A stretch of DNA of 64,000 nucleotides from Fibrobacter sp. (lineage in GTDB: Bacteria; Fibrobacterota; Chitinivibrionia; Chitinivibrionales; Chitinispirillaceae). The position numbers and the translations under genes are program-made. Within the stretch, counting starts at the first letter, position 1; every line of letters starts with the position of its first letter. Location of the stretch: NCBI GenBank assembly GCA_012728995.1, contig JAAYEB010000209.1, positions 1 to 64,000 on the forward strand. The letters are read 5' to 3'. The notes below the pieces were generated by a model that had not been told where the DNA came from, did no database searches, and saw only the letters and a program-made list of their open reading frames with translations. Below, one piece after another: positions 1-64,000 of the stretch.

Positions 1-67
1 ATTACAATTACTATTATATAAATTACAGACGTCAGTACCGGCCTATGAACCGGGAAGGATGTTAATT

Positions 68-1240
68 TCATTCATGGTCTCCTTTACCGCTAATCTGCAC
101 AGAATCGGCAGCAACAATAACCGAAGACCCGTCTACTAACAGATGCTGACCAACTGTAACGATTTTCTTGTCAATTAACGGACTCAATATCTCTGTTATT
201 TCAAAGTTTGTGATACCCGTAGATACAGGAAGCATTTCGACCGTATTATCATTGTCTATCACGAAAATAAAGTTTCTACTATTTCTGGATACTATAGATT
301 GTGTCGGTACAATCTGAGTTGAATCATGCTTTGCAGTTGTAACAAATATTCTTGCAAACATTCCCGGTTTCAGTAAAAGTGAATCATTGACAATAGCCAC
401 TTCTGCCATTGCAGTACGGGTAGCAGACTGAAATAACGGAGATGTTTGAGTAATAGTCCCTTTGAAAGATCTCTGCGGCATGGCATCAACAACTACCTGA
501 GCAGTTTGTCCTTTTCTGATACGCATATAATCCCGCTCTGTTATACCGATCTCAACAAATACAGTATCTATGCCTACAACAGTAAGCACCGGTGAATTTA
601 TTGAAAGCAAAGCACCACCGTCAGTATGCCGCTCGGCTACCAGCCCGCCCCGAGCAGCACGTAAGGTTGTATATGCAACCCGTGTTTTTGCCTGCGCAAG
701 AGCTGCTTCACTCTGTGCAAGCTGGGCTTTCGCCAGATCAAGCCGGGATTTCTGAGAAGCACATAATGTCTCGATTTCATCCAGTTCTGCCCGTGAAGAT
801 ATTCCTTTGCCGAGAAGTTCACTAACCCTTTCTTTTTCACGCAGTGAATGGTTTAATTGCGCCTGAGCTTCATCAACCGAAGCCCTGCGAACCTTTACCA
901 AAGCTTCTGCTTCCTGAAAAGACTGTCGGTATTCAATATCATCTATCCTGCCAACCGCCTCATTTAATCCAACATGATCACCAATACGTTTGTTAATGTT
1001 TTGAAGACGTCCCGAAATCTTGGCTGCAATTACATAGGAATATGCAGGTTTTACGGTACCCGAAAATTCACGTTTTTCCTCAATTTCTCCCCATCTTACA
1101 TTCTCCGTACGAACCGCAACAGAACCTTTGTTCCCACCCCTGCCTCCTGCAGTGCCTGAATCTGATCCGGATAGAAATATCCTTGACAAAACAGCAGCTG
1201 TTATTAAAATTACAGCAATAAAAACCGCTAAACGTTTCAT
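68..1240 (-). CDS. RND efflux periplasmic adaptor (HlyD/AcrA-type membrane fusion protein)
   Basis: This 390-aa protein has one N-terminal hydrophobic anchor or signal (residues ~3-24), a lipoyl-like half-motif (~55-100, 'GTVKPAYSYVIAAKISGRL'), a long helical hairpin rich in Ala, Glu and Gln (~105-190), the returning lipoyl half ('TTLRAARGGLVAERHTDGG') and beta-barrel and membrane-proximal domains. That order and length are those of the periplasmic adaptors that join an inner-membrane RND pump to an outer-membrane channel. The start is an ATG at 1240 followed by a hydrophobic segment. The pump gene would be expected downstream, beyond the left edge, since only 67 bases follow the stop. Substrate cannot be inferred. 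An MacA-type adaptor for an ABC exporter is an alternative. Confidence 0.88.
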   Translation of the reverse strand: MKRLAVFIAVILITAAVLSRIFLSGSDSGTAGGRGGNKGSVAVRTENVRWGEIEEKREFSGTVKPAYSYVIAAKISGRLQNINKRIGDHVGLNEAVGRIDDIEYRQSFQEAEALVKVRRASVDEAQAQLNHSLREKERVSELLGKGISSRAELDEIETLCASQKSRLDLAKAQLAQSEAALAQAKTRVAYTTLRAARGGLVAERHTDGGALLSINSPVLTVVGIDTVFVEIGITERDYMRIRKGQTAQVVVDAMPQRSFKGTITQTSPLFQSATRTAMAEVAIVNDSLLLKPGMFARIFVTTAKHDSTQIVPTQSIVSRNSRNFIFVIDNDNTVEMLPVSTGITNFEITEILSPLIDKKIVTVGQHLLVDGSSVIVAADSVQISGKGDHE

Positions 1241-1307
1241 ACCTTACAATCCATCTATGAGTTTTAAAGTTTAATAATGATCTAATATGATCTAAGGAAA
1301 TACTTTC

Positions 1308-1581
1308 TCAAAACCGGAAATGTTGAATAACTTGTGCAATAACACCAAACGTGTACAATATGAGTACCAGTCCGGTTATAATGCTGATAGCATAAAAAAC
1401 AGCCTGAATAAGACATTAGATTCTCTGAAAAATAATTTGTTACACTGGAATGATCTTCCATACCAGGCATATTTTGCATTATATCGTTAAAACAAAGATT
1501 CACAAGTTGATACATTTCCCGGTCTTTTAAGTTTTCGACAAACTTAGTATCACTATTTTTATTCGCATTTCCTGTTAACAT
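1308..1581 (-). pseudogene. Small gene with probable frameshift: soluble N-half plus C-terminal membrane helix
   Basis: Read from the ATG at 1581, the frame gives a soluble segment of about 55 residues ending near 'NYFSENLMS' and then continues with an unlikely Cys/His/Tyr-rich tail to 1282. Shifting by one base near 1410-1422 instead gives a strongly hydrophobic segment ('AVFYAISIITGLVLILYTFG', then VIAQVIQHFRF) that stops at 1308. A clean transmembrane helix in the neighbouring frame, directly after the plausible part, suggests a one-base frameshift (real decay or a sequencing or assembly error). The intact product would be ~90 aa: a small cytoplasmic domain with a C-terminal membrane anchor. 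I do not recognise the family. It sits 41 bases upstream of the RND adaptor on the same strand. Confidence 0.5.
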
Positions 1582-2006
1582 AGTTTCAACTGATCATTTC
1601 TTCTTTGGTGAACTCTATCCTATAAATACACATCCATACATCAACCTGCAAACACAAGAGCTGCGATTACCAAATATATTGCCGGATAACTTTTCCCTGA
1701 TTCAGCTCTGTTTTTAATTAGTTCAGATTAAAAATTTATTTTTAAAAGTTACTGATTGAACAATTTCTCTGCACCTTGCTTGATAATCCACCTCGAAAAG
1801 AAAACAAAATGAATCAAAATCGCAAATGCTTGAATTTGTTCTCTATAAAAACGAATTATCAATTAAAAAGAGATATTATATTGGTAACCGAAATGTTATT
1901 TTGTGGAGTTTGCCCCTGGTTTGGGCGTTTATTAAAGTTATTTATCCAAAGAATAACAGTCGATAACTGTTTATCTTTTTTAAACTTAGACAAGGGAAAT
2001 TATTAA
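1582..2006. other. Intergenic region between divergent genes
   Basis: This AT-rich stretch lies between the small minus-strand gene and ychF. It must hold both promoters, but I could not pick convincing -35/-10 pairs. The last bases before ychF contain an AAGGGA ribosome-binding site. An open frame at 1776-2006 is not supported as a gene. Confidence 0.5.
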
Positions 2007-3101
2007 ATGAGTCTTTCAGTTGGTATCATAGGTCTGCCAAACGTTGGTAAATCTACTATTTTCAATTCTTTATGCAAGGGAAAAGCTTCAGCTGAGAACT
2101 ACCCTTTCTGTACAATTGATCCTAACCACGGTATTGTGGCAGTTCCCGATCCCAGACTCAACCGGATTACAGACCTCATACCGACACAAAAGGTGGTTCC
2201 TGCATTCATGGAACTTGTTGATATTGCCGGTCTTGTTAAAGGCGCATCAAATGGTGAAGGATTGGGAAACCAGTTCCTTGGTCATATAAAGGATGTTAAT
2301 GCAATAATTCATGTCGTACGCTGTTTCCGTAATGATGACATTGTGCATGTTGAGGGTAGTATTGATCCATTACGAGACATTTCAATTATAGATACCGAAC
2401 TAATGCTTGCAGACCTTGGTACAGTTGAACGGGGTATCACAAGAATGGAAAAAATTGCAAAATCAGGCGACAAAGAAGCTGTTACGAAACTTGAAATTTA
2501 CAAAAAAGCCAAACAGGGACTTGAACAAGGTATATCAGTTCGAAAACTGTTTAATGATGAGTCCGAAACCGCTCTCTTGTCTGATTTACACCTCCTCACC
2601 TCAAAACCGGTTATGTTCATAGCAAATGTAGATGAAAATGGTTTATCTGAAGATAATGATGCCGTAAAATCAGTTCGTTCATTTGCATCTGATGAAGGTG
2701 CTCAATGCATAAAGATATGCGGCAAACTTGAAGAGGAACTTGCAAGCCTTGATGATTCAGATAGAGAAGCTTTTCTGCTGGATTTAGGCCTCAAAGAACC
2801 TGGATTGCATATCATGACTCGTTGTGCATATGCACTTCTTGGTCTGGAAACATTTTTCACTGCCGGTGAAAAAGAAAACAAGGCCTGGACTATCAGGAAA
2901 GGCGACAAAGCACCCCAGGCTGCCGGAGTAATCCACTCAGATTTCGAAAGAGGATTCATTAAAGCTGATGTCTATACATTAAACGACCTCGAAACGTACA
3001 AAACTGAAACCGCATTGCGGGCAAATGGAAAGATCCGTTCTGAAGGGCGCGATTATACAGTACAGGATGGTGACATAATGTTTTTTAAATTTAATGTATA
3101 A
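2007..3101 (+). CDS. ychF: Redox-regulated ATPase/GTPase YchF (Obg-like, OLA1 family)
   Basis: The 364-aa length is exactly that of the family. The P-loop is 'GLPNVGKST' near residue 9, G3 is '[19 protein letters not shown]' near 70, and the end is a TGS domain ('FKADVYT'-type region to '[10 protein letters not shown]'). YchF proteins bind ATP better than GTP, associate with ribosomes and take part in stress or redox control of translation. The start ATG is preceded by AAGGGA at a suitable distance. It is apparently monocistronic and is followed by a hairpin at 3119-3165. Identification is very secure; no unusual residues were seen. Confidence 0.97.
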
Positions 3102-3118
3102 ATTGCCATGTCAAATTA

Positions 3119-3165
3119 ACAAAGCGATACTTTGTTTCTGTATGAGCAAAATATCGCTTTTTAAA
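3119..3165 (+). terminator. Probable intrinsic terminator of ychF
   Basis: AAAGCGATA (3121-3129) pairs with TATCGCTTT (3152-3160), giving a 9-bp stem followed by a short T run. The loop also holds TTTG/CAAA, which can extend the pairing. An alternative small hairpin ACAAAG-CGATA-CTTTGT overlaps the left arm. It lies 18 bases after the ychF stop. Confidence 0.55.
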
Positions 3166-3475
3166 TCTGATACACTTTTTTTCAATAAATCAGGGTCATA
3201 GGGTTCAAAAACCAAACCTGGAAATTTTAAAACTTAAAATCCCACATGAACAATAAGCGATTGAACAATATCCCCTGGATAAATTAATCCAAAAGTTTGA
3301 TTGTCTTCTTTTTCGCTGTATTTCGCATTGTCAGGAGTTTCTGTTTTACTGATTCTTAATATCAATGTCCGCAAAAAAAAATTCGCATGAAGGACTGTTT
3401 CAGGTTTATTCCTGATCAAAATCATCTGGTTTAATTACAAACAAACTATCTTATTCGGGATGTCTTGAAGGAGTC
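3166..3475. other. Intergenic region between convergent ychF and the flavocytochrome gene
   Basis: No recognisable gene. A 63-codon minus-strand frame (3234-3425) ends in Gly-Phe like many outer-membrane proteins but has no family signature, so it is not called. It could be a remnant. Confidence 0.4.
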
Positions 3476-4801
3476 TTAGTAGGAAAATTTTTCAAAATAA
3501 ATATTTCTTATGCCAATTTCTTTCAGATTTTTACTTGCCGAATGAAGCAATGGTTCAGGTCCGCAAATAAATGCTGATATATTATCTGCCTTTTTAACAT
3601 TCATATTATCTTTTAGAAAAACAGAATCTATTCTGCCTTTACACCCCTGAACCATTTCACCTGTTACTATCGGAATAAATCTGAAATTGTCATTTTGTTC
3701 TTCAATTCTCTTAAAAAATTTGAAGTGTATCATTTCATTGAAATAGCGGCTGCTCCATATAAGAGTCAAAGGAACCATTATTCTGTCTTTTTCCCAATGT
3801 GAAAGGATTGACAGAAACGGTGTTATTCCGATTCCCCCTGCAATAAAAAGAAGTGGATTCCCATTCTGGACCGGTGTAAATTTTCCGTAAGGACCATCAA
3901 AAATTACTCTGGTCCCGGCCTTTATCTCCGGAAGCTTTTCTGTATAATTCCCAAGTTTTTTAACAGTAATTGCCAGCTCTTTTGACTGAGGTGCAGACGA
4001 AACAGTAAAAGGATGTTCCCATCTACCGCATAACGGTGACAAAAAACGGAAATACCCATACTGACCAGCCTTATGTGGAGCTCTCCCTTGAGGCAGATTC
4101 ATTCTTATTTCAATTATGTTATCAGCAAGTCTATTTACTGATGTAACTTTTAAAGATTTTCGATAATGTAATACCGGCCTGAGAAACTTATGATTTATAA
4201 AAGTAAACAGGGCAAGCGAGGAGCAGGTACCTACTGCTATAATTCTTGAAGTAACCTCAAGTGTAGCTGAAGCTCCAAGTATATGTACAGTAATTAAGAG
4301 AAACGCCAGTGCTGTAAAATTGTGAAACAGCTTAAGCAGGGAATAATCAAACCCGAAATGGTAAACAAAATAATTTTTAAATTTTCTGATAATTTTAATC
4401 CTGTGAACAGGCATGTTTACCATAAAAAAGATTGTCAGTACTGATATCAATAAAAAAAGAATAAGCCCTGTTGCACCAATAACTATTTGAACCGTATTCT
4501 CTTTAAAAAACATTGTCTTAAAAATATAGTGAAGCACTGAAAACACAAGGGCTGCCAATGCCATATATCCATGAAAAACAAGTACTTTGTCATGCCCGTA
4601 CAAACGGTCGAAAAACCTGATTCTTGATGCTGCAATCAAGGTGAAGAAAAAATAGACATAACTTACGATACCAAAAAACATTCCCAGAGAGTAGCTATGG
4701 AAAATAGAATACCAGCTTCCGCCAAAATACAGTTGTAACGGCAGAGCAGGTGATAAAATTACAGTAAAAACCCAGAATGGTTTCCAGAAACGATTATTCA
4801 T
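3476..4801 (-). CDS. Ferric-reductase-like transmembrane flavocytochrome with FAD/NAD(P)H domain
   Basis: The first ~225 residues are membrane-spanning and contain two His pairs spaced 14 and 13 apart (H77/H91 and H160/H173), the bis-haem arrangement of ferric reductases and NADPH oxidases. A ferredoxin-NADP-reductase-type module follows, with the FAD motif 'WEHPFTVSSAPQ', the pyridine-nucleotide motif 'GGIGITPFLSIL' and a C-terminal 'CGPEPLL'. It should move electrons from NAD(P)H through FAD and two b haems across the inner membrane. The start is placed at the ATG at 4801, which overlaps the stop of the upstream gene by eight bases (ATGAATAA); a longer frame to 4888 runs inside that gene. 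Coupling to a secreted flavodoxin-like protein suggests a periplasmic electron acceptor. The terminal acceptor (iron, quinone, flavin) is unknown. Confidence 0.85.
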   Translation of the reverse strand: MNNRFWKPFWVFTVILSPALPLQLYFGGSWYSIFHSYSLGMFFGIVSYVYFFFTLIAASRIRFFDRLYGHDKVLVFHGYMALAALVFSVLHYIFKTMFFKENTVQIVIGATGLILFLLISVLTIFFMVNMPVHRIKIIRKFKNYFVYHFGFDYSLLKLFHNFTALAFLLITVHILGASATLEVTSRIIAVGTCSSLALFTFINHKFLRPVLHYRKSLKVTSVNRLADNIIEIRMNLPQGRAPHKAGQYGYFRFLSPLCGRWEHPFTVSSAPQSKELAITVKKLGNYTEKLPEIKAGTRVIFDGPYGKFTPVQNGNPLLFIAGGIGITPFLSILSHWEKDRIMVPLTLIWSSRYFNEMIHFKFFKRIEEQNDNFRFIPIVTGEMVQGCKGRIDSVFLKDNMNVKKADNISAFICGPEPLLHSASKNLKEIGIRNIYFEKFSY

Positions 4802-5291
4802 TGGTAATGTTTTCATCATTCTGTAGAGTTGTTTCAATCTTGCCAATAATTTTTTCTGAATATTGCCTGGCCAGCTTGTCGATATCACCTTTCTTTGAAG
4901 CAGATGTCAGTGCATCAACATCCAGTTTTACTTCCCAGTCAAATTTCTGAGTAGTATGAACGATCACCGATTCTGTTTGACCCTTATATTTTTCAAGCCA
5001 GTTTAAAACCCACGGTCTGACTTTTGAATTAACACCAGAATTGGTGATAAAAATCACATCATAATCTGATGGTTTAATCGAATCAAGTTGCTTTTTTGAA
5101 TGATCAACTATTTTTACATCATACTTTTTTTCTTCCAGCAGTTTTTTTATCTGATCAATTAATGACTTCTTGAATCTCGTGTTTTCTAAAGCCAACAGGA
5201 CCTGCGAATTTGATGTTTGAGTTTTATCCTGGGCACTTACATATAATACGCAAACCAACATAACCAAAACAGTTTTTAGCAGCTTTGTCAT
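4794..5291 (-). CDS. Secreted flavodoxin-like protein
   Basis: This 165-aa protein has a cleavable signal peptide (basic start, hydrophobic core, 'VSAQ' around residue 20). The body alternates beta strands and helices in flavodoxin fashion: strand 'VLLALENTRF', helix, strand 'YDVKIVDH', 'YDVIFITNSG', then 'ESVIVHTT'. The classic T-x-T-G-N phosphate loop is not obvious (it reads 'ENTRFKKS'), so FMN binding is uncertain. The start ATG has a strong GGAGGGAG site. The stop overlaps the flavocytochrome gene start, so the two are translationally coupled and likely form one extracytoplasmic redox pair. Confidence 0.7.
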   Translation of the reverse strand: MTKLLKTVLVMLVCVLYVSAQDKTQTSNSQVLLALENTRFKKSLIDQIKKLLEEKKYDVKIVDHSKKQLDSIKPSDYDVIFITNSGVNSKVRPWVLNWLEKYKGQTESVIVHTTQKFDWEVKLDVDALTSASKKGDIDKLARQYSEKIIGKIETTLQNDENITNE

Positions 5292-5514
5292 TACTTCTCC
5301 CTCCGGTATCGTCGTTGTAAAAATTTAAATCAAAATACATTAGCTTCAAAAATAGTACATCATCTGTTCTGCAACAAGAAGTATGGATGATAAATATCGA
5401 TTACAGGATTATATGCCGCTTCTCTGTCAGAGAAGGCACATATTTGACAAAAACCGGTTTGCAATTTTGTGGATATCTTGAAAGTGGCCAGAACAAAGGC
5501 AGAGCAGTATATAA
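5292..5514. other. Intergenic region upstream of the flavodoxin-like gene
   Basis: No gene seen. It should contain the promoter of the minus-strand redox operon; no confident promoter elements were identified. It borders the dispersed repeat at 5515-5780. Confidence 0.4.
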
Positions 5515-5780
5515 TTCCTGAATGGAAAAGATTAGTTTACAGCTTGTCCCGCAGTGCGGGAATGAACTGCCATTCGCATTGAACAGAAAAACTTTATGTC
5601 TGTAAAGGTCATAAGGTAATGGTGAATTATGAATTATGAATGGTGAATGAAGAAAAGAAACTACAATCGTTGTCGTTGTCGTAATCGTTATCCTATAACT
5701 GCATATTAAGCGTGTTGGTTCTGGTTCTTAACCAATATCCGCGAATCAGATTGCGTGAAGGGAATGTTACTGTTTAGGTG
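5515..5780 (+). repeat. Dispersed intergenic repeat, copy A
   Basis: The stretch matches the reverse complement of 33912-34152. Shared blocks in order: GATTA-TTTACAGC, a palindrome TCCCGCA-g-TGCGGGA, AAGGTCATA, a CGTTGTCGTTGTCGTAATCG tract, TTCTGGTTCTTAACCAATA followed by TCCGCGAA, then TGAAGG and GTTACT. Copy A carries about 40 extra bases with repeated GTGAATTATGAAT-like units between AAGGTCATA and the CGTTGT tract. No coding potential. It lies between the flavodoxin-like gene and the HDOD gene. Confidence 0.8.
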
Positions 5781-5800
5781 ATACTTACTGGAATTTTGAT

Positions 5801-6703
5801 CTATCTGCTCTTGTTTTCTTCATGCAATAAAGACACAAATGTTTCGGAACTGTCAAATTCCAGCAGGAAATCTGTAAGCAGGTTTTCAATATCGGGTTCG
5901 TCAACAGGGATATTCTCTTTCTGAAATATTTCCCAGATTTCTGTTTGCAGTTGTGGTGGAAAGCTTCTTCCGGAATATGAAAAATCGGAAGAATGACACA
6001 GATAATCAGCCAAAGTTATTGTAGCAACAAACAGTTTCTCTTTTGGAGCATTCCATGGATTGTGATGATAAAGAATAGATTCTGAAATAATATCTGGTAA
6101 ATTCCATTTTTCGGCAAGCCAGGCACCGATTTGTGCATGCCCGGTACCAATAATTTCCATTTCCGAAACTTCAAAACTTTTACCTGATGATGCGGATTTA
6201 ATTATTTCAATAAACTCATCATGAAAATACTGGTTTAATATAACTTTCCCGATATCATGCAACAAACCTGCTACAAACGCTTCACCCGCATATCTGGTAC
6301 GATAATTTCGCGACAGCATTCTGGATGCGATACCACATGCAACAGAGTGCTCCCAAAACCTGGCTACATCAAAATTTTCTGTATCCTTTAAATTTTTAAA
6401 AGCATCAAATACCGACAAAGACAGCCCCATATCTTTTACAGTATTAAAACCCAAAACGACAATAGCCATATTAACAGTTGATATTTCTCTGGGGAAACCA
6501 TAATATGCAGAATTGGCCAGTTTTAATATTCTGGCTGTTAAAGCCTGGTCGGTAGAAATAAGTTTAGCCAATGAAGCAGCTGAAGTTTTGGGATTGTCAA
6601 TTAATTGAATCATCTTTGAAACAACAGTAGGGAGGGTCGGAAGACCAATAATACTCTCTGTTATTTTTTTTATCCTGAGCGGGTCTGCTTTTTTTTCTGC
6701 CAT
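5801..6703 (-). CDS. HDOD domain protein
   Basis: About 300 residues are almost entirely one HDOD domain: 'LPTLPTVVSKMIQLIDNP' at the N-terminus, 'ISTDQALTARILKLANSAYYG', and the HD-type core 'EAFVAGLLHDIGKVILNQYF' near residue 145. HDOD proteins are degenerate HD relatives that usually act in signalling, motility or cell-cycle control without a proven enzymatic activity; here the His-Asp pair of the HD motif is kept. The ATG at 6703 has AGGA 8 bases upstream, and a GTG two codons earlier is the alternative. It is the last gene of the flagellar run, 31 bases after the small basic protein, suggesting a motility-linked signalling role. Confidence 0.85.
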   Translation of the reverse strand: MAEKKADPLRIKKITESIIGLPTLPTVVSKMIQLIDNPKTSAASLAKLISTDQALTARILKLANSAYYGFPREISTVNMAIVVLGFNTVKDMGLSLSVFDAFKNLKDTENFDVARFWEHSVACGIASRMLSRNYRTRYAGEAFVAGLLHDIGKVILNQYFHDEFIEIIKSASSGKSFEVSEMEIIGTGHAQIGAWLAEKWNLPDIISESILYHHNPWNAPKEKLFVATITLADYLCHSSDFSYSGRSFPPQLQTEIWEIFQKENIPVDEPDIENLLTDFLLEFDSSETFVSLLHEENKSR

Positions 6704-6734
6704 TGTCACAATCCTGTAATTTATTATAACTTAA

Positions 6735-7037
6735 TCAAGCTTCCAGATCAACAAAATAGCCACTTTTATCCGTAAAATGTTTTTTATCTGCCTTTTTAAC
6801 GTTTTTATGAGGTTTTTGCCTTTTTTTCCTTTGTTTTTCTTCTCTCTTTTGTTTGGGATCGATACTTTTCTTTTCCAGTTTATCAGTCTCTGTTGGCTTA
6901 TTTAATTTCTGTTGAGTTTCATTTTTTGCTATATTGGCATTCTGCTCCTGATTAACAACAGGATTTCTATGAATCTCGTTCTGATGCCGATCCATCTGAG
7001 TCAAATTAATTTCTGATATCAGATTAAAACCACTCAT
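6735..7037 (-). CDS. Small Lys/Gln-rich protein of the flagellar cluster, unknown function
   Basis: A 100-aa hydrophilic protein. The first 40 residues are Asn/Gln-rich; the middle is a highly basic stretch (KKSIDPKQKREEKQRKKRQK); the end 'SGYFVDLEA' looks like a conserved short motif. The ATG at 7037 is preceded by AGGACCCGG. The final residues 'GYFVDLEA' resemble tails of small uncharacterised proteins often found next to fliA and flhG, but I cannot name a family with confidence. It is co-oriented with fliA upstream (187 bases away) and the HDOD gene downstream. It is probably disordered, with a binding tail. Confidence 0.6.
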   Translation of the reverse strand: MSGFNLISEINLTQMDRHQNEIHRNPVVNQEQNANIAKNETQQKLNKPTETDKLEKKSIDPKQKREEKQRKKRQKPHKNVKKADKKHFTDKSGYFVDLEA

Positions 7038-7224
7038 ATTTCCGGGTCCTTTTTTTTAACCTGAACAGTAAAAGTTATTTTCATTCAATCTGCTTAAGAA
7101 CTGTTATCGACAGTCTTTTTCATGACATACTCACACGCGCAATCACCAAAAAACATGTACTCCTCGTTATCAAAATATAAATGTATCAATGCAATACCAA
7201 TTTTCAAATTCATACAACTCAAGT

Positions 7225-7989
7225 TTATGCATTTATTTTTTGCATAAGTTTAGCACGTAACTTTATAACTGCTTTAGAATGAATCTGACTTACTCTGGAT
7301 TCAGTTATATCAAGTACGGCTCCGATCTCCTTCAATGTAAGTTCTTCATAGTGATAAAGCGCAATAACCAGCTTCTCTTTTTCAGGTAAATTAGCTATAG
7401 TCTCTTTAAGTATTTTTTTCAGTTCATTAAAACCCAGTTCTTTAAGAGGATTATCACTTCCGGGATTTTCAATTGTTTCTATAATCCGGATTTCCTTTGA
7501 ATCATTTCTTCGATCCGGCATTGATTCCTCGAGAGAAATGATTGTTGTTGGTGTTACCTCTGTGAGCAGATCTTCGAATTCTTTCAAGCTTATCTTCATC
7601 TCCTCACAAATTTCATCATCATACGGAACACGCCCGAGTTGATTTTCCAGTCTGGCATATACCCTCTGAAGCTCCCTGGATTTTTGCCGTACCGATCTGG
7701 GTACCCAGTCCAATGCCCTTAACTCATCAAGAATAGCACCTCTGATCTTGTGCCCTGCATAAGTTTCAAATTTAAAACCACGATCTGGATCAAAAGTCTC
7801 TACAGCTTTAATCAAACCCATAATACCTGAGCTGATTATATCGTTTCGGTCTACGGATGAAGGCAGATTTAATATCAGTCGATTGGTAATATATTTAACA
7901 AGATAAGCATATTCGACCAACAATTTGTCTTTGGCGATTTTTGAATCAGTTTCTTTGTATTCCTGCCATAATTTATCAAGACTTGACAC
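7225..7989 (-). CDS. fliA: Flagellar sigma factor sigma-28 (FliA/WhiG family)
   Basis: 254 aa with sigma region 2 ('GIMGLIKAVETFDPDRGFKF', 'YAGHKIRGAILDELRALDWV'), region 3 ('RVYARLENQLGRVPYDDEI') and region 4 helix-turn-helix ('LTLKEIGAVLDITESRVSQI'). The sequence after region 2, 'DWVPRSVRQKSREL', is typical of FliA. It directs RNA polymerase to late flagellar genes such as flagellin and chemotaxis genes, which are not in this window. The start is GTG at 7989, with GGGAG at a good distance. It lies downstream of flhF, flhG and a small membrane protein, the order common in many flagellar operons. Confidence 0.95.
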   Translation of the reverse strand: MSSLDKLWQEYKETDSKIAKDKLLVEYAYLVKYITNRLILNLPSSVDRNDIISSGIMGLIKAVETFDPDRGFKFETYAGHKIRGAILDELRALDWVPRSVRQKSRELQRVYARLENQLGRVPYDDEICEEMKISLKEFEDLLTEVTPTTIISLEESMPDRRNDSKEIRIIETIENPGSDNPLKELGFNELKKILKETIANLPEKEKLVIALYHYEELTLKEIGAVLDITESRVSQIHSKAVIKLRAKLMQKINA

Positions 7990-8038
7990 CTGTCAAACTC
8001 CCTGCTCAGAGTAAATCAAAGCTGTTCAAAATTCATTT

Positions 8039-8374
8039 TCAGCGTTTTATAACTTCTGTATTCTCTTCAACAAATGGCATTTCAGCTCCCCCTGGAACCA
8101 TATCCTGTTTTTTCATATCTAACCTCTGAACCATACCACCTTCAATCAGATTCATCTCATCATGTTCAATATCAGTGATAATCCCTTTTAAAAAGATATC
8201 TCCCATAATGAAACCAGCAAACCAGAAAAGGGATGCTGCGACAAATGCCTTGATTACAGATATGATCAAATTATTAAACTCAAAAGAATCCAAAACCGAC
8301 AAATCTGCAAAAAGAAGCATAAAAAAAACAAAAAACGCAAAAATACCAGCGAGTTTCCTTATCCAATAAACCAT
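8039..8374 (-). CDS. Small membrane protein between flhG and fliA
   Basis: About 111 aa with two hydrophobic segments ('LAGIFAFFVFFMLLFADL' and 'ISVIKAFVAASLFWFAGFIM'), then a charged tail. The start is either the ATG at 8374 or a TTG at 8380 that overlaps the flhG stop as TTGA, implying coupling. Position in the operon suggests a flagellar or motility-linked membrane protein, but I recognise no family. Confidence 0.7.
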   Translation of the reverse strand: MVYWIRKLAGIFAFFVFFMLLFADLSVLDSFEFNNLIISVIKAFVAASLFWFAGFIMGDIFLKGIITDIEHDEMNLIEGGMVQRLDMKKQDMVPGGAEMPFVEENTEVIKR

Positions 8375-8376
8375 AA

Positions 8377-9297
8377 TCAATCAACTTTATTTATTACAAT
8401 TCCTGAATTCAGGAGTCTGGCAAAAAAGCCCTGTTTATTATTATTACAAGATATTCCACTCACCTTGCGAACTATTGAACTTATTCTTTTTGAAAAATTA
8501 TCATACGGTTTGTCTAAAACAAAAACACTCTGTTTTCTGATATACCTGGGTACCTCTTTATTTATCGGTAAAATACCCCATATCTCAATGGGCTTTTTCA
8601 GAAATTTTAACACAACAGTATTGAGTCTGTCAAATATTTCAGCACCTCCATGATCAGAACCGACCATGTTCACAATCACACCAATTCTGGAACATCTTTT
8701 TTCATTCAATACTTTAATCATTGCATACGCATCAGAAAGCGATGTCGGCTCCGGGGTCATGACAACGATTGTAGTGTCAGCTTTCGAAGCAAAGCAGGTA
8801 ACAACAGAACCAATACCGGCACCGGTATCAATGATAATGTAATCATAATTCTGCTCAAGCTTGAAAAATTCATGCTGCAAGAATTCCAGTCGTCCTCTGT
8901 CAAGGTTAGCAAGTTTTTCAAGTCCTGAGGCTCCTGGAATAATATCGAAATCAGACGATCCGCTTTTACATATAATTTGATCCAGTGTACACTCGCCCTC
9001 AAGAAAATGTGAAATATTATATTTTGGAGCAATTCCAAGCAAAATATGTACATTAGCCAAACCCAGATCAGCATCAAGCAAAAGTACACGTTTTTTGGAT
9101 TGTGCCAAAGTGACTGCAATAAACAAAGCAATATTTGTTTTACCAACTCCGCCTTTTCCGCTTGTAACAGCTATACTTTTACATCGGTGACGAGTTTGAA
9201 CTGTCTGGCTTGCTGAAAATGTACCTGTAAAAGTTCTGTCTCTTGCAAGTTCACGAAGCCGTTGGGCCTGATCTTTCACACGGTTTTTCCTTCCCAT
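8377..9297 (-). CDS. flhG: Flagellar number regulator FlhG (MinD-like ATPase, YlxH/FleN)
   Basis: 306 aa. A deviant Walker A 'SGKGGVGKTNIALF' lies near residue 46, followed by 'DADLGLANVHILLG' and 'IIDTGAGIGS', all hallmarks of MinD/FlhG ATPases. A basic N-terminus with 'DQAQRLRELAR' matches the FlhG activation helix that stimulates FlhF GTPase ('DQA.RLR'). FlhG limits flagellar number and position, cycling between membrane and cytoplasm. The ATG at 9297 lies inside the end of flhF (22-base overlap), so synthesis of the pair is coupled. The C-terminal part carries the expected hydrophobic/basic helix region. Confidence 0.95.
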   Translation of the reverse strand: MGRKNRVKDQAQRLRELARDRTFTGTFSASQTVQTRHRCKSIAVTSGKGGVGKTNIALFIAVTLAQSKKRVLLLDADLGLANVHILLGIAPKYNISHFLEGECTLDQIICKSGSSDFDIIPGASGLEKLANLDRGRLEFLQHEFFKLEQNYDYIIIDTGAGIGSVVTCFASKADTTIVVMTPEPTSLSDAYAMIKVLNEKRCSRIGVIVNMVGSDHGGAEIFDRLNTVVLKFLKKPIEIWGILPINKEVPRYIRKQSVFVLDKPYDNFSKRISSIVRKVSGISCNNNKQGFFARLLNSGIVINKVD

Positions 9298-10562
9298 AAC
9301 CTTTGTACAAAGCGAGTCGTTTGAGCCAGTTCTATATCATCAGGAACACTTTGTCCAAAGGTAAAGTATGACACTGGAATGTCAGCTTCGCTTACAGTAT
9401 TGAAAATATTACCGATTTTAACTGTTTCATCAAGTTTTGTAAAGATAAGACGGTTTACATTAATTGCTCTGTATCGCTTGATAACATCTGCAAGATCAGA
9501 ATCTTTTGTTGTAGCACTGAGCACCAGATGGGTTTCATCAGCCCCAAGTTGCACTAACAGATCCTTTAGTTCCTCCATATGCTCATTATTTTTCTGACTC
9601 CTCCCGGCAGTATCAATAAATACGATATCATCATTTCTGCATGCATCAAGTGCAGCAGGAATTTCATCAGGAGAAAAAACCACCTGAAGTCCAACTTTCA
9701 CAATCTCTGCAAACATTCTAATCTGCTCTATTGCAGCTATCCGATAAGTATCAGCGGTAATTATTGAAACATTTTTATTTTTGTTCAGGCAGCAATGTGC
9801 CGCCAATTTTGCAAGTGTAGTTGTTTTACCTGAACCGGTAGGACCTACAAAAGCAACTATAACCGGTACATTTTTCTTAAGACGTAAAGGCCCCGCTACA
9901 GGGAAAGATTTATTTAAAACCGATATCACTTTTTTTTCAATATGTGATTCAGAGATCAGGATATCTGTTCCATTAAATTTTTTGATAAGTTTTTCCGCTA
10001 TCTGAGGTTTTACTTCAGAATCTACCAGCTTCTTATAAAATTTAGCCCAGCCACCGGTAAAACCATCATTGTTTTCTCCATTACCATTTTCCAGAATATT
10101 TTTTATCAACTCTTTCAATTCATTGATATTTTCCTTAAGATCACTAATCTGCTGATTTTCAGATACATCTTTTAAACAAACCTCAGAACCAGAAAATTTG
10201 CTACTGTTTTTTAAAACTCTCTGGCCTGAATATGAAGGTTGTTCAGTTACTGGGGGCTTCCATAAACGAACCTCAGGGGCATCCGGTTCATTTATATCAA
10301 TAATATTTGAAGATCGCGGACGAGAATAAACACCTGTATTTGCTACTGTAGCCGAATTTACTTTCAATGGATGAAAAGTCTGTGGTCTGGCCATCTCTTC
10401 ATCTATGGCAGCAGTTACTTCCACTTCATCCTGTGATCCAAGAGAAAATACCTTTTTGGGCAGTTTCCTGGTTTTAAGAATAATTGCTTCTTCACCAAGC
10501 TCATTTTTTATCTCCAATAGCGCTTCACGCATACTTTTAGCAACATACTTTTTGATTCTCAT
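9276..10562 (-). CDS. flhF: Flagellar biosynthesis SRP-like GTPase FlhF
   Basis: 428 aa starting 'MRIKKYVAKSMREALLEIKN', the usual FlhF opening. A variable linker (~70-170) leads to the NG domain: 'AFVGPTGSGKTTTLAKLAAH' (G1), 'ADTYRIAAIEQ', 'DTAGRSQKN' (G3) and 'TKLDE' (G4). FlhF places the flagellum and helps recruit early structural proteins. The ATG at 10562 was chosen because it gives the family N-terminus; a GTG at 10574 in the same frame adds four residues. It follows flhA after 81 bases. Confidence 0.95.
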   Translation of the reverse strand: MRIKKYVAKSMREALLEIKNELGEEAIILKTRKLPKKVFSLGSQDEVEVTAAIDEEMARPQTFHPLKVNSATVANTGVYSRPRSSNIIDINEPDAPEVRLWKPPVTEQPSYSGQRVLKNSSKFSGSEVCLKDVSENQQISDLKENINELKELIKNILENGNGENNDGFTGGWAKFYKKLVDSEVKPQIAEKLIKKFNGTDILISESHIEKKVISVLNKSFPVAGPLRLKKNVPVIVAFVGPTGSGKTTTLAKLAAHCCLNKNKNVSIITADTYRIAAIEQIRMFAEIVKVGLQVVFSPDEIPAALDACRNDDIVFIDTAGRSQKNNEHMEELKDLLVQLGADETHLVLSATTKDSDLADVIKRYRAINVNRLIFTKLDETVKIGNIFNTVSEADIPVSYFTFGQSVPDDIELAQTTRFVQRLWEGKTV

Positions 10563-10643
10563 ATATCCCCACACCTTAACTGTTCCATTATATTACCAAT
10601 CCTGACTGAATACAACTGTAAATTCTATTCTATAATTAAACAG

Positions 10644-12737
10644 TTACAAAGACACCATATCCAAAGACCTGATTTCTATTCCCGGAATAATCTCATTGTA
10701 CGAAAGTACAACCAGATCCCGATAATTGTTTTCCGATAATCTTTTTAATGCACCACGTATTGTTGGTGAACATATTATTACCGGTATTTCTCCATTCTGT
10801 TTAACTTTCTCAGTTATTTCACCAATTCGTTCAAGAAGGCGCCCGACATCTCCCGGTGACAATGAGAGACTGAACCCGGATTCAGTTTCCTGAAGTGAAC
10901 CCTCAAGCTTTGCTTCAAGATTTGGATCAAGTGTTATAACAGGAATAATGCTGTTTTCATTTTTATAATTTTCGCAAATCTGTGGAGCGAGAGCATTCCT
11001 TACATACTCTGTCAGTATATCAGTATTTTTATTCCTTGATGCGATATTTGCCAGTGTTTCCAATATCAATAACAGATCCCGAATCGAAACTCGTTCCCTT
11101 AGCAAATTCTGTAAAACTTTATGAACATCTCCAACAGAAAGCATTTCGGGTATCAGCTCATCCACAACTGTTGCATTTGTCTCTTTGATGTTATCAAGCA
11201 GATCACGTACATCTTGACGTGTGAGAATTTCATGTGCATGCTGTTTGATAATTTCGGTCAGATGTGTTGCAAGAACTGCTGGCAGTTCAACTACTGTATA
11301 ACCTGCCAACTCTGCATCCTCTTTCTGACTTTCAGTAATCCAGAGTGCAGGAAGCCCAAATGCGGGTTCAACTGTTGAAATTCCCCGGATTTTTTTGGTT
11401 GCGGTCCCCGGATCCATAGCCAGATATGCACCGCTCATCAGTTCACCTGAACCAACTTTGATTGTTCGAATTTTAATACTGTATTCATTAGGCTTTAGCT
11501 GAATATTATCACGAATCCTTACGGGTGGAATAATTATTCCCAATTCTGTTGCAAGTTGTCTGCGAATCATGGTAATACGATCAAGAAGATCACCTCCCTG
11601 TTTTATATCAACCAGTGGTATTAACCCATAACCGATCTCCAGTTCCATCGGATCAACATGAAGATAGTTTTCAACCCGCTCTTCACTTTCTTGTTGTGGT
11701 GATTTATTATCCTCTTCAACTTTTTTTTCCAACTCCTCTTTCGCCTTTACGGAACCTAAATACGAGGCTGCAAGAGCAGAAAAACCCAATATGATAAATG
11801 GAATTTTCGGAAAACCAGGAATTACAGCAAAAAACAGCATCATGCCACCAGCTACTCCAAGAACTTTTGGACGAGAAAAAAGCTGTGTTGTTATCTCCTG
11901 GCCAAGATCGTTTTCCGAAGCAGCCCTGCTGACAAGAATACCAGCACCTGTTGAAATCATCAGCGCCGGAATCTGCGACACCAGACCGTCACCTATTGTC
12001 AATGCAGTATAAGTCCCTAAAGCAGACTGGAAATCCATTCCAAGCTGGGCAATACCAATTATAAAACCTCCGATTATATTTATAATGGTAATAAGGATAC
12101 CAGCAACAGCATCACCCCTCACAAACTTCGAAGCACCATCCATAGCCCCGTAAAAATCTGCTTCCCTGGATATTTGCTGTCTGCGAAAACGAGCCTGATC
12201 TTCATCAATTATCCCTGCATTAAGATCAGCATCGATTGCCATCTGCTTCCCTGGCATGGCATCAAGAGTAAATCTGGCTGCAACTTCTGCTATACGACCG
12301 GCCCCCTTTGTAATCACAACAAACTGAATTATTACAATAATCAGAAAAATTATTGCTCCAACAACCATGTTACCCCGGGTTACAAATGTACCAAATACTT
12401 CAATTACCTGACCAGCATCAGCCTGACTTAAAATCAATCTCGTAGTAGCAACATTCAATGAAAGCCTGAAAAGAGTTACAGTTAAAAGCAAGGAGGGAAA
12501 AACAGAAAACTCCAGTGCCTCTCTTGTATACATCGAAACAAGGAGAATGATCATTGCAAGACATAAATTCAAAGACAGCATCAGATCCATCATTATTGTA
12601 GGAATTGGTATGATCATTACAACCAGAATACCGATTACACCCAGAACAATAATAAGATCCCGCTGTTTGCCTATATTTCGCAAAAACGGTGTATCAAGAT
12701 AACTTGTAACTGAAGATGAAATATTACTGGAATTCAT
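10644..12737 (-). CDS. flhA: Flagellar export gate protein FlhA
   Basis: 697 aa, the normal FlhA length. The N-terminal half has about eight membrane helices. The family signature lies between them ('GRIAEVAARFTLDAMPGKQM' then 'AIDADLNAGIIDEDQARFRR'). The C-terminal half is the cytosolic domain that docks chaperone-substrate complexes, with 'GTATKKIRGISTVEPAFGLP' and 'GYTVVELPAVLATHLTEIIK'. FlhA forms the nonameric export gate of the flagellar type III system and couples proton flow to export. It follows flhB after a 255-base gap in which I see no convincing gene. Confidence 0.97.
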   Translation of the reverse strand: MNSSNISSSVTSYLDTPFLRNIGKQRDLIIVLGVIGILVVMIIPIPTIMMDLMLSLNLCLAMIILLVSMYTREALEFSVFPSLLLTVTLFRLSLNVATTRLILSQADAGQVIEVFGTFVTRGNMVVGAIIFLIIVIIQFVVITKGAGRIAEVAARFTLDAMPGKQMAIDADLNAGIIDEDQARFRRQQISREADFYGAMDGASKFVRGDAVAGILITIINIIGGFIIGIAQLGMDFQSALGTYTALTIGDGLVSQIPALMISTGAGILVSRAASENDLGQEITTQLFSRPKVLGVAGGMMLFFAVIPGFPKIPFIILGFSALAASYLGSVKAKEELEKKVEEDNKSPQQESEERVENYLHVDPMELEIGYGLIPLVDIKQGGDLLDRITMIRRQLATELGIIIPPVRIRDNIQLKPNEYSIKIRTIKVGSGELMSGAYLAMDPGTATKKIRGISTVEPAFGLPALWITESQKEDAELAGYTVVELPAVLATHLTEIIKQHAHEILTRQDVRDLLDNIKETNATVVDELIPEMLSVGDVHKVLQNLLRERVSIRDLLLILETLANIASRNKNTDILTEYVRNALAPQICENYKNENSIIPVITLDPNLEAKLEGSLQETESGFSLSLSPGDVGRLLERIGEITEKVKQNGEIPVIICSPTIRGALKRLSENNYRDLVVLSYNEIIPGIEIRSLDMVSL

Positions 12738-12992
12738 TTCTCATAATTTTATACTATTGGTTGTCGGTTTAAAAGCATAATGTTTTAAAATTGCAACATT
12801 CCGTCACCTAACTACCTTTGCATGTCATTTTATATAATAACGTTACAACACTTTTATAAACCATTTTCTTTGGCATGAAGAACCGTGTATAATTTCTTGT
12901 CATACTTGATTTCTCGTGAAAAGCTTCCATAATCTTTACAATTGGCACCATTGCGCCCAATTTGTTTAAATTCAATATGTAATCAATTGATT

Positions 12993-14060
12993 TCATGCAG
13001 CATTGCGGTTCTTCAAACGAAAGACATAAGCAAGAATCTCTGCCACTGCTGTAAAAAACTCCATTGGAATTGGCAATCCAAGATCCACCTTGTCGTACAT
13101 AGCCCGTGCAAGCGGCTTGTCTTCTACAACGGGAACATTGTTGTCTTTTGCCAGATTCTTGATTTTCATGGCAATCATTCGTTTTCCTTTTGCAACAACA
13201 ACCGGTGCATCACTTCTCTGTGGCTCATATTTCAAGGCAATAGCTAAATGGGTTGGATTTGTAATAACTACAGTTGCTTCAGGAACCTTTTCCATCATCC
13301 TTCGCCTGGCCATTTCCCGCTGAAGAGCTTTTATACGGGATTTAACCTGCGGATCACCATCAAGCTGTTTTCTTTCTTCCTTTAATTCCTGTTTGGACAT
13401 TTTCAGTTTTTTTTCATGATCATATCTCTGATACGCGTAATCAAGAATTGCAATAATTAATAAAACAAGCGCAATGCGCATAATGATTTTGTATGCAACA
13501 CCCATTGTAAAAGAGAAGATAGTCGAAACAGATGCATCGGAAAGCATCAGCATATTATCAAATTCATTTTCAAGTGTGTTAAAGGCAACAATACCAATAA
13601 CTAAAAGCTTTGCGATGTTTTTGGCAGTTTCCACGATGGATCGTAATGAAAAGAGACGTTTGAAACCACTTAACGGATTGATTTTTTCGAGTTTGGGTTC
13701 AAGTGGTTTTAATGTAAACATAAACCCGACCTGAATTATATTGGCAATAATACCGCTTATTAAAATGGCACCAACAGTCGGAAGTGTTGTTTTTAAGAGT
13801 AATATCAATGCTTTATGTATTAAATGTATAAGTTTCTCATCGTTAAAAACCGGATCAGAAATAGTTTTGATGAACTCTACGATACCATTACCTAACTCAT
13901 TGATAATCCAGGGTCCTGTAATTTTCAGGACAACGATACCAGTTATCAGGACCATAACCGAATTTACTTCGGTACTTTTTGCAACATTTCCCTTTTCACG
14001 TGCTTCATGACGTTTTTTATCAGAAGGAGCTTCAGTTTTTTCTTCAGAATTATCTGCCAT
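12993..14060 (-). CDS. flhB: Flagellar export switch protein FlhB
   Basis: 355 aa beginning 'MADNSEEKTEAPSDKKRHEA', the typical FlhB start. Four membrane segments follow, then a cytoplasmic domain with the self-cleavage motif 'NPTH' ('VVITNPTHLAIALKYE', near residue 267) and 'KARAM'-type end 'DKPLARAMYDKVDLGLPIP'. Cleavage at Asn-Pro switches export from rod/hook to filament substrates. It is followed by a gap before flhA and preceded by fliR 188 bases away. Confidence 0.97.
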   Translation of the reverse strand: MADNSEEKTEAPSDKKRHEAREKGNVAKSTEVNSVMVLITGIVVLKITGPWIINELGNGIVEFIKTISDPVFNDEKLIHLIHKALILLLKTTLPTVGAILISGIIANIIQVGFMFTLKPLEPKLEKINPLSGFKRLFSLRSIVETAKNIAKLLVIGIVAFNTLENEFDNMLMLSDASVSTIFSFTMGVAYKIIMRIALVLLIIAILDYAYQRYDHEKKLKMSKQELKEERKQLDGDPQVKSRIKALQREMARRRMMEKVPEATVVITNPTHLAIALKYEPQRSDAPVVVAKGKRMIAMKIKNLAKDNNVPVVEDKPLARAMYDKVDLGLPIPMEFFTAVAEILAYVFRLKNRNAA

Positions 14061-14248
14061 ATTCGTGTTTCACCGTTTAACTTATTGATTTTTAACCAAA
14101 TAGTAATTATTAGTGATGTTGAGTGAAAGTTTCAGGAAACAGGACATTCAAAAAAAAACCAGATATCTCGCCCGGATATTGAAAATATTCTGCAATTACT
14201 GAATACCCAATCACTTAAACCAGCATCTTGATATTCTGCTATATGGTT

Positions 14249-15037
14249 TCATGCCATAAGATGCAGAATTCGCCATATATCCTGAATCAAAGCTTCCACC
14301 ATTTTTCTAAACAGATTACCCAGTAAAGGCAACGCGATAAAGGTTGCCCCAAGCCCTACCATGATTTTTAATGGTAAACCAACAAAAAAAATGTTCATCT
14401 GCGGCACAGTGCGTGCAACAACCCCTAAACTGATTGATGTCAAAACCAGAGTAATAAAAACCGGAGCAGATAATTTTATTGCCAGAATGAAAATATTACC
14501 TACCATATTTCCAATCTGAACTACAAGATGCCCACCTGCGATATGAACACCGGTTAAGGGTATCACTTCAAAACTTTTCTGAATTGCAAGAATAAAAAAA
14601 TAGTGCCCGTTAAATAAAAGAAAGAGTAAAGTAAAGACAATAATCTGAAACTGCCCCATTACTGTAACCGATTGACCACTAAAGGGATCAAAGAGTTCTA
14701 CCATTCCAAAACCCATTTCCGTATCAATTAATCGTCCGGCAAACTGAACAGCAACAAACAGTGTTGAAGCGGCAAAACCAATTGCCAGTCCAACCAGAAC
14801 TTCTTTGAGAACTATCAATAACATAACCCCCCATGAAAAATCGGGCATTTGAGGTATTGAGCTGAGAATCATATTGAAGAGAATTATTGATAATAACAGC
14901 GAAAAACCGACTTTGAGCTGAACAGGAATGGAATCGGAACCAAAAACCGGAAGAAGGGCAATAATTGTAATAATTCTCACAAAAATGAGGATAAAAATTT
15001 CAATCTGATCAACAGAAAATGGAATCAGATTCACCAT
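14249..15037 (-). CDS. fliR: Flagellar export protein FliR
   Basis: 262 aa, mostly hydrophobic with about six membrane helices. Recognisable FliR stretches include 'GFAASTLFVAVQFAGRLIDT' followed by 'EMGFG', and 'FDPFSGQSVTVMGQF'. FliR joins FliP and FliQ in the export gate core. The ATG at 15037 overlaps the fliQ stop by seven bases, showing tight coupling. Confidence 0.95.
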   Translation of the reverse strand: MVNLIPFSVDQIEIFILIFVRIITIIALLPVFGSDSIPVQLKVGFSLLLSIILFNMILSSIPQMPDFSWGVMLLIVLKEVLVGLAIGFAASTLFVAVQFAGRLIDTEMGFGMVELFDPFSGQSVTVMGQFQIIVFTLLFLLFNGHYFFILAIQKSFEVIPLTGVHIAGGHLVVQIGNMVGNIFILAIKLSAPVFITLVLTSISLGVVARTVPQMNIFFVGLPLKIMVGLGATFIALPLLGNLFRKMVEALIQDIWRILHLMA

Positions 15038-15303
15038 CGAGCCACATTCCCAATCAACTCAAACAAGCTGGCAGTATATTCTACCAGCTTCAAAAGCATC
15101 CATGGAAGAAAAGCCAAAAAGACAGTAACCATTACAACTATTTTGGGAATAAATGTAAGTGTCATTTCGTGGATTTGAGTAACAGCCTGAAATACTCCTA
15201 CAATTAATCCAACCAGCAAACCGGCAACAAGCATGGGACCGCTTATAGTCATAACAACAATCAAAGCTTGTCGCCCAAGATCTATGACCATTGATGCATC
15301 CAT
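15031..15303 (-). CDS. fliQ: Flagellar export protein FliQ
   Basis: 90 aa with two membrane helices and the conserved FliQ stretch 'LIVGVFQAVTQIHEMTLTFI' then 'PKI'. Length and composition match the family exactly. It lies 11 bases after fliP and overlaps fliR. FliQ packs around the FliP/FliR core of the export gate. Confidence 0.96.
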   Translation of the reverse strand: MDASMVIDLGRQALIVVMTISGPMLVAGLLVGLIVGVFQAVTQIHEMTLTFIPKIVVMVTVFLAFLPWMLLKLVEYTASLFELIGNVARW

Positions 15304-15314
15304 AATTTTATTCC

Positions 15315-16172
15315 TTAATTAAAAGATACAACTAATTGCCGTACAATAAGATGCCACCCATCAACAAGTACAAAAAGCACTATTTTAAAAGGCATTGAAA
15401 TCATAACAGGTGGCAACATCATCATCCCCATTGATAACAGGACACTTGCAACGATCATATCTATTACCAGAAAAGGAATATAAAGAATAAAACCCACAAT
15501 AAATCCTGTCTTGAGTTCACTTGTTATAAACGCAGGAATAACAACTTCATACGGCAAATCATCTACAGTTCGTGGTAGCGGCATTTTTGAAATCCGTACA
15601 AATAATGCCACATCTTTCTCACTAACCTGCCGAAGCATAAAATTCCTGACCGGTTTTGCAGTTCTATCCAAAGCTTCCTTGAATTGAATCTCCTGAGCAA
15701 GATATGGCTGGATTGCATCTTGATTGATTTCATTAAATACCGGCATCATTATAAAAAGTGTCATAAAAAGGGCCATGCCAACCATTACCTGATCCGGTGG
15801 CATTGTCTGGGTTCCAAGTGCTTTTCTGAGAAACGACAAAACCACAATTATTCTGACAAAAGAGGTCAAAAGTATCAGTATTGATGGAGCGAGGGCTAGT
15901 ATGGTAATTAAAAAAAGTACCTGAAGCGCAACCGCAACATCACCGGGATTATTGGTGTCTGTTAAAGAAAGTGTTAATTTTGGTAAAACCTGTGCATCAG
16001 AAGAAAGTACAAAAGAAAAACAGATCAATGTAAATACTGTAATTACCTTTTTTGATAATGAACAGATATGCGCATGAATAATATGTGAACAAATTCTTTT
16101 AAAAATAACTTTCAAGTTCAAGCCGTTTTTATCCGATGCAGAAATAGAGGAGATTATCTTTTTTGGTATCAT
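15315..16172 (-). CDS. fliP: Flagellar export protein FliP
   Basis: 285 aa. A long N-terminus with a signal-like hydrophobic stretch ('VITVFTLICFSFVLSSDAQV') precedes the core: 'ALAPSILILLTSFVRIIVVL', 'SFLRKALGTQTMPPDQVMVG' and 'FKTGFIVGF'-type 'ELKTGFIVGFILYIPFLVID'. FliP pentamers form the export pore. The ATG at 16172 overlaps the fliO stop (ATGA). The ~45 residues before the signal-like segment are longer than usual for FliP; an internal start is possible but no better ribosome site was seen. Confidence 0.95.
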   Translation of the reverse strand: MIPKKIISSISASDKNGLNLKVIFKRICSHIIHAHICSLSKKVITVFTLICFSFVLSSDAQVLPKLTLSLTDTNNPGDVAVALQVLFLITILALAPSILILLTSFVRIIVVLSFLRKALGTQTMPPDQVMVGMALFMTLFIMMPVFNEINQDAIQPYLAQEIQFKEALDRTAKPVRNFMLRQVSEKDVALFVRISKMPLPRTVDDLPYEVVIPAFITSELKTGFIVGFILYIPFLVIDMIVASVLLSMGMMMLPPVMISMPFKIVLFVLVDGWHLIVRQLVVSFN

Positions 16173-16708
16173 ACAGGCTTTTTAATCTTTTCGATAAAGT
16201 TATTAAAAGCATCTTTAAACTGCATTACAGAACCCTCTTTAGAAGAAGAGATCAGTTCAATCGCTTTCTGATTTTCGATTTTCTCAATTAAAACAATACT
16301 TGATTGTGTTTGACCCAATAAATACACAGTATCCATCACTCGAACAAGCAGGACATTTCTATTCTGCCCCAAAGACAAAACTTCCAGAATGTCCATTGCC
16401 CCACTGCTACCAATTTTAGCACCTCCCGAAAGCCCACACCTTTTAAAAAACCAGCCAACAATAAAGATAAGACCAATCACCATTAACAGATACAAGGAGA
16501 TCCTTAAAATAACAAAAGCATAATTCTCTGATTTTTCACTGTTTAGATAGGAATTCCCAGACAGGGCTGTATCACTTTGCTCCATAATGGCAGATCGTAC
16601 TTTTTTAATATCAAAACTGCCAGAAGTTTTCTGCTGATCGTCTGCTTTCAACGGTACCATAATCACAACCAGCATTATGGCTAATAACGAAAATCTGAAT
16701 TTGAACAA
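16169..16708 (-). CDS. fliO: Flagellar protein FliO
   Basis: 179 aa: signal-like N-terminus, periplasmic stretch, one strong membrane helix ('ILRISLYLLMVIGLIFIVGW') and a cytoplasmic basic domain with 'ILEVLSLGQNRNVLLVRVMD', the FliO signature. FliO helps assemble the FliP pore. The start is a TTG at 16708 with AGGAG seven bases upstream. The gene lies between fliY and fliP with a four-base overlap at its end. Confidence 0.88.
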   Translation of the reverse strand: MFKFRFSLLAIMLVVIMVPLKADDQQKTSGSFDIKKVRSAIMEQSDTALSGNSYLNSEKSENYAFVILRISLYLLMVIGLIFIVGWFFKRCGLSGGAKIGSSGAMDILEVLSLGQNRNVLLVRVMDTVYLLGQTQSSIVLIEKIENQKAIELISSSKEGSVMQFKDAFNNFIEKIKKPV

Positions 16709-16738
16709 TGTAAACTCCTGTAATCTTTTTTTTATAAG

Positions 16739-17764
16739 CTATTGCAAGCTTTTTATTCTCTCCTCCGCAGAAACGAGAGATACGATTCTAATTCCAAAAC
16801 TTTCATCAATAACAACAACTTCACCTTTTGCCACAACTTTATTATTGACAAGCAGATCCACCGGTTCTCCAGCCATTCTATCCAGCTCCACTATTGAACC
16901 CGGAGATAGTTCAAGTACCCGTTTAATCGATTGTCTGGATCTGCCAAGCTCAATACTAACATCAAGTTCAATATCCAGCAACATATCAATATTTTCACGA
17001 GGTCCTGCCGATGGTGAATCGAGCGACTGATCTTCATATTCATTACTACTTGAATCAAACGTTGTAATCCTTGATAAATCATCAAGTTCCGAACTGTTTA
17101 GCTGAACTGAACCGGAATCAGAATTATTTGATGATACGTTTTCCAGAATCTGATCACACAAAACAGAAGGAACGAGTAAAACTGTTTCCGATTTGAAGTC
17201 ATCAGACGACTCAAGTGAGATTATCACCATTTCCATCGATTCTGCATCAAAAGGAGGATTATCTGAATCAAATTCAGAAACTTCAACTGTTCCAGCCGAA
17301 ACAGTTGTCCCGATCTGCGATCCAAAAGCATTTGAAAATGCACCCATTACCTGATTATAGAGTTCTCCGATAGCATCTTTATGATCTTCATTGTAATCAG
17401 CGGTTCCATCCCCCATCATCATCAAATCGGAAAGAACAGCTACATCCTTTTTTGGGATTATTAAATAGAACTCCCCCTCAATACCAGTTGTAAGTGGCAG
17501 AGTCAGTGAAAGTGCCACCGTGTCTATCTTTTCACGAATGATTGTAAAATCCGCTTTCTGACACTTTTGAGGATTAAAACTTGTTTCTTTATTTAGTACC
17601 GTTGAAATAACCGTTCCGGCCTGGTTACAAAACAGTTCAAAAACCTTTAAAACAGCTTCATACTTATCTTCTGAAGGTTGAACATTACCGGAATCCTGCA
17701 AATCGCTGTTTGCCTCAGAATTCAAAAGAGCATCAATCTGATCCTGGGATAAAATATCACTCAT
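16739..17764 (-). CDS. fliY: Flagellar switch protein FliY/FliN (CheC-like domain plus FliN C-terminus)
   Basis: 341 aa. The N-terminus 'MSDILSQDQIDALLNSE' copies the CheY-P-binding peptide of FliM. A CheC-like middle domain (~45-200) follows, with 'AIGELYNQVMGAFSNAFG' retaining the E-x-x-N pattern of CheC-type phosphatases. The C-terminal SpoA/FliN domain has 'SIKRVLELSPGSIVELDRMA' then 'GEPVDLLVNN'. This is FliY architecture, expected to form the C-ring and possibly dephosphorylate CheY-P. The ATG at 17764 overlaps the fliM stop by eight bases; a longer reading frame to 17788 lies inside fliM and lacks family residues. Confidence 0.92.
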   Translation of the reverse strand: MSDILSQDQIDALLNSEANSDLQDSGNVQPSEDKYEAVLKVFELFCNQAGTVISTVLNKETSFNPQKCQKADFTIIREKIDTVALSLTLPLTTGIEGEFYLIIPKKDVAVLSDLMMMGDGTADYNEDHKDAIGELYNQVMGAFSNAFGSQIGTTVSAGTVEVSEFDSDNPPFDAESMEMVIISLESSDDFKSETVLLVPSVLCDQILENVSSNNSDSGSVQLNSSELDDLSRITTFDSSSNEYEDQSLDSPSAGPRENIDMLLDIELDVSIELGRSRQSIKRVLELSPGSIVELDRMAGEPVDLLVNNKVVAKGEVVVIDESFGIRIVSLVSAEERIKSLQ

Positions 17765-18782
17765 TGCAACCTGGAACCTCCTCCTCAAGGATTTTCGTTA
17801 TTTTAACAGCTTTTTTTCGCCCAACAAGCCCTGAACGTCCTGCCATTTTCGTTTTTCCATCAATTTGTACCAATAAGTCACTGTCATAAAGTTTATCCAG
17901 ACACAGGACATCTCCCTTTTGTAACTGAAGAAGGTCACGGATGGTCAGCTCAGTCTTCCCTATCACTGTCGAAAGTGTCAGCTCAATATCCTGTAACTCA
18001 CTTTCCAGAGTTTCTCTTGTTTCGCTGGTAGCAGAACTTTGTGATGACATCCAGTTTTCACCGGAAAGATTATTAATAACCCCTTCAAGAAGCATATACG
18101 GAAAACAGATACTCATTAAACCAGAAGCATTTTGCATTCTGACTTCCAATGATATCAGGATGACAGTTTCTCCGGGAGGTGCAATCTGTACAAATTGCGG
18201 ATTCGTTTCATACGCTTCAATTTTTGGACTGAATATTCCAATGTGCTCCCAAACCTCTTTAAGATCATTGAGACCGCGTTCTACAATCCTGATTATAACA
18301 TTTTGTTCAATAAGTGTAAGTTCCCTGTTCTGTTCAGAAGGTCTTCCCTGGCCACCAAACAGTCTATCAATAATGAAAAAGACCAGTGATGGGTTAATTT
18401 CAATAATAGCAGTGCCTTCCAGCGGTTCCATCTTGAAAACATATATACAGCTCGGATTTGAAATTGACATAACAAATTCTGAATAGGTAAGCTGATCAAC
18501 ACTTACAAGCTCAATTTCAACAAATGTCCTTAAAAAATTGGTTAAAGTCGTTGAAAACTGTCGTGCATACCCATCGTGAAGATTTTGCAGTGTCCGCATC
18601 TGATCTTTTGAAACACGGTCAGGACGACGGAAATCGTAAAGAGATAAAGATTTTTCCACTTCACTGGAATCATCTTCAATTCCACTACTTCCCTGCCCGT
18701 TTTCGCTTAAATCCGAATCGCCTCCTGAAGAGACTGCAGATAGCAGAGCATCAACTTCTTCTTGTGATAAAATGTCACCCAC
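17757..18782 (-). CDS. fliM: Flagellar motor switch protein FliM
   Basis: 341 aa. The CheY-P-binding N-terminus 'MGDILSQEEVDALLSAV' is followed by an acidic linker and the FliM core ('LYDFRRPDRVSKDQMRTLQN', 'GGQGRP' at ~residue 143), ending in a SpoA domain ('LTIRDLLQLQKGDVLCLDK'). FliM links FliG to FliN in the C-ring. The start is a GTG at 18782; its ribosome site is weak. It lies just after fliL and overlaps fliY. Confidence 0.96.
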   Translation of the reverse strand: MGDILSQEEVDALLSAVSSGGDSDLSENGQGSSGIEDDSSEVEKSLSLYDFRRPDRVSKDQMRTLQNLHDGYARQFSTTLTNFLRTFVEIELVSVDQLTYSEFVMSISNPSCIYVFKMEPLEGTAIIEINPSLVFFIIDRLFGGQGRPSEQNRELTLIEQNVIIRIVERGLNDLKEVWEHIGIFSPKIEAYETNPQFVQIAPPGETVILISLEVRMQNASGLMSICFPYMLLEGVINNLSGENWMSSQSSATSETRETLESELQDIELTLSTVIGKTELTIRDLLQLQKGDVLCLDKLYDSDLLVQIDGKTKMAGRSGLVGRKKAVKITKILEEEVPGCNE

Positions 18783-18802
18783 TTTAACAATCCATATCCG
18801 GT

Positions 18803-19354
18803 TTATTGAATTATATACGTTGTGAAAAGGACTTCCCTGATTTTTCCCGATTCACTGGGCAGGGATCTATTTACAAGCAACAAAAGGTCTTTTCGGATCT
18901 TGTCTTTAGCATCCGGTTCAGTAACTTCCATAAGGGTTAATTTAGACAAATGATTAATCAGCAGATCTTTGAATTTAGGTGCTCTTCGCTGTAGCTCAAT
19001 TCCAAGATTTGGAAACTCTTTTTCATCATATTCGAATATGACTGCAGCTTTTATGAATCTTTCTCCTTGTGTACCGGCAATATTAACAATTGCTTCAACC
19101 GGTGTTTCTGCAGTCGTAGCCCCCATATTTGTAGCTATTGCAGTTGCTGTTTTAATTGAATCAGCTTTGAGTTGTTCCAGTATCTCAGTATTGGATTTTG
19201 GGCGTGTAACTTTAATCAGAATGAAGGCTGCAACAGCATTTACCAGAATTATTCCTGACATAATGGCAATAAAAAGTATCTTGTTACTATCTTTCGACCC
19301 CTTATTTTCTTTACCATCGTTTTCTTTGATGTTTTTTTCTTCTTTTTCACTCAT
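18803..19354 (-). CDS. fliL: Flagellar basal-body-associated protein FliL
   Basis: 183 aa: charged cytoplasmic start, a single membrane helix ('ILFIAIMSGIILVNAVAAFI'), and a periplasmic stomatin-like domain with 'RFIKAAVIFEYDEKEF', 'LINHLSKLTLMEVTEPDAKD' and 'IREVLFTTYIIQ' at the end, typical of FliL. FliL rings surround and stabilise the MotAB stator. The ATG at 19354 has AGGAG upstream. It sits between motB and fliM. Confidence 0.93.
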   Translation of the reverse strand: MSEKEEKNIKENDGKENKGSKDSNKILFIAIMSGIILVNAVAAFILIKVTRPKSNTEILEQLKADSIKTATAIATNMGATTAETPVEAIVNIAGTQGERFIKAAVIFEYDEKEFPNLGIELQRRAPKFKDLLINHLSKLTLMEVTEPDAKDKIRKDLLLLVNRSLPSESGKIREVLFTTYIIQ

Positions 19355-19372
19355 TGTGATTACTCCTGATCC

Positions 19373-20116
19373 TCATAGTTTTCCGGTGAGATCCTCAGAA
19401 CTCTTTTTCTGCAAATAATCCACATATATCTCAATTCTACGATTTTTCTGACGATTTTCGAGAGACGTATTGGGTACCAGCGGCCGATACTCGCCATATC
19501 CGATTGCACTTAAACGTGCCGGATTAATCTTGCCATATTCAGCAAGAAACTTTACTACATTTAGAGCCCGCGCTGCGCTTAACTCCCAATTTGATGGGAA
19601 TTGACGTGTATGTATCGGAATGTCATCTGTGTGGCCTTCAACACGAATCTGTGTCGAAGGTAATTTATTAATAATGGCAGCTATTGATTTAAGTGTAGAA
19701 ATAAGCTCAGGTTTAATCTCAGCTTTACCGACGTCAAACCCTACAGGATCTGCAACCTTTACTGCAATTCCGCTTTCAGTAACCTTTACCTTAATTGCAT
19801 CATCAAGATTTTCTTTCTTTATTGCCCTGCGGATAGAAAGTGCGGCCTCTACAGCCATACGTTTGTTCTGTTCATCACCACCAAGTTTTGGAACAAGAAT
19901 ATCCTGTGTAATTAAAACAGACGGGAATGATTCCAAGACTCCACTAAATGCATTTTGAAAAGAGGATGCAGCAACACTGAATTTGGCAGGATCTATTGTG
20001 GACATTGCCAGCAGCATAACAAAGAAACATAAAAGCAAAGTACACATATCTCCCCAGGTAGACATGTAAGCTGGGGCGCCTTTTTGCTGTTCCTCTTTTT
20101 TCCGGTCTCGCGGCAT
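19373..20116 (-). CDS. motB: Flagellar stator protein MotB
   Basis: 247 aa. The membrane helix carries the proton/ion-binding Asp: 'YMSTWGDMCTLLLCFFVMLL' (D23). The C-terminal OmpA-like peptidoglycan-binding domain has 'QIRVEGHTDDIPI' and 'NWELSAARALNVVKFLAEYG'. MotB anchors the stator to the cell wall. It lies 12 bases after motA. Which ion drives it cannot be told from these residues alone. Confidence 0.95.
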   Translation of the reverse strand: MPRDRKKEEQQKGAPAYMSTWGDMCTLLLCFFVMLLAMSTIDPAKFSVAASSFQNAFSGVLESFPSVLITQDILVPKLGGDEQNKRMAVEAALSIRRAIKKENLDDAIKVKVTESGIAVKVADPVGFDVGKAEIKPELISTLKSIAAIINKLPSTQIRVEGHTDDIPIHTRQFPSNWELSAARALNVVKFLAEYGKINPARLSAIGYGEYRPLVPNTSLENRQKNRRIEIYVDYLQKKSSEDLTGKL

Positions 20117-20128
20117 AATAATATTATC

Positions 20129-20899
20129 CTATTTTCGTTCTTTCATTGCATTGGCACGTAACCCTGGTTCTAAAAACGCTGTAAGTTTTTGTTCAACAAT
20201 ACGGGGGTTATCACCGGATTGCAGCGACATAATTCCTTCAAGCATCAACTCTTTTACAAGGATCTCTTTTCTTGAATAAGCCTTGAGTTTTTCTACCACA
20301 GGAAGGCAAACGGCATTAGCCAACAAGGAACCATATAGTGTTGTAATAAGTGCTACAGCCATATTTGGCCCGATTGATTCAACATCATTCATATTCCCAA
20401 GCATCAACACTAACCCTATCAGTGTTCCAATCATACCAAATGATGGTCCCATTGCAGCAAGAAAATCGAATATCTTGGCACCTTCCTCATGCCGAAGTTC
20501 AGTGAAGGTTATCTCTGTACTGAGAATGTCTTTTATCAGATCCGGTTCGGTACCATCAACAGCCAATTGTATCCCTTTTTTCAAAAATTCATCAGTAATT
20601 TCATTTGCTCTTGCCTCCAAAGCAAGAATTCCTTCCCGCCGTGCCTGCTCGGCAAATTCAACTAATTGACGAATAGTTTCGACAGGAGTAATTTTTTTTA
20701 TGAAGAATGCATTTTTTACCACACCTGCTGCATCAAGCAGTTTATTTGGTGGAAATGCCGCAATAGTAGCAGATATCGCCCCCCCAATAGTTATATACAT
20801 TGATGGGAGATCAATAAAAGCAGCTAAATTAGGAAGTTTTATACCCAACAGGACAAGCAGAAATGCACTGCCAATTCCGATAATTGTTGCCAGATCCAT
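20129..20899 (-). CDS. motA: Flagellar stator protein MotA
   Basis: 256 aa with four predicted membrane helices and the conserved cytoplasmic loop 'RREGILALEARANEITDEFL'. The late helices contain 'MGPSFGMIGTLIGLVLMLGN' and 'MAVALITTLYGSLLANAVCL', the Pro- and Gly-rich MotA/PomA signature. It forms the pentameric stator around MotB. It follows flbD by 32 bases and precedes motB by 12. Confidence 0.96.
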   Translation of the reverse strand: MDLATIIGIGSAFLLVLLGIKLPNLAAFIDLPSMYITIGGAISATIAAFPPNKLLDAAGVVKNAFFIKKITPVETIRQLVEFAEQARREGILALEARANEITDEFLKKGIQLAVDGTEPDLIKDILSTEITFTELRHEEGAKIFDFLAAMGPSFGMIGTLIGLVLMLGNMNDVESIGPNMAVALITTLYGSLLANAVCLPVVEKLKAYSRKEILVKELMLEGIMSLQSGDNPRIVEQKLTAFLEPGLRANAMKERK

Positions 20900-20931
20900 C
20901 TATCAGGCACTCCTTTCACCGATTCTGCTTT

Positions 20932-21165
20932 TCAAGAATCCTCTGATGAGTTCTTCTGCTTTGTTCCTGTAACAACTGCAATGCTCTGATTGCATAACTG
21001 TTTATATTTTATAGTTTTGCGTACTATCTCTTCAAGTCTGTTCTGCACAATTAATTTTTTACCGCTGATAAGCGTAATAACTGTATCAGGAGTAGATTCA
21101 AGCGATTCAATAAGATCTGCATTCAGAACAAACTCATGTCCGTTAATTCTACGCAATGCTATCAT
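20932..21165 (-). CDS. flbD: Flagellar protein FlbD
   Basis: 77 aa starting 'MIALRRINGHEFVLNADLIE', then 'SLESTPDTVITLISGKKLIV': the standard FlbD family, a small protein found between flgE and motA in many phyla (also called SwrD in Bacillus, where it raises motor torque). It is preceded by AAGGA. The upstream space to flgE contains a perfect 17-bp hairpin. Confidence 0.93.
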   Translation of the reverse strand: MIALRRINGHEFVLNADLIESLESTPDTVITLISGKKLIVQNRLEEIVRKTIKYKQLCNQSIAVVTGTKQKNSSEDS

Positions 21166-21215
21166 TTTAATTCCTTCAACAAAGTATATATGCTACCATT
21201 TCTTCATCATTATTT

Positions 21216-21256
21216 CAATATGGCAAAAATGGTTTAATTCCATTTTTGCCATATTG
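21216..21256 (-). promoter_or_regulatory. Perfect 17-bp hairpin between flgE and flbD
   Basis: CAATATGGCAAAAATGG (21216-21232) is the exact reverse complement of CCATTTTTGCCATATTG (21240-21256), with a 7-base loop. It lies 46 bases after the flgE stop and 51 bases before the flbD start. No T run follows on the minus strand, so it is more likely an mRNA-stabilising or processing element (or a weak attenuator) than a strong terminator. Confidence 0.7.
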
Positions 21257-21301
21257 TCAGCTAAATTTCAAATTTAATTTTCAGATAGTTCAACAAGTTT
21301 T

Positions 21302-23416
21302 TTATCTGACCAATTGCACAAGTTCCTGTAACATATTGTCACTTGATGTAATAACACGCGCATTAGCCTGATATCCACGTTGTGTCGTAATCATATTTGT
21401 AAATTCTGTAGCCAAATCAACATTGGACATTTCCAACGCACCCGGTTTGATTTTTGTCGTAGATCCTATTCCTGGCCGCAATAAAACAGCACTACCGGAA
21501 TTGTTGGATACAGAATACATGCTGTCACCAACTTTCATCAAACCGGCCGGATTATTAAATTCGGCAACATATATCATTGCAATTGAGTTTGAAACTCCAT
21601 TACTATATATACCTGTTATCTCACCTTTTTCATCAATCGATATCTCCTGTAGTTTACCCATCGGATAACCATCCTGTTCCCTGGCAGCAGTTGTAGATTC
21701 AGATCTAAACTGTGTAATCCCATCAAAAGCACCAGGAGAACCAACATCCAGGTTAATTGAAACAACGTTTGACCCATTCATCGGATCAAATCTGAATGCA
21801 GTTGAGTTATCGTCAAAAGAGAATGCTGAAGGTGAACCGTCCTGACCGAATGTAATTCTACCCCGATTTCCACCAAGAATTGCCTCACCACTTTCTGTGG
21901 TAATTTCCCAAAGCCATTCATTTGGCTGTCCGGAGTGCGTAAAGGTAGTTGTAACAGTATGTGCATCACCAGACTCATCATATACCACAATGGAAGTAGA
22001 ATGTACTGCTGTATCACGGGCAGTTTGAATTTCTGTTAAGGTATTATTCGCGTTAAATCTGGTAGGTGCAGGGGTATCATTATTTGAATTTGACGCACTG
22101 ATAGACAGATTGGTTATTGCAAATGCTTCTTCAGCCTGTCCTCTTATTACTATAGCCCCATCGGGCAGCCTGTCATCATCCGTATTTGCCAAGTTGACAC
22201 TTACAGATGGATTATCATAAATAGTCCCATCTGTCTCAGGTAAACTGAAAGCATTCTGGATGTGATTCAAAAGGTCAGCAAGACTGCGAATGGAGCTGGT
22301 ATTTGATGGGTCAGGATCATCATAAACTGCAGAGGTAGTTGGAATCGTTGATCCACCTACAGCTCCGTTTATACTGATAACATCGCCAGGTTCAAGTCCA
22401 AGTGGATGACCATTAGAATCAAATATATCACTGAGCAGATCTGTTTCTCTGGCTGGAATACGTAATCCTGTTACGGAGTAATTACCAGAAATAGTTGCAG
22501 GAAAAGAGAATGCATTTGATACATATGAATTTGATCCGGGGCGGGAACTGCTTATTTGTAACCCGTTAATGGAAACCCCGGGATCCATGGATGTATCGAT
22601 TGTTAAATCGCCATTGGTTGCATTCACAGATATGAGATTACTACCTGTTGCATTCCACAGATAAGCCTGTACCTCAGCCGCCAGATCTGCCATAGACATG
22701 CCATCTGCAACATTTACCCTTGTGGAATCTGCCCCTGCAATCGATATGACAATATCATCACCAACCTGGATACCAAGATCATTCCCATTCTGATCATACA
22801 ATTCTGTCAATGTAGAATATTCCTGGGCCTGAGTGATATAACGGTTTGTATGTGTAATTGTACCCAAACCTTCAGAATCGGAATCAAGATTACTCGCGAA
22901 TCTTATTTCAGTCGTAGCATTGGCAGGTGCTTTTTGCCCGTAAGGAATTGTAATGTCTCCGATACTGTTACCAGCAGGATATGTTCCATCCGAATCTGCC
23001 ATTATCCCCTGCAGAGTAAACCCGTTTGTTGGTGAAACAAGCCTTCCAAAAGAATCAAGCTGTAAACCACCATTACGACTGTAAAACGTACCCTGTCCAT
23101 TTGAAAATGCAAAATAGGCTTTACCTTCAAGTGCAAGATCAGTAATCTGCCCGGTTGTCTGAAGATTACCCTGGGTAAGGATCTGGTCAATTGAACCGAC
23201 AGACATTCCAAGTCCGATCTGAAGCGGGTTCGTACCCCCGGCATTTCCAGCAGGTCTTGTAGCGCCCTGAAGAAGCTGAGCCATTGATTCTTCAAAAGTA
23301 ACCCGGCCACATTTAAATCCTACAGTATTAACATTTGCGATATTGTTTCCCGTAACATCCATTGAAACCTGGTGATTTCTTAAACCACTGATTCCTGAAT
23401 AAAGTGATCTTACCAT
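21302..23416 (-). CDS. flgE: Flagellar hook protein FlgE (long form)
   Basis: 704 aa beginning 'MVRSLYSGISGLRNHQVSMD' and 'VTGNNIANVNTVGFK', the hallmark of flagellar rod/hook proteins, and ending 'NVDLATEFTNMITTQRGYQA' with 'NARVITSSDNMLQELVQLVR'. The long central part (about residues 150-560) carries repeated 'EPGDVISING'-like and 'GDDIVISIAG' segments and is far longer than the ~400-aa enterobacterial hook protein, as in several spirochaete-like and Fibrobacter-like phyla. The ATG at 23416 has GGAGG just upstream; an in-frame extension to 23467 is not family-like. It is exported by the type III gate after FlgD cap assembly. Confidence 0.95.
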   Translation of the reverse strand: MVRSLYSGISGLRNHQVSMDVTGNNIANVNTVGFKCGRVTFEESMAQLLQGATRPAGNAGGTNPLQIGLGMSVGSIDQILTQGNLQTTGQITDLALEGKAYFAFSNGQGTFYSRNGGLQLDSFGRLVSPTNGFTLQGIMADSDGTYPAGNSIGDITIPYGQKAPANATTEIRFASNLDSDSEGLGTITHTNRYITQAQEYSTLTELYDQNGNDLGIQVGDDIVISIAGADSTRVNVADGMSMADLAAEVQAYLWNATGSNLISVNATNGDLTIDTSMDPGVSINGLQISSSRPGSNSYVSNAFSFPATISGNYSVTGLRIPARETDLLSDIFDSNGHPLGLEPGDVISINGAVGGSTIPTTSAVYDDPDPSNTSSIRSLADLLNHIQNAFSLPETDGTIYDNPSVSVNLANTDDDRLPDGAIVIRGQAEEAFAITNLSISASNSNNDTPAPTRFNANNTLTEIQTARDTAVHSTSIVVYDESGDAHTVTTTFTHSGQPNEWLWEITTESGEAILGGNRGRITFGQDGSPSAFSFDDNSTAFRFDPMNGSNVVSINLDVGSPGAFDGITQFRSESTTAAREQDGYPMGKLQEISIDEKGEITGIYSNGVSNSIAMIYVAEFNNPAGLMKVGDSMYSVSNNSGSAVLLRPGIGSTTKIKPGALEMSNVDLATEFTNMITTQRGYQANARVITSSDNMLQELVQLVR

Positions 23417-23512
23417 AACCGCCTCCGAAATCAGAGCTATAATCACAAATTTTTGAAACTGCTTCAATCATTCAGCAGTTTGGGTACATCTGGTTTAAAA
23501 GCAGTCCTGCAC

Positions 23513-23938
23513 CTAATCTGCAATTACAGCACTGTCAATGTTTGTAAAAATGTTCTCCCTGAGATTCTCTCCATCCATGGCAGTTATCACAGTTCTGTTT
23601 GGAATATTAACTATGAAAGCCAGATTTTCCATCAGAACCAGCGAATCTTTTCCTCCCTTTACCGCTACATTTGATACGGCTTTTTCCAGTTTATCTAAAA
23701 TTAGAGGTGTTATCTCAATTTTTCTGCTTTTGATACGTGTCTGTGCATGAGCAGAAAACCTTAAGCCCTCAATTTTTGATTTAAGTACATTTGCAAAGCA
23801 CAGGTTTCCGTTATTTCCTACATTTTGCACACTCCTGTCTGATTTGCTACGAACAATTTGATTATTGTTAATACTACCACTGCGATGTGCAGATATTAAG
23901 TTCTGAATATTGTGATCCGATGAGTCAATTCCAGTCAT
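23513..23938 (-). CDS. Flagellar operon protein (TIGR02530-type, between flgD and flgE)
   Basis: 141 aa. The C-terminal ~90 residues match the small 'flagellar operon protein' family: 'LRFSAHAQTRIKSRKIEITP' then 'LVLMENLAFIVNIPNRTVIT' and 'AMDGENLRENIFTNID'. The N-terminal ~45 residues are low-complexity. Members lie next to flgD/flgE in Firmicutes, spirochaetes and others; biochemical role is not established. The ATG overlaps the flgD stop (ATGA), and flgE starts 96 bases later. Confidence 0.85.
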   Translation of the reverse strand: MTGIDSSDHNIQNLISAHRSGSINNNQIVRSKSDRSVQNVGNNGNLCFANVLKSKIEGLRFSAHAQTRIKSRKIEITPLILDKLEKAVSNVAVKGGKDSLVLMENLAFIVNIPNRTVITAMDGENLRENIFTNIDSAVIAD

Positions 23939-25167
23939 ACAGTATCTCCGGATTCAGGACTGTCTATTGCAACTATATCCGACAAATTTACACTTGTATT
24001 TCCCATCCTGATTTGAGCATTACCACCAATATTCAAAATACCAGTCACAGCTCCCTGTTTGAAGGCATAAATTGATGGATTATTCACCTCTCCCTCAATA
24101 TGAATTTTATATTCACCTTTTTGAGCATACTTTCCACTTACGGTTTCACCGTTCCAACTGAAATCTGCTGTTCCGGTATTGTCCCCTTTTACGATAGTGC
24201 TAAAGACGATTTCACCTGAAGAGTCTGTCAGATTAACCCTGAGACTTTCACGACCACCGGTGCTTATTTTAACAGTTACACTTTCATTATCCTGTTGATT
24301 ATACCTGATTGTGTCCTGGCGTACCCGGATCTGTTTTCCAAGCAATGAAACTGCTGTTGTTGCCGGAAGAGAACCTTGTATTGTGTCTCCATTACCAGAT
24401 GATACGTCAAGAATATTTCCAATAGAAAGTTCCTTGCCGCCAACCTTGACCATTGCCCCATCAGATGAAAATCTTACACCGGAAACAATATCCTGGATGA
24501 ATGCATACAAGTCAGCGTTCACTTCCTGACCAACAATATAGATTCCATAAGTTCCGGGTTTTGCGGTCATTCCAGTAGTATCAGTTCCATCCCACTCAAT
24601 AAAAGCAGCATTATCGAGATCTTTATCCGATGCAGATATTTCCTTGATAATTTCACCTTCGCTGTCTATAATCTGTACCGTTGCACTGTCTTCATTACCA
24701 AGGTGAATCCTTAAAGGTATTTTTTCGCCCGCAGTAGCCATCCATTGAACCATTGTCTGCTGCATTCTGACATTCTTTCCAATTAATGAAACTGCTGAAG
24801 AATTTGTCAGAGACTGAGCGCTGTATTTTTGTGCATCAACTGTTCCAATGAATGATTCGTTCATTTCCTTTATTGCGCTTTCAATATTGGAACTGCTTTC
24901 GAGTGAACGAAATTGTGCAAGCTGAGAAACAAATTCCGTATTTTCCATTGGATTGAGCGGGTCCTGGTATCTAAGCTGTGTCACCAAAAGCAAAAGAAAG
25001 TCATCTTTGCCCATCTCCTTACTGGCATTCTTGAACAAACCACTGTTTCTATCACCAGTTACTGTGCTTGTTGACGAATCAACCGTATTATCGACTACCG
25101 ATGCCCTGGCTGTATAAGATTCAGTACTTGTGTTAACCAGACTGGAAATATCTGAAGTCACGCTCAT
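23935..25167 (-). CDS. flgD: Hook-capping protein FlgD with duplicated C-terminal domain
   Basis: 410 aa, against roughly 230 in E. coli. The N-terminal FlgD signature is intact: 'MGKDDFLLLLVTQLRYQDPL' then 'NPMENTEFVSQLAQFRSLE' (residues 52-90). The Tudor/Ig-like cap module then occurs twice: 125-254 ('AVSLIGKNVRMQQ' ... 'PGTYGIYIVGQEVNADLYAF' ... 'ELSIGNILDV') and 272-400 ('AVSLLGKQIRVRQ' ... 'KGEYKIHIEGEVNNPSIYAF' ... 'SVNLSDIVAI'). FlgD caps the growing hook so that FlgE can polymerise. A good ribosome site (GGAAGG) precedes the ATG. It follows fliK after 53 bases. Confidence 0.94.
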   Translation of the reverse strand: MSVTSDISSLVNTSTESYTARASVVDNTVDSSTSTVTGDRNSGLFKNASKEMGKDDFLLLLVTQLRYQDPLNPMENTEFVSQLAQFRSLESSSNIESAIKEMNESFIGTVDAQKYSAQSLTNSSAVSLIGKNVRMQQTMVQWMATAGEKIPLRIHLGNEDSATVQIIDSEGEIIKEISASDKDLDNAAFIEWDGTDTTGMTAKPGTYGIYIVGQEVNADLYAFIQDIVSGVRFSSDGAMVKVGGKELSIGNILDVSSGNGDTIQGSLPATTAVSLLGKQIRVRQDTIRYNQQDNESVTVKISTGGRESLRVNLTDSSGEIVFSTIVKGDNTGTADFSWNGETVSGKYAQKGEYKIHIEGEVNNPSIYAFKQGAVTGILNIGGNAQIRMGNTSVNLSDIVAIDSPESGDTV

Positions 25168-25220
25168 ATTATTGCCTTCCTGCGCTGAAAATTAACAGTT
25201 TACAAATATGTAAACATTGT

Positions 25221-26864
25221 CTATCCAAAGTATTCAACTGAATTATTTCCATAACGTTTACCGGTTTCGGTACCAAGAGTAATGCCAGATGATTCATTAT
25301 CACTTGTGTCATCACTGAATTGGGAATTATCACCAAATCGCTTCCGAGCTCCGGAATTTCCATTCCTGGCAGCATACATATCACTGTCCCTGTTCCAGGC
25401 ATTTCCACCCACATCTACATCAAAAGAACCTGTCTGAAGATTCTGTTGTGCAAGAGTATCCTTTAGTGATTGCATATTACTTTCAATAATCTGTTTAACC
25501 TGCTGGCTTTCTACCTGAAATTTTACAATAACGATATCACCTTCCATTCTGATCTGACATTTCACATCTCCAAGCGATTCTGGACGCAACTGTATTCGTA
25601 CTTCATTAATTCCGGAACGAATCGCAGTGTTCAGTTTTTCATTGACCTGATTCATAACCGAATCATCAAGAGTACGCCCGAGAGCACTACCAAGCTTTGA
25701 TTCAATAAAATTGGATTCACTTACAGCCAGAGGTTTTATAGTTGGTGAAGAGGATGTTACCTGTTCGGTTCCTTCGGTATCATTCTGGATTTCATTAACA
25801 TCTGCCGTAATAATTTCCGATATACCAGGAAGATTCATTTTTTCATTTCCCCTGGCAGCTTCTTCATTCTCGATTTTAACCGCTTCAGTATTCTCTTTTA
25901 CATTTTCCAGCCTGTTCTCAAGCCTTAACATCTGTCTGAATGTTTGAGAATCGAATTTTTCCAGTTCACTATGGCGGGTTACTCCGGCGTTTATTGATAA
26001 AGAACTCTGCTTCTGATCCGTATTCTCACTGATCAATAATGATATCTTCTTGATAAGAGATTCCACTTCCTTTTCGGGATTTACAACAAGATTGTCAAAC
26101 AGTTTCTGAGCGTGTCTTGACGGCATACTCAAATCAGATGGATTAATTGCCTGCGGAATATTTCCGGCATGTTTCTGATTTGTTAACTCCGAAAGTTTTT
26201 GACCAATTTCAGATGAGATATTGAGCATATTCAGGCCGATTTCAATCATGAACATATTTTTTCTTATATAGCCGCAAATTTCATCATTCATTTCCGGAGA
26301 GATAATTCTGTCACCAATTTCCACAGATTCATTATTTATAGCAGTGCTGTCAAGGCAACTAATAATTTCTTTCAGAAGCATGACAATTTCTGCCAAATAA
26401 TCAACCGTTTCATCAGAAACACCGTTTTCAAAACTCAGTTTGTCGATATCCTGATCAATTTGTAATTTCAATTCCCGTGATATGTTTATCAGAGCTTCCT
26501 GTATTGTTTCTGCTGCAAGTTTATTTTGCATAATGGAACTGGTTTCTGAACCGCAAAAATCTTCTGTTTGATCCAGTATTTCCAGATAAATTCCCCTGGC
26601 AAAATCATGTTCAAAACTAACCGAATCGGGAGTCTTTTCACCAGTAAAATCCATATTGCTTTTACTGTCAATATTCTTTTCTGTGTTCTCTTTTGCTTCT
26701 TTATTGCTTTTAGCTATTTGCAGATAGAGTTCCTTGAAACTGATACCGGATTGTCCATGGATTTTCAGACCGCCTTCCTGAAACGATTCCTGATTTTTAC
26801 ATATATGGTTGTTTGGCCTGTTCCCATCATCCGGCAGCCTTAACTGTAATCCATCTGTTTTCAT
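25221..26864 (-). CDS. fliK: Flagellar hook-length control protein FliK
   Basis: 547 aa, mostly low-complexity Asn/Glu/Ser/Lys-rich ruler region. The conserved C-terminal FliK domain lies at about residues 410-500: 'VRIQLRPESLGDVKCQIRME' then 'IVIVKFQVESQQVKQIIESN' and 'MQSLKDTLAQQNLQTGSFDV'. FliK measures hook length and triggers the FlhB switch. AAAGGAG lies upstream of the ATG. Position just before flgD is the usual one in non-enteric flagellar clusters. Confidence 0.9.
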   Translation of the reverse strand: MKTDGLQLRLPDDGNRPNNHICKNQESFQEGGLKIHGQSGISFKELYLQIAKSNKEAKENTEKNIDSKSNMDFTGEKTPDSVSFEHDFARGIYLEILDQTEDFCGSETSSIMQNKLAAETIQEALINISRELKLQIDQDIDKLSFENGVSDETVDYLAEIVMLLKEIISCLDSTAINNESVEIGDRIISPEMNDEICGYIRKNMFMIEIGLNMLNISSEIGQKLSELTNQKHAGNIPQAINPSDLSMPSRHAQKLFDNLVVNPEKEVESLIKKISLLISENTDQKQSSLSINAGVTRHSELEKFDSQTFRQMLRLENRLENVKENTEAVKIENEEAARGNEKMNLPGISEIITADVNEIQNDTEGTEQVTSSSPTIKPLAVSESNFIESKLGSALGRTLDDSVMNQVNEKLNTAIRSGINEVRIQLRPESLGDVKCQIRMEGDIVIVKFQVESQQVKQIIESNMQSLKDTLAQQNLQTGSFDVDVGGNAWNRDSDMYAARNGNSGARKRFGDNSQFSDDTSDNESSGITLGTETGKRYGNNSVEYFG

Positions 26865-26896
26865 TTATAACTGCTCCTTTTCAGATTAACCTGTTT

Positions 26897-27484
26897 TTAG
26901 ATCTCCGGTGCCAGAATTTTACTGATTCTGTTTGCTTTATCTTTTGATAATGCCGAAAGTATTTTTGCCTTCTGACGATCATCATTTATGGATGAAATTA
27001 TTTGTGATGATAGTTTATCCGGAAGTGTTTCCAGGATTTTTGCCGCCTCCGCAGCACGCATGGCTCCATATACTTTTGATAAATCCTTTAACCTTTTTGC
27101 ACTCAGAGAATCGCTCTGTAATACAAGAGATTCTATTTTTTCCCGCTCTTTTTTTAAATTTTCACGCTGTTCCTTAAGCTCCTGTTGCATAAGATCTATT
27201 CGTTTCTGTTGTTCGGAAAGTCTGCTGCGTTCCCGTTCAATTTCAACACGCTCTTTTTGAATTGCCTGAAAGGTACGGGAGTTAATGGCAGCAAGAGAAT
27301 CCCTTTTAGCAGTATGCTGTATGATTTCAACCTTTTTACTTTCATCATTTTCTTTTTCACCATAATCAAATTCTATTCTGGCCACCCCGGTAATAAACAG
27401 CATGATAAAATATAGCAGCGGAAAAGAAAGTATCGACACTGCTGCTATTGCTATATAGTCTTTCATTTTAAGGTTGATATTCAT
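26897..27484 (-). CDS. MotE-like flagellar protein (YlxF/FlbB; MgtE-N-type domain)
   Basis: 195 aa: one N-terminal membrane helix ('YIAIAAVSILSFPLLYFIML'), a long coiled coil (~60-125, rich in Glu, Arg, Gln), and a C-terminal helical domain 'MRAAEAAKILETLPDKLSSQ' ending 'RISKILAPEI' that resembles the MgtE intracellular N domain. This is the architecture of MotE/FlbB/YlxF proteins, which act with the stator or as a collar component in other bacteria. It is the first gene of the flagellar cluster, 43 bases downstream of a sigma-54 promoter. Confidence 0.82.
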   Translation of the reverse strand: MNINLKMKDYIAIAAVSILSFPLLYFIMLFITGVARIEFDYGEKENDESKKVEIIQHTAKRDSLAAINSRTFQAIQKERVEIERERSRLSEQQKRIDLMQQELKEQRENLKKEREKIESLVLQSDSLSAKRLKDLSKVYGAMRAAEAAKILETLPDKLSSQIISSINDDRQKAKILSALSKDKANRISKILAPEI

Positions 27485-27526
27485 ATCCGGCCTTTTTTAC
27501 AAGTACAAAATTCAGCAGAGAGCATA

Positions 27527-27542
27527 TGCAAGAGCTATGCCA
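27527..27542 (-). promoter_or_regulatory. Sigma-54 promoter of the flagellar cluster
   Basis: On the minus strand the sequence is TGGCATAGCTCTTGCA, an exact fit to TGGCAYR-N4-TTGCW with GG and GC at the required -24/-12 spacing. Predicted transcription start is about 27516, giving a leader of ~32 bases that contains AAGG before the ATG at 27484. A sigma-54 activator gene (44065-45423) is in the window. Confidence 0.88.
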
Positions 27543-27827
27543 GCAAAAAATGACTGATTTCGATAATTATATCATGTTTGATTTCAAGTGGTTATAGTAA
27601 TTTGAAGAAGATACATTAATTATTTGATGTATATCGGGAAGGAAGTAACTGCCGTTGGTAAGGGAAAATTATTCCTATACGGATGATCAAATTCAAAAAA
27701 AGATATGAATAACCCGGGGGTACAAACGAAAACTGGTTGAAGTGATTCATACATTCAAAATAGCTGATATTGTATTTCAACTATGAATAAGGTCTGGATT
27801 CAGTTTTATCCGGAACCGTTTTAAAAC
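27543..27827. other. Intergenic region upstream of the sigma-54 promoter
   Basis: No gene seen. By analogy with other sigma-54 promoters this is where upstream activator sites for an NtrC-type regulator would lie, but I could not identify a repeated binding motif by eye. Confidence 0.35.
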
Positions 27828-27889
27828 ACCTGCCAGTTTTCAACAAATGACCATCTTGAAAACGTTTTAAATATTTTGTTTTGGCAGGT
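27828..27889 (-). terminator. Nested hairpin downstream of the BrkB-family gene
   Basis: Outer arms ACCTGCCA (27828-27835) and TGGCAGGT (27882-27889) enclose an inner hairpin GTTTTCAA (27836-27843) / TTGAAAAC (27856-27863). On the minus strand the structure is followed by GTTTT. It lies 30 bases after the stop of the minus-strand operon ending at 27919, so it is a likely terminator. Confidence 0.5.
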
Positions 27890-27918
27890 ATTATTTGATG
27901 TATTAAAACTATTTGAAC

Positions 27919-28758
27919 TTATATTGGTTTGATTTGATCACGGGTTTGCCATGCAATTGCAGCATTTAAATGTCCGCCTATCAAGATTACAATATTCATT
28001 ATGTAAAGCCATAACATAAACGCTATTAATGCACTTAATGAACCATAAACCAGATTATACCGATTCAGACTGCTATTGAGAAACCATGCAAATCCGATTG
28101 TCAGAAATCCTGTGAGCAGCGTTGCAATAACAGAACCACCAAAAACATCCCTCCATTTGATAGTTGCTTTAGGTACCAAACGGTAAAGTGCCATGAAAAC
28201 CCAAAAAGTGAAAACCATAAGTGTGATTCTTGATAATAGTTTTACAGGAAATGGATTGGCTAAAATACTTTCAATATACCCTGCTATAAACCCTGTAACA
28301 GTTTGCATAATAAGAAACAGCAATAGCAGAACAAAAAATGATGTAACCATTAATATTGAGATCAAACGTCCTTTGAGATAATTTCTGACTGGATCCATTG
28401 GCCAGGCCCTGCTCAAATTCACCTGGATAGTATTGAATACACCGGATGCAGACCATAAAAGGCCAACTATACCAAAAATACTCACGCCCCCTCTATATGC
28501 AAGTACCTGTACCAGATTAGCCTGTATTATCCCGATAGCATCCCGAGGAACAAAATTTGAAATAGAATCAAGCACCTGTCTCATAACCTCCTGGCTGTCC
28601 ATAAAATAACTGCCTATGGATATTACAAGTATTAAAAGAGGGAAAATCGACAGAAACGAAAAAAAAGCAGCAGCAGCAGCAGCTTCAGTGACTCGTTCTT
28701 CAATTACCCGTTTTAGTGCATGTTTTATTATTCTGTTTACAACCCTTAATTGCTTCAT
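27919..28758 (-). CDS. YihY/BrkB-family inner-membrane protein
   Basis: 279 aa with about six membrane helices. Family stretches include 'EAAAAAAFFSFLSIFPLLIL' type 'TEAAAAAAFFSFLSIFPLLI', 'GIVGLLWSASGVFNTIQVNL', and 'LVYGSLSALIAFMLWLYIMN'. Members were once called ribonuclease BN or virulence factor BrkB; function is not established. The ATG overlaps the stop of the upstream TsaC-like gene (ATGA), so it belongs to the purD-purE-tsaC operon. Confidence 0.88.
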   Translation of the reverse strand: MKQLRVVNRIIKHALKRVIEERVTEAAAAAAFFSFLSIFPLLILVISIGSYFMDSQEVMRQVLDSISNFVPRDAIGIIQANLVQVLAYRGGVSIFGIVGLLWSASGVFNTIQVNLSRAWPMDPVRNYLKGRLISILMVTSFFVLLLLFLIMQTVTGFIAGYIESILANPFPVKLLSRITLMVFTFWVFMALYRLVPKATIKWRDVFGGSVIATLLTGFLTIGFAWFLNSSLNRYNLVYGSLSALIAFMLWLYIMNIVILIGGHLNAAIAWQTRDQIKPI

Positions 28759-29372
28759 AAACCCATAACAGATTCAAGCTTTTCTCTTGAAACAACACCT
28801 TCCCTTAAAATCGTAATTTCATCCCTTTCCGAAATTTTTATAACAGTAGATGGCTCAGACAAAGGCAGTAAACCAGCATCAATCATGAAATCAACACTAT
28901 CTGAAAATGTTTTATAAATAAAATCAGGATCAGGATTATATTTTTCATTACTGATATTCGCACTTGTAGAAAAGAGAGGAGTAGCTGTGATTGTATTTAC
29001 AGCCTTTATAAAGGGATGATCAGAGATTCGGATTGCAACTCCCTGCGGATTTGAGTCTGAATGAAGTACCAGTGTTAAAAGCCCGGGCCAGAATTGATCT
29101 ACAATTTTTAATGCAATTGAAGAAAACCTGATATCGTAATGTTTGAAATACTTCAGATCAGATGCGATATGAATCATTGGATTACCCGCAAACCTGCCTT
29201 TGATCTCCAATATTCTGCTTTTAACACTATCCGAATCAGCACATCCACCTATCCCATAAATTGTATCTGTTGGATAAACGAAAACCGACTCTGATTTAAC
29301 AAGATGGCAAATGTAATCCAGATGTTTTTTGTTATCAAGAACTGAGTGAAGCGTAATTCGTTCAGCTTTCAT
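28755..29372 (-). CDS. L-threonylcarbamoyladenylate synthase, TsaC/Sua5/YrdC type
   Basis: About 205 aa forming one YrdC domain: 'SVFVYPTDTIYGIGGCADSD' near residue 28, 'ILEIKGRFAGNPMIHI', and 'STSANISNEKYNPDPDF' in the SxSAN motif. It makes threonylcarbamoyl-AMP for the t6A37 modification of ANN-decoding tRNAs. It lacks the extra C-terminal Sua5 domain, so it is the short TsaC/YciO-like form; YciO is an alternative. The ATG at 29372 overlaps the purE stop by 11 bases; a TTG three codons upstream is possible. Confidence 0.87.
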   Translation of the reverse strand: MKAERITLHSVLDNKKHLDYICHLVKSESVFVYPTDTIYGIGGCADSDSVKSRILEIKGRFAGNPMIHIASDLKYFKHYDIRFSSIALKIVDQFWPGLLTLVLHSDSNPQGVAIRISDHPFIKAVNTITATPLFSTSANISNEKYNPDPDFIYKTFSDSVDFMIDAGLLPLSEPSTVIKISERDEITILREGVVSREKLESVMGL

Positions 29373-29817
29373 TATCACCAAACTGTAAGCGATAGTTTTT
29401 CATTTTATCCATTAAAGCAGTATCTGCACAACCTAAAATCTGAATCGCAAGAAGAGCCGCGTTCTTTGCATTTCCAATACCAACACATGCAACAGGTATC
29501 CCACCAGGCATCTGAACTATTGAATACAAAGCATCCTGACCACGCAAAGGCCCACTATCACCCGGCACCCCAATAACAGGTAAAACAGTCAGGCTTGCAA
29601 TTACACCCGGAAGATGAGCCGCAAGACCTGCAATGGCAATAATAACAGAAAAACCCTGATCCTTTGCACTTAAAGCGAATTTTCTGATTTTATTTGGATT
29701 CCTGTGAGCAGAAATAATCAGTGTTTCGTACTTTACTCCAAATTCCTGAAGAACATTTTCGGCTTTTTCGGCAAGCTGAAGATCTGATTTTGATCCCAAA
29801 ATGATTGCTACTTTCAT
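29362..29817 (-). CDS. purE: N5-carboxyaminoimidazole ribonucleotide mutase (PurE class I)
   Basis: 151 aa. Conserved PurE residues are present: 'ILGSKSDLQLAEKA' at the N-terminus, 'SAHRNP' near residue 40 and 'IAIAGLAAHLPGVIASLTVL' then 'PVIGVP'. It converts N5-CAIR to CAIR in purine synthesis. It overlaps purD by four bases (ATGA) and the tsaC-like gene by 11. A separate PurK would be expected elsewhere for the class I route. Confidence 0.95.
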   Translation of the reverse strand: MKVAIILGSKSDLQLAEKAENVLQEFGVKYETLIISAHRNPNKIRKFALSAKDQGFSVIIAIAGLAAHLPGVIASLTVLPVIGVPGDSGPLRGQDALYSIVQMPGGIPVACVGIGNAKNAALLAIQILGCADTALMDKMKNYRLQFGDNES

Positions 29818-31130
29818 AATGCTATATTTTCTTCCCTTTGGAGTTTTAAACGCGAGACACCTTTACTGCCAATATCACCTCTGTATGTTTTCCCTTCAAA
29901 ATTTATATCCGTTACGCCTTCATACGCCGCATCAATTGCCTCTAAAAGACCATCAGCCCATGCACTTACAGCGAGTACTCTCCCGCCATTGGTTATCAGA
30001 CGCTCTTCTCTGTCTAACGCAGTTCCACTGTGATAGATATCCACGTTTTCCCTGTCCTGCTCAATCTCTTCGATCCCGGTAATCACTTTGCCCTTTTCAT
30101 ATTTTCCCGGATAACCACGCGATGCAAGAATCACAGAAACACAGTATCCTGGTTTCACATTCCAATCCACTTTTTCCAGTTTTCCTGCAGCACAGGAATG
30201 AAACAGTTCATACCAGTCAGAATTCACAAGAGGCAAAACAGCCTGAGTCTCGGGATCTCCAAATCGACAGTTGAATTCTACAACCTTAGGCCCCTCAGAA
30301 GTAATCATTATACCACAGTACAATAAACCCTGATATCTGCATCCTTCTGTTTCCATAGCATTTAGAACCGGTTTAATAATTTGATTTTCAACTTTTTCGA
30401 GCATTGCTTTATCCATTATTGGTGCTGGTGCATATGCTCCCATCCCCCCCGTATTAGGCCCCTTATCTCCATCATTGATTGCTTTGTGATCTTGAGAAAC
30501 CGGTAAAATTTTGTAATTTCTGCCATCTGTAAGAACGAAAACAGAAGCTTCTTCACCAACCATTTTTTCTTCAAGGATTACAGTATTTCCTGCTTCACCA
30601 AAACTTTTGTTATCGAAAATATCAATAAGTGTATTTTCTGCGATCTCTATTGAATCACATACGACAGCACCTTTTCCAGCAGCAAGTCCACTGACCTTTA
30701 TAACAATTGGTGCTCCATGTTGATGCAAATAGTCAACAGCAGATTTCTTATCAATAAAAACACTGTGTGATGCTGTAGGAATGGAATATTTTTTCATCAA
30801 TTCCTTGGCAAAAGCTTTACTGCCTTCGATTCTGGCAGCACTTTTTGTAGGCCCAAAGATAGTTAAGCCCTTTTCCTTAAAAGCATCTACAATACCCTCA
30901 ACAAGTGGAGCTTCAGGACCAACAATGGTAAGATCTATTCCATTATTGTGTGCCCACTCTGCAAGATCACTTATGCTGTTGATTTTTTTGTCAACCAACA
31001 TGCATCCATCCTGCTCCATACCCGGATTTCCAGGAAATGCGAACAAACAAAGTGGTCGATCAGAACGTAACAGGGCCTTTAAAATAGCATGCTCTCGTCC
31101 TCCATTACCTATAATGAGAACTGAGTTCAT
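29814..31130 (-). CDS. purD: Phosphoribosylamine-glycine ligase (GAR synthetase)
   Basis: About 438 aa with ATP-grasp fold. Family landmarks: 'VLIIGNGGREHAILKALLRS' at the start, 'TIVGPEAPLVEGIVDAF', 'GPTKSAARIEGSKAFAKELM', 'DHKAINDGDKGPNTGGMGAY' and 'EFNCRFGDPETQAVLPL'. It joins glycine to phosphoribosylamine in purine synthesis. The ATG at 31130 gives the family N-terminus but sits 13 bases from GGAGG, while a TTG at 31139 is only about four bases from it; the true start is ambiguous. A hairpin lies in the upstream leader. Confidence 0.95.
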   Translation of the reverse strand: MNSVLIIGNGGREHAILKALLRSDRPLCLFAFPGNPGMEQDGCMLVDKKINSISDLAEWAHNNGIDLTIVGPEAPLVEGIVDAFKEKGLTIFGPTKSAARIEGSKAFAKELMKKYSIPTASHSVFIDKKSAVDYLHQHGAPIVIKVSGLAAGKGAVVCDSIEIAENTLIDIFDNKSFGEAGNTVILEEKMVGEEASVFVLTDGRNYKILPVSQDHKAINDGDKGPNTGGMGAYAPAPIMDKAMLEKVENQIIKPVLNAMETEGCRYQGLLYCGIMITSEGPKVVEFNCRFGDPETQAVLPLVNSDWYELFHSCAAGKLEKVDWNVKPGYCVSVILASRGYPGKYEKGKVITGIEEIEQDRENVDIYHSGTALDREERLITNGGRVLAVSAWADGLLEAIDAAYEGVTDINFEGKTYRGDIGSKGVSRLKLQREENIAL

Positions 31131-31186
31131 AAAATCCAAAAAACCTCCTCTTACAGATTTTGGTGCAAAATGAATTATCAGCAGAT

Positions 31187-31224
31187 TTTACTGCCAAAGC
31201 ATGTTAACAATAACATGCAGTAAA
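31187..31224 (-). promoter_or_regulatory. Hairpin in the gap between the GH9 gene and purD
   Basis: GCATGTTA (31199-31206) pairs with TAACATGC (31211-31218) across a four-base loop; outer TTTACT (31187-31192) pairs with AGTAAA (31219-31224), leaving a six-base bulge. No T run follows on the minus strand. It could be a terminator remnant for the GH9 gene or an operator/leader structure for the purD operon. It does not match the purine riboswitch core. Confidence 0.4.
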
Positions 31225-31325
31225 GTTATTGGGAACATAAAGATCCAATTTCTGTGAATCTTGCTCTTAAAAATATCTAATGAAGCCAGAGTAAACAAGA
31301 TTACGACATATTACATTGCAGATTT

Positions 31326-33761
31326 TCACTTATGTAGAAATATTGGAATGGATTGTACAGTCTTGTCGCCACTTATCCGTAAGACATATAGACCGTTTGA
31401 AACTGAATTCAAAGGTATACTTATGTTTTTTGATTTTTTTTCATAATTCCGCTTTAAAACGACTTTTCCAGAAAGTGTCGAAATTGTGCATATACCCTGT
31501 TCTTTTTGTAAAAGAGTTATTTCCAAACTGTTTCTGGTAATTCGGTGTTTCACCTTCGATTCGTTTTTATTAGGCCTGGCCAACCGTACTTTATTACCCT
31601 GCTCTTTATCCCAATCAACTATACCCTGAGCACTTACAGCGAGAACATACCAGGAATTGTGAGGCAGCCACTGCTCAATCCAGCGCCAGTTTTCCGTATT
31701 ACCATCATCATAAGGTTTCCATAATGGAAAATTCGTATCAAGTGTGTCACCGGTAATACCATTACAAATGCCTCCAGGTACATTCGGGAATGCATCTATT
31801 CCCGGATAATCGGGATAATTCAGTACACCTTTACCGTACATCATGCATACTCCAAACGGATTTTTCCCTAAAATCCAGTCCAGATTTGCAGAGGCAAGTG
31901 TAAGAATAGTATCCGAGAGGTTTACTCCAGCATTCCATGAAAGATATGCTGCAGCAGTAATTGATGAAAGTCTTGCATTTTCTCCCTGCCACCAGTACCC
32001 AGTTTCATTTTGATGTGGAATGAAAAAAGAGACATCAACCTGCTGGTTGTCTGTATTCCTGCGGCCGCCATATACTTCAAATTCATATATTGAAAAACCA
32101 TATTCTATTCCACGCTCTCTTCCCTGCATTTTGACAAATTGACAGCACACCGGTTCAAATGTGTGTACTTTTCTGCCAGGGCCTTCATTCTCTATACTTA
32201 CAACTGTTGTCCATGTTATATTGTCGTCTGAAATCTGTATATCATACTTTTTACCATAAGCAGCTTCCCAGTTAAGAACAACCGATGAAATCTCATACTG
32301 CTCTTCCAGATCTATAACTACCCACTCAGTATCAGAATATGGCTCACCACTTGCCCATCTTGTAGTAGCACTTCCGTCACACATATTTTCTGCCGGAAAA
32401 TCGTTTTGAATCTGAGAAACACTTACCGGTTTTTCTTTCGCAATGTTATTTTCACCACCCGAAAAAGAAAAAGGTGGCACATGGCTTAATCGTGGATAAT
32501 AAAACGGATTGGGTACTTCGAGAGCTCGTTCAATATAGCCATTTAAAACAGTTTTGATAGCTTCTTTTACATTTTTTTCATCTGCCGGAACCAGATCCAT
32601 ATATTCAAGTAAAGCAATAACCGGCAAACCTTCATCTGCTGCATGATAAAACGGTCGTTTGAAATCTTTATCACTCCAGAAAAATCCCTGACTGCTGACC
32701 ATTTGAAGTAATTCCTGGGCCCTGTCCGATGCATCATTTAAATAACTGGTTTCTGAAGTTGCTCGATACAGTTCTATTGATGCCAAAAGAGCACAGTAAT
32801 CATCAATAATATTCTCAACCCCGTCGTCACAGTACGAAATATTTTTCTCCAGCAGATGGGTATAGGCTTTTTGAGCAGAATTAAGGTATTCTGCAGACAA
32901 CTCACCACTTACATTGAGTCTTGCACATCTTGCCAGTGCAGCTATCGCAACCCCTCCGCCTTCACGAAATGCAGCCTGATAATCGGTACTTTTCACACCT
33001 GTTCTAAGGTTCACATCAGGTTCATCAGGATTATAATACCAGGTACATATTTCTCTTGTATCCCATCCCCATCGATCAAAAACATTTATATAGAAAAACC
33101 CTTCAGGATCAAGAACCCTGCACAGATAATCCGCCCCCCAGGCAGCTTCACTGATTATTTTTAATCTCATTTCACTTGAAATCTCGGGGTTCAAGTCAAG
33201 CGATTTTAAAAGTGACCAGACAACAAACGGAATTTGCTGAGGAGGAAAGAAATTGGAGTATGCAAGATGGGACAGGTATTTTCCCCGATCCCCGGTTGCA
33301 TCATTCCAGCCACCATTTACATTCCGATAAACATCCGCTGAACCGAACACTGGAACCTGTGAGTCATCATTAGTGTTACGCATTCCGGTAAAAAAAGTTA
33401 CCGCATCTTCATATGTTCTTGTCACGAGAATATTCGTATCAATTTCAAATGAAACAGACTGGGAATCCCCATAATGAAGCGAATAAATACCCGGAGCCCT
33501 GAACGAACTAAAGTCACAAACCAGAAATGGACCACCCCACCCACTGATATCAAGAGGCCCGCTGAGTTTTCCGGCAAAAACTACATTGTTTTCATTCAAG
33601 ATAAAAAATGAATCGGACGAAACAGTTTCATCAGACAGATCTAATACAGCATATTTTGGTCCCTCAAGATCATAACCGACCTGATTTACTCTAATAGCAG
33701 ATTTTGAAAATGTAGTAATCAGAACTAAAAATATTGAAAGGTAAATTAATCGTCTTTGCAT
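31326..33761 (-). CDS. Secreted glycoside hydrolase family 9 enzyme with nested discoidin domain and T9SS-like tail
   Basis: 811 aa. Signal peptide (1-20); CelD-N Ig-like domain ('IRVNQVGYDLEGPKYAVLDL', ~22-110); GH9 (alpha/alpha)6 domain from ~118 with the paired aspartates in 'GGWNDATGDRGKYLSH' (154-158). An F5/8-type C (discoidin, CBM32-like) domain at ~436-566 interrupts the GH9 fold. GH9 then resumes with 'ETGYWWQGENARLSS' (586-600) and 'NWRWIEQWLPHNSW' (691-704). The last ~75 residues end 'NGLYVLRISGDKTVQSIPIF', a type A T9SS sorting-like domain. The DATGD and WWQGEN signatures are those of the GH9 branch that includes bacterial cellulases and exo-glucosaminidase relatives, so a cellulose or chitosan oligomer substrate is possible. 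The ATG at 33761 has GGAG seven bases upstream. It appears to be a single-gene unit. Confidence 0.9.
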   Translation of the reverse strand: MQRRLIYLSIFLVLITTFSKSAIRVNQVGYDLEGPKYAVLDLSDETVSSDSFFILNENNVVFAGKLSGPLDISGWGGPFLVCDFSSFRAPGIYSLHYGDSQSVSFEIDTNILVTRTYEDAVTFFTGMRNTNDDSQVPVFGSADVYRNVNGGWNDATGDRGKYLSHLAYSNFFPPQQIPFVVWSLLKSLDLNPEISSEMRLKIISEAAWGADYLCRVLDPEGFFYINVFDRWGWDTREICTWYYNPDEPDVNLRTGVKSTDYQAAFREGGGVAIAALARCARLNVSGELSAEYLNSAQKAYTHLLEKNISYCDDGVENIIDDYCALLASIELYRATSETSYLNDASDRAQELLQMVSSQGFFWSDKDFKRPFYHAADEGLPVIALLEYMDLVPADEKNVKEAIKTVLNGYIERALEVPNPFYYPRLSHVPPFSFSGGENNIAKEKPVSVSQIQNDFPAENMCDGSATTRWASGEPYSDTEWVVIDLEEQYEISSVVLNWEAAYGKKYDIQISDDNITWTTVVSIENEGPGRKVHTFEPVCCQFVKMQGRERGIEYGFSIYEFEVYGGRRNTDNQQVDVSFFIPHQNETGYWWQGENARLSSITAAAYLSWNAGVNLSDTILTLASANLDWILGKNPFGVCMMYGKGVLNYPDYPGIDAFPNVPGGICNGITGDTLDTNFPLWKPYDDGNTENWRWIEQWLPHNSWYVLAVSAQGIVDWDKEQGNKVRLARPNKNESKVKHRITRNSLEITLLQKEQGICTISTLSGKVVLKRNYEKKSKNISIPLNSVSNGLYVLRISGDKTVQSIPIFLHK

Positions 33762-33911
33762 CAGTACTCCATTACACAAATTAACAGTTGTAATTTTAAA
33801 ATCATTTTCCGCATTAATTATTCTTGGTGTTAACTATTTTGAATCCGGTTCACATGGCTGCTGCACACAAAAAAGATCTCAGTTTTATTAAGTTAAGTAT
33901 AATGAATTTAA

Positions 33912-34152
33912 ACCTAATATAGTAACAATTCCTTCAAGCGATCTGCTTCGCGGATATTGGTTAAGAACCAGATCCAGAACGTTTAATATTCATTCGTGTA
34001 CGACTACGACAACGATTACGACAACGACAACGACAACGGTGAAAGATAGATATGACCTTCACAGCCATAAAAACCTTTCTGCAGTAGTGCCGCTGTGCAG
34101 CTCATTCCCGCACTGCGGGACAAGCTGTAAATTAATCGTCCGATTTAGGTAA
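33912..34152 (-). repeat. Dispersed intergenic repeat, copy B
   Basis: Reverse complement of copy A at 5515-5780. It begins just after the mnmA stop with CCTAAATCGG...GATTAATTTACAGC, then the TCCCGCA/TGCGGGA palindrome, a diverged middle, AAGGTCATA, a long CGTTGT tract, and the TTCTGGTTCTTAACCAATA block. Near its two outer ends are ACCTAA and TTAGGT, a possible imperfect terminal inverted repeat. No coding potential. The rest of the 33762-34155 gap (33762-33911) shows no gene. Confidence 0.8.
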
Positions 34153-34155
34153 CAC

Positions 34156-35169
34156 TTAAATTCTTTCTATAAGTCCACCTGCTAAAACTTTGTTTTCTTT
34201 ATATATTACAGCAGATTGCCCCGGTGCGACAGCCCTTACAGGTTCAGATAATTTAATTCTAAGTGCATTATCACTAATTTCATCAATATGACAATCTACT
34301 GGTTTGCTTTTATATCTTACCTGAACAGAATAAGTCTCAGATACAGTTATTTTTTCAAAGCCAAAAACCACATTTTTAACTACAATTGATCCGGAAAAAA
34401 GATCTTTGCTCTCTGCAACAATTATCGCGTTTTTTTCAGGACAGATCTCTTTTACAAACATCCTCCTGCCAAACGCTCCCAACCCCTTTCGCTGTCCGAT
34501 CGTGTAATTACAAATCCCACAATGTGTACCTAAAAGGTTTCCCTGGAGATCCATAATCGGACCACTGGCCTGATCACACGACCGATTCTCATTTACGAAT
34601 TCAGTATAACTCTTTTGCGATACAAAACAAATGTCCTGACTCTCCTCCTTTTGAGCATTAGAAAAACCGATCTTTGTTGCTATTTCCCTAACCTGCTGTT
34701 TTGTATATCTTCCCAGAGGAAAGATAACCCTGGCAATATTTTTTGAATAAAGAGGGTATAAAAAATATGACTGATCTTTTTTGGTATCAGTTCCACGAAA
34801 AAGCCCTCCATCACGTATTGATGCATAATGACCTGTTGCAAGATAGTCATAACCCATCGAAAAAGCTGATTCCAGAAGATATCCAAACTTTATGTGCATA
34901 TTACAACGTATACACGGATTTGGAGTCCTGCCCTGACAGTACTCCTGGATAAAATTATCAATAACAGCTTGTCGAAACAGAGAATTAACATCAACAACTT
35001 TATGCTCAATTTTGAGTGCTTCACAGATTCTGGCTGCGTCAGTAATTGCTTTTTCATTACTTCCAATTTTCATGGTAATCCCACAAACCATATAACCATC
35101 ATTACAGAGCAAGGCAGCAGCTACCGATGAATCAACTCCCCCACTCATTGCAACCAACACTTTTTTCAT
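34156..35169 (-). CDS. mnmA: tRNA-specific 2-thiouridylase MnmA
   Basis: 337 aa. PP-loop 'AMSGGVDSSVAAALL' at the start, 'GRTPNPCIRCNMHIKFG' with the first catalytic Cys (~85), 'EESQDICFVSQ' with the second (~183), and the tRNA-binding 'CNYTIGQRKGLGAFGRRMFV'. It adds sulfur to U34 of Lys, Glu and Gln tRNAs. The ATG is preceded by AGAGAGAG. Slightly shorter than E. coli MnmA but complete. Confidence 0.96.
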   Translation of the reverse strand: MKKVLVAMSGGVDSSVAAALLCNDGYMVCGITMKIGSNEKAITDAARICEALKIEHKVVDVNSLFRQAVIDNFIQEYCQGRTPNPCIRCNMHIKFGYLLESAFSMGYDYLATGHYASIRDGGLFRGTDTKKDQSYFLYPLYSKNIARVIFPLGRYTKQQVREIATKIGFSNAQKEESQDICFVSQKSYTEFVNENRSCDQASGPIMDLQGNLLGTHCGICNYTIGQRKGLGAFGRRMFVKEICPEKNAIIVAESKDLFSGSIVVKNVVFGFEKITVSETYSVQVRYKSKPVDCHIDEISDNALRIKLSEPVRAVAPGQSAVIYKENKVLAGGLIERI

Positions 35170-35508
35170 TTCTCTCTCTTTTTCTAAAATTAACCAATAC
35201 TGTCCAGAGCATTTCTAAACAGGTGCGTTTACTTTTGTTTATGCATCATTTTAATTCAGCAAACCAGTTTTTAATACACCCGGACTATCATGTTTTTCAA
35301 AAAAACTTCCGAGATCTTTCTTTTATCATTCCACCCTGCGAATAAAAGGTGACCTGTTAGCCCATTCCATCTCGATCAGGTTTGATTACATCATGAATAA
35401 ATTATCTTTTCTCAATTCACTTTGTCGAAAAAAAACAAATCCGGTTTGGATTAAATTAGTTTTATGATCAAGGCAGTATAACACAGTGTTAAATATTTTG
35501 AGGTATTT
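35170..35508. other. Intergenic region between divergent mnmA and queF
   Basis: No gene seen. A possible small hairpin has arms ACCTG (35352-35356) and CAGGT (35377-35381). I compared the queF leader with preQ1 riboswitch patterns and found no match. Promoters for both genes must lie here. Confidence 0.4.
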
Positions 35509-35985
35509 ATGTTTTCTAATAACCTGATCTCACTTGAAGATGCGCTAAAGAACAATACATTCCCCCAATTGGAAACATTCCCGTGTCCTTTCGATTCAAA
35601 TAAAAATAATGGTATTATCAGAATTATTTTTCCGGAATTTACTTGTGTGTGCCCCAAAACCGGTTACCCGGATTTTGCTGCAATCGGTCTGTATTATCTT
35701 CCCAAATCATTATGTTTAGAGTTAAAAACCTGGAAACTTTATCTGAACTCATTTCGAATGATAGGAACTTATCATGAAACAGTTACATACCATCTGTTTG
35801 AAACAATAAAAAAAGTACTTGATCCATCATGGCTTCTGGTCACAGGAGATTTTTTCCCCCGTGGAAATGTAAATACAACCATAGTTTTTGAAACACCCGG
35901 CAACAGACCCCATGGTGCAGATATTCTTATCGATTCTCTCCCTACACATTGCCGAAAATTTGAATCAAACAAGCCTGCATTGTAA
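35509..35985 (+). CDS. queF: NADPH-dependent 7-cyano-7-deazaguanine reductase (QueF, short type)
   Basis: 158 aa. The catalytic Cys lies in 'FTCVCPKTGYPDFAAIGLYY' (near residue 49), followed by 'LCLELKTWKLYLNSFRMIGT' then 'YHE', the QueF signature. It reduces preQ0 to preQ1 in queuosine synthesis. The short length puts it in the unimodular (Bacillus-type) class. GAGG precedes the ATG. Together with mnmA on the other side of the divergent promoter region, this is a tRNA wobble-base modification pair. Confidence 0.93.
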   Translation: MFSNNLISLEDALKNNTFPQLETFPCPFDSNKNNGIIRIIFPEFTCVCPKTGYPDFAAIGLYYLPKSLCLELKTWKLYLNSFRMIGTYHETVTYHLFETIKKVLDPSWLLVTGDFFPRGNVNTTIVFETPGNRPHGADILIDSLPTHCRKFESNKPAL

Positions 35986-36005
35986 AATTTAGTCTTAAAG
36001 ATGAA

Positions 36006-37430
36006 TTACGGATTCTCTATCCAGTTCGTATGGAAAAATTTTCCACGAGGCTGATCCACTCTCTCATACATATGGGATCCAAAATAGTCCCGCTGTGCCT
36101 GTATGAGATTTGCAGGAAGATTTTTACTTCTGTATCCATCATAAAATGCAAGCGCTGAAGAAAATGCCGGAACAGCAATACCAGTCTGCACAGCAAAAGC
36201 AACAACAATACGCCATGAATCGAGACACTTACTGATCAGATCGCAGAAGTATTCATCCATAAGCAAATTGGAAAGTTCGGGATTCAATTCAAAACCATTT
36301 TTAATGTAATCCAGAAAAGTACTCCTAATAATACACCCCTCTCTCCATAACAGTGCGACATTGCCATATTTAAGATCCCAGTTATATTCCAGTGATGCCG
36401 CATGCATAAGCATAAAGCCCTGAGTATATGATATTATTTTCGAAGCAAGAAGTGCTTTTTGAACATCTTCAGGAACAATTTCTATTGAATTAATCTTTTT
36501 TGACGGACCAGGTAATATTTCTGATGCTGAAACCCTCTGCTCTTTAAATGAGGATAACATTCTTGAAAAAACTGCTTCTGTTATCAATGTGACAGGTACT
36601 CCAAGTTCCGAAGCAGACTGAATGGACCATCTTCCCGTTCCTTTTTGCCCTGCAGTATCAAGTATTTTATCTACCAACGGACTGCCGTCCGAGTCTCTGC
36701 ACCTGAGAATATCTGATGTAATTTCAACAAGATAACTATTGAGTTCAGTATCATTCCATAATTTGAAAATGTCTGCAATTTCATCTGTACTCATGCCCAT
36801 TGCACTTCGTAGTATATGATATGCCTCGCTGATAATCTGCATGTCACCATATTCAATTCCATTATGTACCATTTTTACATAATGCCCCGAACCATCCGGA
36901 CCAACCCAATCGCAACACGGCGTCCCGTCAGCAGTTTTAGCACAGATCGACCTGAATATTTTTTCTATAAGGGGCCATGCTGTTTTGGTCCCTCCGGGCA
37001 TTATTGATGGACCATGTCTGGCACCCAGTTCTCCTCCGGAGATCCCCACTCCTATAAACATCACCCCCTTTTTCTCAAGATATTCTGCACGATTAACCGA
37101 ATCCTTGAAATATGAATTTCCGCCATCAATGATAAGATCACCATTTTCCAGATAAGGTAATAGCTTATCTATAAACTGATCAACTGCAATCCCGGCTTTA
37201 ACCATGAGCATAATTTTTCGGGGTCTTTTCAGATTTTTTATGAATTCTTCAATGGTATATGCAGGAATAATGTTGCTTCTTCCGTTGGCAGCACCATTAA
37301 TAAAATCATGAGTCTTTGAAGCTGTGCGATTGAATACAATTACATCAAATCCATTATCACTCATATTTAAAACGAGATTACTACCCATTACAGCCAAACC
37401 AATTACTCCGATATCTCCCTTGGGTTCCAT
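36006..37430 (-). CDS. gnd: 6-phosphogluconate dehydrogenase, decarboxylating (long form)
   Basis: 474 aa. Rossmann motif 'GVIGLAVMGSNLVLNMSDNG' with 'VFNRTASK', which favours NADP; 'VGISGGELGARHGPSIMPGG'; catalytic 'GSGHYVKMVHNGIEYGDMQ'; and 'GTGRWSIQSASELGVPVTLI' typical of the 470-aa enzyme. It converts 6-phosphogluconate to ribulose 5-phosphate with NADPH formation. AGGAG is upstream of the ATG. It is convergent with queF, with only 20 bases between stops. Confidence 0.96.
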   Translation of the reverse strand: MEPKGDIGVIGLAVMGSNLVLNMSDNGFDVIVFNRTASKTHDFINGAANGRSNIIPAYTIEEFIKNLKRPRKIMLMVKAGIAVDQFIDKLLPYLENGDLIIDGGNSYFKDSVNRAEYLEKKGVMFIGVGISGGELGARHGPSIMPGGTKTAWPLIEKIFRSICAKTADGTPCCDWVGPDGSGHYVKMVHNGIEYGDMQIISEAYHILRSAMGMSTDEIADIFKLWNDTELNSYLVEITSDILRCRDSDGSPLVDKILDTAGQKGTGRWSIQSASELGVPVTLITEAVFSRMLSSFKEQRVSASEILPGPSKKINSIEIVPEDVQKALLASKIISYTQGFMLMHAASLEYNWDLKYGNVALLWREGCIIRSTFLDYIKNGFELNPELSNLLMDEYFCDLISKCLDSWRIVVAFAVQTGIAVPAFSSALAFYDGYRSKNLPANLIQAQRDYFGSHMYERVDQPRGKFFHTNWIENP

Positions 37431-37619
37431 ATAAACTCCTGCGGTTTAAATATTAATTTGCAAAAGTAATTATTCAGGTTCAAGACGTCTGGTATTTATT
37501 GCCGTGTCAGTTTACAGATAATACAGCAGTTTATCAAACATACAATCACGGTTAGTACTTGTTAAGATATGTCAAAATGTGCAGATGTTGCGAAAAAGAA
37601 CTTATTTAAAAGAGCAGCA

Positions 37620-38777
37620 CTATTCAGGTCGCAGAACAGATACCTTAAAACCAAGACCGGCCAGTATTTGTGCTTCTTTTTTTTGATTATTGCTGAGTTT
37701 TATCCGATATCTTGAAAATTCATGTCTGTGCTGATAATCTTTTCTGAATGTATCAAATACTTCGGCTGGTTTCAGGTTTTCATTATTCATTTTTTCTTTA
37801 AATCGTGCAGAATCATCAGAAATTTTATAAGTTCCTGAAATAGCATCCTGGATTGGTGATCTGGAAGAACCAATATCTATTTGATCAATGATATCTGTTA
37901 AAATACCCCTGGGTAAATTCCAGCCATATTTCTTGTAAAAATAAGCACAGGCGCCATCATAGATCATCTTGGTTCCTCTGAGTTTTCCTTCATAGGAATG
38001 TCCCGCAATGTGTGGCGTACCAATATCAACAAGGTTCAGGATTTCTTTGTTAATGGAAGGTTCACCCTCCCAGACATCAAAAACAACCCCGCCAAGATTG
38101 TCTATTCCATTTATTACCGACTTCTCGTCAACAATTTTACCCCTTGATGTATTTAACAGAAAAGCACCTTTTTTCATTCTTGATAAAAAGGGGCTGTTAA
38201 CCATCTGTATGGTAGAGTCCTCTCCATTAGTATTGAGCGGAACATGTAGTGTAATTATATCAGCTTCGGAAAGAACTCTTTCAAGGGGAACATATACATC
38301 ACTTCCGGTCAGGCGTTTTTTAGGAGGATCATTGAGCAAACAATTAATCCCAAGCGTTTCTGCAAAACGATATACCTTTGAACCAATATTTCCCACTCCG
38401 ATTATTCCAAGCATCATATCTTCAATTGATTTACCTTTTTTTTCTGCTAAATGCATTATTGCTGCAATTGTATATTCTGCGACCGATTCCGCATTCGAAC
38501 CTGGAGAATAAGAGAACCCAATATTGTATTGACGTAAATAATCTGTATCAATGTGATCTACTCCGACAGTTGCACTTGCAACGAATTTGATATTGCTCCC
38601 TTCAAGTAATTCTTTATTGACCTTCGTAACAGATCTAACCAGTAAAATCGATGCATCTTCAAGTACCGTTCTTTGAATTTTCCTGCCACTAACAGTGATC
38701 ACTTTTCCAAAATGGCTAAATGCCTCTTCCACAAAGGGAATATTTTCGTCAGCTATGATTTTCATTTGTTTATTCAT
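37620..38777 (-). CDS. pdxB: Erythronate-4-phosphate dehydrogenase (PdxB)
   Basis: 385 aa. D-2-hydroxyacid dehydrogenase fold with PdxB features: 'LLVRSVTKVNKELLEGSNIK', 'FVASATVGVDHIDTDYL', NAD motif 'GIIGVGNIGSKVYRFAE', catalytic 'LNTSRGKIVDEKSV', 'VWEGEPSI' and 'DIGTPHIAGHSYEGKLRGTK', plus the C-terminal PdxB dimerisation domain. It acts in the DXP-dependent pyridoxal phosphate route. The ATG at 38777 has AGGA about nine bases upstream; a second ATG at 38765 is the alternative start. Confidence 0.93.
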   Translation of the reverse strand: MNKQMKIIADENIPFVEEAFSHFGKVITVSGRKIQRTVLEDASILLVRSVTKVNKELLEGSNIKFVASATVGVDHIDTDYLRQYNIGFSYSPGSNAESVAEYTIAAIMHLAEKKGKSIEDMMLGIIGVGNIGSKVYRFAETLGINCLLNDPPKKRLTGSDVYVPLERVLSEADIITLHVPLNTNGEDSTIQMVNSPFLSRMKKGAFLLNTSRGKIVDEKSVINGIDNLGGVVFDVWEGEPSINKEILNLVDIGTPHIAGHSYEGKLRGTKMIYDGACAYFYKKYGWNLPRGILTDIIDQIDIGSSRSPIQDAISGTYKISDDSARFKEKMNNENLKPAEVFDTFRKDYQHRHEFSRYRIKLSNNQKKEAQILAGLGFKVSVLRPE

Positions 38778-38995
38778 TTGCGATTATCCTGATTTAAGAC
38801 GCAGATGCTGCCATCACATCCATAAAACTCTTTCTACACCAGATACCGATCTCTTTTAAGCTCTTCAAAATAACTAATATCCTGTTAGAAGTGAAGAATC
38901 CCTTACTTTATCTGAACAATTTTCTACAGGATTATGAAAAAAATTATTGCAACATATATTTTTTTGTGCGAATACTTAAATTGTATTGTATTATT

Positions 38996-39952
38996 ATGAA
39001 AATGGATTTAGCAAATAAAATCAGGTCATCAATTTTTGGTGCAATTCTGGGAGATGCCATGGGAGTACCTATTGAGTACACATCAAGGCATGAAAACTCT
39101 CTGTGCTCTGTGAAAAATCTTTTAGGGTATGGAAGGTTTGATCATCCCGTAGGAACATGGTCCGATGACAGCTCAATTATTCTATGCACAACAGAAAGCC
39201 TTTGCAGTGGCTACAATCTGAACCATCTTGCAGAAACTTATTGTAAATGGCTTTTTGAAGGCTATTGGACCGCGCTTGGATATGTTTTTGATGCAGGATT
39301 AACTACCTGCCTGGCATTGGACAGATTACACTCTGAAGGATCCGTTTCCTGTTGTGGTTGTGATTCTGAAGATGATAACGGGAATGGCTCTCTTATGCGC
39401 ATGCTGCCGGCCGCTCTTTTTTTTCATAACAATAATTTTGATGATTTCATGGAAAAAATTCATGATATTTCATCTCTGACCCACTCGCACCCAAGAACTA
39501 TTATAGGATGTGGTCTTTATTCTCTTCTGGTTTTGGAACTTATTACTAATAACGATAAAGAGGAAGCTCTCCGGTCTGCAGTTTCAAAAACTTTGGAGTA
39601 TTACAACAGATTTGATCAATATAAAAATGAATTATGTCACTATATGAGAATTTTTTCTCTTGAACTTCTTTCATTGAATGAAAACGAAATACATTCCTCA
39701 GGTTATATAGTCGAAACACTTGAAGCAGCAATCTGGTGCTTTATTAAAAATGATTCTACTTACCAAATACTTCATTCTGCAACAAACCTTGGTTTGGAAA
39801 CAGATACTACAGGTACCGTTGCAGGTGGACTTGCCGGCATGGTATATAATCTTGATGATGTGCCACAAGAGATTATTCAATCGCTTGCCAGAAAAAGAGA
39901 AATCGAGAACCTGATCAGAAAATTTTCAGACATTGTGATTAGCAATACCTGA
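38996..39952 (+). CDS. ADP-ribosylglycohydrolase-like protein (DraG/ARH family)
   Basis: 318 aa. ARH motifs in order: 'GAILGDAMGVPIEYTSRHE' (~15-33), 'GTWSDDSSIILCT' (metal aspartates D57, D58), 'DDNGNGSLMRMLPAALFF' (126-143), 'LTHSHPRTIIG' (161-171) and 'ATNLGLETDTTGTVAGGLAG' (262-281). The last motif normally reads G-G-D-T-D-T; here it is G-L-E-T-D-T, so one metal-ligand Asp is Glu (E268). ARH enzymes remove ADP-ribose from proteins or small molecules. The ATG at 38996 gives the family start; an open frame back to 38891 is not family-like, and no clear ribosome site is seen. It is followed 63 bases later by a PfkB-like gene. Confidence 0.86.
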   Translation: MKMDLANKIRSSIFGAILGDAMGVPIEYTSRHENSLCSVKNLLGYGRFDHPVGTWSDDSSIILCTTESLCSGYNLNHLAETYCKWLFEGYWTALGYVFDAGLTTCLALDRLHSEGSVSCCGCDSEDDNGNGSLMRMLPAALFFHNNNFDDFMEKIHDISSLTHSHPRTIIGCGLYSLLVLELITNNDKEEALRSAVSKTLEYYNRFDQYKNELCHYMRIFSLELLSLNENEIHSSGYIVETLEAAIWCFIKNDSTYQILHSATNLGLETDTTGTVAGGLAGMVYNLDDVPQEIIQSLARKREIENLIRKFSDIVISNT

Positions 39953-40015
39953 TCAAACACTTTCAAATAATAAATGAATCGCACTAAAAAAAAGAAAAGT
40001 AAGGGCTGATACAGA

Positions 40016-40954
40016 ATGAAACCAATTCATATCAGAGATTATGATTTGCTCGTAATAGGAGAATGCTATATTGAATTCAGGTGTAACGGGGATATTTGTC
40101 TTTGTAATACTTTCGAAAAAGATATTGGGGGTGCTGATATAATCGTTGCAGCTACTGCTGCCCGACTTGGTTCCGGTGTTTCATTCATATCAGCAGTTGC
40201 ACGGGATCCATTTCATACCATGATCCGGGAACAACTTCTTGCTCAGGGCATTAATATCGATCATGTAATTACAAGTCAGGGTTATAATGGTATCTATTTC
40301 ACCAGTTCACGTTATCCAGATCAAAGAGAATATCTCATACACCGTCCTGGATCTGCAGCACAATATATCACCCCATCAATGATTTATGATGATCTCATTG
40401 AGAATTGTAAAATCGTATATGCTTCCAGCGAATTGCAGTCAGTTTCAAAAGCTTCGCGACATACAATTTTCAAGGCGTTTCAATTTGCCCATAGCCATAA
40501 TATCATGGTTGCATACGACCCAAATCTCAGACTTCAACGATGGTCACTTGATGACTCAAAAGAAAGCTTATGGAGCGTTCTTCCGTTAATTGATGTCATT
40601 TTCCCTTCTTCTCCCGATGAATCCAAAGCTCTATTCGGTTATGAACGTCCACTGGATATCATCGGATTCCTCTGGGATAGAGGCGTCTCAATCGTTGTTG
40701 TAAAAATGGGATCTGAAGGCTGCCTGGTTGGATATGATGGAAAAATTGAAGAAATTTCTCAAGAAAAATGCTCAGAACCAGTTTCTAATCTTACTCTTAT
40801 TGGAAGTGCTTTCAATGGGGGATTTTTACACTGCATAGCCCGTGGATATGATCCTTTTACAGCTGCACAACTGGCCAATTCAGTTGCTTTGTATAAAGGA
40901 ATAAAGGGTGGAGGAATAAATTCACTTCCTGTATCTTCAGACATTGTTGTCTGA
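40016..40954 (+). CDS. PfkB/ribokinase-fold protein lacking the catalytic GAGD aspartate
   Basis: 312 aa with the PfkB fold: 'YDLLVIGECYIEFRCNGD', 'DIGGADIIVAATAARLGSGV', 'VAYDPNLRLQRWSLD' (typical of sugar kinases such as 2-keto-3-deoxygluconate kinase), and 'GVSIVVVKMGSEGCLVGYDG'. The anion-hole/catalytic-base motif usually G-A-G-D-A-F-x-G-G-F reads L-I-G-S-A-F-N-G-G-F (residues ~261-270), with Ser264 where Asp is required. Kinase activity is therefore doubtful; it may bind a sugar or nucleoside without phosphorylating it. It is downstream of the ARH-like gene in the same orientation, with an AAGGG site. Confidence 0.85.
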   Translation: MKPIHIRDYDLLVIGECYIEFRCNGDICLCNTFEKDIGGADIIVAATAARLGSGVSFISAVARDPFHTMIREQLLAQGINIDHVITSQGYNGIYFTSSRYPDQREYLIHRPGSAAQYITPSMIYDDLIENCKIVYASSELQSVSKASRHTIFKAFQFAHSHNIMVAYDPNLRLQRWSLDDSKESLWSVLPLIDVIFPSSPDESKALFGYERPLDIIGFLWDRGVSIVVVKMGSEGCLVGYDGKIEEISQEKCSEPVSNLTLIGSAFNGGFLHCIARGYDPFTAAQLANSVALYKGIKGGGINSLPVSSDIVV

Positions 40955-40985
40955 TTTTGCTGTCCTGAAAGAAATGACTTTCTAA

Positions 40986-41010
40986 GGCACCAGATATGCA
41001 GGTGTTTTTC
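40986..41010 (+). terminator. Possible terminator after the PfkB-like gene
   Basis: CACC (40988-40991) and GGTG (41001-41004) form a short stem followed by TTTTTCTT. A second small hairpin GAAAG/CTTTC (40967-40982) lies just before it. The stem is weak, so support is modest. Confidence 0.35.
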
Positions 41011-41029
41011 TTGACTCTGTCATTAATTA

Positions 41030-42613
41030 TTACATTTCCCTATCGAACTCAAAGGGATAATTTATCGTTAATTCTCCCAGACTATCAGGAACTGCTTTGA
41101 ATTTCCAGTTATGAATTCTTTGTACTACCTCATGTTCAAATTTTTGATCACCCAGATTCGACTGTAAGATTTCAGCACTCTCTATCCCTCCATCTGGCCT
41201 GATTCGCATTTTCACGACCATTTTTCCGGAAATCTTTATACCTGCCCTTAAACGTTTATTATAGACATATCTCAATTCATTTTTACGTTCATCAATCACC
41301 TGTTTAAGTGCTTCCGGTTTTCTGTATGGATTTTGAACGAGCAGCTTTTTTAGTTCCAGTTCACGCATTCGTGCATCACTTAATGTACTCTGTTTCGGCA
41401 GTAGTTTATTGTTTTGCTGCTCTATACTACGCGTTACAGTAACAGTTTCTTCTAACGATTCCATATTTCCAATCTGATCAATCATTTTGAGAATACTGTC
41501 ATTTGGAATAGCAACTAAATCATTTATACCGACTTTACTGAGTAACTCAGCTTTAATTGAATTCCTGGTTAGAAATCCCTTATATTTATCTACACTTTCC
41601 TCAAACATTTTGTCCTGGTATGCTTCAAGCTTACGACGAGCTTCTTCTGCGATCTGTTTTTGCTGATTATAAAATTCTCCGAGCATTAGCATCCGGCGAT
41701 TAGCCCGTTTTGCCCAGTTTTCTGTCTTATCTATTTTCATTACAATTCTATATTCCATCATGGCATCCTCATTTTCACCCAACTCTTCATGAGCTCTTCC
41801 CTTGAAATACCGTGCTTCTGATATTAAATCGTTTTGATCATTCCCGTTTTCAAGGAACATCGAGTAGTTTTTAATCGCATTTCTAAAATCCATTAAAAGA
41901 TAAAACTGTCTGGCTTTTTCAATTTTTGGCAGCCTTGTTTTTTCCAGTCTTTTCCTTTCATTTTCCATAGATTGTATAAAATCAAGAAGTTTCCAGGATA
42001 AAATCCCTTCATCTGTTTCCGGATAATTGCTTATGACGATTTCATATACCTGTTTTGCCTTGTCATAATTACTGATCATTGAAAAACAAAATGCTTTATG
42101 AACCAGAATAGCTGCCCGCAACCGTGGTGTTATTGATGAAGCAGAAAGAACTTCATCGTAAAGATTCAAAGCTTCCTTATATTTTCTGTTTCTTTCCAGA
42201 AAATAAGCTATTTCCAGTACTTCCAGCACTTTGTCATCTTCTTTTGTATTTATGATTGATTTTCCCAACAACAAACGGATAGCATTCAATGTCAGGCGAA
42301 TCGGTATCTGATAAATTTTTTTCTCGATCGGTGTTCTCTGATTTTCGAACTGATTTCCTGATGTCAGAGCCTGAATTTTTGCTTCGAGTTCATAATCAGA
42401 ATTTTGATCTTCCCCAAAAAGCATTCTTCGTTTTATTAGTTCGTATTTTGCGACTATGCTGAATGTATTTGAAATTCTGTCTCGTGAAGCGATTTTACCG
42501 AGAAGATAGTTGATTTCACTGAACCTTATATCTACCAGAACGATATTAAACAATATGGTAAAACCCAAAAGTATCAGAACTGATACATATTTCAATGTTG
42601 GATTCATTATCAT
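41030..42613 (-). CDS. Membrane-anchored protein with helical repeats and AgmX/TonB-type C-terminal domain
   Basis: 527 aa. One N-terminal membrane helix ('YVSVLILLGFTILFNIVLVD'), then TPR-like helical repeats at ~130-320 ('NLYDEVLSASSITPRLRAAI', 'NYSMFLENGNDQNDLISEAR'), a coiled region, and a C-terminal domain 'KMVVKMRIRPDGGIESAEIL' ... 'RIHNWKFKAVPDSLGELTIN' ending in 'YPFEFDREM'. That last domain matches the periplasmic C-terminal domain of AgmX/PglI and TonB-like proteins. The start (ATG at 42613) overlaps the diguanylate cyclase stop. Role unknown; gliding or envelope-spanning complexes use this domain elsewhere. Confidence 0.75.
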   Translation of the reverse strand: MIMNPTLKYVSVLILLGFTILFNIVLVDIRFSEINYLLGKIASRDRISNTFSIVAKYELIKRRMLFGEDQNSDYELEAKIQALTSGNQFENQRTPIEKKIYQIPIRLTLNAIRLLLGKSIINTKEDDKVLEVLEIAYFLERNRKYKEALNLYDEVLSASSITPRLRAAILVHKAFCFSMISNYDKAKQVYEIVISNYPETDEGILSWKLLDFIQSMENERKRLEKTRLPKIEKARQFYLLMDFRNAIKNYSMFLENGNDQNDLISEARYFKGRAHEELGENEDAMMEYRIVMKIDKTENWAKRANRRMLMLGEFYNQQKQIAEEARRKLEAYQDKMFEESVDKYKGFLTRNSIKAELLSKVGINDLVAIPNDSILKMIDQIGNMESLEETVTVTRSIEQQNNKLLPKQSTLSDARMRELELKKLLVQNPYRKPEALKQVIDERKNELRYVYNKRLRAGIKISGKMVVKMRIRPDGGIESAEILQSNLGDQKFEHEVVQRIHNWKFKAVPDSLGELTINYPFEFDREM

Positions 42614-43995
42614 TGCCTCATGCTTCTGCGGGCACGATTAACCATATCCGGATCTATCAACTGTGTAGGACTTACAGGTCCGCTCCTGCGATCTATTGCA
42701 TAACAAGACCCATCCATACTTTTTACATACTTTTTGACTTCTGCAGCAACCGCAACAATCTCGGCATGCCTTCGAAATGCCCTTTGCATGTTAGTTACTG
42801 CAGCTACAGAAATACTCATGAGCGGGAAACGCTGCGCCTCACCTTTTCTGTTTACCGATTCAATGTACCCATTGCGTGCATCTGTACTATTGTAAAACTG
42901 ATATATATTCCTGTCAAAATTCATTATTAAAGCTTTGGTATACTCTTGCCAGAACTGATAGCCAATTACTACGACAAAATCATCACCACCTTCATGTCCT
43001 ATAAATATATCATTACCCCCCTTGTGTTTACCAGCTTCCACAAGACAATCCCTGGTATAAAGTAGCGCTTCATCACCTTTTGTAAAACCATATTTATCGT
43101 TATAGGCTTTGAAATTATCCAGATCACAATACAGAACACAAATTGGTTTTTGAGACACAAGACATTTATCGATGTATTTGGCAATTACCAGGTTACCCGG
43201 TAAACCAGTCAATGGATTGGCACCCTTTGCTTCATCCCGCATTCTCTGCAACGCAACTCCCATTTCATTGAATGATGAAGCCAATTGTCCAATTTCATCA
43301 TAACCTGTAATAGGTACCCGGACATTAAGGTTCCCCTGTGATATCATTTGCGTAGCCTCATTCAACTTGCGCAATGGCAACAGTATTATTTTGGAAATAA
43401 AAACGGCAAATAACACATGAATAATTGTTACCAATAAACCTATCAGAAAACATTGGCGGTACAGATATGACATCTGTCGATCAATATCTTTCATCTTAAG
43501 AACTATTGAAGCCACTCCGATTTCACTTTTGGAATAACCAAAAGGAATATATAATGTTATCGACCGTTCCTTCCTGTTTACAGAATGGTAGAAAAGCTTA
43601 TCTTCAAAACTCTGTTTTGTAATTGCCATATTAATCATTTTTAAGTCGCTCAGATCTGCCACTTCTTTGTCGACTATCTTACTATTAATAATATTTACAA
43701 AAACCTTCCCGTTTTCATTGTATAGTGTGATATTGTTTATTCCCAGCGAACCGGCTTCTTTAATTATTTTGTTAACATGTACACTGGTAAGATCTTTTTC
43801 CATGTTTAAAATGTTGTCTATTCTGTATTTAAGACTTGAACCAGTATGCTGACTGTTTAATATGGCGTTTTCAGCTATAAGATCAAGCTGATTCTCGAAA
43901 ACCATGAGTACAAAAATAGAAACGTTTAGTATGGTAAGAAAAACATATATGATTGCGGTTTTGAATATTATCGAACGTGTGTTGAATACCTTCAT
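42610..43995 (-). CDS. Membrane HAMP-GGDEF protein (probable diguanylate cyclase, GGDDF variant)
   Basis: 461 aa: membrane helix ~10-32, periplasmic sensor domain ~35-175, second helix ~180-200, HAMP ('LPLRKLNEATQMISQGNLNV'), then GGDEF domain from 'NPLTGLPGNLVIAKYIDKCL' through 'CVLYCDLDNFKAYNDKYGFT' to the active-site loop 'GHEGGDDFVVV' (~333-343). The canonical GGDEF reads GGDDF and the preceding Arg is replaced, and no clear RxxD inhibitory site is present, so activity is plausible but not assured. AAGGGA precedes the ATG. The gene follows the NtrC-type regulator, linking it to motility control. Confidence 0.82.
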   Translation of the reverse strand: MKVFNTRSIIFKTAIIYVFLTILNVSIFVLMVFENQLDLIAENAILNSQHTGSSLKYRIDNILNMEKDLTSVHVNKIIKEAGSLGINNITLYNENGKVFVNIINSKIVDKEVADLSDLKMINMAITKQSFEDKLFYHSVNRKERSITLYIPFGYSKSEIGVASIVLKMKDIDRQMSYLYRQCFLIGLLVTIIHVLFAVFISKIILLPLRKLNEATQMISQGNLNVRVPITGYDEIGQLASSFNEMGVALQRMRDEAKGANPLTGLPGNLVIAKYIDKCLVSQKPICVLYCDLDNFKAYNDKYGFTKGDEALLYTRDCLVEAGKHKGGNDIFIGHEGGDDFVVVIGYQFWQEYTKALIMNFDRNIYQFYNSTDARNGYIESVNRKGEAQRFPLMSISVAAVTNMQRAFRRHAEIVAVAAEVKKYVKSMDGSCYAIDRRSGPVSPTQLIDPDMVNRARRSMRQ

Positions 43996-44064
43996 ATTTA
44001 TCCCTTTTTAAAGATAATCCAACCTTGTGTGGCTATCAACGTTTAACATAACACAGAATTGCTG

Positions 44065-45423
44065 TTATTGCACCACAAATTGATTTTCATATTCGTGGAG
44101 TTTATTTCGTAAAGTTCTTATGGAAATTCCAAGCATTTCTGCTGCTCTGGTACGATTCTGGTTACAACATTCCAGAGTTTTGTAGATCAACTGTTTCTCC
44201 ATATCAGAAACTGTCATTCCTGGTTGAAAACCATTACTGTTATCCGTATTATTAACACCTTTTTCACTGAATTCAAACAATCGTGGTTTTATCAACCCGG
44301 TACGGGTCAGAACAACAGCCCTCTCAACTGCATTCTCCAATTCCCTTATATTTCCGGGCCAGTCATAATTTTGCAGCAATCTGAGACAATCACTTTCCAC
44401 ACCTTCAACACTAAAGCCATTTTCATCATTGTATTTTTCAATAAAGAACATCAGGAGATTCTCCAGATCATCTTTTCGCTCCCTTAATGGGGGCAAGTGG
44501 ATATGAAACACGTTAAGGCGATAAAACAGATCCTCTCTGAAACGTCCATTAGAAACTTCCTGTTGAAGTTGACGGTTAGTAGTAGCAATTACCCTGACAT
44601 CTATTTCGATTGTTTCATCACCACCAATTTTTTCTATTTCACGTTCCTGTAAAACACGTAATAGTTTTGCCTGGGCAATTGCAGGCATTTCACCAATTTC
44701 ATCCAGTAACAGGGTACCTCCTGAAGCTGCCTCAAATTTTCCTTTTTTCTGTTTAACAGCTCCCGTGAAAGCCCCTTTTTCATGTCCAAACAGTTCTGAT
44801 TCAATCAATCCTTCCGGAAGTGCAGCACAATTAACTTTTATAAATGGCCCATTACTGCGTCTGCTGCTGTAATGGATAGAACGTGCAACCAGTTCTTTGC
44901 CGGTTCCGGATTCTCCGGTAATAAGGACTGTCGACTTGCTTTCTGCAACAGATTCAATAATTTTTCTGACTTCAGACAGGCTCTTGCTTTCTCCGATAAA
45001 GTCACATTGATTCCTTAGAGCACTTTTCAGTCTTTTATTCTCATTAACAAGACAATGATACTGCAATGCTCGTTCTACAGCCATTTCAAGCTCTCTTATC
45101 AGGTTGTCGGATTTCTGAATGAAATCAAAAGCACCTTTTTTCATAGCTTCTACAGCTGTTTCTATAGCTCCATACGCAGTAATAATTAAGAAAGGAATAT
45201 CGGAATCAATATTTCGTATATTTTCGAGCAGTTCAATTCCAGACATTCGCGGCATTTTCATATCAGAAATAACAAGATCATATCTTGAATTTGACAATTT
45301 CTCCAATGCATCCAATCCATTAACTGCAGCATCGGTATCATATCCTTGCCTGTTAAGAGTTTCAATTACAGAATCCCTGAATAATTCGTTGTCATCAACA
45401 ACCAGTATTCTCTTTTTGACCAT
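44065..45423 (-). CDS. Sigma-54-dependent response regulator (NtrC/FlrC type)
   Basis: 452 aa. Receiver domain 1-120 with phosphoacceptor D54 ('YDLVISDMKMPRMSG'); AAA+ domain with 'ITGESGTGKELVARSIHYSS' (Walker A), 'FGHEKGAFTGAVKQKKGKFE' (the GAFTGA sigma-54 contact loop) and 'GGTLLLDEIGEM' (Walker B); C-terminal Fis-type helix-turn-helix 'RAAEMLGISIRTLRNKLHEY'. The ATG at 45423 with GGAG gives the family N-terminus; an in-frame extension to 45501 is unlikely. It lies 10 bases after its cognate kinase and probably activates the sigma-54 promoter at 27527-27542. Confidence 0.93.
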   Translation of the reverse strand: MVKKRILVVDDNELFRDSVIETLNRQGYDTDAAVNGLDALEKLSNSRYDLVISDMKMPRMSGIELLENIRNIDSDIPFLIITAYGAIETAVEAMKKGAFDFIQKSDNLIRELEMAVERALQYHCLVNENKRLKSALRNQCDFIGESKSLSEVRKIIESVAESKSTVLITGESGTGKELVARSIHYSSRRSNGPFIKVNCAALPEGLIESELFGHEKGAFTGAVKQKKGKFEAASGGTLLLDEIGEMPAIAQAKLLRVLQEREIEKIGGDETIEIDVRVIATTNRQLQQEVSNGRFREDLFYRLNVFHIHLPPLRERKDDLENLLMFFIEKYNDENGFSVEGVESDCLRLLQNYDWPGNIRELENAVERAVVLTRTGLIKPRLFEFSEKGVNNTDNSNGFQPGMTVSDMEKQLIYKTLECCNQNRTRAAEMLGISIRTLRNKLHEYENQFVVQ

Positions 45424-45433
45424 AAAAACTCCA

Positions 45434-46696
45434 TTAATCCTTGAGAACTGGTAAAAATACCCTTGCAGTAGTTCCTTTTTGTGAAGAACTCCTGATATCA
45501 ATATAACCAGAATGAAATTCCACGAACTTCTTTACGATGGCTAATCCTAAACCAGTCCCGTTTTCTTTTGTGGTAAAAAAAGGATCAAACATTTTTGTAA
45601 TAACATCACTCCCGATACCACTGCCTGTATCAGAAACAGAAAAACTGATAAAACCGGTCTTCTCGTGGTTTTGATTTTCAACAGATACTGTCAGCACTCC
45701 GCCATTGTCCATTGCCTGAACAGCATTCAAACACAAATTCATAACAATTTGTCCGATTTTTTCCGGATCAGCAAGTACATATACCGATTCGTTTGTCCAC
45801 TCTTTTTTAACCTGGACAGTACTTCCCAGCCGTTCAATTTCAATCTGGACAAAATCAACTATTTCCTCTAAAATTGTTTCCAGTTGTATTTTACGAAACT
45901 GTGCTCTAACAGGCCTAGTATAGACAAGCAGATTTGACACGATCTTGTTTAACCTGGAAAGCCCTTCTATTATCTTTCCAAGTGTTTTTCTTCGCGAATC
46001 GTCTTGCTCTAAATCACGTTCAAGTAACCCTGCCCACATTCCCATCGCTCCCAGGGGATTTCTTATTTCGTGTGCAACTGTAGCAGACATTTCTCCAAGA
46101 GCAGCCATAGTTCTTGTCTGTTGCATCTCCTCTTCAAGCGCCTTTATCTGTGAAATATCGCTGAATATCTCAACAGCACCAAGCTTTCTTCCTTTTTTAT
46201 CTTTTAACAAAGCTGTCTGATAAGAAACCGGAACCGGATGACCATCTTTATGCCATATAACTTTCTCGTTACGTTTAAGTTCTATTCCTCTGTTCAAAGC
46301 CTGAACAAGTGCCGTTTCACCGTCCGTATTACTAGAAAAATATCGTGTGTATTTACGTCCCATTAGGTCATCATAACTGTATCCACTTATTTCAGAAGCA
46401 GCACGATTGAAATGAGTTATCTTGCCGCATATATCAATCCCTATCACTCCATTATCCATACTCTGTAGAATTGAATCCAGATATGTCTGCATTTCCTCCT
46501 GAACCACAAGACTTTTCTCCAGCTCGGCATTTTTCCTGTCCAGTTCAATATTTACTTTTTTTATTTCTTCCTGCATACTGTCATATGCCTGGCTTAATAT
46601 ATCTGCTCTGGATTGAAAATCAGTAAACGCTCTCTGAAGCGATTCGAAAAGCTCTATAGGTATTGTTACCGGTTCTTTACTATCAACAATCTTCAT
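45434..46696 (-). CDS. PAS-domain sensor histidine kinase (NtrB/FlrB-like)
   Basis: 420 aa with no membrane helix. Coiled coil ~15-75, PAS domain ~75-185 ('MDNGVIGIDICGKITHFNRA'), HisKA with 'MSATVAHEIRNPLGAMGMWA' (His ~209) and a HATPase domain ('NLCLNAVQAMDNGGVLTVSV', 'DTGSGIGSDVITKMFDPFFT', 'NGTGLGLAIVKKF'). A soluble PAS-kinase paired with a sigma-54 activator is the standard arrangement for FlrBC, FleSR and FlgSR flagellar regulators. It lies after the FlgN-like gene. Confidence 0.93.
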   Translation of the reverse strand: MKIVDSKEPVTIPIELFESLQRAFTDFQSRADILSQAYDSMQEEIKKVNIELDRKNAELEKSLVVQEEMQTYLDSILQSMDNGVIGIDICGKITHFNRAASEISGYSYDDLMGRKYTRYFSSNTDGETALVQALNRGIELKRNEKVIWHKDGHPVPVSYQTALLKDKKGRKLGAVEIFSDISQIKALEEEMQQTRTMAALGEMSATVAHEIRNPLGAMGMWAGLLERDLEQDDSRRKTLGKIIEGLSRLNKIVSNLLVYTRPVRAQFRKIQLETILEEIVDFVQIEIERLGSTVQVKKEWTNESVYVLADPEKIGQIVMNLCLNAVQAMDNGGVLTVSVENQNHEKTGFISFSVSDTGSGIGSDVITKMFDPFFTTKENGTGLGLAIVKKFVEFHSGYIDIRSSSQKGTTARVFLPVLKD

Positions 46697-46743
46697 AACC
46701 AGTACTCCACAATTTTATCTACAATCTCCAATCAGCATGTATA

Positions 46744-47142
46744 CTATTTCACAACATTCTGACTATCGGGATTTTTGTTAATTATTCCATCAATATATTT
46801 TTTCAACAGATCCTCCTCCCTGAGAAATTCCCTTATGGTGCTTTCGATCTGTTCAAGTATTTCATCAAACGATACCCTGTCAGGATCATTATTGCTGAGT
46901 TCGTTTTTCCTTTTTTCCCATAAACCTACCATTGTGCAAGTCTTGTCGCGTTCCATCTGAATCATATCAATCAATCTGTTTTTATTCTCCATACCTGTAA
47001 CGATTCCAGATATATCACCACGTGATAAAACAAGTCTGCTCATCATTTTTCGGTCAAGATCAAGCAATTCCCTGTACCACTGTAACTGCAAGCTGAAAGA
47101 TGTTTTCAGCACTTGAATCAGAATTGTATCATTTTCACTCAT
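46744..47142 (-). CDS. Helical protein, FlgN/FliT-like chaperone candidate
   Basis: About 132 aa, all helical. A pattern of leucine-rich heptads with 'SRGDISGIVTGMENKNRLID' and a terminal 'IESTIREFLREEDLLKKYID' resembles FlgN-type export chaperones, which use the same size and layout, but no diagnostic motif is visible. Position between a flagellar-type TPR/FapA pair and the flagellar two-component genes supports the idea. The start is uncertain: ATG at 47142 is used; an in-frame TTG at 47184 adds 14 residues. Neither has a clear ribosome site. Confidence 0.55.
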   Translation of the reverse strand: MSENDTILIQVLKTSFSLQLQWYRELLDLDRKMMSRLVLSRGDISGIVTGMENKNRLIDMIQMERDKTCTMVGLWEKRKNELSNNDPDRVSFDEILEQIESTIREFLREEDLLKKYIDGIINKNPDSQNVVK

Positions 47143-47187
47143 GGTTTTCAATAACTTGAGGTTTATATCTTTAAGAAGGGTCAAGAA

Positions 47188-49053
47188 TCAATTAAGAACA
47201 GTACGGTATTCGTATTCCCATACAGTATCTTCAAGTTTCAACCTTGCCTGTTTTGCCCAATAATCATCCGGATGTGCGCGAATGAGTGTTTTGAATGCCT
47301 CAATAGCCTCTTTATAATTTTTGAGGTTTTTCTGTATGCTTCCAATTTGAAATATCGCCCAGGGAGTTTCCTGAAAGGATGGATACTTACGCGAAACCTG
47401 TTTATAATAGGTCAATGATTTGTCATAGTTTTTATGCCTGAAATATTCATCTGCGATTTTAAAATAAGAATCCGGTACTCTTATATAAATATTATTCTTT
47501 TCTCCATACTGAATAGCTTTTTCAAACGATTCAATAGCACGTTTCGTATTTTTTAATTGCAGAAAAGTATTACCAAGTTTAAAACTTGCGCAAACCTGAT
47601 CCATTGGCTTTCCTGTTTTTACGGCCTGACTGTAAGCATCAACAGCTTTACCTGGCTGCTCAAGATCATTATATGCATCACCAAGTTTTTCGTAAGCTTT
47701 CCCGCCCCATTTATGATCACGATGATTTTGAATAAACTTCCGCAAAAGCTTTTCTCCAACCGACGGATCCCGTCTTTCAAGATATGTCAATGCTTTCAAA
47801 AACAGTGCATCTGATGCAACATCATGATTTGAAAATCTACCCAAAACCTGGCTAAACTGATTTTCCGCTTCATTGAAAAGGCGCAGCTTAAAGTAATTTA
47901 TACCTGTATTATAAAGACAGTGTAACGCGATAACTCCATCAGGATTATCAGCAAATATTTTCTTGAATTCTCGAATTGATTTATCATAATTTCCAGCCTG
48001 AAACTCTCTTATCCCCGATAGCAATTTCTGACCTGCATCAGTCAGGGTATCGATCGTTAACATTGTCAGTAATGAATCTATTCTGATCTCGAGCTGATTT
48101 AATTTGTCCTTTACTGCAACAGTATCCTGTTTTGCCACCTGCACTATTGCTTTGTTGCCACCAAGTTGCCTGTATTTTTCAACCAGGTCCTGTGCTTCCT
48201 TTTTTCCCTGTTCATAATTGGTTTTCGAAATATAGAGTAATAGTTGTTGTATTGCCTTAGAATAATTTTTTTCCTCGGAATATATTTTGCCAAGATAAAA
48301 ATGAGCATTATAACCAAGCTCCGGATAATCAACAGATTTTAAAAAGTTTATTTTTGCCATTTTATTCTGGCCTTTTTTTCTTCTTATTAATCCTGCATAA
48401 TAAAAAGCTCCGGCATAATCCGGTTGTATTTTTAAAACATTATGGATCTGTGCCAAAGAAGAATCATACTTTTGTGCTGTATAGTATTCTACTACCTTTC
48501 TGAAAGCAGCATCAATCTCAGGTCTGTGTACGTTACGGGCTTTTTTTCTATAACTGTCCAGATCTGTTGATCTTTCATTAACAACAGTTTTTTTGATCAG
48601 TTGATCGATTTTATGCTGTATACTGTCTCGCTCTGAAGGATCACAAATCTGAATATATTTTTGGAGTTCTATAACCGCCTTTTGATTCTGTTGATCTTTT
48701 TCATATGCAGATGCAAGCATTTTCAGTGCTTTACTCCATCCCGGATTGTAGCTTAAAGCCTTTTCAAGATTATAAATTTGAAGCTTCGTTCGACCCTGAA
48801 CCAAACGTATTTCTGCCATGTGCATATATGCATTGTAGTTATCAGGATAAGCAGCAAGGACCTTTCTGAACTCATCTATTGCCTGTTTGTAGTTTTTTTC
48901 ATTTTTATATTTAATCCCAAGTCTGTAATGTATATAGTCACCACTGTTATTTTCGGCAAAACTATCTACTCCCAGATTTGATATCAAAAAATATCCGATG
49001 AAAAATATTACAATATAATGTTCTATTCTGGATATTACATTATCAAACAACAT
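47188..49053 (-). CDS. Secreted or membrane-anchored TPR-repeat protein
   Basis: 621 aa: an N-terminal hydrophobic segment ('YIVIFFIGYFLISNLGVDSF', signal or anchor) followed by many TPR units across the whole length, for example 'YKQAIDEFRKVLAAYPDNYN', 'SIREFKKIFADNPDGVIALH' and 'AIEAFKTLIRAHPDDYWAKQ'. The repeats resemble the tol-pal/YbgF and BamD style of extracytoplasmic TPR proteins. The ATG overlaps the fapA end by 11 bases. It probably scaffolds an envelope or motility complex; partner unknown. Confidence 0.82.
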   Translation of the reverse strand: MLFDNVISRIEHYIVIFFIGYFLISNLGVDSFAENNSGDYIHYRLGIKYKNEKNYKQAIDEFRKVLAAYPDNYNAYMHMAEIRLVQGRTKLQIYNLEKALSYNPGWSKALKMLASAYEKDQQNQKAVIELQKYIQICDPSERDSIQHKIDQLIKKTVVNERSTDLDSYRKKARNVHRPEIDAAFRKVVEYYTAQKYDSSLAQIHNVLKIQPDYAGAFYYAGLIRRKKGQNKMAKINFLKSVDYPELGYNAHFYLGKIYSEEKNYSKAIQQLLLYISKTNYEQGKKEAQDLVEKYRQLGGNKAIVQVAKQDTVAVKDKLNQLEIRIDSLLTMLTIDTLTDAGQKLLSGIREFQAGNYDKSIREFKKIFADNPDGVIALHCLYNTGINYFKLRLFNEAENQFSQVLGRFSNHDVASDALFLKALTYLERRDPSVGEKLLRKFIQNHRDHKWGGKAYEKLGDAYNDLEQPGKAVDAYSQAVKTGKPMDQVCASFKLGNTFLQLKNTKRAIESFEKAIQYGEKNNIYIRVPDSYFKIADEYFRHKNYDKSLTYYKQVSRKYPSFQETPWAIFQIGSIQKNLKNYKEAIEAFKTLIRAHPDDYWAKQARLKLEDTVWEYEYRTVLN

Positions 49054-50392
49054 TGAACATTCCCGGTTTTAACATGACATTTACCGACTTTTCCATTATT
49101 AATTTATCGCTTACTCCAAATTTTACAAGTGTATTAGGAAATAATTCCTTAATAATAACGGCCGGTTCAGGTTTGTTTTTTTCAACTTTTTCTATTTCCT
49201 CAATTCTTTTCTGCACAGAATTACATGTTTTGTATAATTCTATAGTTTTCTTTGTAAAAAATTCAAGTCTGTTTTCATCTTCCGATGAAAGTTTACCATT
49301 ATCATTCAGACCATTACGCACAAACATAAAAATCTCAGATTTTAACAAAACCTGCTTGCTGGAAATTCCTGCCAGCTCTTTTAATAAAGCATAACGTTCC
49401 CGGTTCAGTTGAAAAATTTTCCCGATATCCAGAATGGTCCTGGGTTCAGCACTGCTGCCAACAATATTTGCCTCTATAAAAAATGCGGATATTGATCCAC
49501 CAATGATTTGATTTACTTTTACCCGACCGCCAGAAACTACACTGCTGTGAATAAGATCACCACCAACAACAACATCTCCCTTGACATTAACAGTAAAATT
49601 TTCAATATGGCCTGCTTTCATATCACCGCCACACTCTATAACTCCTTCCCCTCCCCCTGCAACTCCACCAGTAATCTCAAGATTACCATTACATTGTATC
49701 ATTGCGTTCTCAATACTGCCTTTTATTATTAATGAACCTTCTGTTTTTACGCTGAAACCGGCCCTTACATTTCCATTAATTTGAAGATCTCCTGAAAAAC
49801 TTACATTTCCTGTAGAATAATCTATATCACCCCTTATGATTTGTGAATTCTTTACTTCTATTAACCCTTTGGCATTTATACTCAACGCCCCATCTATTCT
49901 GGCCAATAACAAGTCAGGATCTGCCATTGAAAAACATGTACCCGTACCATTAACAATTTGAATATCAGATACAGCTTTCGGAAGTATTTTTTCTCCTAAA
50001 ACTGTAATTCCCTCTTTTCCTCTATATGGGTGTATATGTTTTGCTAATGGCTGGTTCTTCGAAACATTTGTCAGCATACTGATATCCTGGTGATCTGCGC
50101 GGCCATTATCAAGTATTTTTGGTTTCCCTTTTCCTGACAAATCAACCAGCATCTCAACTTTACCATCAGTACCCTGAACAGGTGCAGTACCTCGTGCTAT
50201 TTCAACTGTTGAATTCTGAATTCTGCCTTCCGATATCAGTTTAACAGTTTCATTGTTTATTCCATATACGATTCCATTACTGGTTAGAAGCTCCTTTATT
50301 TCGACAAGTGTTGGAAATGTATTGAGGTTTTGTGGTATTTGCAAAAAAGCCTTCATACCATCCTGTGAAATCCTTATTCGTAAACCTGCCAC
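49043..50392 (-). CDS. FapA/DUF342 family protein
   Basis: 449 aa. The DUF342 layout is clear: 'LAKHIHPYRGKEGITVLGEK' preceding a long parallel beta-helix with repeated 'GDIDYSTGNVSFSGDLQING' and 'VKGDVVVGGDLIHSSVVSGG'-type turns, then a C-terminal coiled coil. The family is called flagellar assembly protein A in Vibrio, where it affects polar flagella. The start is GTG at 50392 with AGGT upstream, directly after the hldD stop. Position ahead of flagellar regulators fits a motility role. Confidence 0.87.
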   Translation of the reverse strand: MAGLRIRISQDGMKAFLQIPQNLNTFPTLVEIKELLTSNGIVYGINNETVKLISEGRIQNSTVEIARGTAPVQGTDGKVEMLVDLSGKGKPKILDNGRADHQDISMLTNVSKNQPLAKHIHPYRGKEGITVLGEKILPKAVSDIQIVNGTGTCFSMADPDLLLARIDGALSINAKGLIEVKNSQIIRGDIDYSTGNVSFSGDLQINGNVRAGFSVKTEGSLIIKGSIENAMIQCNGNLEITGGVAGGGEGVIECGGDMKAGHIENFTVNVKGDVVVGGDLIHSSVVSGGRVKVNQIIGGSISAFFIEANIVGSSAEPRTILDIGKIFQLNRERYALLKELAGISSKQVLLKSEIFMFVRNGLNDNGKLSSEDENRLEFFTKKTIELYKTCNSVQKRIEEIEKVEKNKPEPAVIIKELFPNTLVKFGVSDKLIMEKSVNVMLKPGMFNVV

Positions 50393-51388
50393 TTAATCTA
50401 CCTGCCTTATTTCTCCCAAACGCTTATCAAACTGCAAATAATTGCAGACATAATCATATACAGCATCTTCCAACGACATACATTCATGATTACATCCTGA
50501 AGAACGCAATTTATCAAGATCAGCTTGCGTAAAATATTGATACTTTTCACGGATCTCGATTGGCATAGGAATGTAATCTATGACAGGATTTTTATTAACT
50601 GCCGTGAAAATAGCTTTAGCAAGATCATTCCATGAACGTGCCTGCCCGGTACCGATATTGAAAATTCCTCCGATATGACGGTTTTCGAGAAAATACAATG
50701 TCATTTTGACTGCATCTTTAACATAAATAAAATCCCTCAATTGATCACCATCTCCGTACTCCTCTTTATGAGACTTGAAAAGTGAAATAGTCCCCTTATC
50801 CCTTACACCAGCAAAAGCCTTATTAATCACACTTCTCATATCACCTTTATGATATTCATTTGGCCCGAAAACATTGAAATATTTCAACCCTACGATTTTT
50901 TCAAGCCACCTCTTTCGCAAAGCATAAAGATCAAAAAGATGCTTTGAATATCCATACATATTGAGCGGAAATAACTGATCTATCTTCGATTCATCATCAC
51001 TATACCCATTTTTACCATCCCCATAAGTAGCTGCACTTGAAGCATAAATAAAACGTGTTTGAGGATGTTTTTCCCACCATCTGCCAATTCGAACTGAATA
51101 ATGAAAATTGTTTTCAATCAGATAATCCGCATTCTTTTCAGTTGTCGAAGAACATGCGCCAAGATGAAATATCCCGTCGATTTTCATGGAATCCATTTTT
51201 CCAGTCTCGAGTTCAGAAATAAAAAGTTCTTTGTCCATAAAATCAATAAAACGTAAACCGACCAGATTACGCCACTTCTCACCATCACCAAGCCGGTCTA
51301 TCACAAGAATGTCATCAATACCCCTGCTGTTTAATTCTTTTACTATAGCGCTCCCGATAAAACCAGCACCACCTGTTACTATTATCAT
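50393..51388 (-). CDS. hldD: ADP-L-glycero-D-manno-heptose 6-epimerase
   Basis: 331 aa. SDR Rossmann motif 'GGAGFIGSAIVKELNSRG', 'IFHLGACSSTTEKNADYLIE', 'YASSAATYGDG' and catalytic 'YGYSKHLFD', then 'LKYFNVFGPNEYHKGDMRSV'. These are the RfaD/HldD hallmarks. It makes ADP-L-glycero-D-manno-heptose for the LPS inner core, so the organism probably has heptose-containing LPS. A near-perfect GGAGGTGAT ribosome site precedes the ATG. It heads a run of flagellar-regulatory genes with no gap to fapA. Confidence 0.94.
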   Translation of the reverse strand: MIIVTGGAGFIGSAIVKELNSRGIDDILVIDRLGDGEKWRNLVGLRFIDFMDKELFISELETGKMDSMKIDGIFHLGACSSTTEKNADYLIENNFHYSVRIGRWWEKHPQTRFIYASSAATYGDGKNGYSDDESKIDQLFPLNMYGYSKHLFDLYALRKRWLEKIVGLKYFNVFGPNEYHKGDMRSVINKAFAGVRDKGTISLFKSHKEEYGDGDQLRDFIYVKDAVKMTLYFLENRHIGGIFNIGTGQARSWNDLAKAIFTAVNKNPVIDYIPMPIEIREKYQYFTQADLDKLRSSGCNHECMSLEDAVYDYVCNYLQFDKRLGEIRQVD

Positions 51389-51509
51389 ATCACCTCCGCA
51401 AATAAGTAAATTGTATTTGCTTTAAAATAATACAATTCCGGTACATTTTTTTCAGGCTTTTAATCGACACCGAATTATTTTCATAAACAGCCGTTAAAGG
51501 AGTAGTATT

Positions 51510-52244
51510 TTGAATTGTAAGAGATGTGGTTCCCAGATTGAATCCTTTTGTTCATCCTTTTGTTGCCCCCATTGTGGAACTATTATACTTCAAAACCGAT
51601 CAAAATTTGATAATACTGCAGATAAGTCTCTGCTGGCCTGGGAAACAACTGAAGCTTTTACAAATCCATTAAGTTCCTTAATTAATACCTTAAGCGAATC
51701 ATTTTTCAATACAGAATCTTTTTTTAAAAAGGTCACAAAAGGCACAACCATAAAATCGGCATGGCTTTTTGCGATTATTACAGGAAGTTTTGGAATTTTC
51801 GCTTCATTTATATGGTCATTTTTATCTTTCAATTATACCCCTGATAAAACGATTCCTCCATCAAGTCTGATTTTAACCCCTCTCATTATAACAATGCAGC
51901 TTTTTACTGTTACATTTTATTGCCAGTTAATATTCAGTTTTTTAAGGCAAAATAAATCATCCATGAAATCTACTTTTAGAATTGTTTCTTATTCACAAAG
52001 CGCCATGATTCTGTATGCCGTACCTTTTTTAGGATCAATACTTTCACCTGTATTATGGTTTTACATGCTGGTTACCGGGTTACATCACGCCAATTCAGTT
52101 GGAAAATTGAAGACAATGCTGATACTTATTTTCCCGGTTTTATTTATCGTTTTCATAGGTATTGTTGCTTTATCCGCTTTTCTTGCAGGTAATATTTTTG
52201 CAAATGAACAACTGACAAATTTTTTTGATCTGTTTCCAGGATAA
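51510..52244 (+). CDS. Zinc-ribbon Yip1-family membrane protein
   Basis: 244 aa starting with TTG at 51510 (AAGGAG nine bases upstream). An N-terminal zinc ribbon has Cys pairs in 'CKRCG' and 'CCPHCG'. A Yip1-type membrane domain with about five helices follows ('SAWLFAIITGSFGIFASFIW', 'PLIITMQLFTVTFYCQLIFS', 'YAVPFLGSILSPVLWFYMLV'). Bacterial Yip1-like proteins are widespread but their role is unknown. It is divergent from hldD and 150 bases upstream of the FliN paralogue. Confidence 0.78.
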   Translation: MNCKRCGSQIESFCSSFCCPHCGTIILQNRSKFDNTADKSLLAWETTEAFTNPLSSLINTLSESFFNTESFFKKVTKGTTIKSAWLFAIITGSFGIFASFIWSFLSFNYTPDKTIPPSSLILTPLIITMQLFTVTFYCQLIFSFLRQNKSSMKSTFRIVSYSQSAMILYAVPFLGSILSPVLWFYMLVTGLHHANSVGKLKTMLILIFPVLFIVFIGIVALSAFLAGNIFANEQLTNFFDLFPG

Positions 52245-52394
52245 ATCTTGAGACTTGATTTTATCCGTATTGCATTATAAAATTTTATGGGTTAAATACT
52301 GACAATCACTTTTTGTGGATCTGAACAAAAAGGGGAAAAAATGTTTTTCGTTCATGATGGTTGTTGGTAAACTTAATTTTCTGCAGGGAAAAAA

Positions 52395-52655
52395 ATGTCA
52401 AACAATATTAACATGCTTCTTGATGTAAATGTACCATTTTCCGTCCAGCTTGGTCAGACAAAAATGAGCATTCGTGATTTATTGAATCTAAAAAAAGGCA
52501 GCATAGTACGTTTAAACCGAATGGCTGGTGAACCTGTTGACATATTTATCAGCAGCAAACTAATCGCCAAGGGTGAAGTTACGGTTGTTAATGACATCCT
52601 GTCGATACGGGTCGGTCAGCTATATGGTGCAAAAGAAAAATTCAAACACCTGTAA
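52395..52655 (+). CDS. Stand-alone FliN-type (SpoA domain) protein, second copy
   Basis: 86 aa comprising one SpoA domain: 'MLLDVNVPFSVQLGQTKMSI', 'LLNLKKGSIVRLNRMAGEPV' and 'SIRVGQLYGAKEKFKHL'. It closely parallels the C-terminus of the FliY in the flagellar cluster ('MLLDIELDVSIELGRSRQSI', 'RMAGEPVDLLVNN'). A true short FliN can mix with FliY/FliM in the C-ring, so this may be a second switch subunit encoded away from the main cluster. A GGGA-type site precedes the ATG. Confidence 0.87.
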   Translation: MSNNINMLLDVNVPFSVQLGQTKMSIRDLLNLKKGSIVRLNRMAGEPVDIFISSKLIAKGEVTVVNDILSIRVGQLYGAKEKFKHL

Positions 52656-52682
52656 TCATTCATTAAGTTTTTTAACAATCCA

Positions 52683-53723
52683 TCAAAATCTCACACCTAA
52701 AGTTATCCTCAAATATGAAAAGTCAATGCTATCAAACCTGAATGCATAATCAATAAAATAGTATTTATAGTTTATACCGGCACCAACAGTAGGTGTTTTT
52801 CCCGAAAAACCAGCCCTGAAAGCAACCGTATTCCAGAATAGTGCTTCTATTCCCCCATGCCACGTAATCTCATATTGTTTTTTCAGGGCAAGAACAAAAG
52901 TCCAGTCCCCGGGGATTAAATCACCTTTATCGATATAGGATATCCCGTAAAACTGAGAAATCTGAACCGTTTCCTTGTAATTATCATTTGAATTTACCCA
53001 GATAATTTTACCTGGAAGAATGTCATGTATAGAAGCACCTATAACGATTTCCCGGCACACCTCTTTTTTAACCAGATCATAATCAATTCCAACTCTTCCA
53101 ATAAATCCGATATCACTATTAACACCAATCCCAAGCCCTCTGATATCACCAGGATTCATGGTCTGCCAGTAAATCTTGGTACTTAACCCCAATGTTAATT
53201 CAATTGGCAGCGGATAACCGCTCCCTGCAACACGAGGAAGACTGTATGAGAAAGTCTTTCCAGATGATAATAGCATCAAGTGCTGATTATTTCTGAAAAA
53301 TCCCTTAACGGAACCATCTGCTCTTAAACTTTGATCTAACTGTCTGGCCTGTTCAGTACCTTCAAGGGAATCCTGTAATGCTATTTCACCACTGAAAAAG
53401 GGCAAATAAAGTAAGGATACACCCAACTGATTTTGTACCGGAACATGAACTGCAAAACAGGCCTGGTTAGACAGGCCATGATAAAGATCTGCAATTTCTG
53501 CTGATATCTCGAATTTATCCATTAACCCCGAAACAGCAGGATTCCAGTGTGATGATATAGCATGTCTATATAGAACCACACCAGCATCTCCTAATGCTGC
53601 TACATCTGTTCCAGCAGGCAAATGTGCCATATCTGCCGCATACCGTATCTCTTCTTCGGCATACAAATAAACAAATAAAAAATGGATCATCAGAAATATT
53701 ATTAAAGAAGATCGGTCTTTCAA
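52683..53723 (-). CDS. Outer-membrane beta-barrel protein, PorV/PorQ-like
   Basis: 346 aa starting at TTG 53723 (AAGGA seven bases upstream), with a signal peptide ('SSLIIFLMIHFLFVYLYAEE'). 'LPAGTDVAALGDAGVVLYRH' then 'AISSHWNPAVSGL' resembles the opening strand region of PorV/PorQ and UPF0164 proteins ('..A.G.A.vA..d..a.yWNPAg'). The rest alternates beta strands and ends 'SYLRITLGVRF', with a C-terminal Phe as in outer-membrane barrels. PorV/PorQ proteins serve T9SS secretion and attachment; the GH9 tail in this window fits. Similar barrels also occur outside T9SS. Confidence 0.62.
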   Translation of the reverse strand: MKDRSSLIIFLMIHFLFVYLYAEEEIRYAADMAHLPAGTDVAALGDAGVVLYRHAISSHWNPAVSGLMDKFEISAEIADLYHGLSNQACFAVHVPVQNQLGVSLLYLPFFSGEIALQDSLEGTEQARQLDQSLRADGSVKGFFRNNQHLMLLSSGKTFSYSLPRVAGSGYPLPIELTLGLSTKIYWQTMNPGDIRGLGIGVNSDIGFIGRVGIDYDLVKKEVCREIVIGASIHDILPGKIIWVNSNDNYKETVQISQFYGISYIDKGDLIPGDWTFVLALKKQYEITWHGGIEALFWNTVAFRAGFSGKTPTVGAGINYKYYFIDYAFRFDSIDFSYLRITLGVRF

Positions 53724-54177
53724 AACTGTCCTTTATCAGAAATAGTCGAGGTATACCCTTCCGCTTTTCCAAGTATGATTTTACCAAACAAGTAATATTT
53801 TTGCCATATTAAAACCAGGCCGGTTGTTCTGCTGTAACTTCAGACGGTACATAACACTTCGATCAACCAATTAGTCTGCCTCACGATTACCTGAGAATGT
53901 ACAAAATCATTTAAATAACCGCACTGTTTACTGAACAATACATTATCATATATTTTCTCAGTCCAGTTAAGATAAAAATATACCAGAATTATTCAGTTTG
54001 AATTGCTTTTATTTAACAGCATTGTTGCAGATTTTATTTATTTTGGACAGTTATGAATCTAACTATTACCCATACCGAAAGTCTTCACACAATGCTGCTG
54101 GAAAAATACGATAGTATTTTATATTATCAATAACCAGCCAACATCTGAACTAATTTTCCACAATTTTTGAGGTTTGA
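53724..54177. other. Intergenic region between divergent barrel and spermidine-synthase-like genes
   Basis: No gene or clear regulatory motif seen in this AT-rich stretch; promoters for both flanking genes should lie here. Confidence 0.4.
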
Positions 54178-57132
54178 ATGCTTAAACATTTTTATTTTCT
54201 GCTCTTTTTTATATCTGGAATATCGGGACTTATTTACGAATCCATATGGTCACACTATCTAAAGCTTTTTTTAGGACACGCAGCTTATTCTCAAACTCTT
54301 GTATTGATTATTTACATGGGCGGAATGGCTTTAGGAGCCTGGATCACAGGAAATAAAATTAAAAAAGCTGTAAACCTTCTTTTCTTTTTTGCCCTTATTG
54401 AACTTGCACTGGGAGGTTCTGCACTCGTTTTTCATAATTTATTTAATGTTTATCAGCACATTTCATACTACAGAGTAATTCCTGTACTTAATTCTCCCTT
54501 ACCAGTAATAATCTATAAGTGGTTTTCTGCATCTGTTATTATTCTCCCTCAATCAATGCTGCTTGGTGCCACATTTCCACTGATGGCTGCCGGTTTTATC
54601 AGACGCTTTCCGGGCACAAACGGATATAAAATTTCCATACTTTACTTTTCTAATACGTTGGGTGCATCTGCAGGTGTTCTCTTAAGTGGATTTTACCTGA
54701 TTAGCCGGTTCGGACTCAAGGGCGCCCTAATTTTTGGAGGTATACTTGATATATTTGTAGGGGTGTGCATCATGCTGCTTCATTGGCGGGATAAAAGGGC
54801 AAATATTTCAGAAATTTCTGCAAAAAAACCAATATCTGCCAAAGATTTTTCAGAAATCAACATGGGTCATAAAAAACATTTTTATAAACCTTTACTAATT
54901 ATTTCAGGTGCAACTGCTGCAGCATCATTCATGTATGAAATAGGATGGATCAGAATGCTTAGTCTGGTTCTGGGTAGTTCTACTCATTCTTTTGAACTCA
55001 TGTTAAGTGCATTCATCCTGGGAATGGCGTTAGGAAGCTTTTTTATACGGAAAAGAATAGACAGGATTCAGAATGTACCCCAAGCACTTGTAATTGTTCA
55101 GGTAATTATGGGGGCAAGCGCCATTCTTTCAACATTGACTTACAGCAAGATGTTCTATTTCATGAAATTTATTATTGAATCACTGGCAAAAAACGAACAG
55201 GGATATATACTTTTTAATCTGTTCAGTGATATCATTTGTATGATAATCATGTTACCTTCCACTATCTGTATCGGAATGGTACTTCCATTAATAATCAATA
55301 TTTTTTATAAAAACGGATATGGTGAAGAAAATATCGGAAAAGTATACTCAATCAACACTTTCGGAAGCATTGCAGGTGTACTGGTTGCGGTATGGATCGT
55401 TATGCCCCTGACAAGTGTAAGACTGTTAATCGCTTTCGGTGGAATTATAGATATTGCAATAGGATTGTACATTTTATATGCGTTCAAGGATACCTCAAAA
55501 AGTCGGCTACGGGAATTCCTGCCACATACAAGTGCCGCTTTCGTTGCTTTTGCAATTGCTTTTGGGCGAATTGATCCGGTTTTGACTGCATCAGGTGTCT
55601 TTAGAAACGGTACAATACTAAAAAACAAACGAATTATTTCAAATAAAGATGGCAGAACTGCAACTGTTACCCTGTTTAGAAACAATGATAATCTGGTCCT
55701 TACCACTAATGGGAAACCGGATGCCAGTGTGAATGTTGAAGGTGGAGTCAGCGGAGATGAATATACGATGTCTATAGCTGCCATACTTCCATTGGCTATT
55801 ACAAACTGCAATTCAAATGCCGCTGTAATTGGAATGGGCTCCGGAATGACTGCTCATTACCTGCTTTTAGACTCATCTGTAAACAGTGTGGATGTTATTG
55901 AGATTGAACCAGCCATGGTTAGTGCAGCCAGGAAAATCGGTAAGAAAGTTGATAATACATTCAGTGACTCTCGCTGTAAAATTTACATTGATGATGCAAA
56001 GACATTCTTTTCCACTCATGGCAAAAAATACGACATTATAATATCAGAACCTTCAAATCCATGGGTAAGCGGTGTTTCAAGCCTTTTTTCACATGAATTT
56101 TTTCTCGGAATCAGAAACCACCTGACAGAAAATGGTATCCTGGTACAGTGGTTTCATAAATACGAATCGGACATCTCAATACTGGTCTCAATTTTCAAGG
56201 CACTTGAAAGCAATTTCCCATATTATCACCTTTACACTGCCGGATCAGACCTGATAATGATTGCCGCTAAAGACAGTTCAGTTGACCTTGAGTTCAAACG
56301 AGATGTTTTCAAAATCAAACCAATTGAAAACAGCCTTGAAAAACTCGGTTTTCATTCATCTGATGATTTATCAATTCTTAGGCTGTCAAAACATAAAACA
56401 TTCAGCCAGCTTATTAACCTTTATGATATCAAACCGAACTCAGATTATTACCCTTTTGTTGACCAGAATGCAGTAAAATACCGTTTTTCAGATGGAAATA
56501 TACGGGAAATAGACACTTTACGGGAGTATATCATTCCTGTCCACAAAATTATCGAGTCTGATACAGCTTACATACCTTTTGAATCAAGAGACTCTATTGC
56601 TGATTTGTATAATTTCAGGGATTTTGCAAGAGCTAAACAGATTTATGATGAAATAATTTTTGGACAAATACCTGGTAAATCTTTTGATTCTCCTGAAACT
56701 ATAATCTTCGATTATATATCCCTGGTTCCAGATAATGTTTCTTTCGAAACCCTTCATAATACCATCATTGAAACCCTTGAAAAAACTCTCCCCTACTTGA
56801 GTTTATCAGAAATGAAAAAAATATGGAGTACAATTTCATCAAAAATCAAAAACAAGGAATTTTCAAATTACGAATTGCTTTGGATCTATTATTTTGAAGC
56901 TCTTTGTAATTATAATTTTGATGCACTTATTAAACTCTCAAAAGCACTACTACCTCAAAATGGTCCAATTGAGGATTATTATATCCATCGTATGCTGTTT
57001 GCATCTTTTCTTGTGTCATCATATTGTATTGATGATACAACAGATTTTGAAGAATATTATCGCAGATATGAATCAAAAGATGATCCGGGGATTATCATAA
57101 AACTCTTACTTGGAATCAACAATATAAGATAG
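54178..57132 (+). CDS. Fused multi-spanning membrane protein / spermidine-synthase-like protein
   Basis: 984 aa. The first ~480 residues hold about 12-14 membrane helices in two halves ('GISGLIYESIWSHYLKLFLG', 'AAASFMYEIGWIRMLSLVLG', an internal echo). A spermidine-synthase-like methyltransferase fold follows at ~500-720: SAM-type loop 'NAAVIGMGSGMTAHYLLLDS' (~550), 'DVIEIEPAMVSAARK', and 'YDIIISEPSNPWVSGVSSLF' (~620), the signature of fused MFS/spermidine-synthase proteins. The C-terminal ~250 residues are helical. Function of the family is not established; true aminopropyl transfer is unproven. GAGG precedes the ATG. Confidence 0.85.
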   Translation: MLKHFYFLLFFISGISGLIYESIWSHYLKLFLGHAAYSQTLVLIIYMGGMALGAWITGNKIKKAVNLLFFFALIELALGGSALVFHNLFNVYQHISYYRVIPVLNSPLPVIIYKWFSASVIILPQSMLLGATFPLMAAGFIRRFPGTNGYKISILYFSNTLGASAGVLLSGFYLISRFGLKGALIFGGILDIFVGVCIMLLHWRDKRANISEISAKKPISAKDFSEINMGHKKHFYKPLLIISGATAAASFMYEIGWIRMLSLVLGSSTHSFELMLSAFILGMALGSFFIRKRIDRIQNVPQALVIVQVIMGASAILSTLTYSKMFYFMKFIIESLAKNEQGYILFNLFSDIICMIIMLPSTICIGMVLPLIINIFYKNGYGEENIGKVYSINTFGSIAGVLVAVWIVMPLTSVRLLIAFGGIIDIAIGLYILYAFKDTSKSRLREFLPHTSAAFVAFAIAFGRIDPVLTASGVFRNGTILKNKRIISNKDGRTATVTLFRNNDNLVLTTNGKPDASVNVEGGVSGDEYTMSIAAILPLAITNCNSNAAVIGMGSGMTAHYLLLDSSVNSVDVIEIEPAMVSAARKIGKKVDNTFSDSRCKIYIDDAKTFFSTHGKKYDIIISEPSNPWVSGVSSLFSHEFFLGIRNHLTENGILVQWFHKYESDISILVSIFKALESNFPYYHLYTAGSDLIMIAAKDSSVDLEFKRDVFKIKPIENSLEKLGFHSSDDLSILRLSKHKTFSQLINLYDIKPNSDYYPFVDQNAVKYRFSDGNIREIDTLREYIIPVHKIIESDTAYIPFESRDSIADLYNFRDFARAKQIYDEIIFGQIPGKSFDSPETIIFDYISLVPDNVSFETLHNTIIETLEKTLPYLSLSEMKKIWSTISSKIKNKEFSNYELLWIYYFEALCNYNFDALIKLSKALLPQNGPIEDYYIHRMLFASFLVSSYCIDDTTDFEEYYRRYESKDDPGIIIKLLLGINNIR

Positions 57133-57165
57133 CTTATATATGTCAGGCAGTTGCGTATTAAATTT

Positions 57166-57209
57166 ATTTGACATGTGTTTGTACACGGTTGGCAATTGCA
57201 TGTCCAAAT
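57166..57209 (+). terminator. Possible terminator after the fused spermidine-synthase-like gene
   Basis: ATTTGACATG (57166-57175) pairs with CATGTCCAAAT (57199-57209) with one bulged G; the loop also contains GTGT/ACAC. No long T run follows, so support is moderate. Confidence 0.35.
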
Positions 57210-57326
57210 TGCTTTAATTACACTGCAATTACAATTTCGTTGTTTAATCTGATACTTAAAATTTAAAGATTGATCCAGACAAGAAACCGGCGCCCATGAA
57301 ATTATTCAACAGGGCTGCACTAATCT

Positions 57327-58037
57327 TTACCGGGCAGATTCATATTTTTTAAGTAATTTCATTTTATAAAAAACCATCAGTTGTTTGATAAAATAATAAT
57401 ACTCCACAAATGAAAGTTTGCTGACACTATGCTCACGAGTCCGGAAACGAAATGGTATTTCCTTTATTTTTGAGTATTTTCCCTTTACCAGAATCTCAAG
57501 CAGAATTTTGTATCCCGGAGAAATCAGGGAAAAATCATTTATTACTTCACGCTTTAGCAAAAAATAACCGGAAAGAGGGTCTGAAACACAGGTAAGATGT
57601 TTCGCAAGCCAAACTCCAATAATTGATGTGATTTTTCGATCAATTCGCCATTTTTCAACATAACTCTGTTCACTAAACCGACTTCCAATTACTATATCGT
57701 ATTCCCTTAAAGAGTTAATCATCTCCGGAAGAATTGACGGATCATGACTGAGATCTGCATCCATTACTCCAATAATGGGCCGCTTTGATAAGGCAAATCC
57801 CTCCATTACAGCACTGCCAAGCCCCTTTTTTCCACTTCGGTGTATGACTTTCAATGGATATTTACCAACCAGTTCCTCTGCTTTTTTCCCAGTCTCATCA
57901 GGAGAATTATCATCTACAATTATGATTTCAAGGTCAATATCATGAAGCGTTCTTATTATTGAAAAAATTTCTTCCAGCAGAATAGGTATGTTTTCACGTT
58001 CATTATATGTTGGAATTATAATGGAGATTTGATACAC
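57327..58037 (-). CDS. GT2-family glycosyltransferase, dolichol/polyprenyl-phosphate mannosyltransferase-like
   Basis: 236 aa. 'ISIIIPTYNERENIPILLEE' and 'IIVDDNSPDETGKKAEELVG' open the GT-A fold; 'GVMDADLSHDPSILPEMINS' holds the DxD motif; 'GSRFSEQSYVEKWRIDRKIT' and 'DPLSGYFLLKREVIND' follow. This is the DPM1-like branch that makes polyprenyl-phosphate sugars. There is no C-terminal membrane domain, so it is the short soluble type. The start is GTG at 58037. Confidence 0.87.
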   Translation of the reverse strand: MYQISIIIPTYNERENIPILLEEIFSIIRTLHDIDLEIIIVDDNSPDETGKKAEELVGKYPLKVIHRSGKKGLGSAVMEGFALSKRPIIGVMDADLSHDPSILPEMINSLREYDIVIGSRFSEQSYVEKWRIDRKITSIIGVWLAKHLTCVSDPLSGYFLLKREVINDFSLISPGYKILLEILVKGKYSKIKEIPFRFRTREHSVSKLSFVEYYYFIKQLMVFYKMKLLKKYESAR

Positions 58038-58140
58038 GCAAAACCCTGTTTGAAAATCAAATTAACAAGAATTTAATCGATTATTTCGATTTGAAATAAA
58101 AAATATTTAATAAAATAATAAAAATAATTGAATTTGCCTA
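58038..58140. other. AT-rich spacer upstream of the GT2 gene
   Basis: Promoter region of the minus-strand GT2 gene is expected here; no specific motif called. Confidence 0.3.
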
Positions 58141-58260
58141 TTACTGAATTATTATCTTTTCAGCTCTGTTTATACCGCCACTTCGCACCTTTAAACAGTA
58201 AATACCTGCAGGTAATCTATCGACATAGATTTGCCTTTTTTTTATTATCCAGCATATCAC
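58141..58260 (-). pseudogene. Remnant of a T9SS-sorted protein (C-terminal sorting domain only)
   Basis: Reading the minus strand to the TAA at 58141-58143 gives 'RQIYVDRLPAGIYCLKVRSG' followed by GINRAEKIIIQ and stop: the 'LPAGIYxLKV' plus basic terminal strand of type A T9SS sorting domains. Just upstream, in the next frame, 'LLSDMLDNKKK' continues the domain, joined through a run of eight A residues (58238-58246), so a frameshift has occurred. Stops block both frames further upstream and no catalytic part remains. It is a decayed gene end. Confidence 0.6.
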
Positions 58261-58625
58261 TCAATAATCATTATGAATAACATTTCATGAAATTGAACAG
58301 CATTCAAATTAAAAAAATATGATCCAATAGTAATATTATTAACCGTACAAATACGTTATCAGTATAAATCTAAACAATAATTGGATAACAAATCAAATTC
58401 ATTCATTTCCTGACATTGCTTGTTATTATAAAAATGTATATATTTTCAATATACTGGATTTTAGCAAAATCGCGAAAAGAACTTTAAACTACAGACAAGT
58501 TTTTCATGCTGCCAACATCCAAATAATTGCGAATTTCATCAGTTTCACTGAAGATTTAATTTTAAATTCAGCAGAAATACTGATTGAGTTCAATTTTAAA
58601 TTTGATCTTATTAATTGAATCTTAT
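58261..58625. other. Long AT-rich intergenic region
   Basis: No gene seen. It probably contains more decayed sequence of the remnant at 58141-58260 and the promoter of the penicillin-binding protein gene. No clear ribosome site is visible for the latter. Confidence 0.4.
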
Positions 58626-61600
58626 ATGAAAATAAAGCTGCCATCAAAAAAATTCCTGCTTATAATTTCAATTTTCTTATTTCCCCTTACGGCCTGTTTA
58701 ATCTTTGCTTTAATCTTTCAGTTATACATCGATATGGGAGCTAAAAAGCTGATCAAACTCGAAAATATGAACAAACTTTCACGTACCTATGGATATGTGT
58801 GGCAGGAAATAAACGCGAATATGGAGATGAAACAAACAGCACAAAGTATCATTAACCGGTATGACTCAACTGTTTATGACGACGATCCAGGCCTGCATGA
58901 TGAAAAGGTTATAAATTTTCCATCTCTTGAAGCTGTTAGGGTTTTAAACAGTATCAAAAGCTTTGAAAAAAACATCACTATTAATGATCGTAACCGTATC
59001 CCACTCGCAGAACTCAAAACTACCCATAATTGTATTAATCTATCTCAACTCAATGAAATTCTTCTGAAATCACTATTGGTTACCGAAGATAAAGATTTTT
59101 ACAACCGAAAAAAAGCTTATGATTTTAACTCTTTCATTCGTGCATCATTTCAAGCTGTTTTTTTATCTTTACGTACACGAAAGCTGCAATATCCACGTGG
59201 ATCAAGTACGATTCATATGCAGGTAGCCCGATTTCTCTTGCTTAAATACGATAATCGTGGATATACCTATGCAGAAAAATCTTTACAACGAAAAATTAAT
59301 GAATTAAAACTTGCCCAGGCACTAAAGCAGATTTACTCGAATGAAGATGTTTTAACATTATATATTAACCATTGCGTTTCGGCTGGTCGTGGCATGACTG
59401 GATATCATGATATAAGTAAAGGTCTCTTTGGTCTGCCTCCAGACAGTTTAAATATTCCACAAAGTCTTTATCTTGCCCGTCTTGTTAAATGGAATCGTCA
59501 CATTCCCCATAAAATAATTCAACATGTAAAAGTCTATCTTCCCTTATTAGCAGACAATTTTAACTGGGACAACAATAAAACAGATCTCATTTTTAAGCAA
59601 TTGGACTCCTTGAAATTCAGACAACCATCTCCGGTAATTCACCAAAACAGCTATCTTATAGATCTTGCAAACGAATACTGGAAGCATGTTTGTCTGATTA
59701 ACGGGATGGACAGTTCAGAACTGGATGAAATTGACATATCTAACCCGGAAAGCATAATACGAAGATATGGCAATCTTTCAATCGATCTTACTATTGATTA
59801 CAGACTTCAAAAATTTCTAGAAAATATTGTTAGTAAACGAGGGTTCGGTCCGGACACCACCATACGAACAGATATTCGAATTGGTTCCGAAGGCTATAAT
59901 CTGACTGGAAAAACAGTCCCGTCAGATACATTACGAAAATTACAAATAATTACAAATGACTCAATATTTACAGATCCTGTTTCCAGGAAAAAGACACTCT
60001 TGAAAAACGGTGACACTCTTGTTTGTAATATACGTTATCGAAAAACCGGACCTGATTCAATACGTCGTTCCTGCTTTTATTACAAAAGAGATTCTCTTGC
60101 AGTCCCGGGCCAATACTATTCCTATGCGATTATGGACTCACGTACATGTAAACTCCTTGCATATTGCTCTCGTGATCGTCTGGGAAGCAGGCTCCATTCC
60201 CTGTTAATTAACAGAAACCAGAATGGATCAAGCCTGGCCAAACCACTTATATATGCACTTGCTTATGATCTTGGTATTTACAGCCCCTCAGATATGGCCT
60301 CAGATGACAAAGAGATACCAGATACGTGCAGATGGACACGGAAATATTCCTATAAAAGTGGCGTTCCATCCGGTATGATATATCTTAATACAAATGAGGT
60401 TAATGGCTATCCTGTCCATAACCATAATCTGAAATTCGATGGTTATGATTTTCTCTTTAATCATCTCTGGAATTCCAACAACATTATTGCAGTTGAAACT
60501 ATGTACAGACTCGATACTGATTTAACAACTGATAATCCGTTTGCAGCCGGTGTCAAAAAATATCTCCAAAGGACAGGCCACGACAAGCTAATTAATCTAA
60601 ATACAATAACCGGTCCTCAGCTTTACGGTTCAATGGCGTCTGTAGTTAACGACCAGATTAATGTAAATAAAAAACAAGCTCAAACCTATTCGATAGCACT
60701 CGGTACACTTGAACTCACATTATATGAACAGATGCATTTATTTAACATCCTTCATAATAACACTCTGGTAATTTCACCATCACGTAATCCATCACTTTTT
60801 ATAAAAGAGATCCGTATTGCAGGTGAAAAAGTTGCCATTCCTGATAGAATAAAAACCCGCAAAATTTTCAGTAATATTGACAAAATCACTCCTGTTCACC
60901 TTGCCCTTCATAAACGACTGACATCAAGCCCAGCAGATCAGCTTCATCAATATGATATCTGTAATCATGACAGCACAGGATTTAGCAATTTTGCAAAAAG
61001 CGGAACTACTGATGACATAATCAGACCATTCAATGCAGATGTTACCGACAAAGACCGAACAAACTACGGTTTATGGAATGCAACTTTGAGACTAAAGTTA
61101 AAAAGGAAGGATTTTGATAAATTTATACCTCGCAACTCATTACCTGGTATTAAAAACTCACAATTATGTTTAGATTCAGTTCCTGTTCAAGAAGAACTGG
61201 ACGTAACACTTGCATGTATTGGCGAATGTAATACTGATTTCACCGGGAAAAGAGACGGAAAAACTCTTCATGGATATGTTTCCAGAGATCTTCTTCACTC
61301 TTTTGGAGTCCAGTGTTCTGATGGTTTTTATAAAACTTACGAACAAAATCTAATTGGTGAAACTTCAGATAAAATTAAATATGCCACTGAAGAACAATCT
61401 GATCTCTCACTGTTATCAAAGGCACTTATTAAACTCAAAACCGGATTAGGTACTGATATTTCGATAGATGATATCCGGTTTGAAAAAAACAGATCTGGAA
61501 CAGATATACGTTTAAAAGGCAAAAATTATCGAAAAATGTTAAAATTCGCTCCTCATCTTGGTGAACACTCCAGAAAATATTGTAAACTTCTTGATAAACT

Positions 61601-61730
61601 TAAAAAAACACAAAACACAGAATCTGCTAAAGAGATTATTGACCAGATCAGGTGTATCGAAATCAGCAATAAAATACTTAAACGGGATATTGATCACGCC
61701 TGCGCATCTTTACTGCAAAGCCTGAATTAA
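58626..61730 (+). CDS. Divergent class A penicillin-binding protein (GT51 transglycosylase plus transpeptidase)
   Basis: 1034 aa. N-terminal membrane helix ('FLLIISIFLFPLTACLIFAL'). GT51 domain: 'LLVTEDKDFYNRKKAYDFNS' (catalytic Glu, ~152; the usual H of EDxxFxxH is Arg), 'RGSSTIHMQVARFL' (~191) and 'RKINELKLAQALKQIYSNED' with the second Glu. Transpeptidase motifs: SxxK in 'NGSSLAKPLIYALAYD' (~534), SxN in 'WNSNNIIAVE' (~616) and KSGT in 'NFAKSGTTDDIIRPF' (~790). It should polymerise and crosslink peptidoglycan. A TTG at 58584 opens the frame earlier, but the ATG at 58626 gives a proper positively charged start. Sequence is divergent, and a large insertion separates the two enzymatic domains. 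Confidence 0.8.
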   Translation: MKIKLPSKKFLLIISIFLFPLTACLIFALIFQLYIDMGAKKLIKLENMNKLSRTYGYVWQEINANMEMKQTAQSIINRYDSTVYDDDPGLHDEKVINFPSLEAVRVLNSIKSFEKNITINDRNRIPLAELKTTHNCINLSQLNEILLKSLLVTEDKDFYNRKKAYDFNSFIRASFQAVFLSLRTRKLQYPRGSSTIHMQVARFLLLKYDNRGYTYAEKSLQRKINELKLAQALKQIYSNEDVLTLYINHCVSAGRGMTGYHDISKGLFGLPPDSLNIPQSLYLARLVKWNRHIPHKIIQHVKVYLPLLADNFNWDNNKTDLIFKQLDSLKFRQPSPVIHQNSYLIDLANEYWKHVCLINGMDSSELDEIDISNPESIIRRYGNLSIDLTIDYRLQKFLENIVSKRGFGPDTTIRTDIRIGSEGYNLTGKTVPSDTLRKLQIITNDSIFTDPVSRKKTLLKNGDTLVCNIRYRKTGPDSIRRSCFYYKRDSLAVPGQYYSYAIMDSRTCKLLAYCSRDRLGSRLHSLLINRNQNGSSLAKPLIYALAYDLGIYSPSDMASDDKEIPDTCRWTRKYSYKSGVPSGMIYLNTNEVNGYPVHNHNLKFDGYDFLFNHLWNSNNIIAVETMYRLDTDLTTDNPFAAGVKKYLQRTGHDKLINLNTITGPQLYGSMASVVNDQINVNKKQAQTYSIALGTLELTLYEQMHLFNILHNNTLVISPSRNPSLFIKEIRIAGEKVAIPDRIKTRKIFSNIDKITPVHLALHKRLTSSPADQLHQYDICNHDSTGFSNFAKSGTTDDIIRPFNADVTDKDRTNYGLWNATLRLKLKRKDFDKFIPRNSLPGIKNSQLCLDSVPVQEELDVTLACIGECNTDFTGKRDGKTLHGYVSRDLLHSFGVQCSDGFYKTYEQNLIGETSDKIKYATEEQSDLSLLSKALIKLKTGLGTDISIDDIRFEKNRSGTDIRLKGKNYRKMLKFAPHLGEHSRKYCKLLDKLKKTQNTESAKEIIDQIRCIEISNKILKRDIDHACASLLQSLN

Positions 61731-62011
61731 TTCCTGGAATTTTGGAAGGCAATTGTATTAATTTAACATCAAAAATGAAAAACTAATATACCAAAACAGT
61801 GAGATTCAGGTTTAGAACCAGCTAATACCAAACCAGGATCTATTTAACCAATGGAGATGATTAATTTAAGATGAATGCGAGATAGGGCCAGATAAGTTGT
61901 GGTCTCGTTTAATTTAAGTCACTTTTATACCAAAGTGATTGCTAAAATTTAAAAAAACGGCTCCATTAACCGTAGTCCTTTGTTATATTTGATACTTTAA
62001 CTTTCACAAAT

Positions 62012-63214
62012 ATGGCAGATACATATAAAAACCATACAGAAAATCGCTATTATCTAGCAATTGATGGCCTCAGATTACTGGCATCAATCAATATTGTCCT
62101 TTTCCACCTTGAAGTTATGGGTGGATTATACAATCTGCATGGTAATCCGGCATGGCTTTTCAGAATAATTAAAGGTCCTGCATTTCATGCAACAATATTC
62201 TTCATACTCGGCGGATTTATTTTCACTTCAAAATTTGCCTCAAAAGCAAATGAGTTCAAAACACTCCCGTTTTTAAAAAAAAGATTTTTTGAATTATACC
62301 CTCTTCACGCAATTACTACAATCCTGATGATCGGAATACATCTTCTGCATCGAATACCTTCAGGAAATATAGATATTCCAAAACTATTATTTTCAGCATT
62401 CATGCATCTTTCCCTTCTATGGTCTGTTTTCCCTTTCAATAGCTATTCACTAAATACTCCTTCATGGGCACTTTCAGCTTTTTTCTTGTGCTATCTGTTC
62501 TTTGGGCCTTTGTTGAGATTAATTGCAGGTATCAAGAAAAAACGTTACCTTTTTCTATTTTTATTTATGGCTTCAATTCCATTAATTGCCTGGTCTGTCC
62601 TTTACCAAAGGCTCGGTAATCCTGCAGAGCTTTATAGTTTCTTTCATATTTTTGGGCCAGTACGTTTTTTTGAATTTTTTTCCGGTATGCTGCTTGCACG
62701 CTTTTTCCAACTTACAAGCACTGAGAATAAGAAAAATTCGATATTCAAACCTATTCTATGCGACAGCATAATTGTAATCTCTGTAATTGCTATTTTTAAC
62801 CTTTTACGATTACATTCAAAGGAGTTTCCCTCTTTACAGTTTATTTCCTATCATCTCTTTTTAACTCCATTTTATATAGTTATTCTGTATTGCGTTGCTG
62901 TAGAAAAAGGCCTGATTGCAAAACTGTTTTCTTTGCCTTTCATCAGAAAAACCGGAAGAAGTTCTTTTTATCCATACCTGATTCATATTCCTTTGATAAA
63001 CCTTATCACATATATTTGTGAAAATATTTTCGGTTACAATAAATTTCTTCACATACCACATAATATTTTTATATTTATTGCAATGCTTTATGGTGCCAGC
63101 TACATTTATGTAAATAAGATCCGAAAAAGAAAGATGACCATTTCATCAACAAAAAAGAAGGTGATTACTGAACCTGCACTTATTTCAGAAATTCCAGCAG
63201 ATTCTCATCGTTAA
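62012..63214 (+). CDS. Acyltransferase 3 family membrane protein (OafA/YrhL type)
   Basis: 400 aa with about ten membrane helices. The family R-x10-H motif is 'LRLLASINIVLFHLEV' near residue 20, and 'FILGGFIFTSKFASKANEFK' then 'FLKKRFFELYPLHAITTILM' follow, the usual Acyl_transf_3 pattern. Such enzymes O-acetylate sugars of LPS, exopolysaccharide or peptidoglycan. There is no SGNH domain, so it is the short form. The target here is unknown. Confidence 0.87.
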   Translation: MADTYKNHTENRYYLAIDGLRLLASINIVLFHLEVMGGLYNLHGNPAWLFRIIKGPAFHATIFFILGGFIFTSKFASKANEFKTLPFLKKRFFELYPLHAITTILMIGIHLLHRIPSGNIDIPKLLFSAFMHLSLLWSVFPFNSYSLNTPSWALSAFFLCYLFFGPLLRLIAGIKKKRYLFLFLFMASIPLIAWSVLYQRLGNPAELYSFFHIFGPVRFFEFFSGMLLARFFQLTSTENKKNSIFKPILCDSIIVISVIAIFNLLRLHSKEFPSLQFISYHLFLTPFYIVILYCVAVEKGLIAKLFSLPFIRKTGRSSFYPYLIHIPLINLITYICENIFGYNKFLHIPHNIFIFIAMLYGASYIYVNKIRKRKMTISSTKKKVITEPALISEIPADSHR

Positions 63215-63402
63215 TATTTTCCTGTTTACAGAATATTTTTAACTGGCTGATAACCTGAAACTGGCAGTTATTGTAAACAACACATTGCTATTTACAATTA
63301 ATATTACACAAGCCATATTCCGCTATTGAGGAATATTAAAAATATGCAATATTTGATCTTGATGATTAACTGGATTGTACCATGATCAGTATCATGCAAC
63401 TT
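63215..63402. other. Convergent intergenic region with possible bidirectional terminator
   Basis: ATTGTAAA (63270-63277) pairs with TTTACAAT (63291-63298) over a 13-base loop in an AT-rich context, between the convergent acyltransferase and TreZ-like genes. Nothing else recognised. Confidence 0.35.
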
Positions 63403-64000
63403 TCAGCCATTATCCTTTACATAAATTGTAAATTCATATGGCTGTATGACATACTCTTTATCCGGTTCGATTTCCAAAGGCATAGTCGATCCGGAACCAC
63501 CCCATTCTTTATCAGAAGAATCAATAATTTTCACGCCTTTAAACTCTGCATTTGAAGAGATAACCGGTACTGATTTTTCAGAAAAATTCATTACTGAGAG
63601 TAGGTCCTGATTTTTGGACCATCTTCGCAAAACCAATACTTTCTTATCTGATAAAGCTTCAAAAGAACTGTTTTTTTTGTTCATTTCAGTAAAAACCAAG
63701 CTCTTTTTTCGTAAACGAATCATTTCTTTATAAAACAGCAGAAGCTGTACATGATTTGGCTTATCAATACATTCCCACCGAAGTTTGCATTTATCAAAAG
63801 TATCTGAACCCTGTGGATCTGGTGCTTGTTTTCCCATATGCATTTCAGCGAATTCTCTTGCACGTCCCTCTCTGACAGCCCTTACCAGATCAGGGTCACT
63901 ATGACTGATGAAATACATGAAAGGCGTTTGGGCACCGAATTCCTCACCCATAAATAATAAAGGAATGTAAGGAGCCATAAACATGACACCTGATGTTAAT
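63403..64000 (-). CDS. treZ: Malto-oligosyltrehalose trehalohydrolase-like protein (TreZ), C-terminal part, cut by window edge
   Basis: The frame runs off the right edge, so the N-terminus and catalytic core are missing; about 198 codons are visible. 'APYIPLLFMGEEFGAQTPFM' then 'YFISHSDPDLVRAVREGRAR' is the TreZ-type GH13 end of the barrel, and the remainder is a GH13 C-terminal beta domain. TreZ releases trehalose from maltooligosyl-trehalose made by TreY. A glycogen-branching or debranching GH13 relative is the main alternative, but the 'HSDP.L...VREGR..EF' stretch is characteristic of TreZ. Confidence 0.82.
   Translation of the reverse strand, partial: LTSGVMFMAPYIPLLFMGEEFGAQTPFMYFISHSDPDLVRAVREGRAREFAEMHMGKQAPDPQGSDTFDKCKLRWECIDKPNHVQLLLFYKEMIRLRKKSLVFTEMNKKNSSFEALSDKKVLVLRRWSKNQDLLSVMNFSEKSVPVISSNAEFKGVKIIDSSDKEWGGSGSTMPLEIEPDKEYVIQPYEFTIYVKDNG

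Follow-up and report, generated by a model that had tools for sequence, protein, structure and literature searches.

The window, i.e. the whole analysed stretch of 64,000 nucleotides, harbours two copies of an intergenic repeat, copy A (5516-5779, + strand) and copy B (33912-34150, - strand), which are homologous over their full length in opposite orientation. Neither lies within a recognised gene: copy A starts a few bases past the stop codon of a gene for an HDOD-domain protein (5801-6709), and copy B a few bases past that of a tRNA thiouridylase-type gene (34156-35169). The region between them (about 7225-31000, - strand) is occupied by a flagellar cluster (sigma factor, FlhB, FliM, FlgE, FliK), and copy B is adjoined by a gene for a secreted multidomain GH9 cellulase with an F5/8 type C domain and a Por secretion tail (31326-33779, - strand). 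Local alignment of the two copies yielded a score of 129, with a maximum of 30 among 500 mononucleotide shuffles; many gaps were introduced, and the longest identical run spans 30 bp. Independently, a repeat finder reported inverted-repeat blocks of 72 nt (86 % identity), 41 nt (95 %) and 29 nt (93 %). The description in the earlier note of two non-coding stretches sharing an ordered series of blocks in inverted orientation, including TCCCGCAGTGCGGGA, a CGTTGT tract and TTCTTAACCAATATCCGCGAA, is thereby confirmed. Element limits were set by comparison with other copies (see below), resulting in the following features:

5516-5779, + strand: copy A, complete MITE of 264 bp, running from the left (AATT) end (5516) to the right (CCTT) end (5779)
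5516-5540, + strand: copy A, left terminal inverted repeat, degenerate, TCCTGAATGGAAAAGATTAGTTTAC; from the alignment of copies
5545-5561 (limits approximate), + strand: copy A, optional palindromic module TCCCGCAGTGCGGGA; module found in 19 of 26 aligned copies
5616-5664 (limits approximate), + strand: copy A, heptamer tract (RTGAATT/RTGAATG)n and A-rich stretch
5667-5692, + strand: copy A, hexamer tract CGTTGT/CGTAAT
5756-5779 (inner limit approximate), + strand: copy A, right terminal inverted repeat GTGAAGGGAATGTTACTGTTTAGGT; from the alignment
33912-34150, - strand: copy B, complete MITE of 239 bp, running from the left (AATT) end (34150) to the right (CCTT) end (33912)
34127-34150, - strand: copy B, left terminal inverted repeat ACCTAAATCGGACGATTAATTTAC; match to end profile R1 at C144:34126-34150, E=4e-5
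34107-34121, - strand: copy B, optional palindromic module TCCCGCAGTGCGGGA
33994-34039 (limits approximate), - strand: copy B, hexamer tract CGTTGT/CGTAAT/CGTAGT
33912-33936, - strand: copy B, right terminal inverted repeat TTGAAGGAATTGTTACTATATTAGGT

The motifs ACCTAA and TTAGGT, previously noticed near the outer ends of copy B, are exactly the ends of the element; copy A carries TCCTGAAT and TTTAGGT in their place. The flanks of copy A (AAT/GAT) have kept two of three bases of a target duplication, and those of copy B (GTT/TTA) are without intact duplication.

The earlier note had made its proposal of a repeat family depend on further copies being found by a whole-genome blastn search and on a significant alignment of the two window copies; both are clearly present. 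Searching the 4.97-Mb draft genome of the host with copy B retrieved 71 matching pieces, which were grouped by hand into about 40 loci, copy counts being those returned by the searches. The left end of the family reads ACCTRAAT(CGG or GGAG)ACGATTAATTTAC and the right end ...GTAAAGGAATCGT(CTG or TACT)ATTYAGGT, together forming a 24-bp imperfect terminal inverted repeat, ACCTRAAT-N3/4-ACGATT-NN-TTTAC. A degenerate pattern of these ends matched the host genome exactly at 32 positions vs 0 in the reversed control, and at 100 vs 6 with at most one mismatch. Overall, profile R1 of the ends detected 135 ends in the host genome, 20 and 13 in the related genomes G002 and G007, respectively, 6 in G017 and 0 to 3 in the other relatives. 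Elements measure about 98-390 bp, and the copies read have no coding capacity for a transposase. Four copies possess ACCA...TGGT in place of ACCT...AGGT, both ends having changed together, as a requirement for matching ends would predict. The 26 aligned copies are pairwise 68-90 % identical (median 79 %), so that none is a recent duplicate of another.

Insertion was studied on 24 deduplicated, well-defined elements, the ends of which had been chosen by their own sequence, blind to the flanks. Of these, 15 lie between exact 3-bp duplications (1.65 expected; 15 reached in 0 of 5000 shuffles), and duplications of 2, 4 or 5 bp are not enriched among the same 24 elements. Shifting the ends by 1-4 bp abolished the signal (rows before deduplication, 22 of 46 with duplication). 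After removal by script of the element and one target copy, none of 26 insertion sites was located within an ORF of 100 aa or more, whereas 70 % of positions drawn at random from these flanks were. Being short, dispersed and present in many copies, with terminal inverted repeats and fixed 3-bp duplications, the repeats are MITEs. The notion of a MITE-like family dispersed in the genome is borne out by fixed ends, inverted repeats, 3-bp target duplications, about 40 BLAST loci, 135 profile ends, and a related insertion sequence (IS) with the same ends, described below. The alternative designation as REP-like stands only insofar as the palindrome TCCCGCA/TGCGGGA exists and the family, like REP elements, is intergenic and present in many copies. 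REP elements are built on an obligatory palindromic unit, whereas here the palindrome is an optional module, absent from 7 of the 26 aligned copies, and inverted ends together with 3-bp duplications define the unit.

Between the ends, the elements are mosaics of exchangeable modules and two slippage tracts. Six two-state features were coded in the 26 aligned copies (left spacing type, right spacing type, palindrome, heptamer tract, middle variant and hairpin-loop variant), and all four combinations were found for 15 of 15 feature pairs; coding relied on text patterns and is approximate, most of all for the middle variant. Copies differ in their longest hexamer run (0 to 24 units) and in their number of heptamers (0 to 7). 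Other elements combine the same ends with unrelated interiors, e.g., C147:7369-7712 and a 130-bp element on contig C334.

A candidate for the mobilising element was reached by using an end of this type at a contig start of G017 as query; IS-sized end pairs among the first loci inspected included none that was convincing. The host genome contains a decayed IS of 1389 bp (L220, G000:C426:15053-16441) with inverted ends like those of the MITEs and an AAG/AAG duplication. Its broken reading frames encode a transposase of the IS1380 family (NCBIfam E=6.7e-15), which scores below the cut-off because it is broken. Both IS termini are the best matches to the terminal-repeat profile in the locus, one of them being weak (8.2 bits). 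An intact IS of 1738 bp, with ACCTAAATCGAACGATT at one end and an ATA/ATA duplication, resides in the genome G004 of a related genus (L238). Its intact transposase of 470 aa exceeds the IS1380 cut-off (NF033539; 209 vs 180 bits), matches PF13701 (E=1e-24) and is 67 % identical to that of the host IS. IS1380-type IS whose 17-24 bp ends and 3-bp duplications agree with those of the MITEs are present in two genera. G033 contains two further copies (44 % identical), the ends of which are related yet distinct and which lack a clear 3-bp duplication. A 149-bp element (L083) in G016, from another genus, matches the IS along about 119 bp, one end included, and an internally deleted IS of 860 bp is left in G008; both look like steps from IS to MITE. 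In the host genome, MITEs and IS share the terminal repeats only and no longer stretches, so parentage there is argued from the ends and the duplication length. Among 41 related genomes, only 4 yielded an IS1380-type transposase; G002 and G007, both rich in ends, were not among them.

We consider it likely, with good confidence, that the MITEs are mobilised in trans by the IS1380-type transposase of a larger IS with the same ends. This (DDE) transposase would recognise both MITE ends and insert the element with a 3-bp stagger, giving rise to the 3-bp target duplications. The first MITEs may go back to an IS1380-type element that suffered an internal deletion; loose recognition of ends and recombination between copies would then have replaced and shuffled the interiors, replication slippage would have lengthened the hexamer and heptamer tracts, and selection would have purged insertions inside genes, leaving intergenic survivors. 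Ends, duplications, copy number, intergenic sites, modular interiors and an IS matching the MITEs in its ends and duplication length were observed, whereas the interaction of transposase and MITE, this order of events and dormancy of the family are inferred. Dormancy is probable, the alternative being an active IS that is absent from the draft assembly; dormancy is suggested by the divergence of the copies and by the decay of the only assembled host IS.

A more far-reaching reading, tentative and held with distinctly less confidence, is that of a self-diversifying MITE. A transposase of the IS1380 type with relaxed end recognition would repeatedly make MITEs around arbitrary DNA, and recombination between copies would reshuffle ends, palindrome and the hexamer and heptamer modules, resulting in an open-ended range of interiors behind one type of end across several genera. 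It is motivated by the four combinations seen in all 15 feature pairs and by unrelated interiors sharing the same ends. The literature describes IS1380 elements as mobilising neighbouring DNA of variable length when a look-alike end is mistaken for their own (PMC9330008). If the relaxed-end reading were true, the family would constitute a natural record of an IS family, known for mobilising adjacent DNA, making new mobile units.

Unlikely is the derivation of the MITEs from another, unassembled IS family with similar ACC... ends (e.g., IS982 or IS5-type). Multi-copy IS are badly represented in draft assemblies, and in G017 and G010 ends of this type sit at contig starts and lack the body behind them, the pattern left by collapsed multi-copy IS; the G017 assembly does not contain the body of the multi-copy IS presumed there, and the interior visible in G010 may be that of a second kind of autonomous element (see below). 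Against this derivation, a search for the IS982 domain (PF13612) in 24 genomes, those of the host and of 23 relatives, found none, for which reason IS982, the first guess for the mobiliser, was rejected. PF01609 is represented by a single fragment at the end of contig C412 (L148, G000:C412:1-180), an unrelated DDE transposase without such terminal repeats, which was likewise discarded. The IS1380-type IS, by comparison, has the matching ends and duplications in two genera, and the G016 element appears directly derived from it. A link to genes for four-helix-bundle proteins of the 23S rRNA intervening-sequence protein family (IVP, PF05635) was also considered (four matches elsewhere in the host genome, L031-L034) and abandoned after inverted ends and duplications had become evident.

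Less probable still is selection on the interior as a genetic part (a structured RNA, a terminator or a regulatory element, for instance), with mobility being secondary. In its favour, copy B folds somewhat better than its shuffles (z = -2.5), conserved blocks are kept between variable tracts, and both window copies begin right after stop codons. However, the consensus fold of the aligned copies consists mostly of the terminal inverted repeats, which are paired at both ends, its covariation term amounts to only -0.49, hairpin pairs are in no clear excess over column shuffles, and an Rfam search of the window gave no match. Moreover, the palindrome and other modules are optional, and same-ended elements with unrelated interiors exist. 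Structure beyond terminal repeats and palindrome is weakly supported. That copies A and B serve as recombination sites inverting the 28-kb flagellar region, as also raised in the earlier note, agrees with their opposite orientation, their distance of 28 kb and the FlhB, FliM, FlgE and FliK genes between them, but is a theoretical possibility of negligible probability without backing beyond that orientation, given at most 30 identical bases in a row, the many gaps, dozens of equivalent copies elsewhere and no alternative arrangement seen.

Returning to mobilisation by an IS1380-type transposase, the family can be set beside known systems. Bacterial MITEs are shorter than 500 bp, carry terminal inverted repeats of 4-30 bp, show target duplications in younger copies and prefer intergenic AT-rich sites (reviewed in PMC10969869). 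RUP, CIR, ERIC, MITEAba12 and others resemble the present family in size, inverted repeats, duplications and intergenic preference (PMC10969869); judged from their descriptions, they differ in ends, interior and likely IS family. For the repeat-tract interior, BrickBuilt of Porphyromonas gingivalis appears to be the closest published analogue found; it, too, is a multi-copy MITE of intergenic regions, bounded by short inverted repeats and containing a tandem-repeat tract (PMC4596501). Compared by description, BrickBuilt is based on one 23-bp repeat unit, whereas the elements studied here have hexamer and heptamer tracts, other ends and a candidate IS. IS1380 members (IS1247, ISPme1, ISEcp1) and their transposable modules share with the candidate mobilising IS the transposase family; unlike them, the present MITEs encode nothing. 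The duplication also differs, 5 bp being listed for IS1247 (PMC3281130) vs 3 bp for AAG/AAG, ATA/ATA and the MITEs; as IS1247 is the single published member compared, 3 bp marks a variant rather than exclusion from IS1380 and points to a divergent branch of that family. No title or abstract describing IS1380-derived MITEs turned up in a non-exhaustive literature search combining the two terms. The repeats represent a new MITE family of a well-known kind, most likely driven by an IS1380-type IS with 3-bp duplication. A conspicuous repeat of a little-studied phylum is thereby explained, and a likely driving transposase named. In practice, such copies break draft assemblies and can pass for regulatory RNA.

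Several genera of Chitinispirillaceae carry ends of this type. Scanning a genome collection for the end pattern retrieved a Chitinispirillaceae MAG (JAFGIN010000161.1), a matching stretch of which is also present in G002, and one Pelagibacteraceae contig, the latter probably matching by chance; no match was obtained in viral contigs. Combined with the kinship labels from the genome search, this result puts the host in or near Chitinispirillaceae (Fibrobacterota).

Several unusual arrangements of the ends were additionally observed. Minimal elements comprise little beyond the two ends, namely 70 bp with a TAA/TAA duplication in G002 (L195:2508-2577) and 46 bp in G004 (L156:1501-1546). In G010, the end at a contig start (L184:1-175, contig C190) is accompanied by a possible reading frame, TFSQVVLVLMWGLIVKNKKD*, perhaps belonging to a second kind of autonomous element. 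Lone ends followed by a different simple repeat, GGGGTCGGAATCGGTATCGGAATCG and its complement, are located on contigs C153 and C411 of the host (L062, L076) and on contig C14 of G002 (L085), and thus in two genera.
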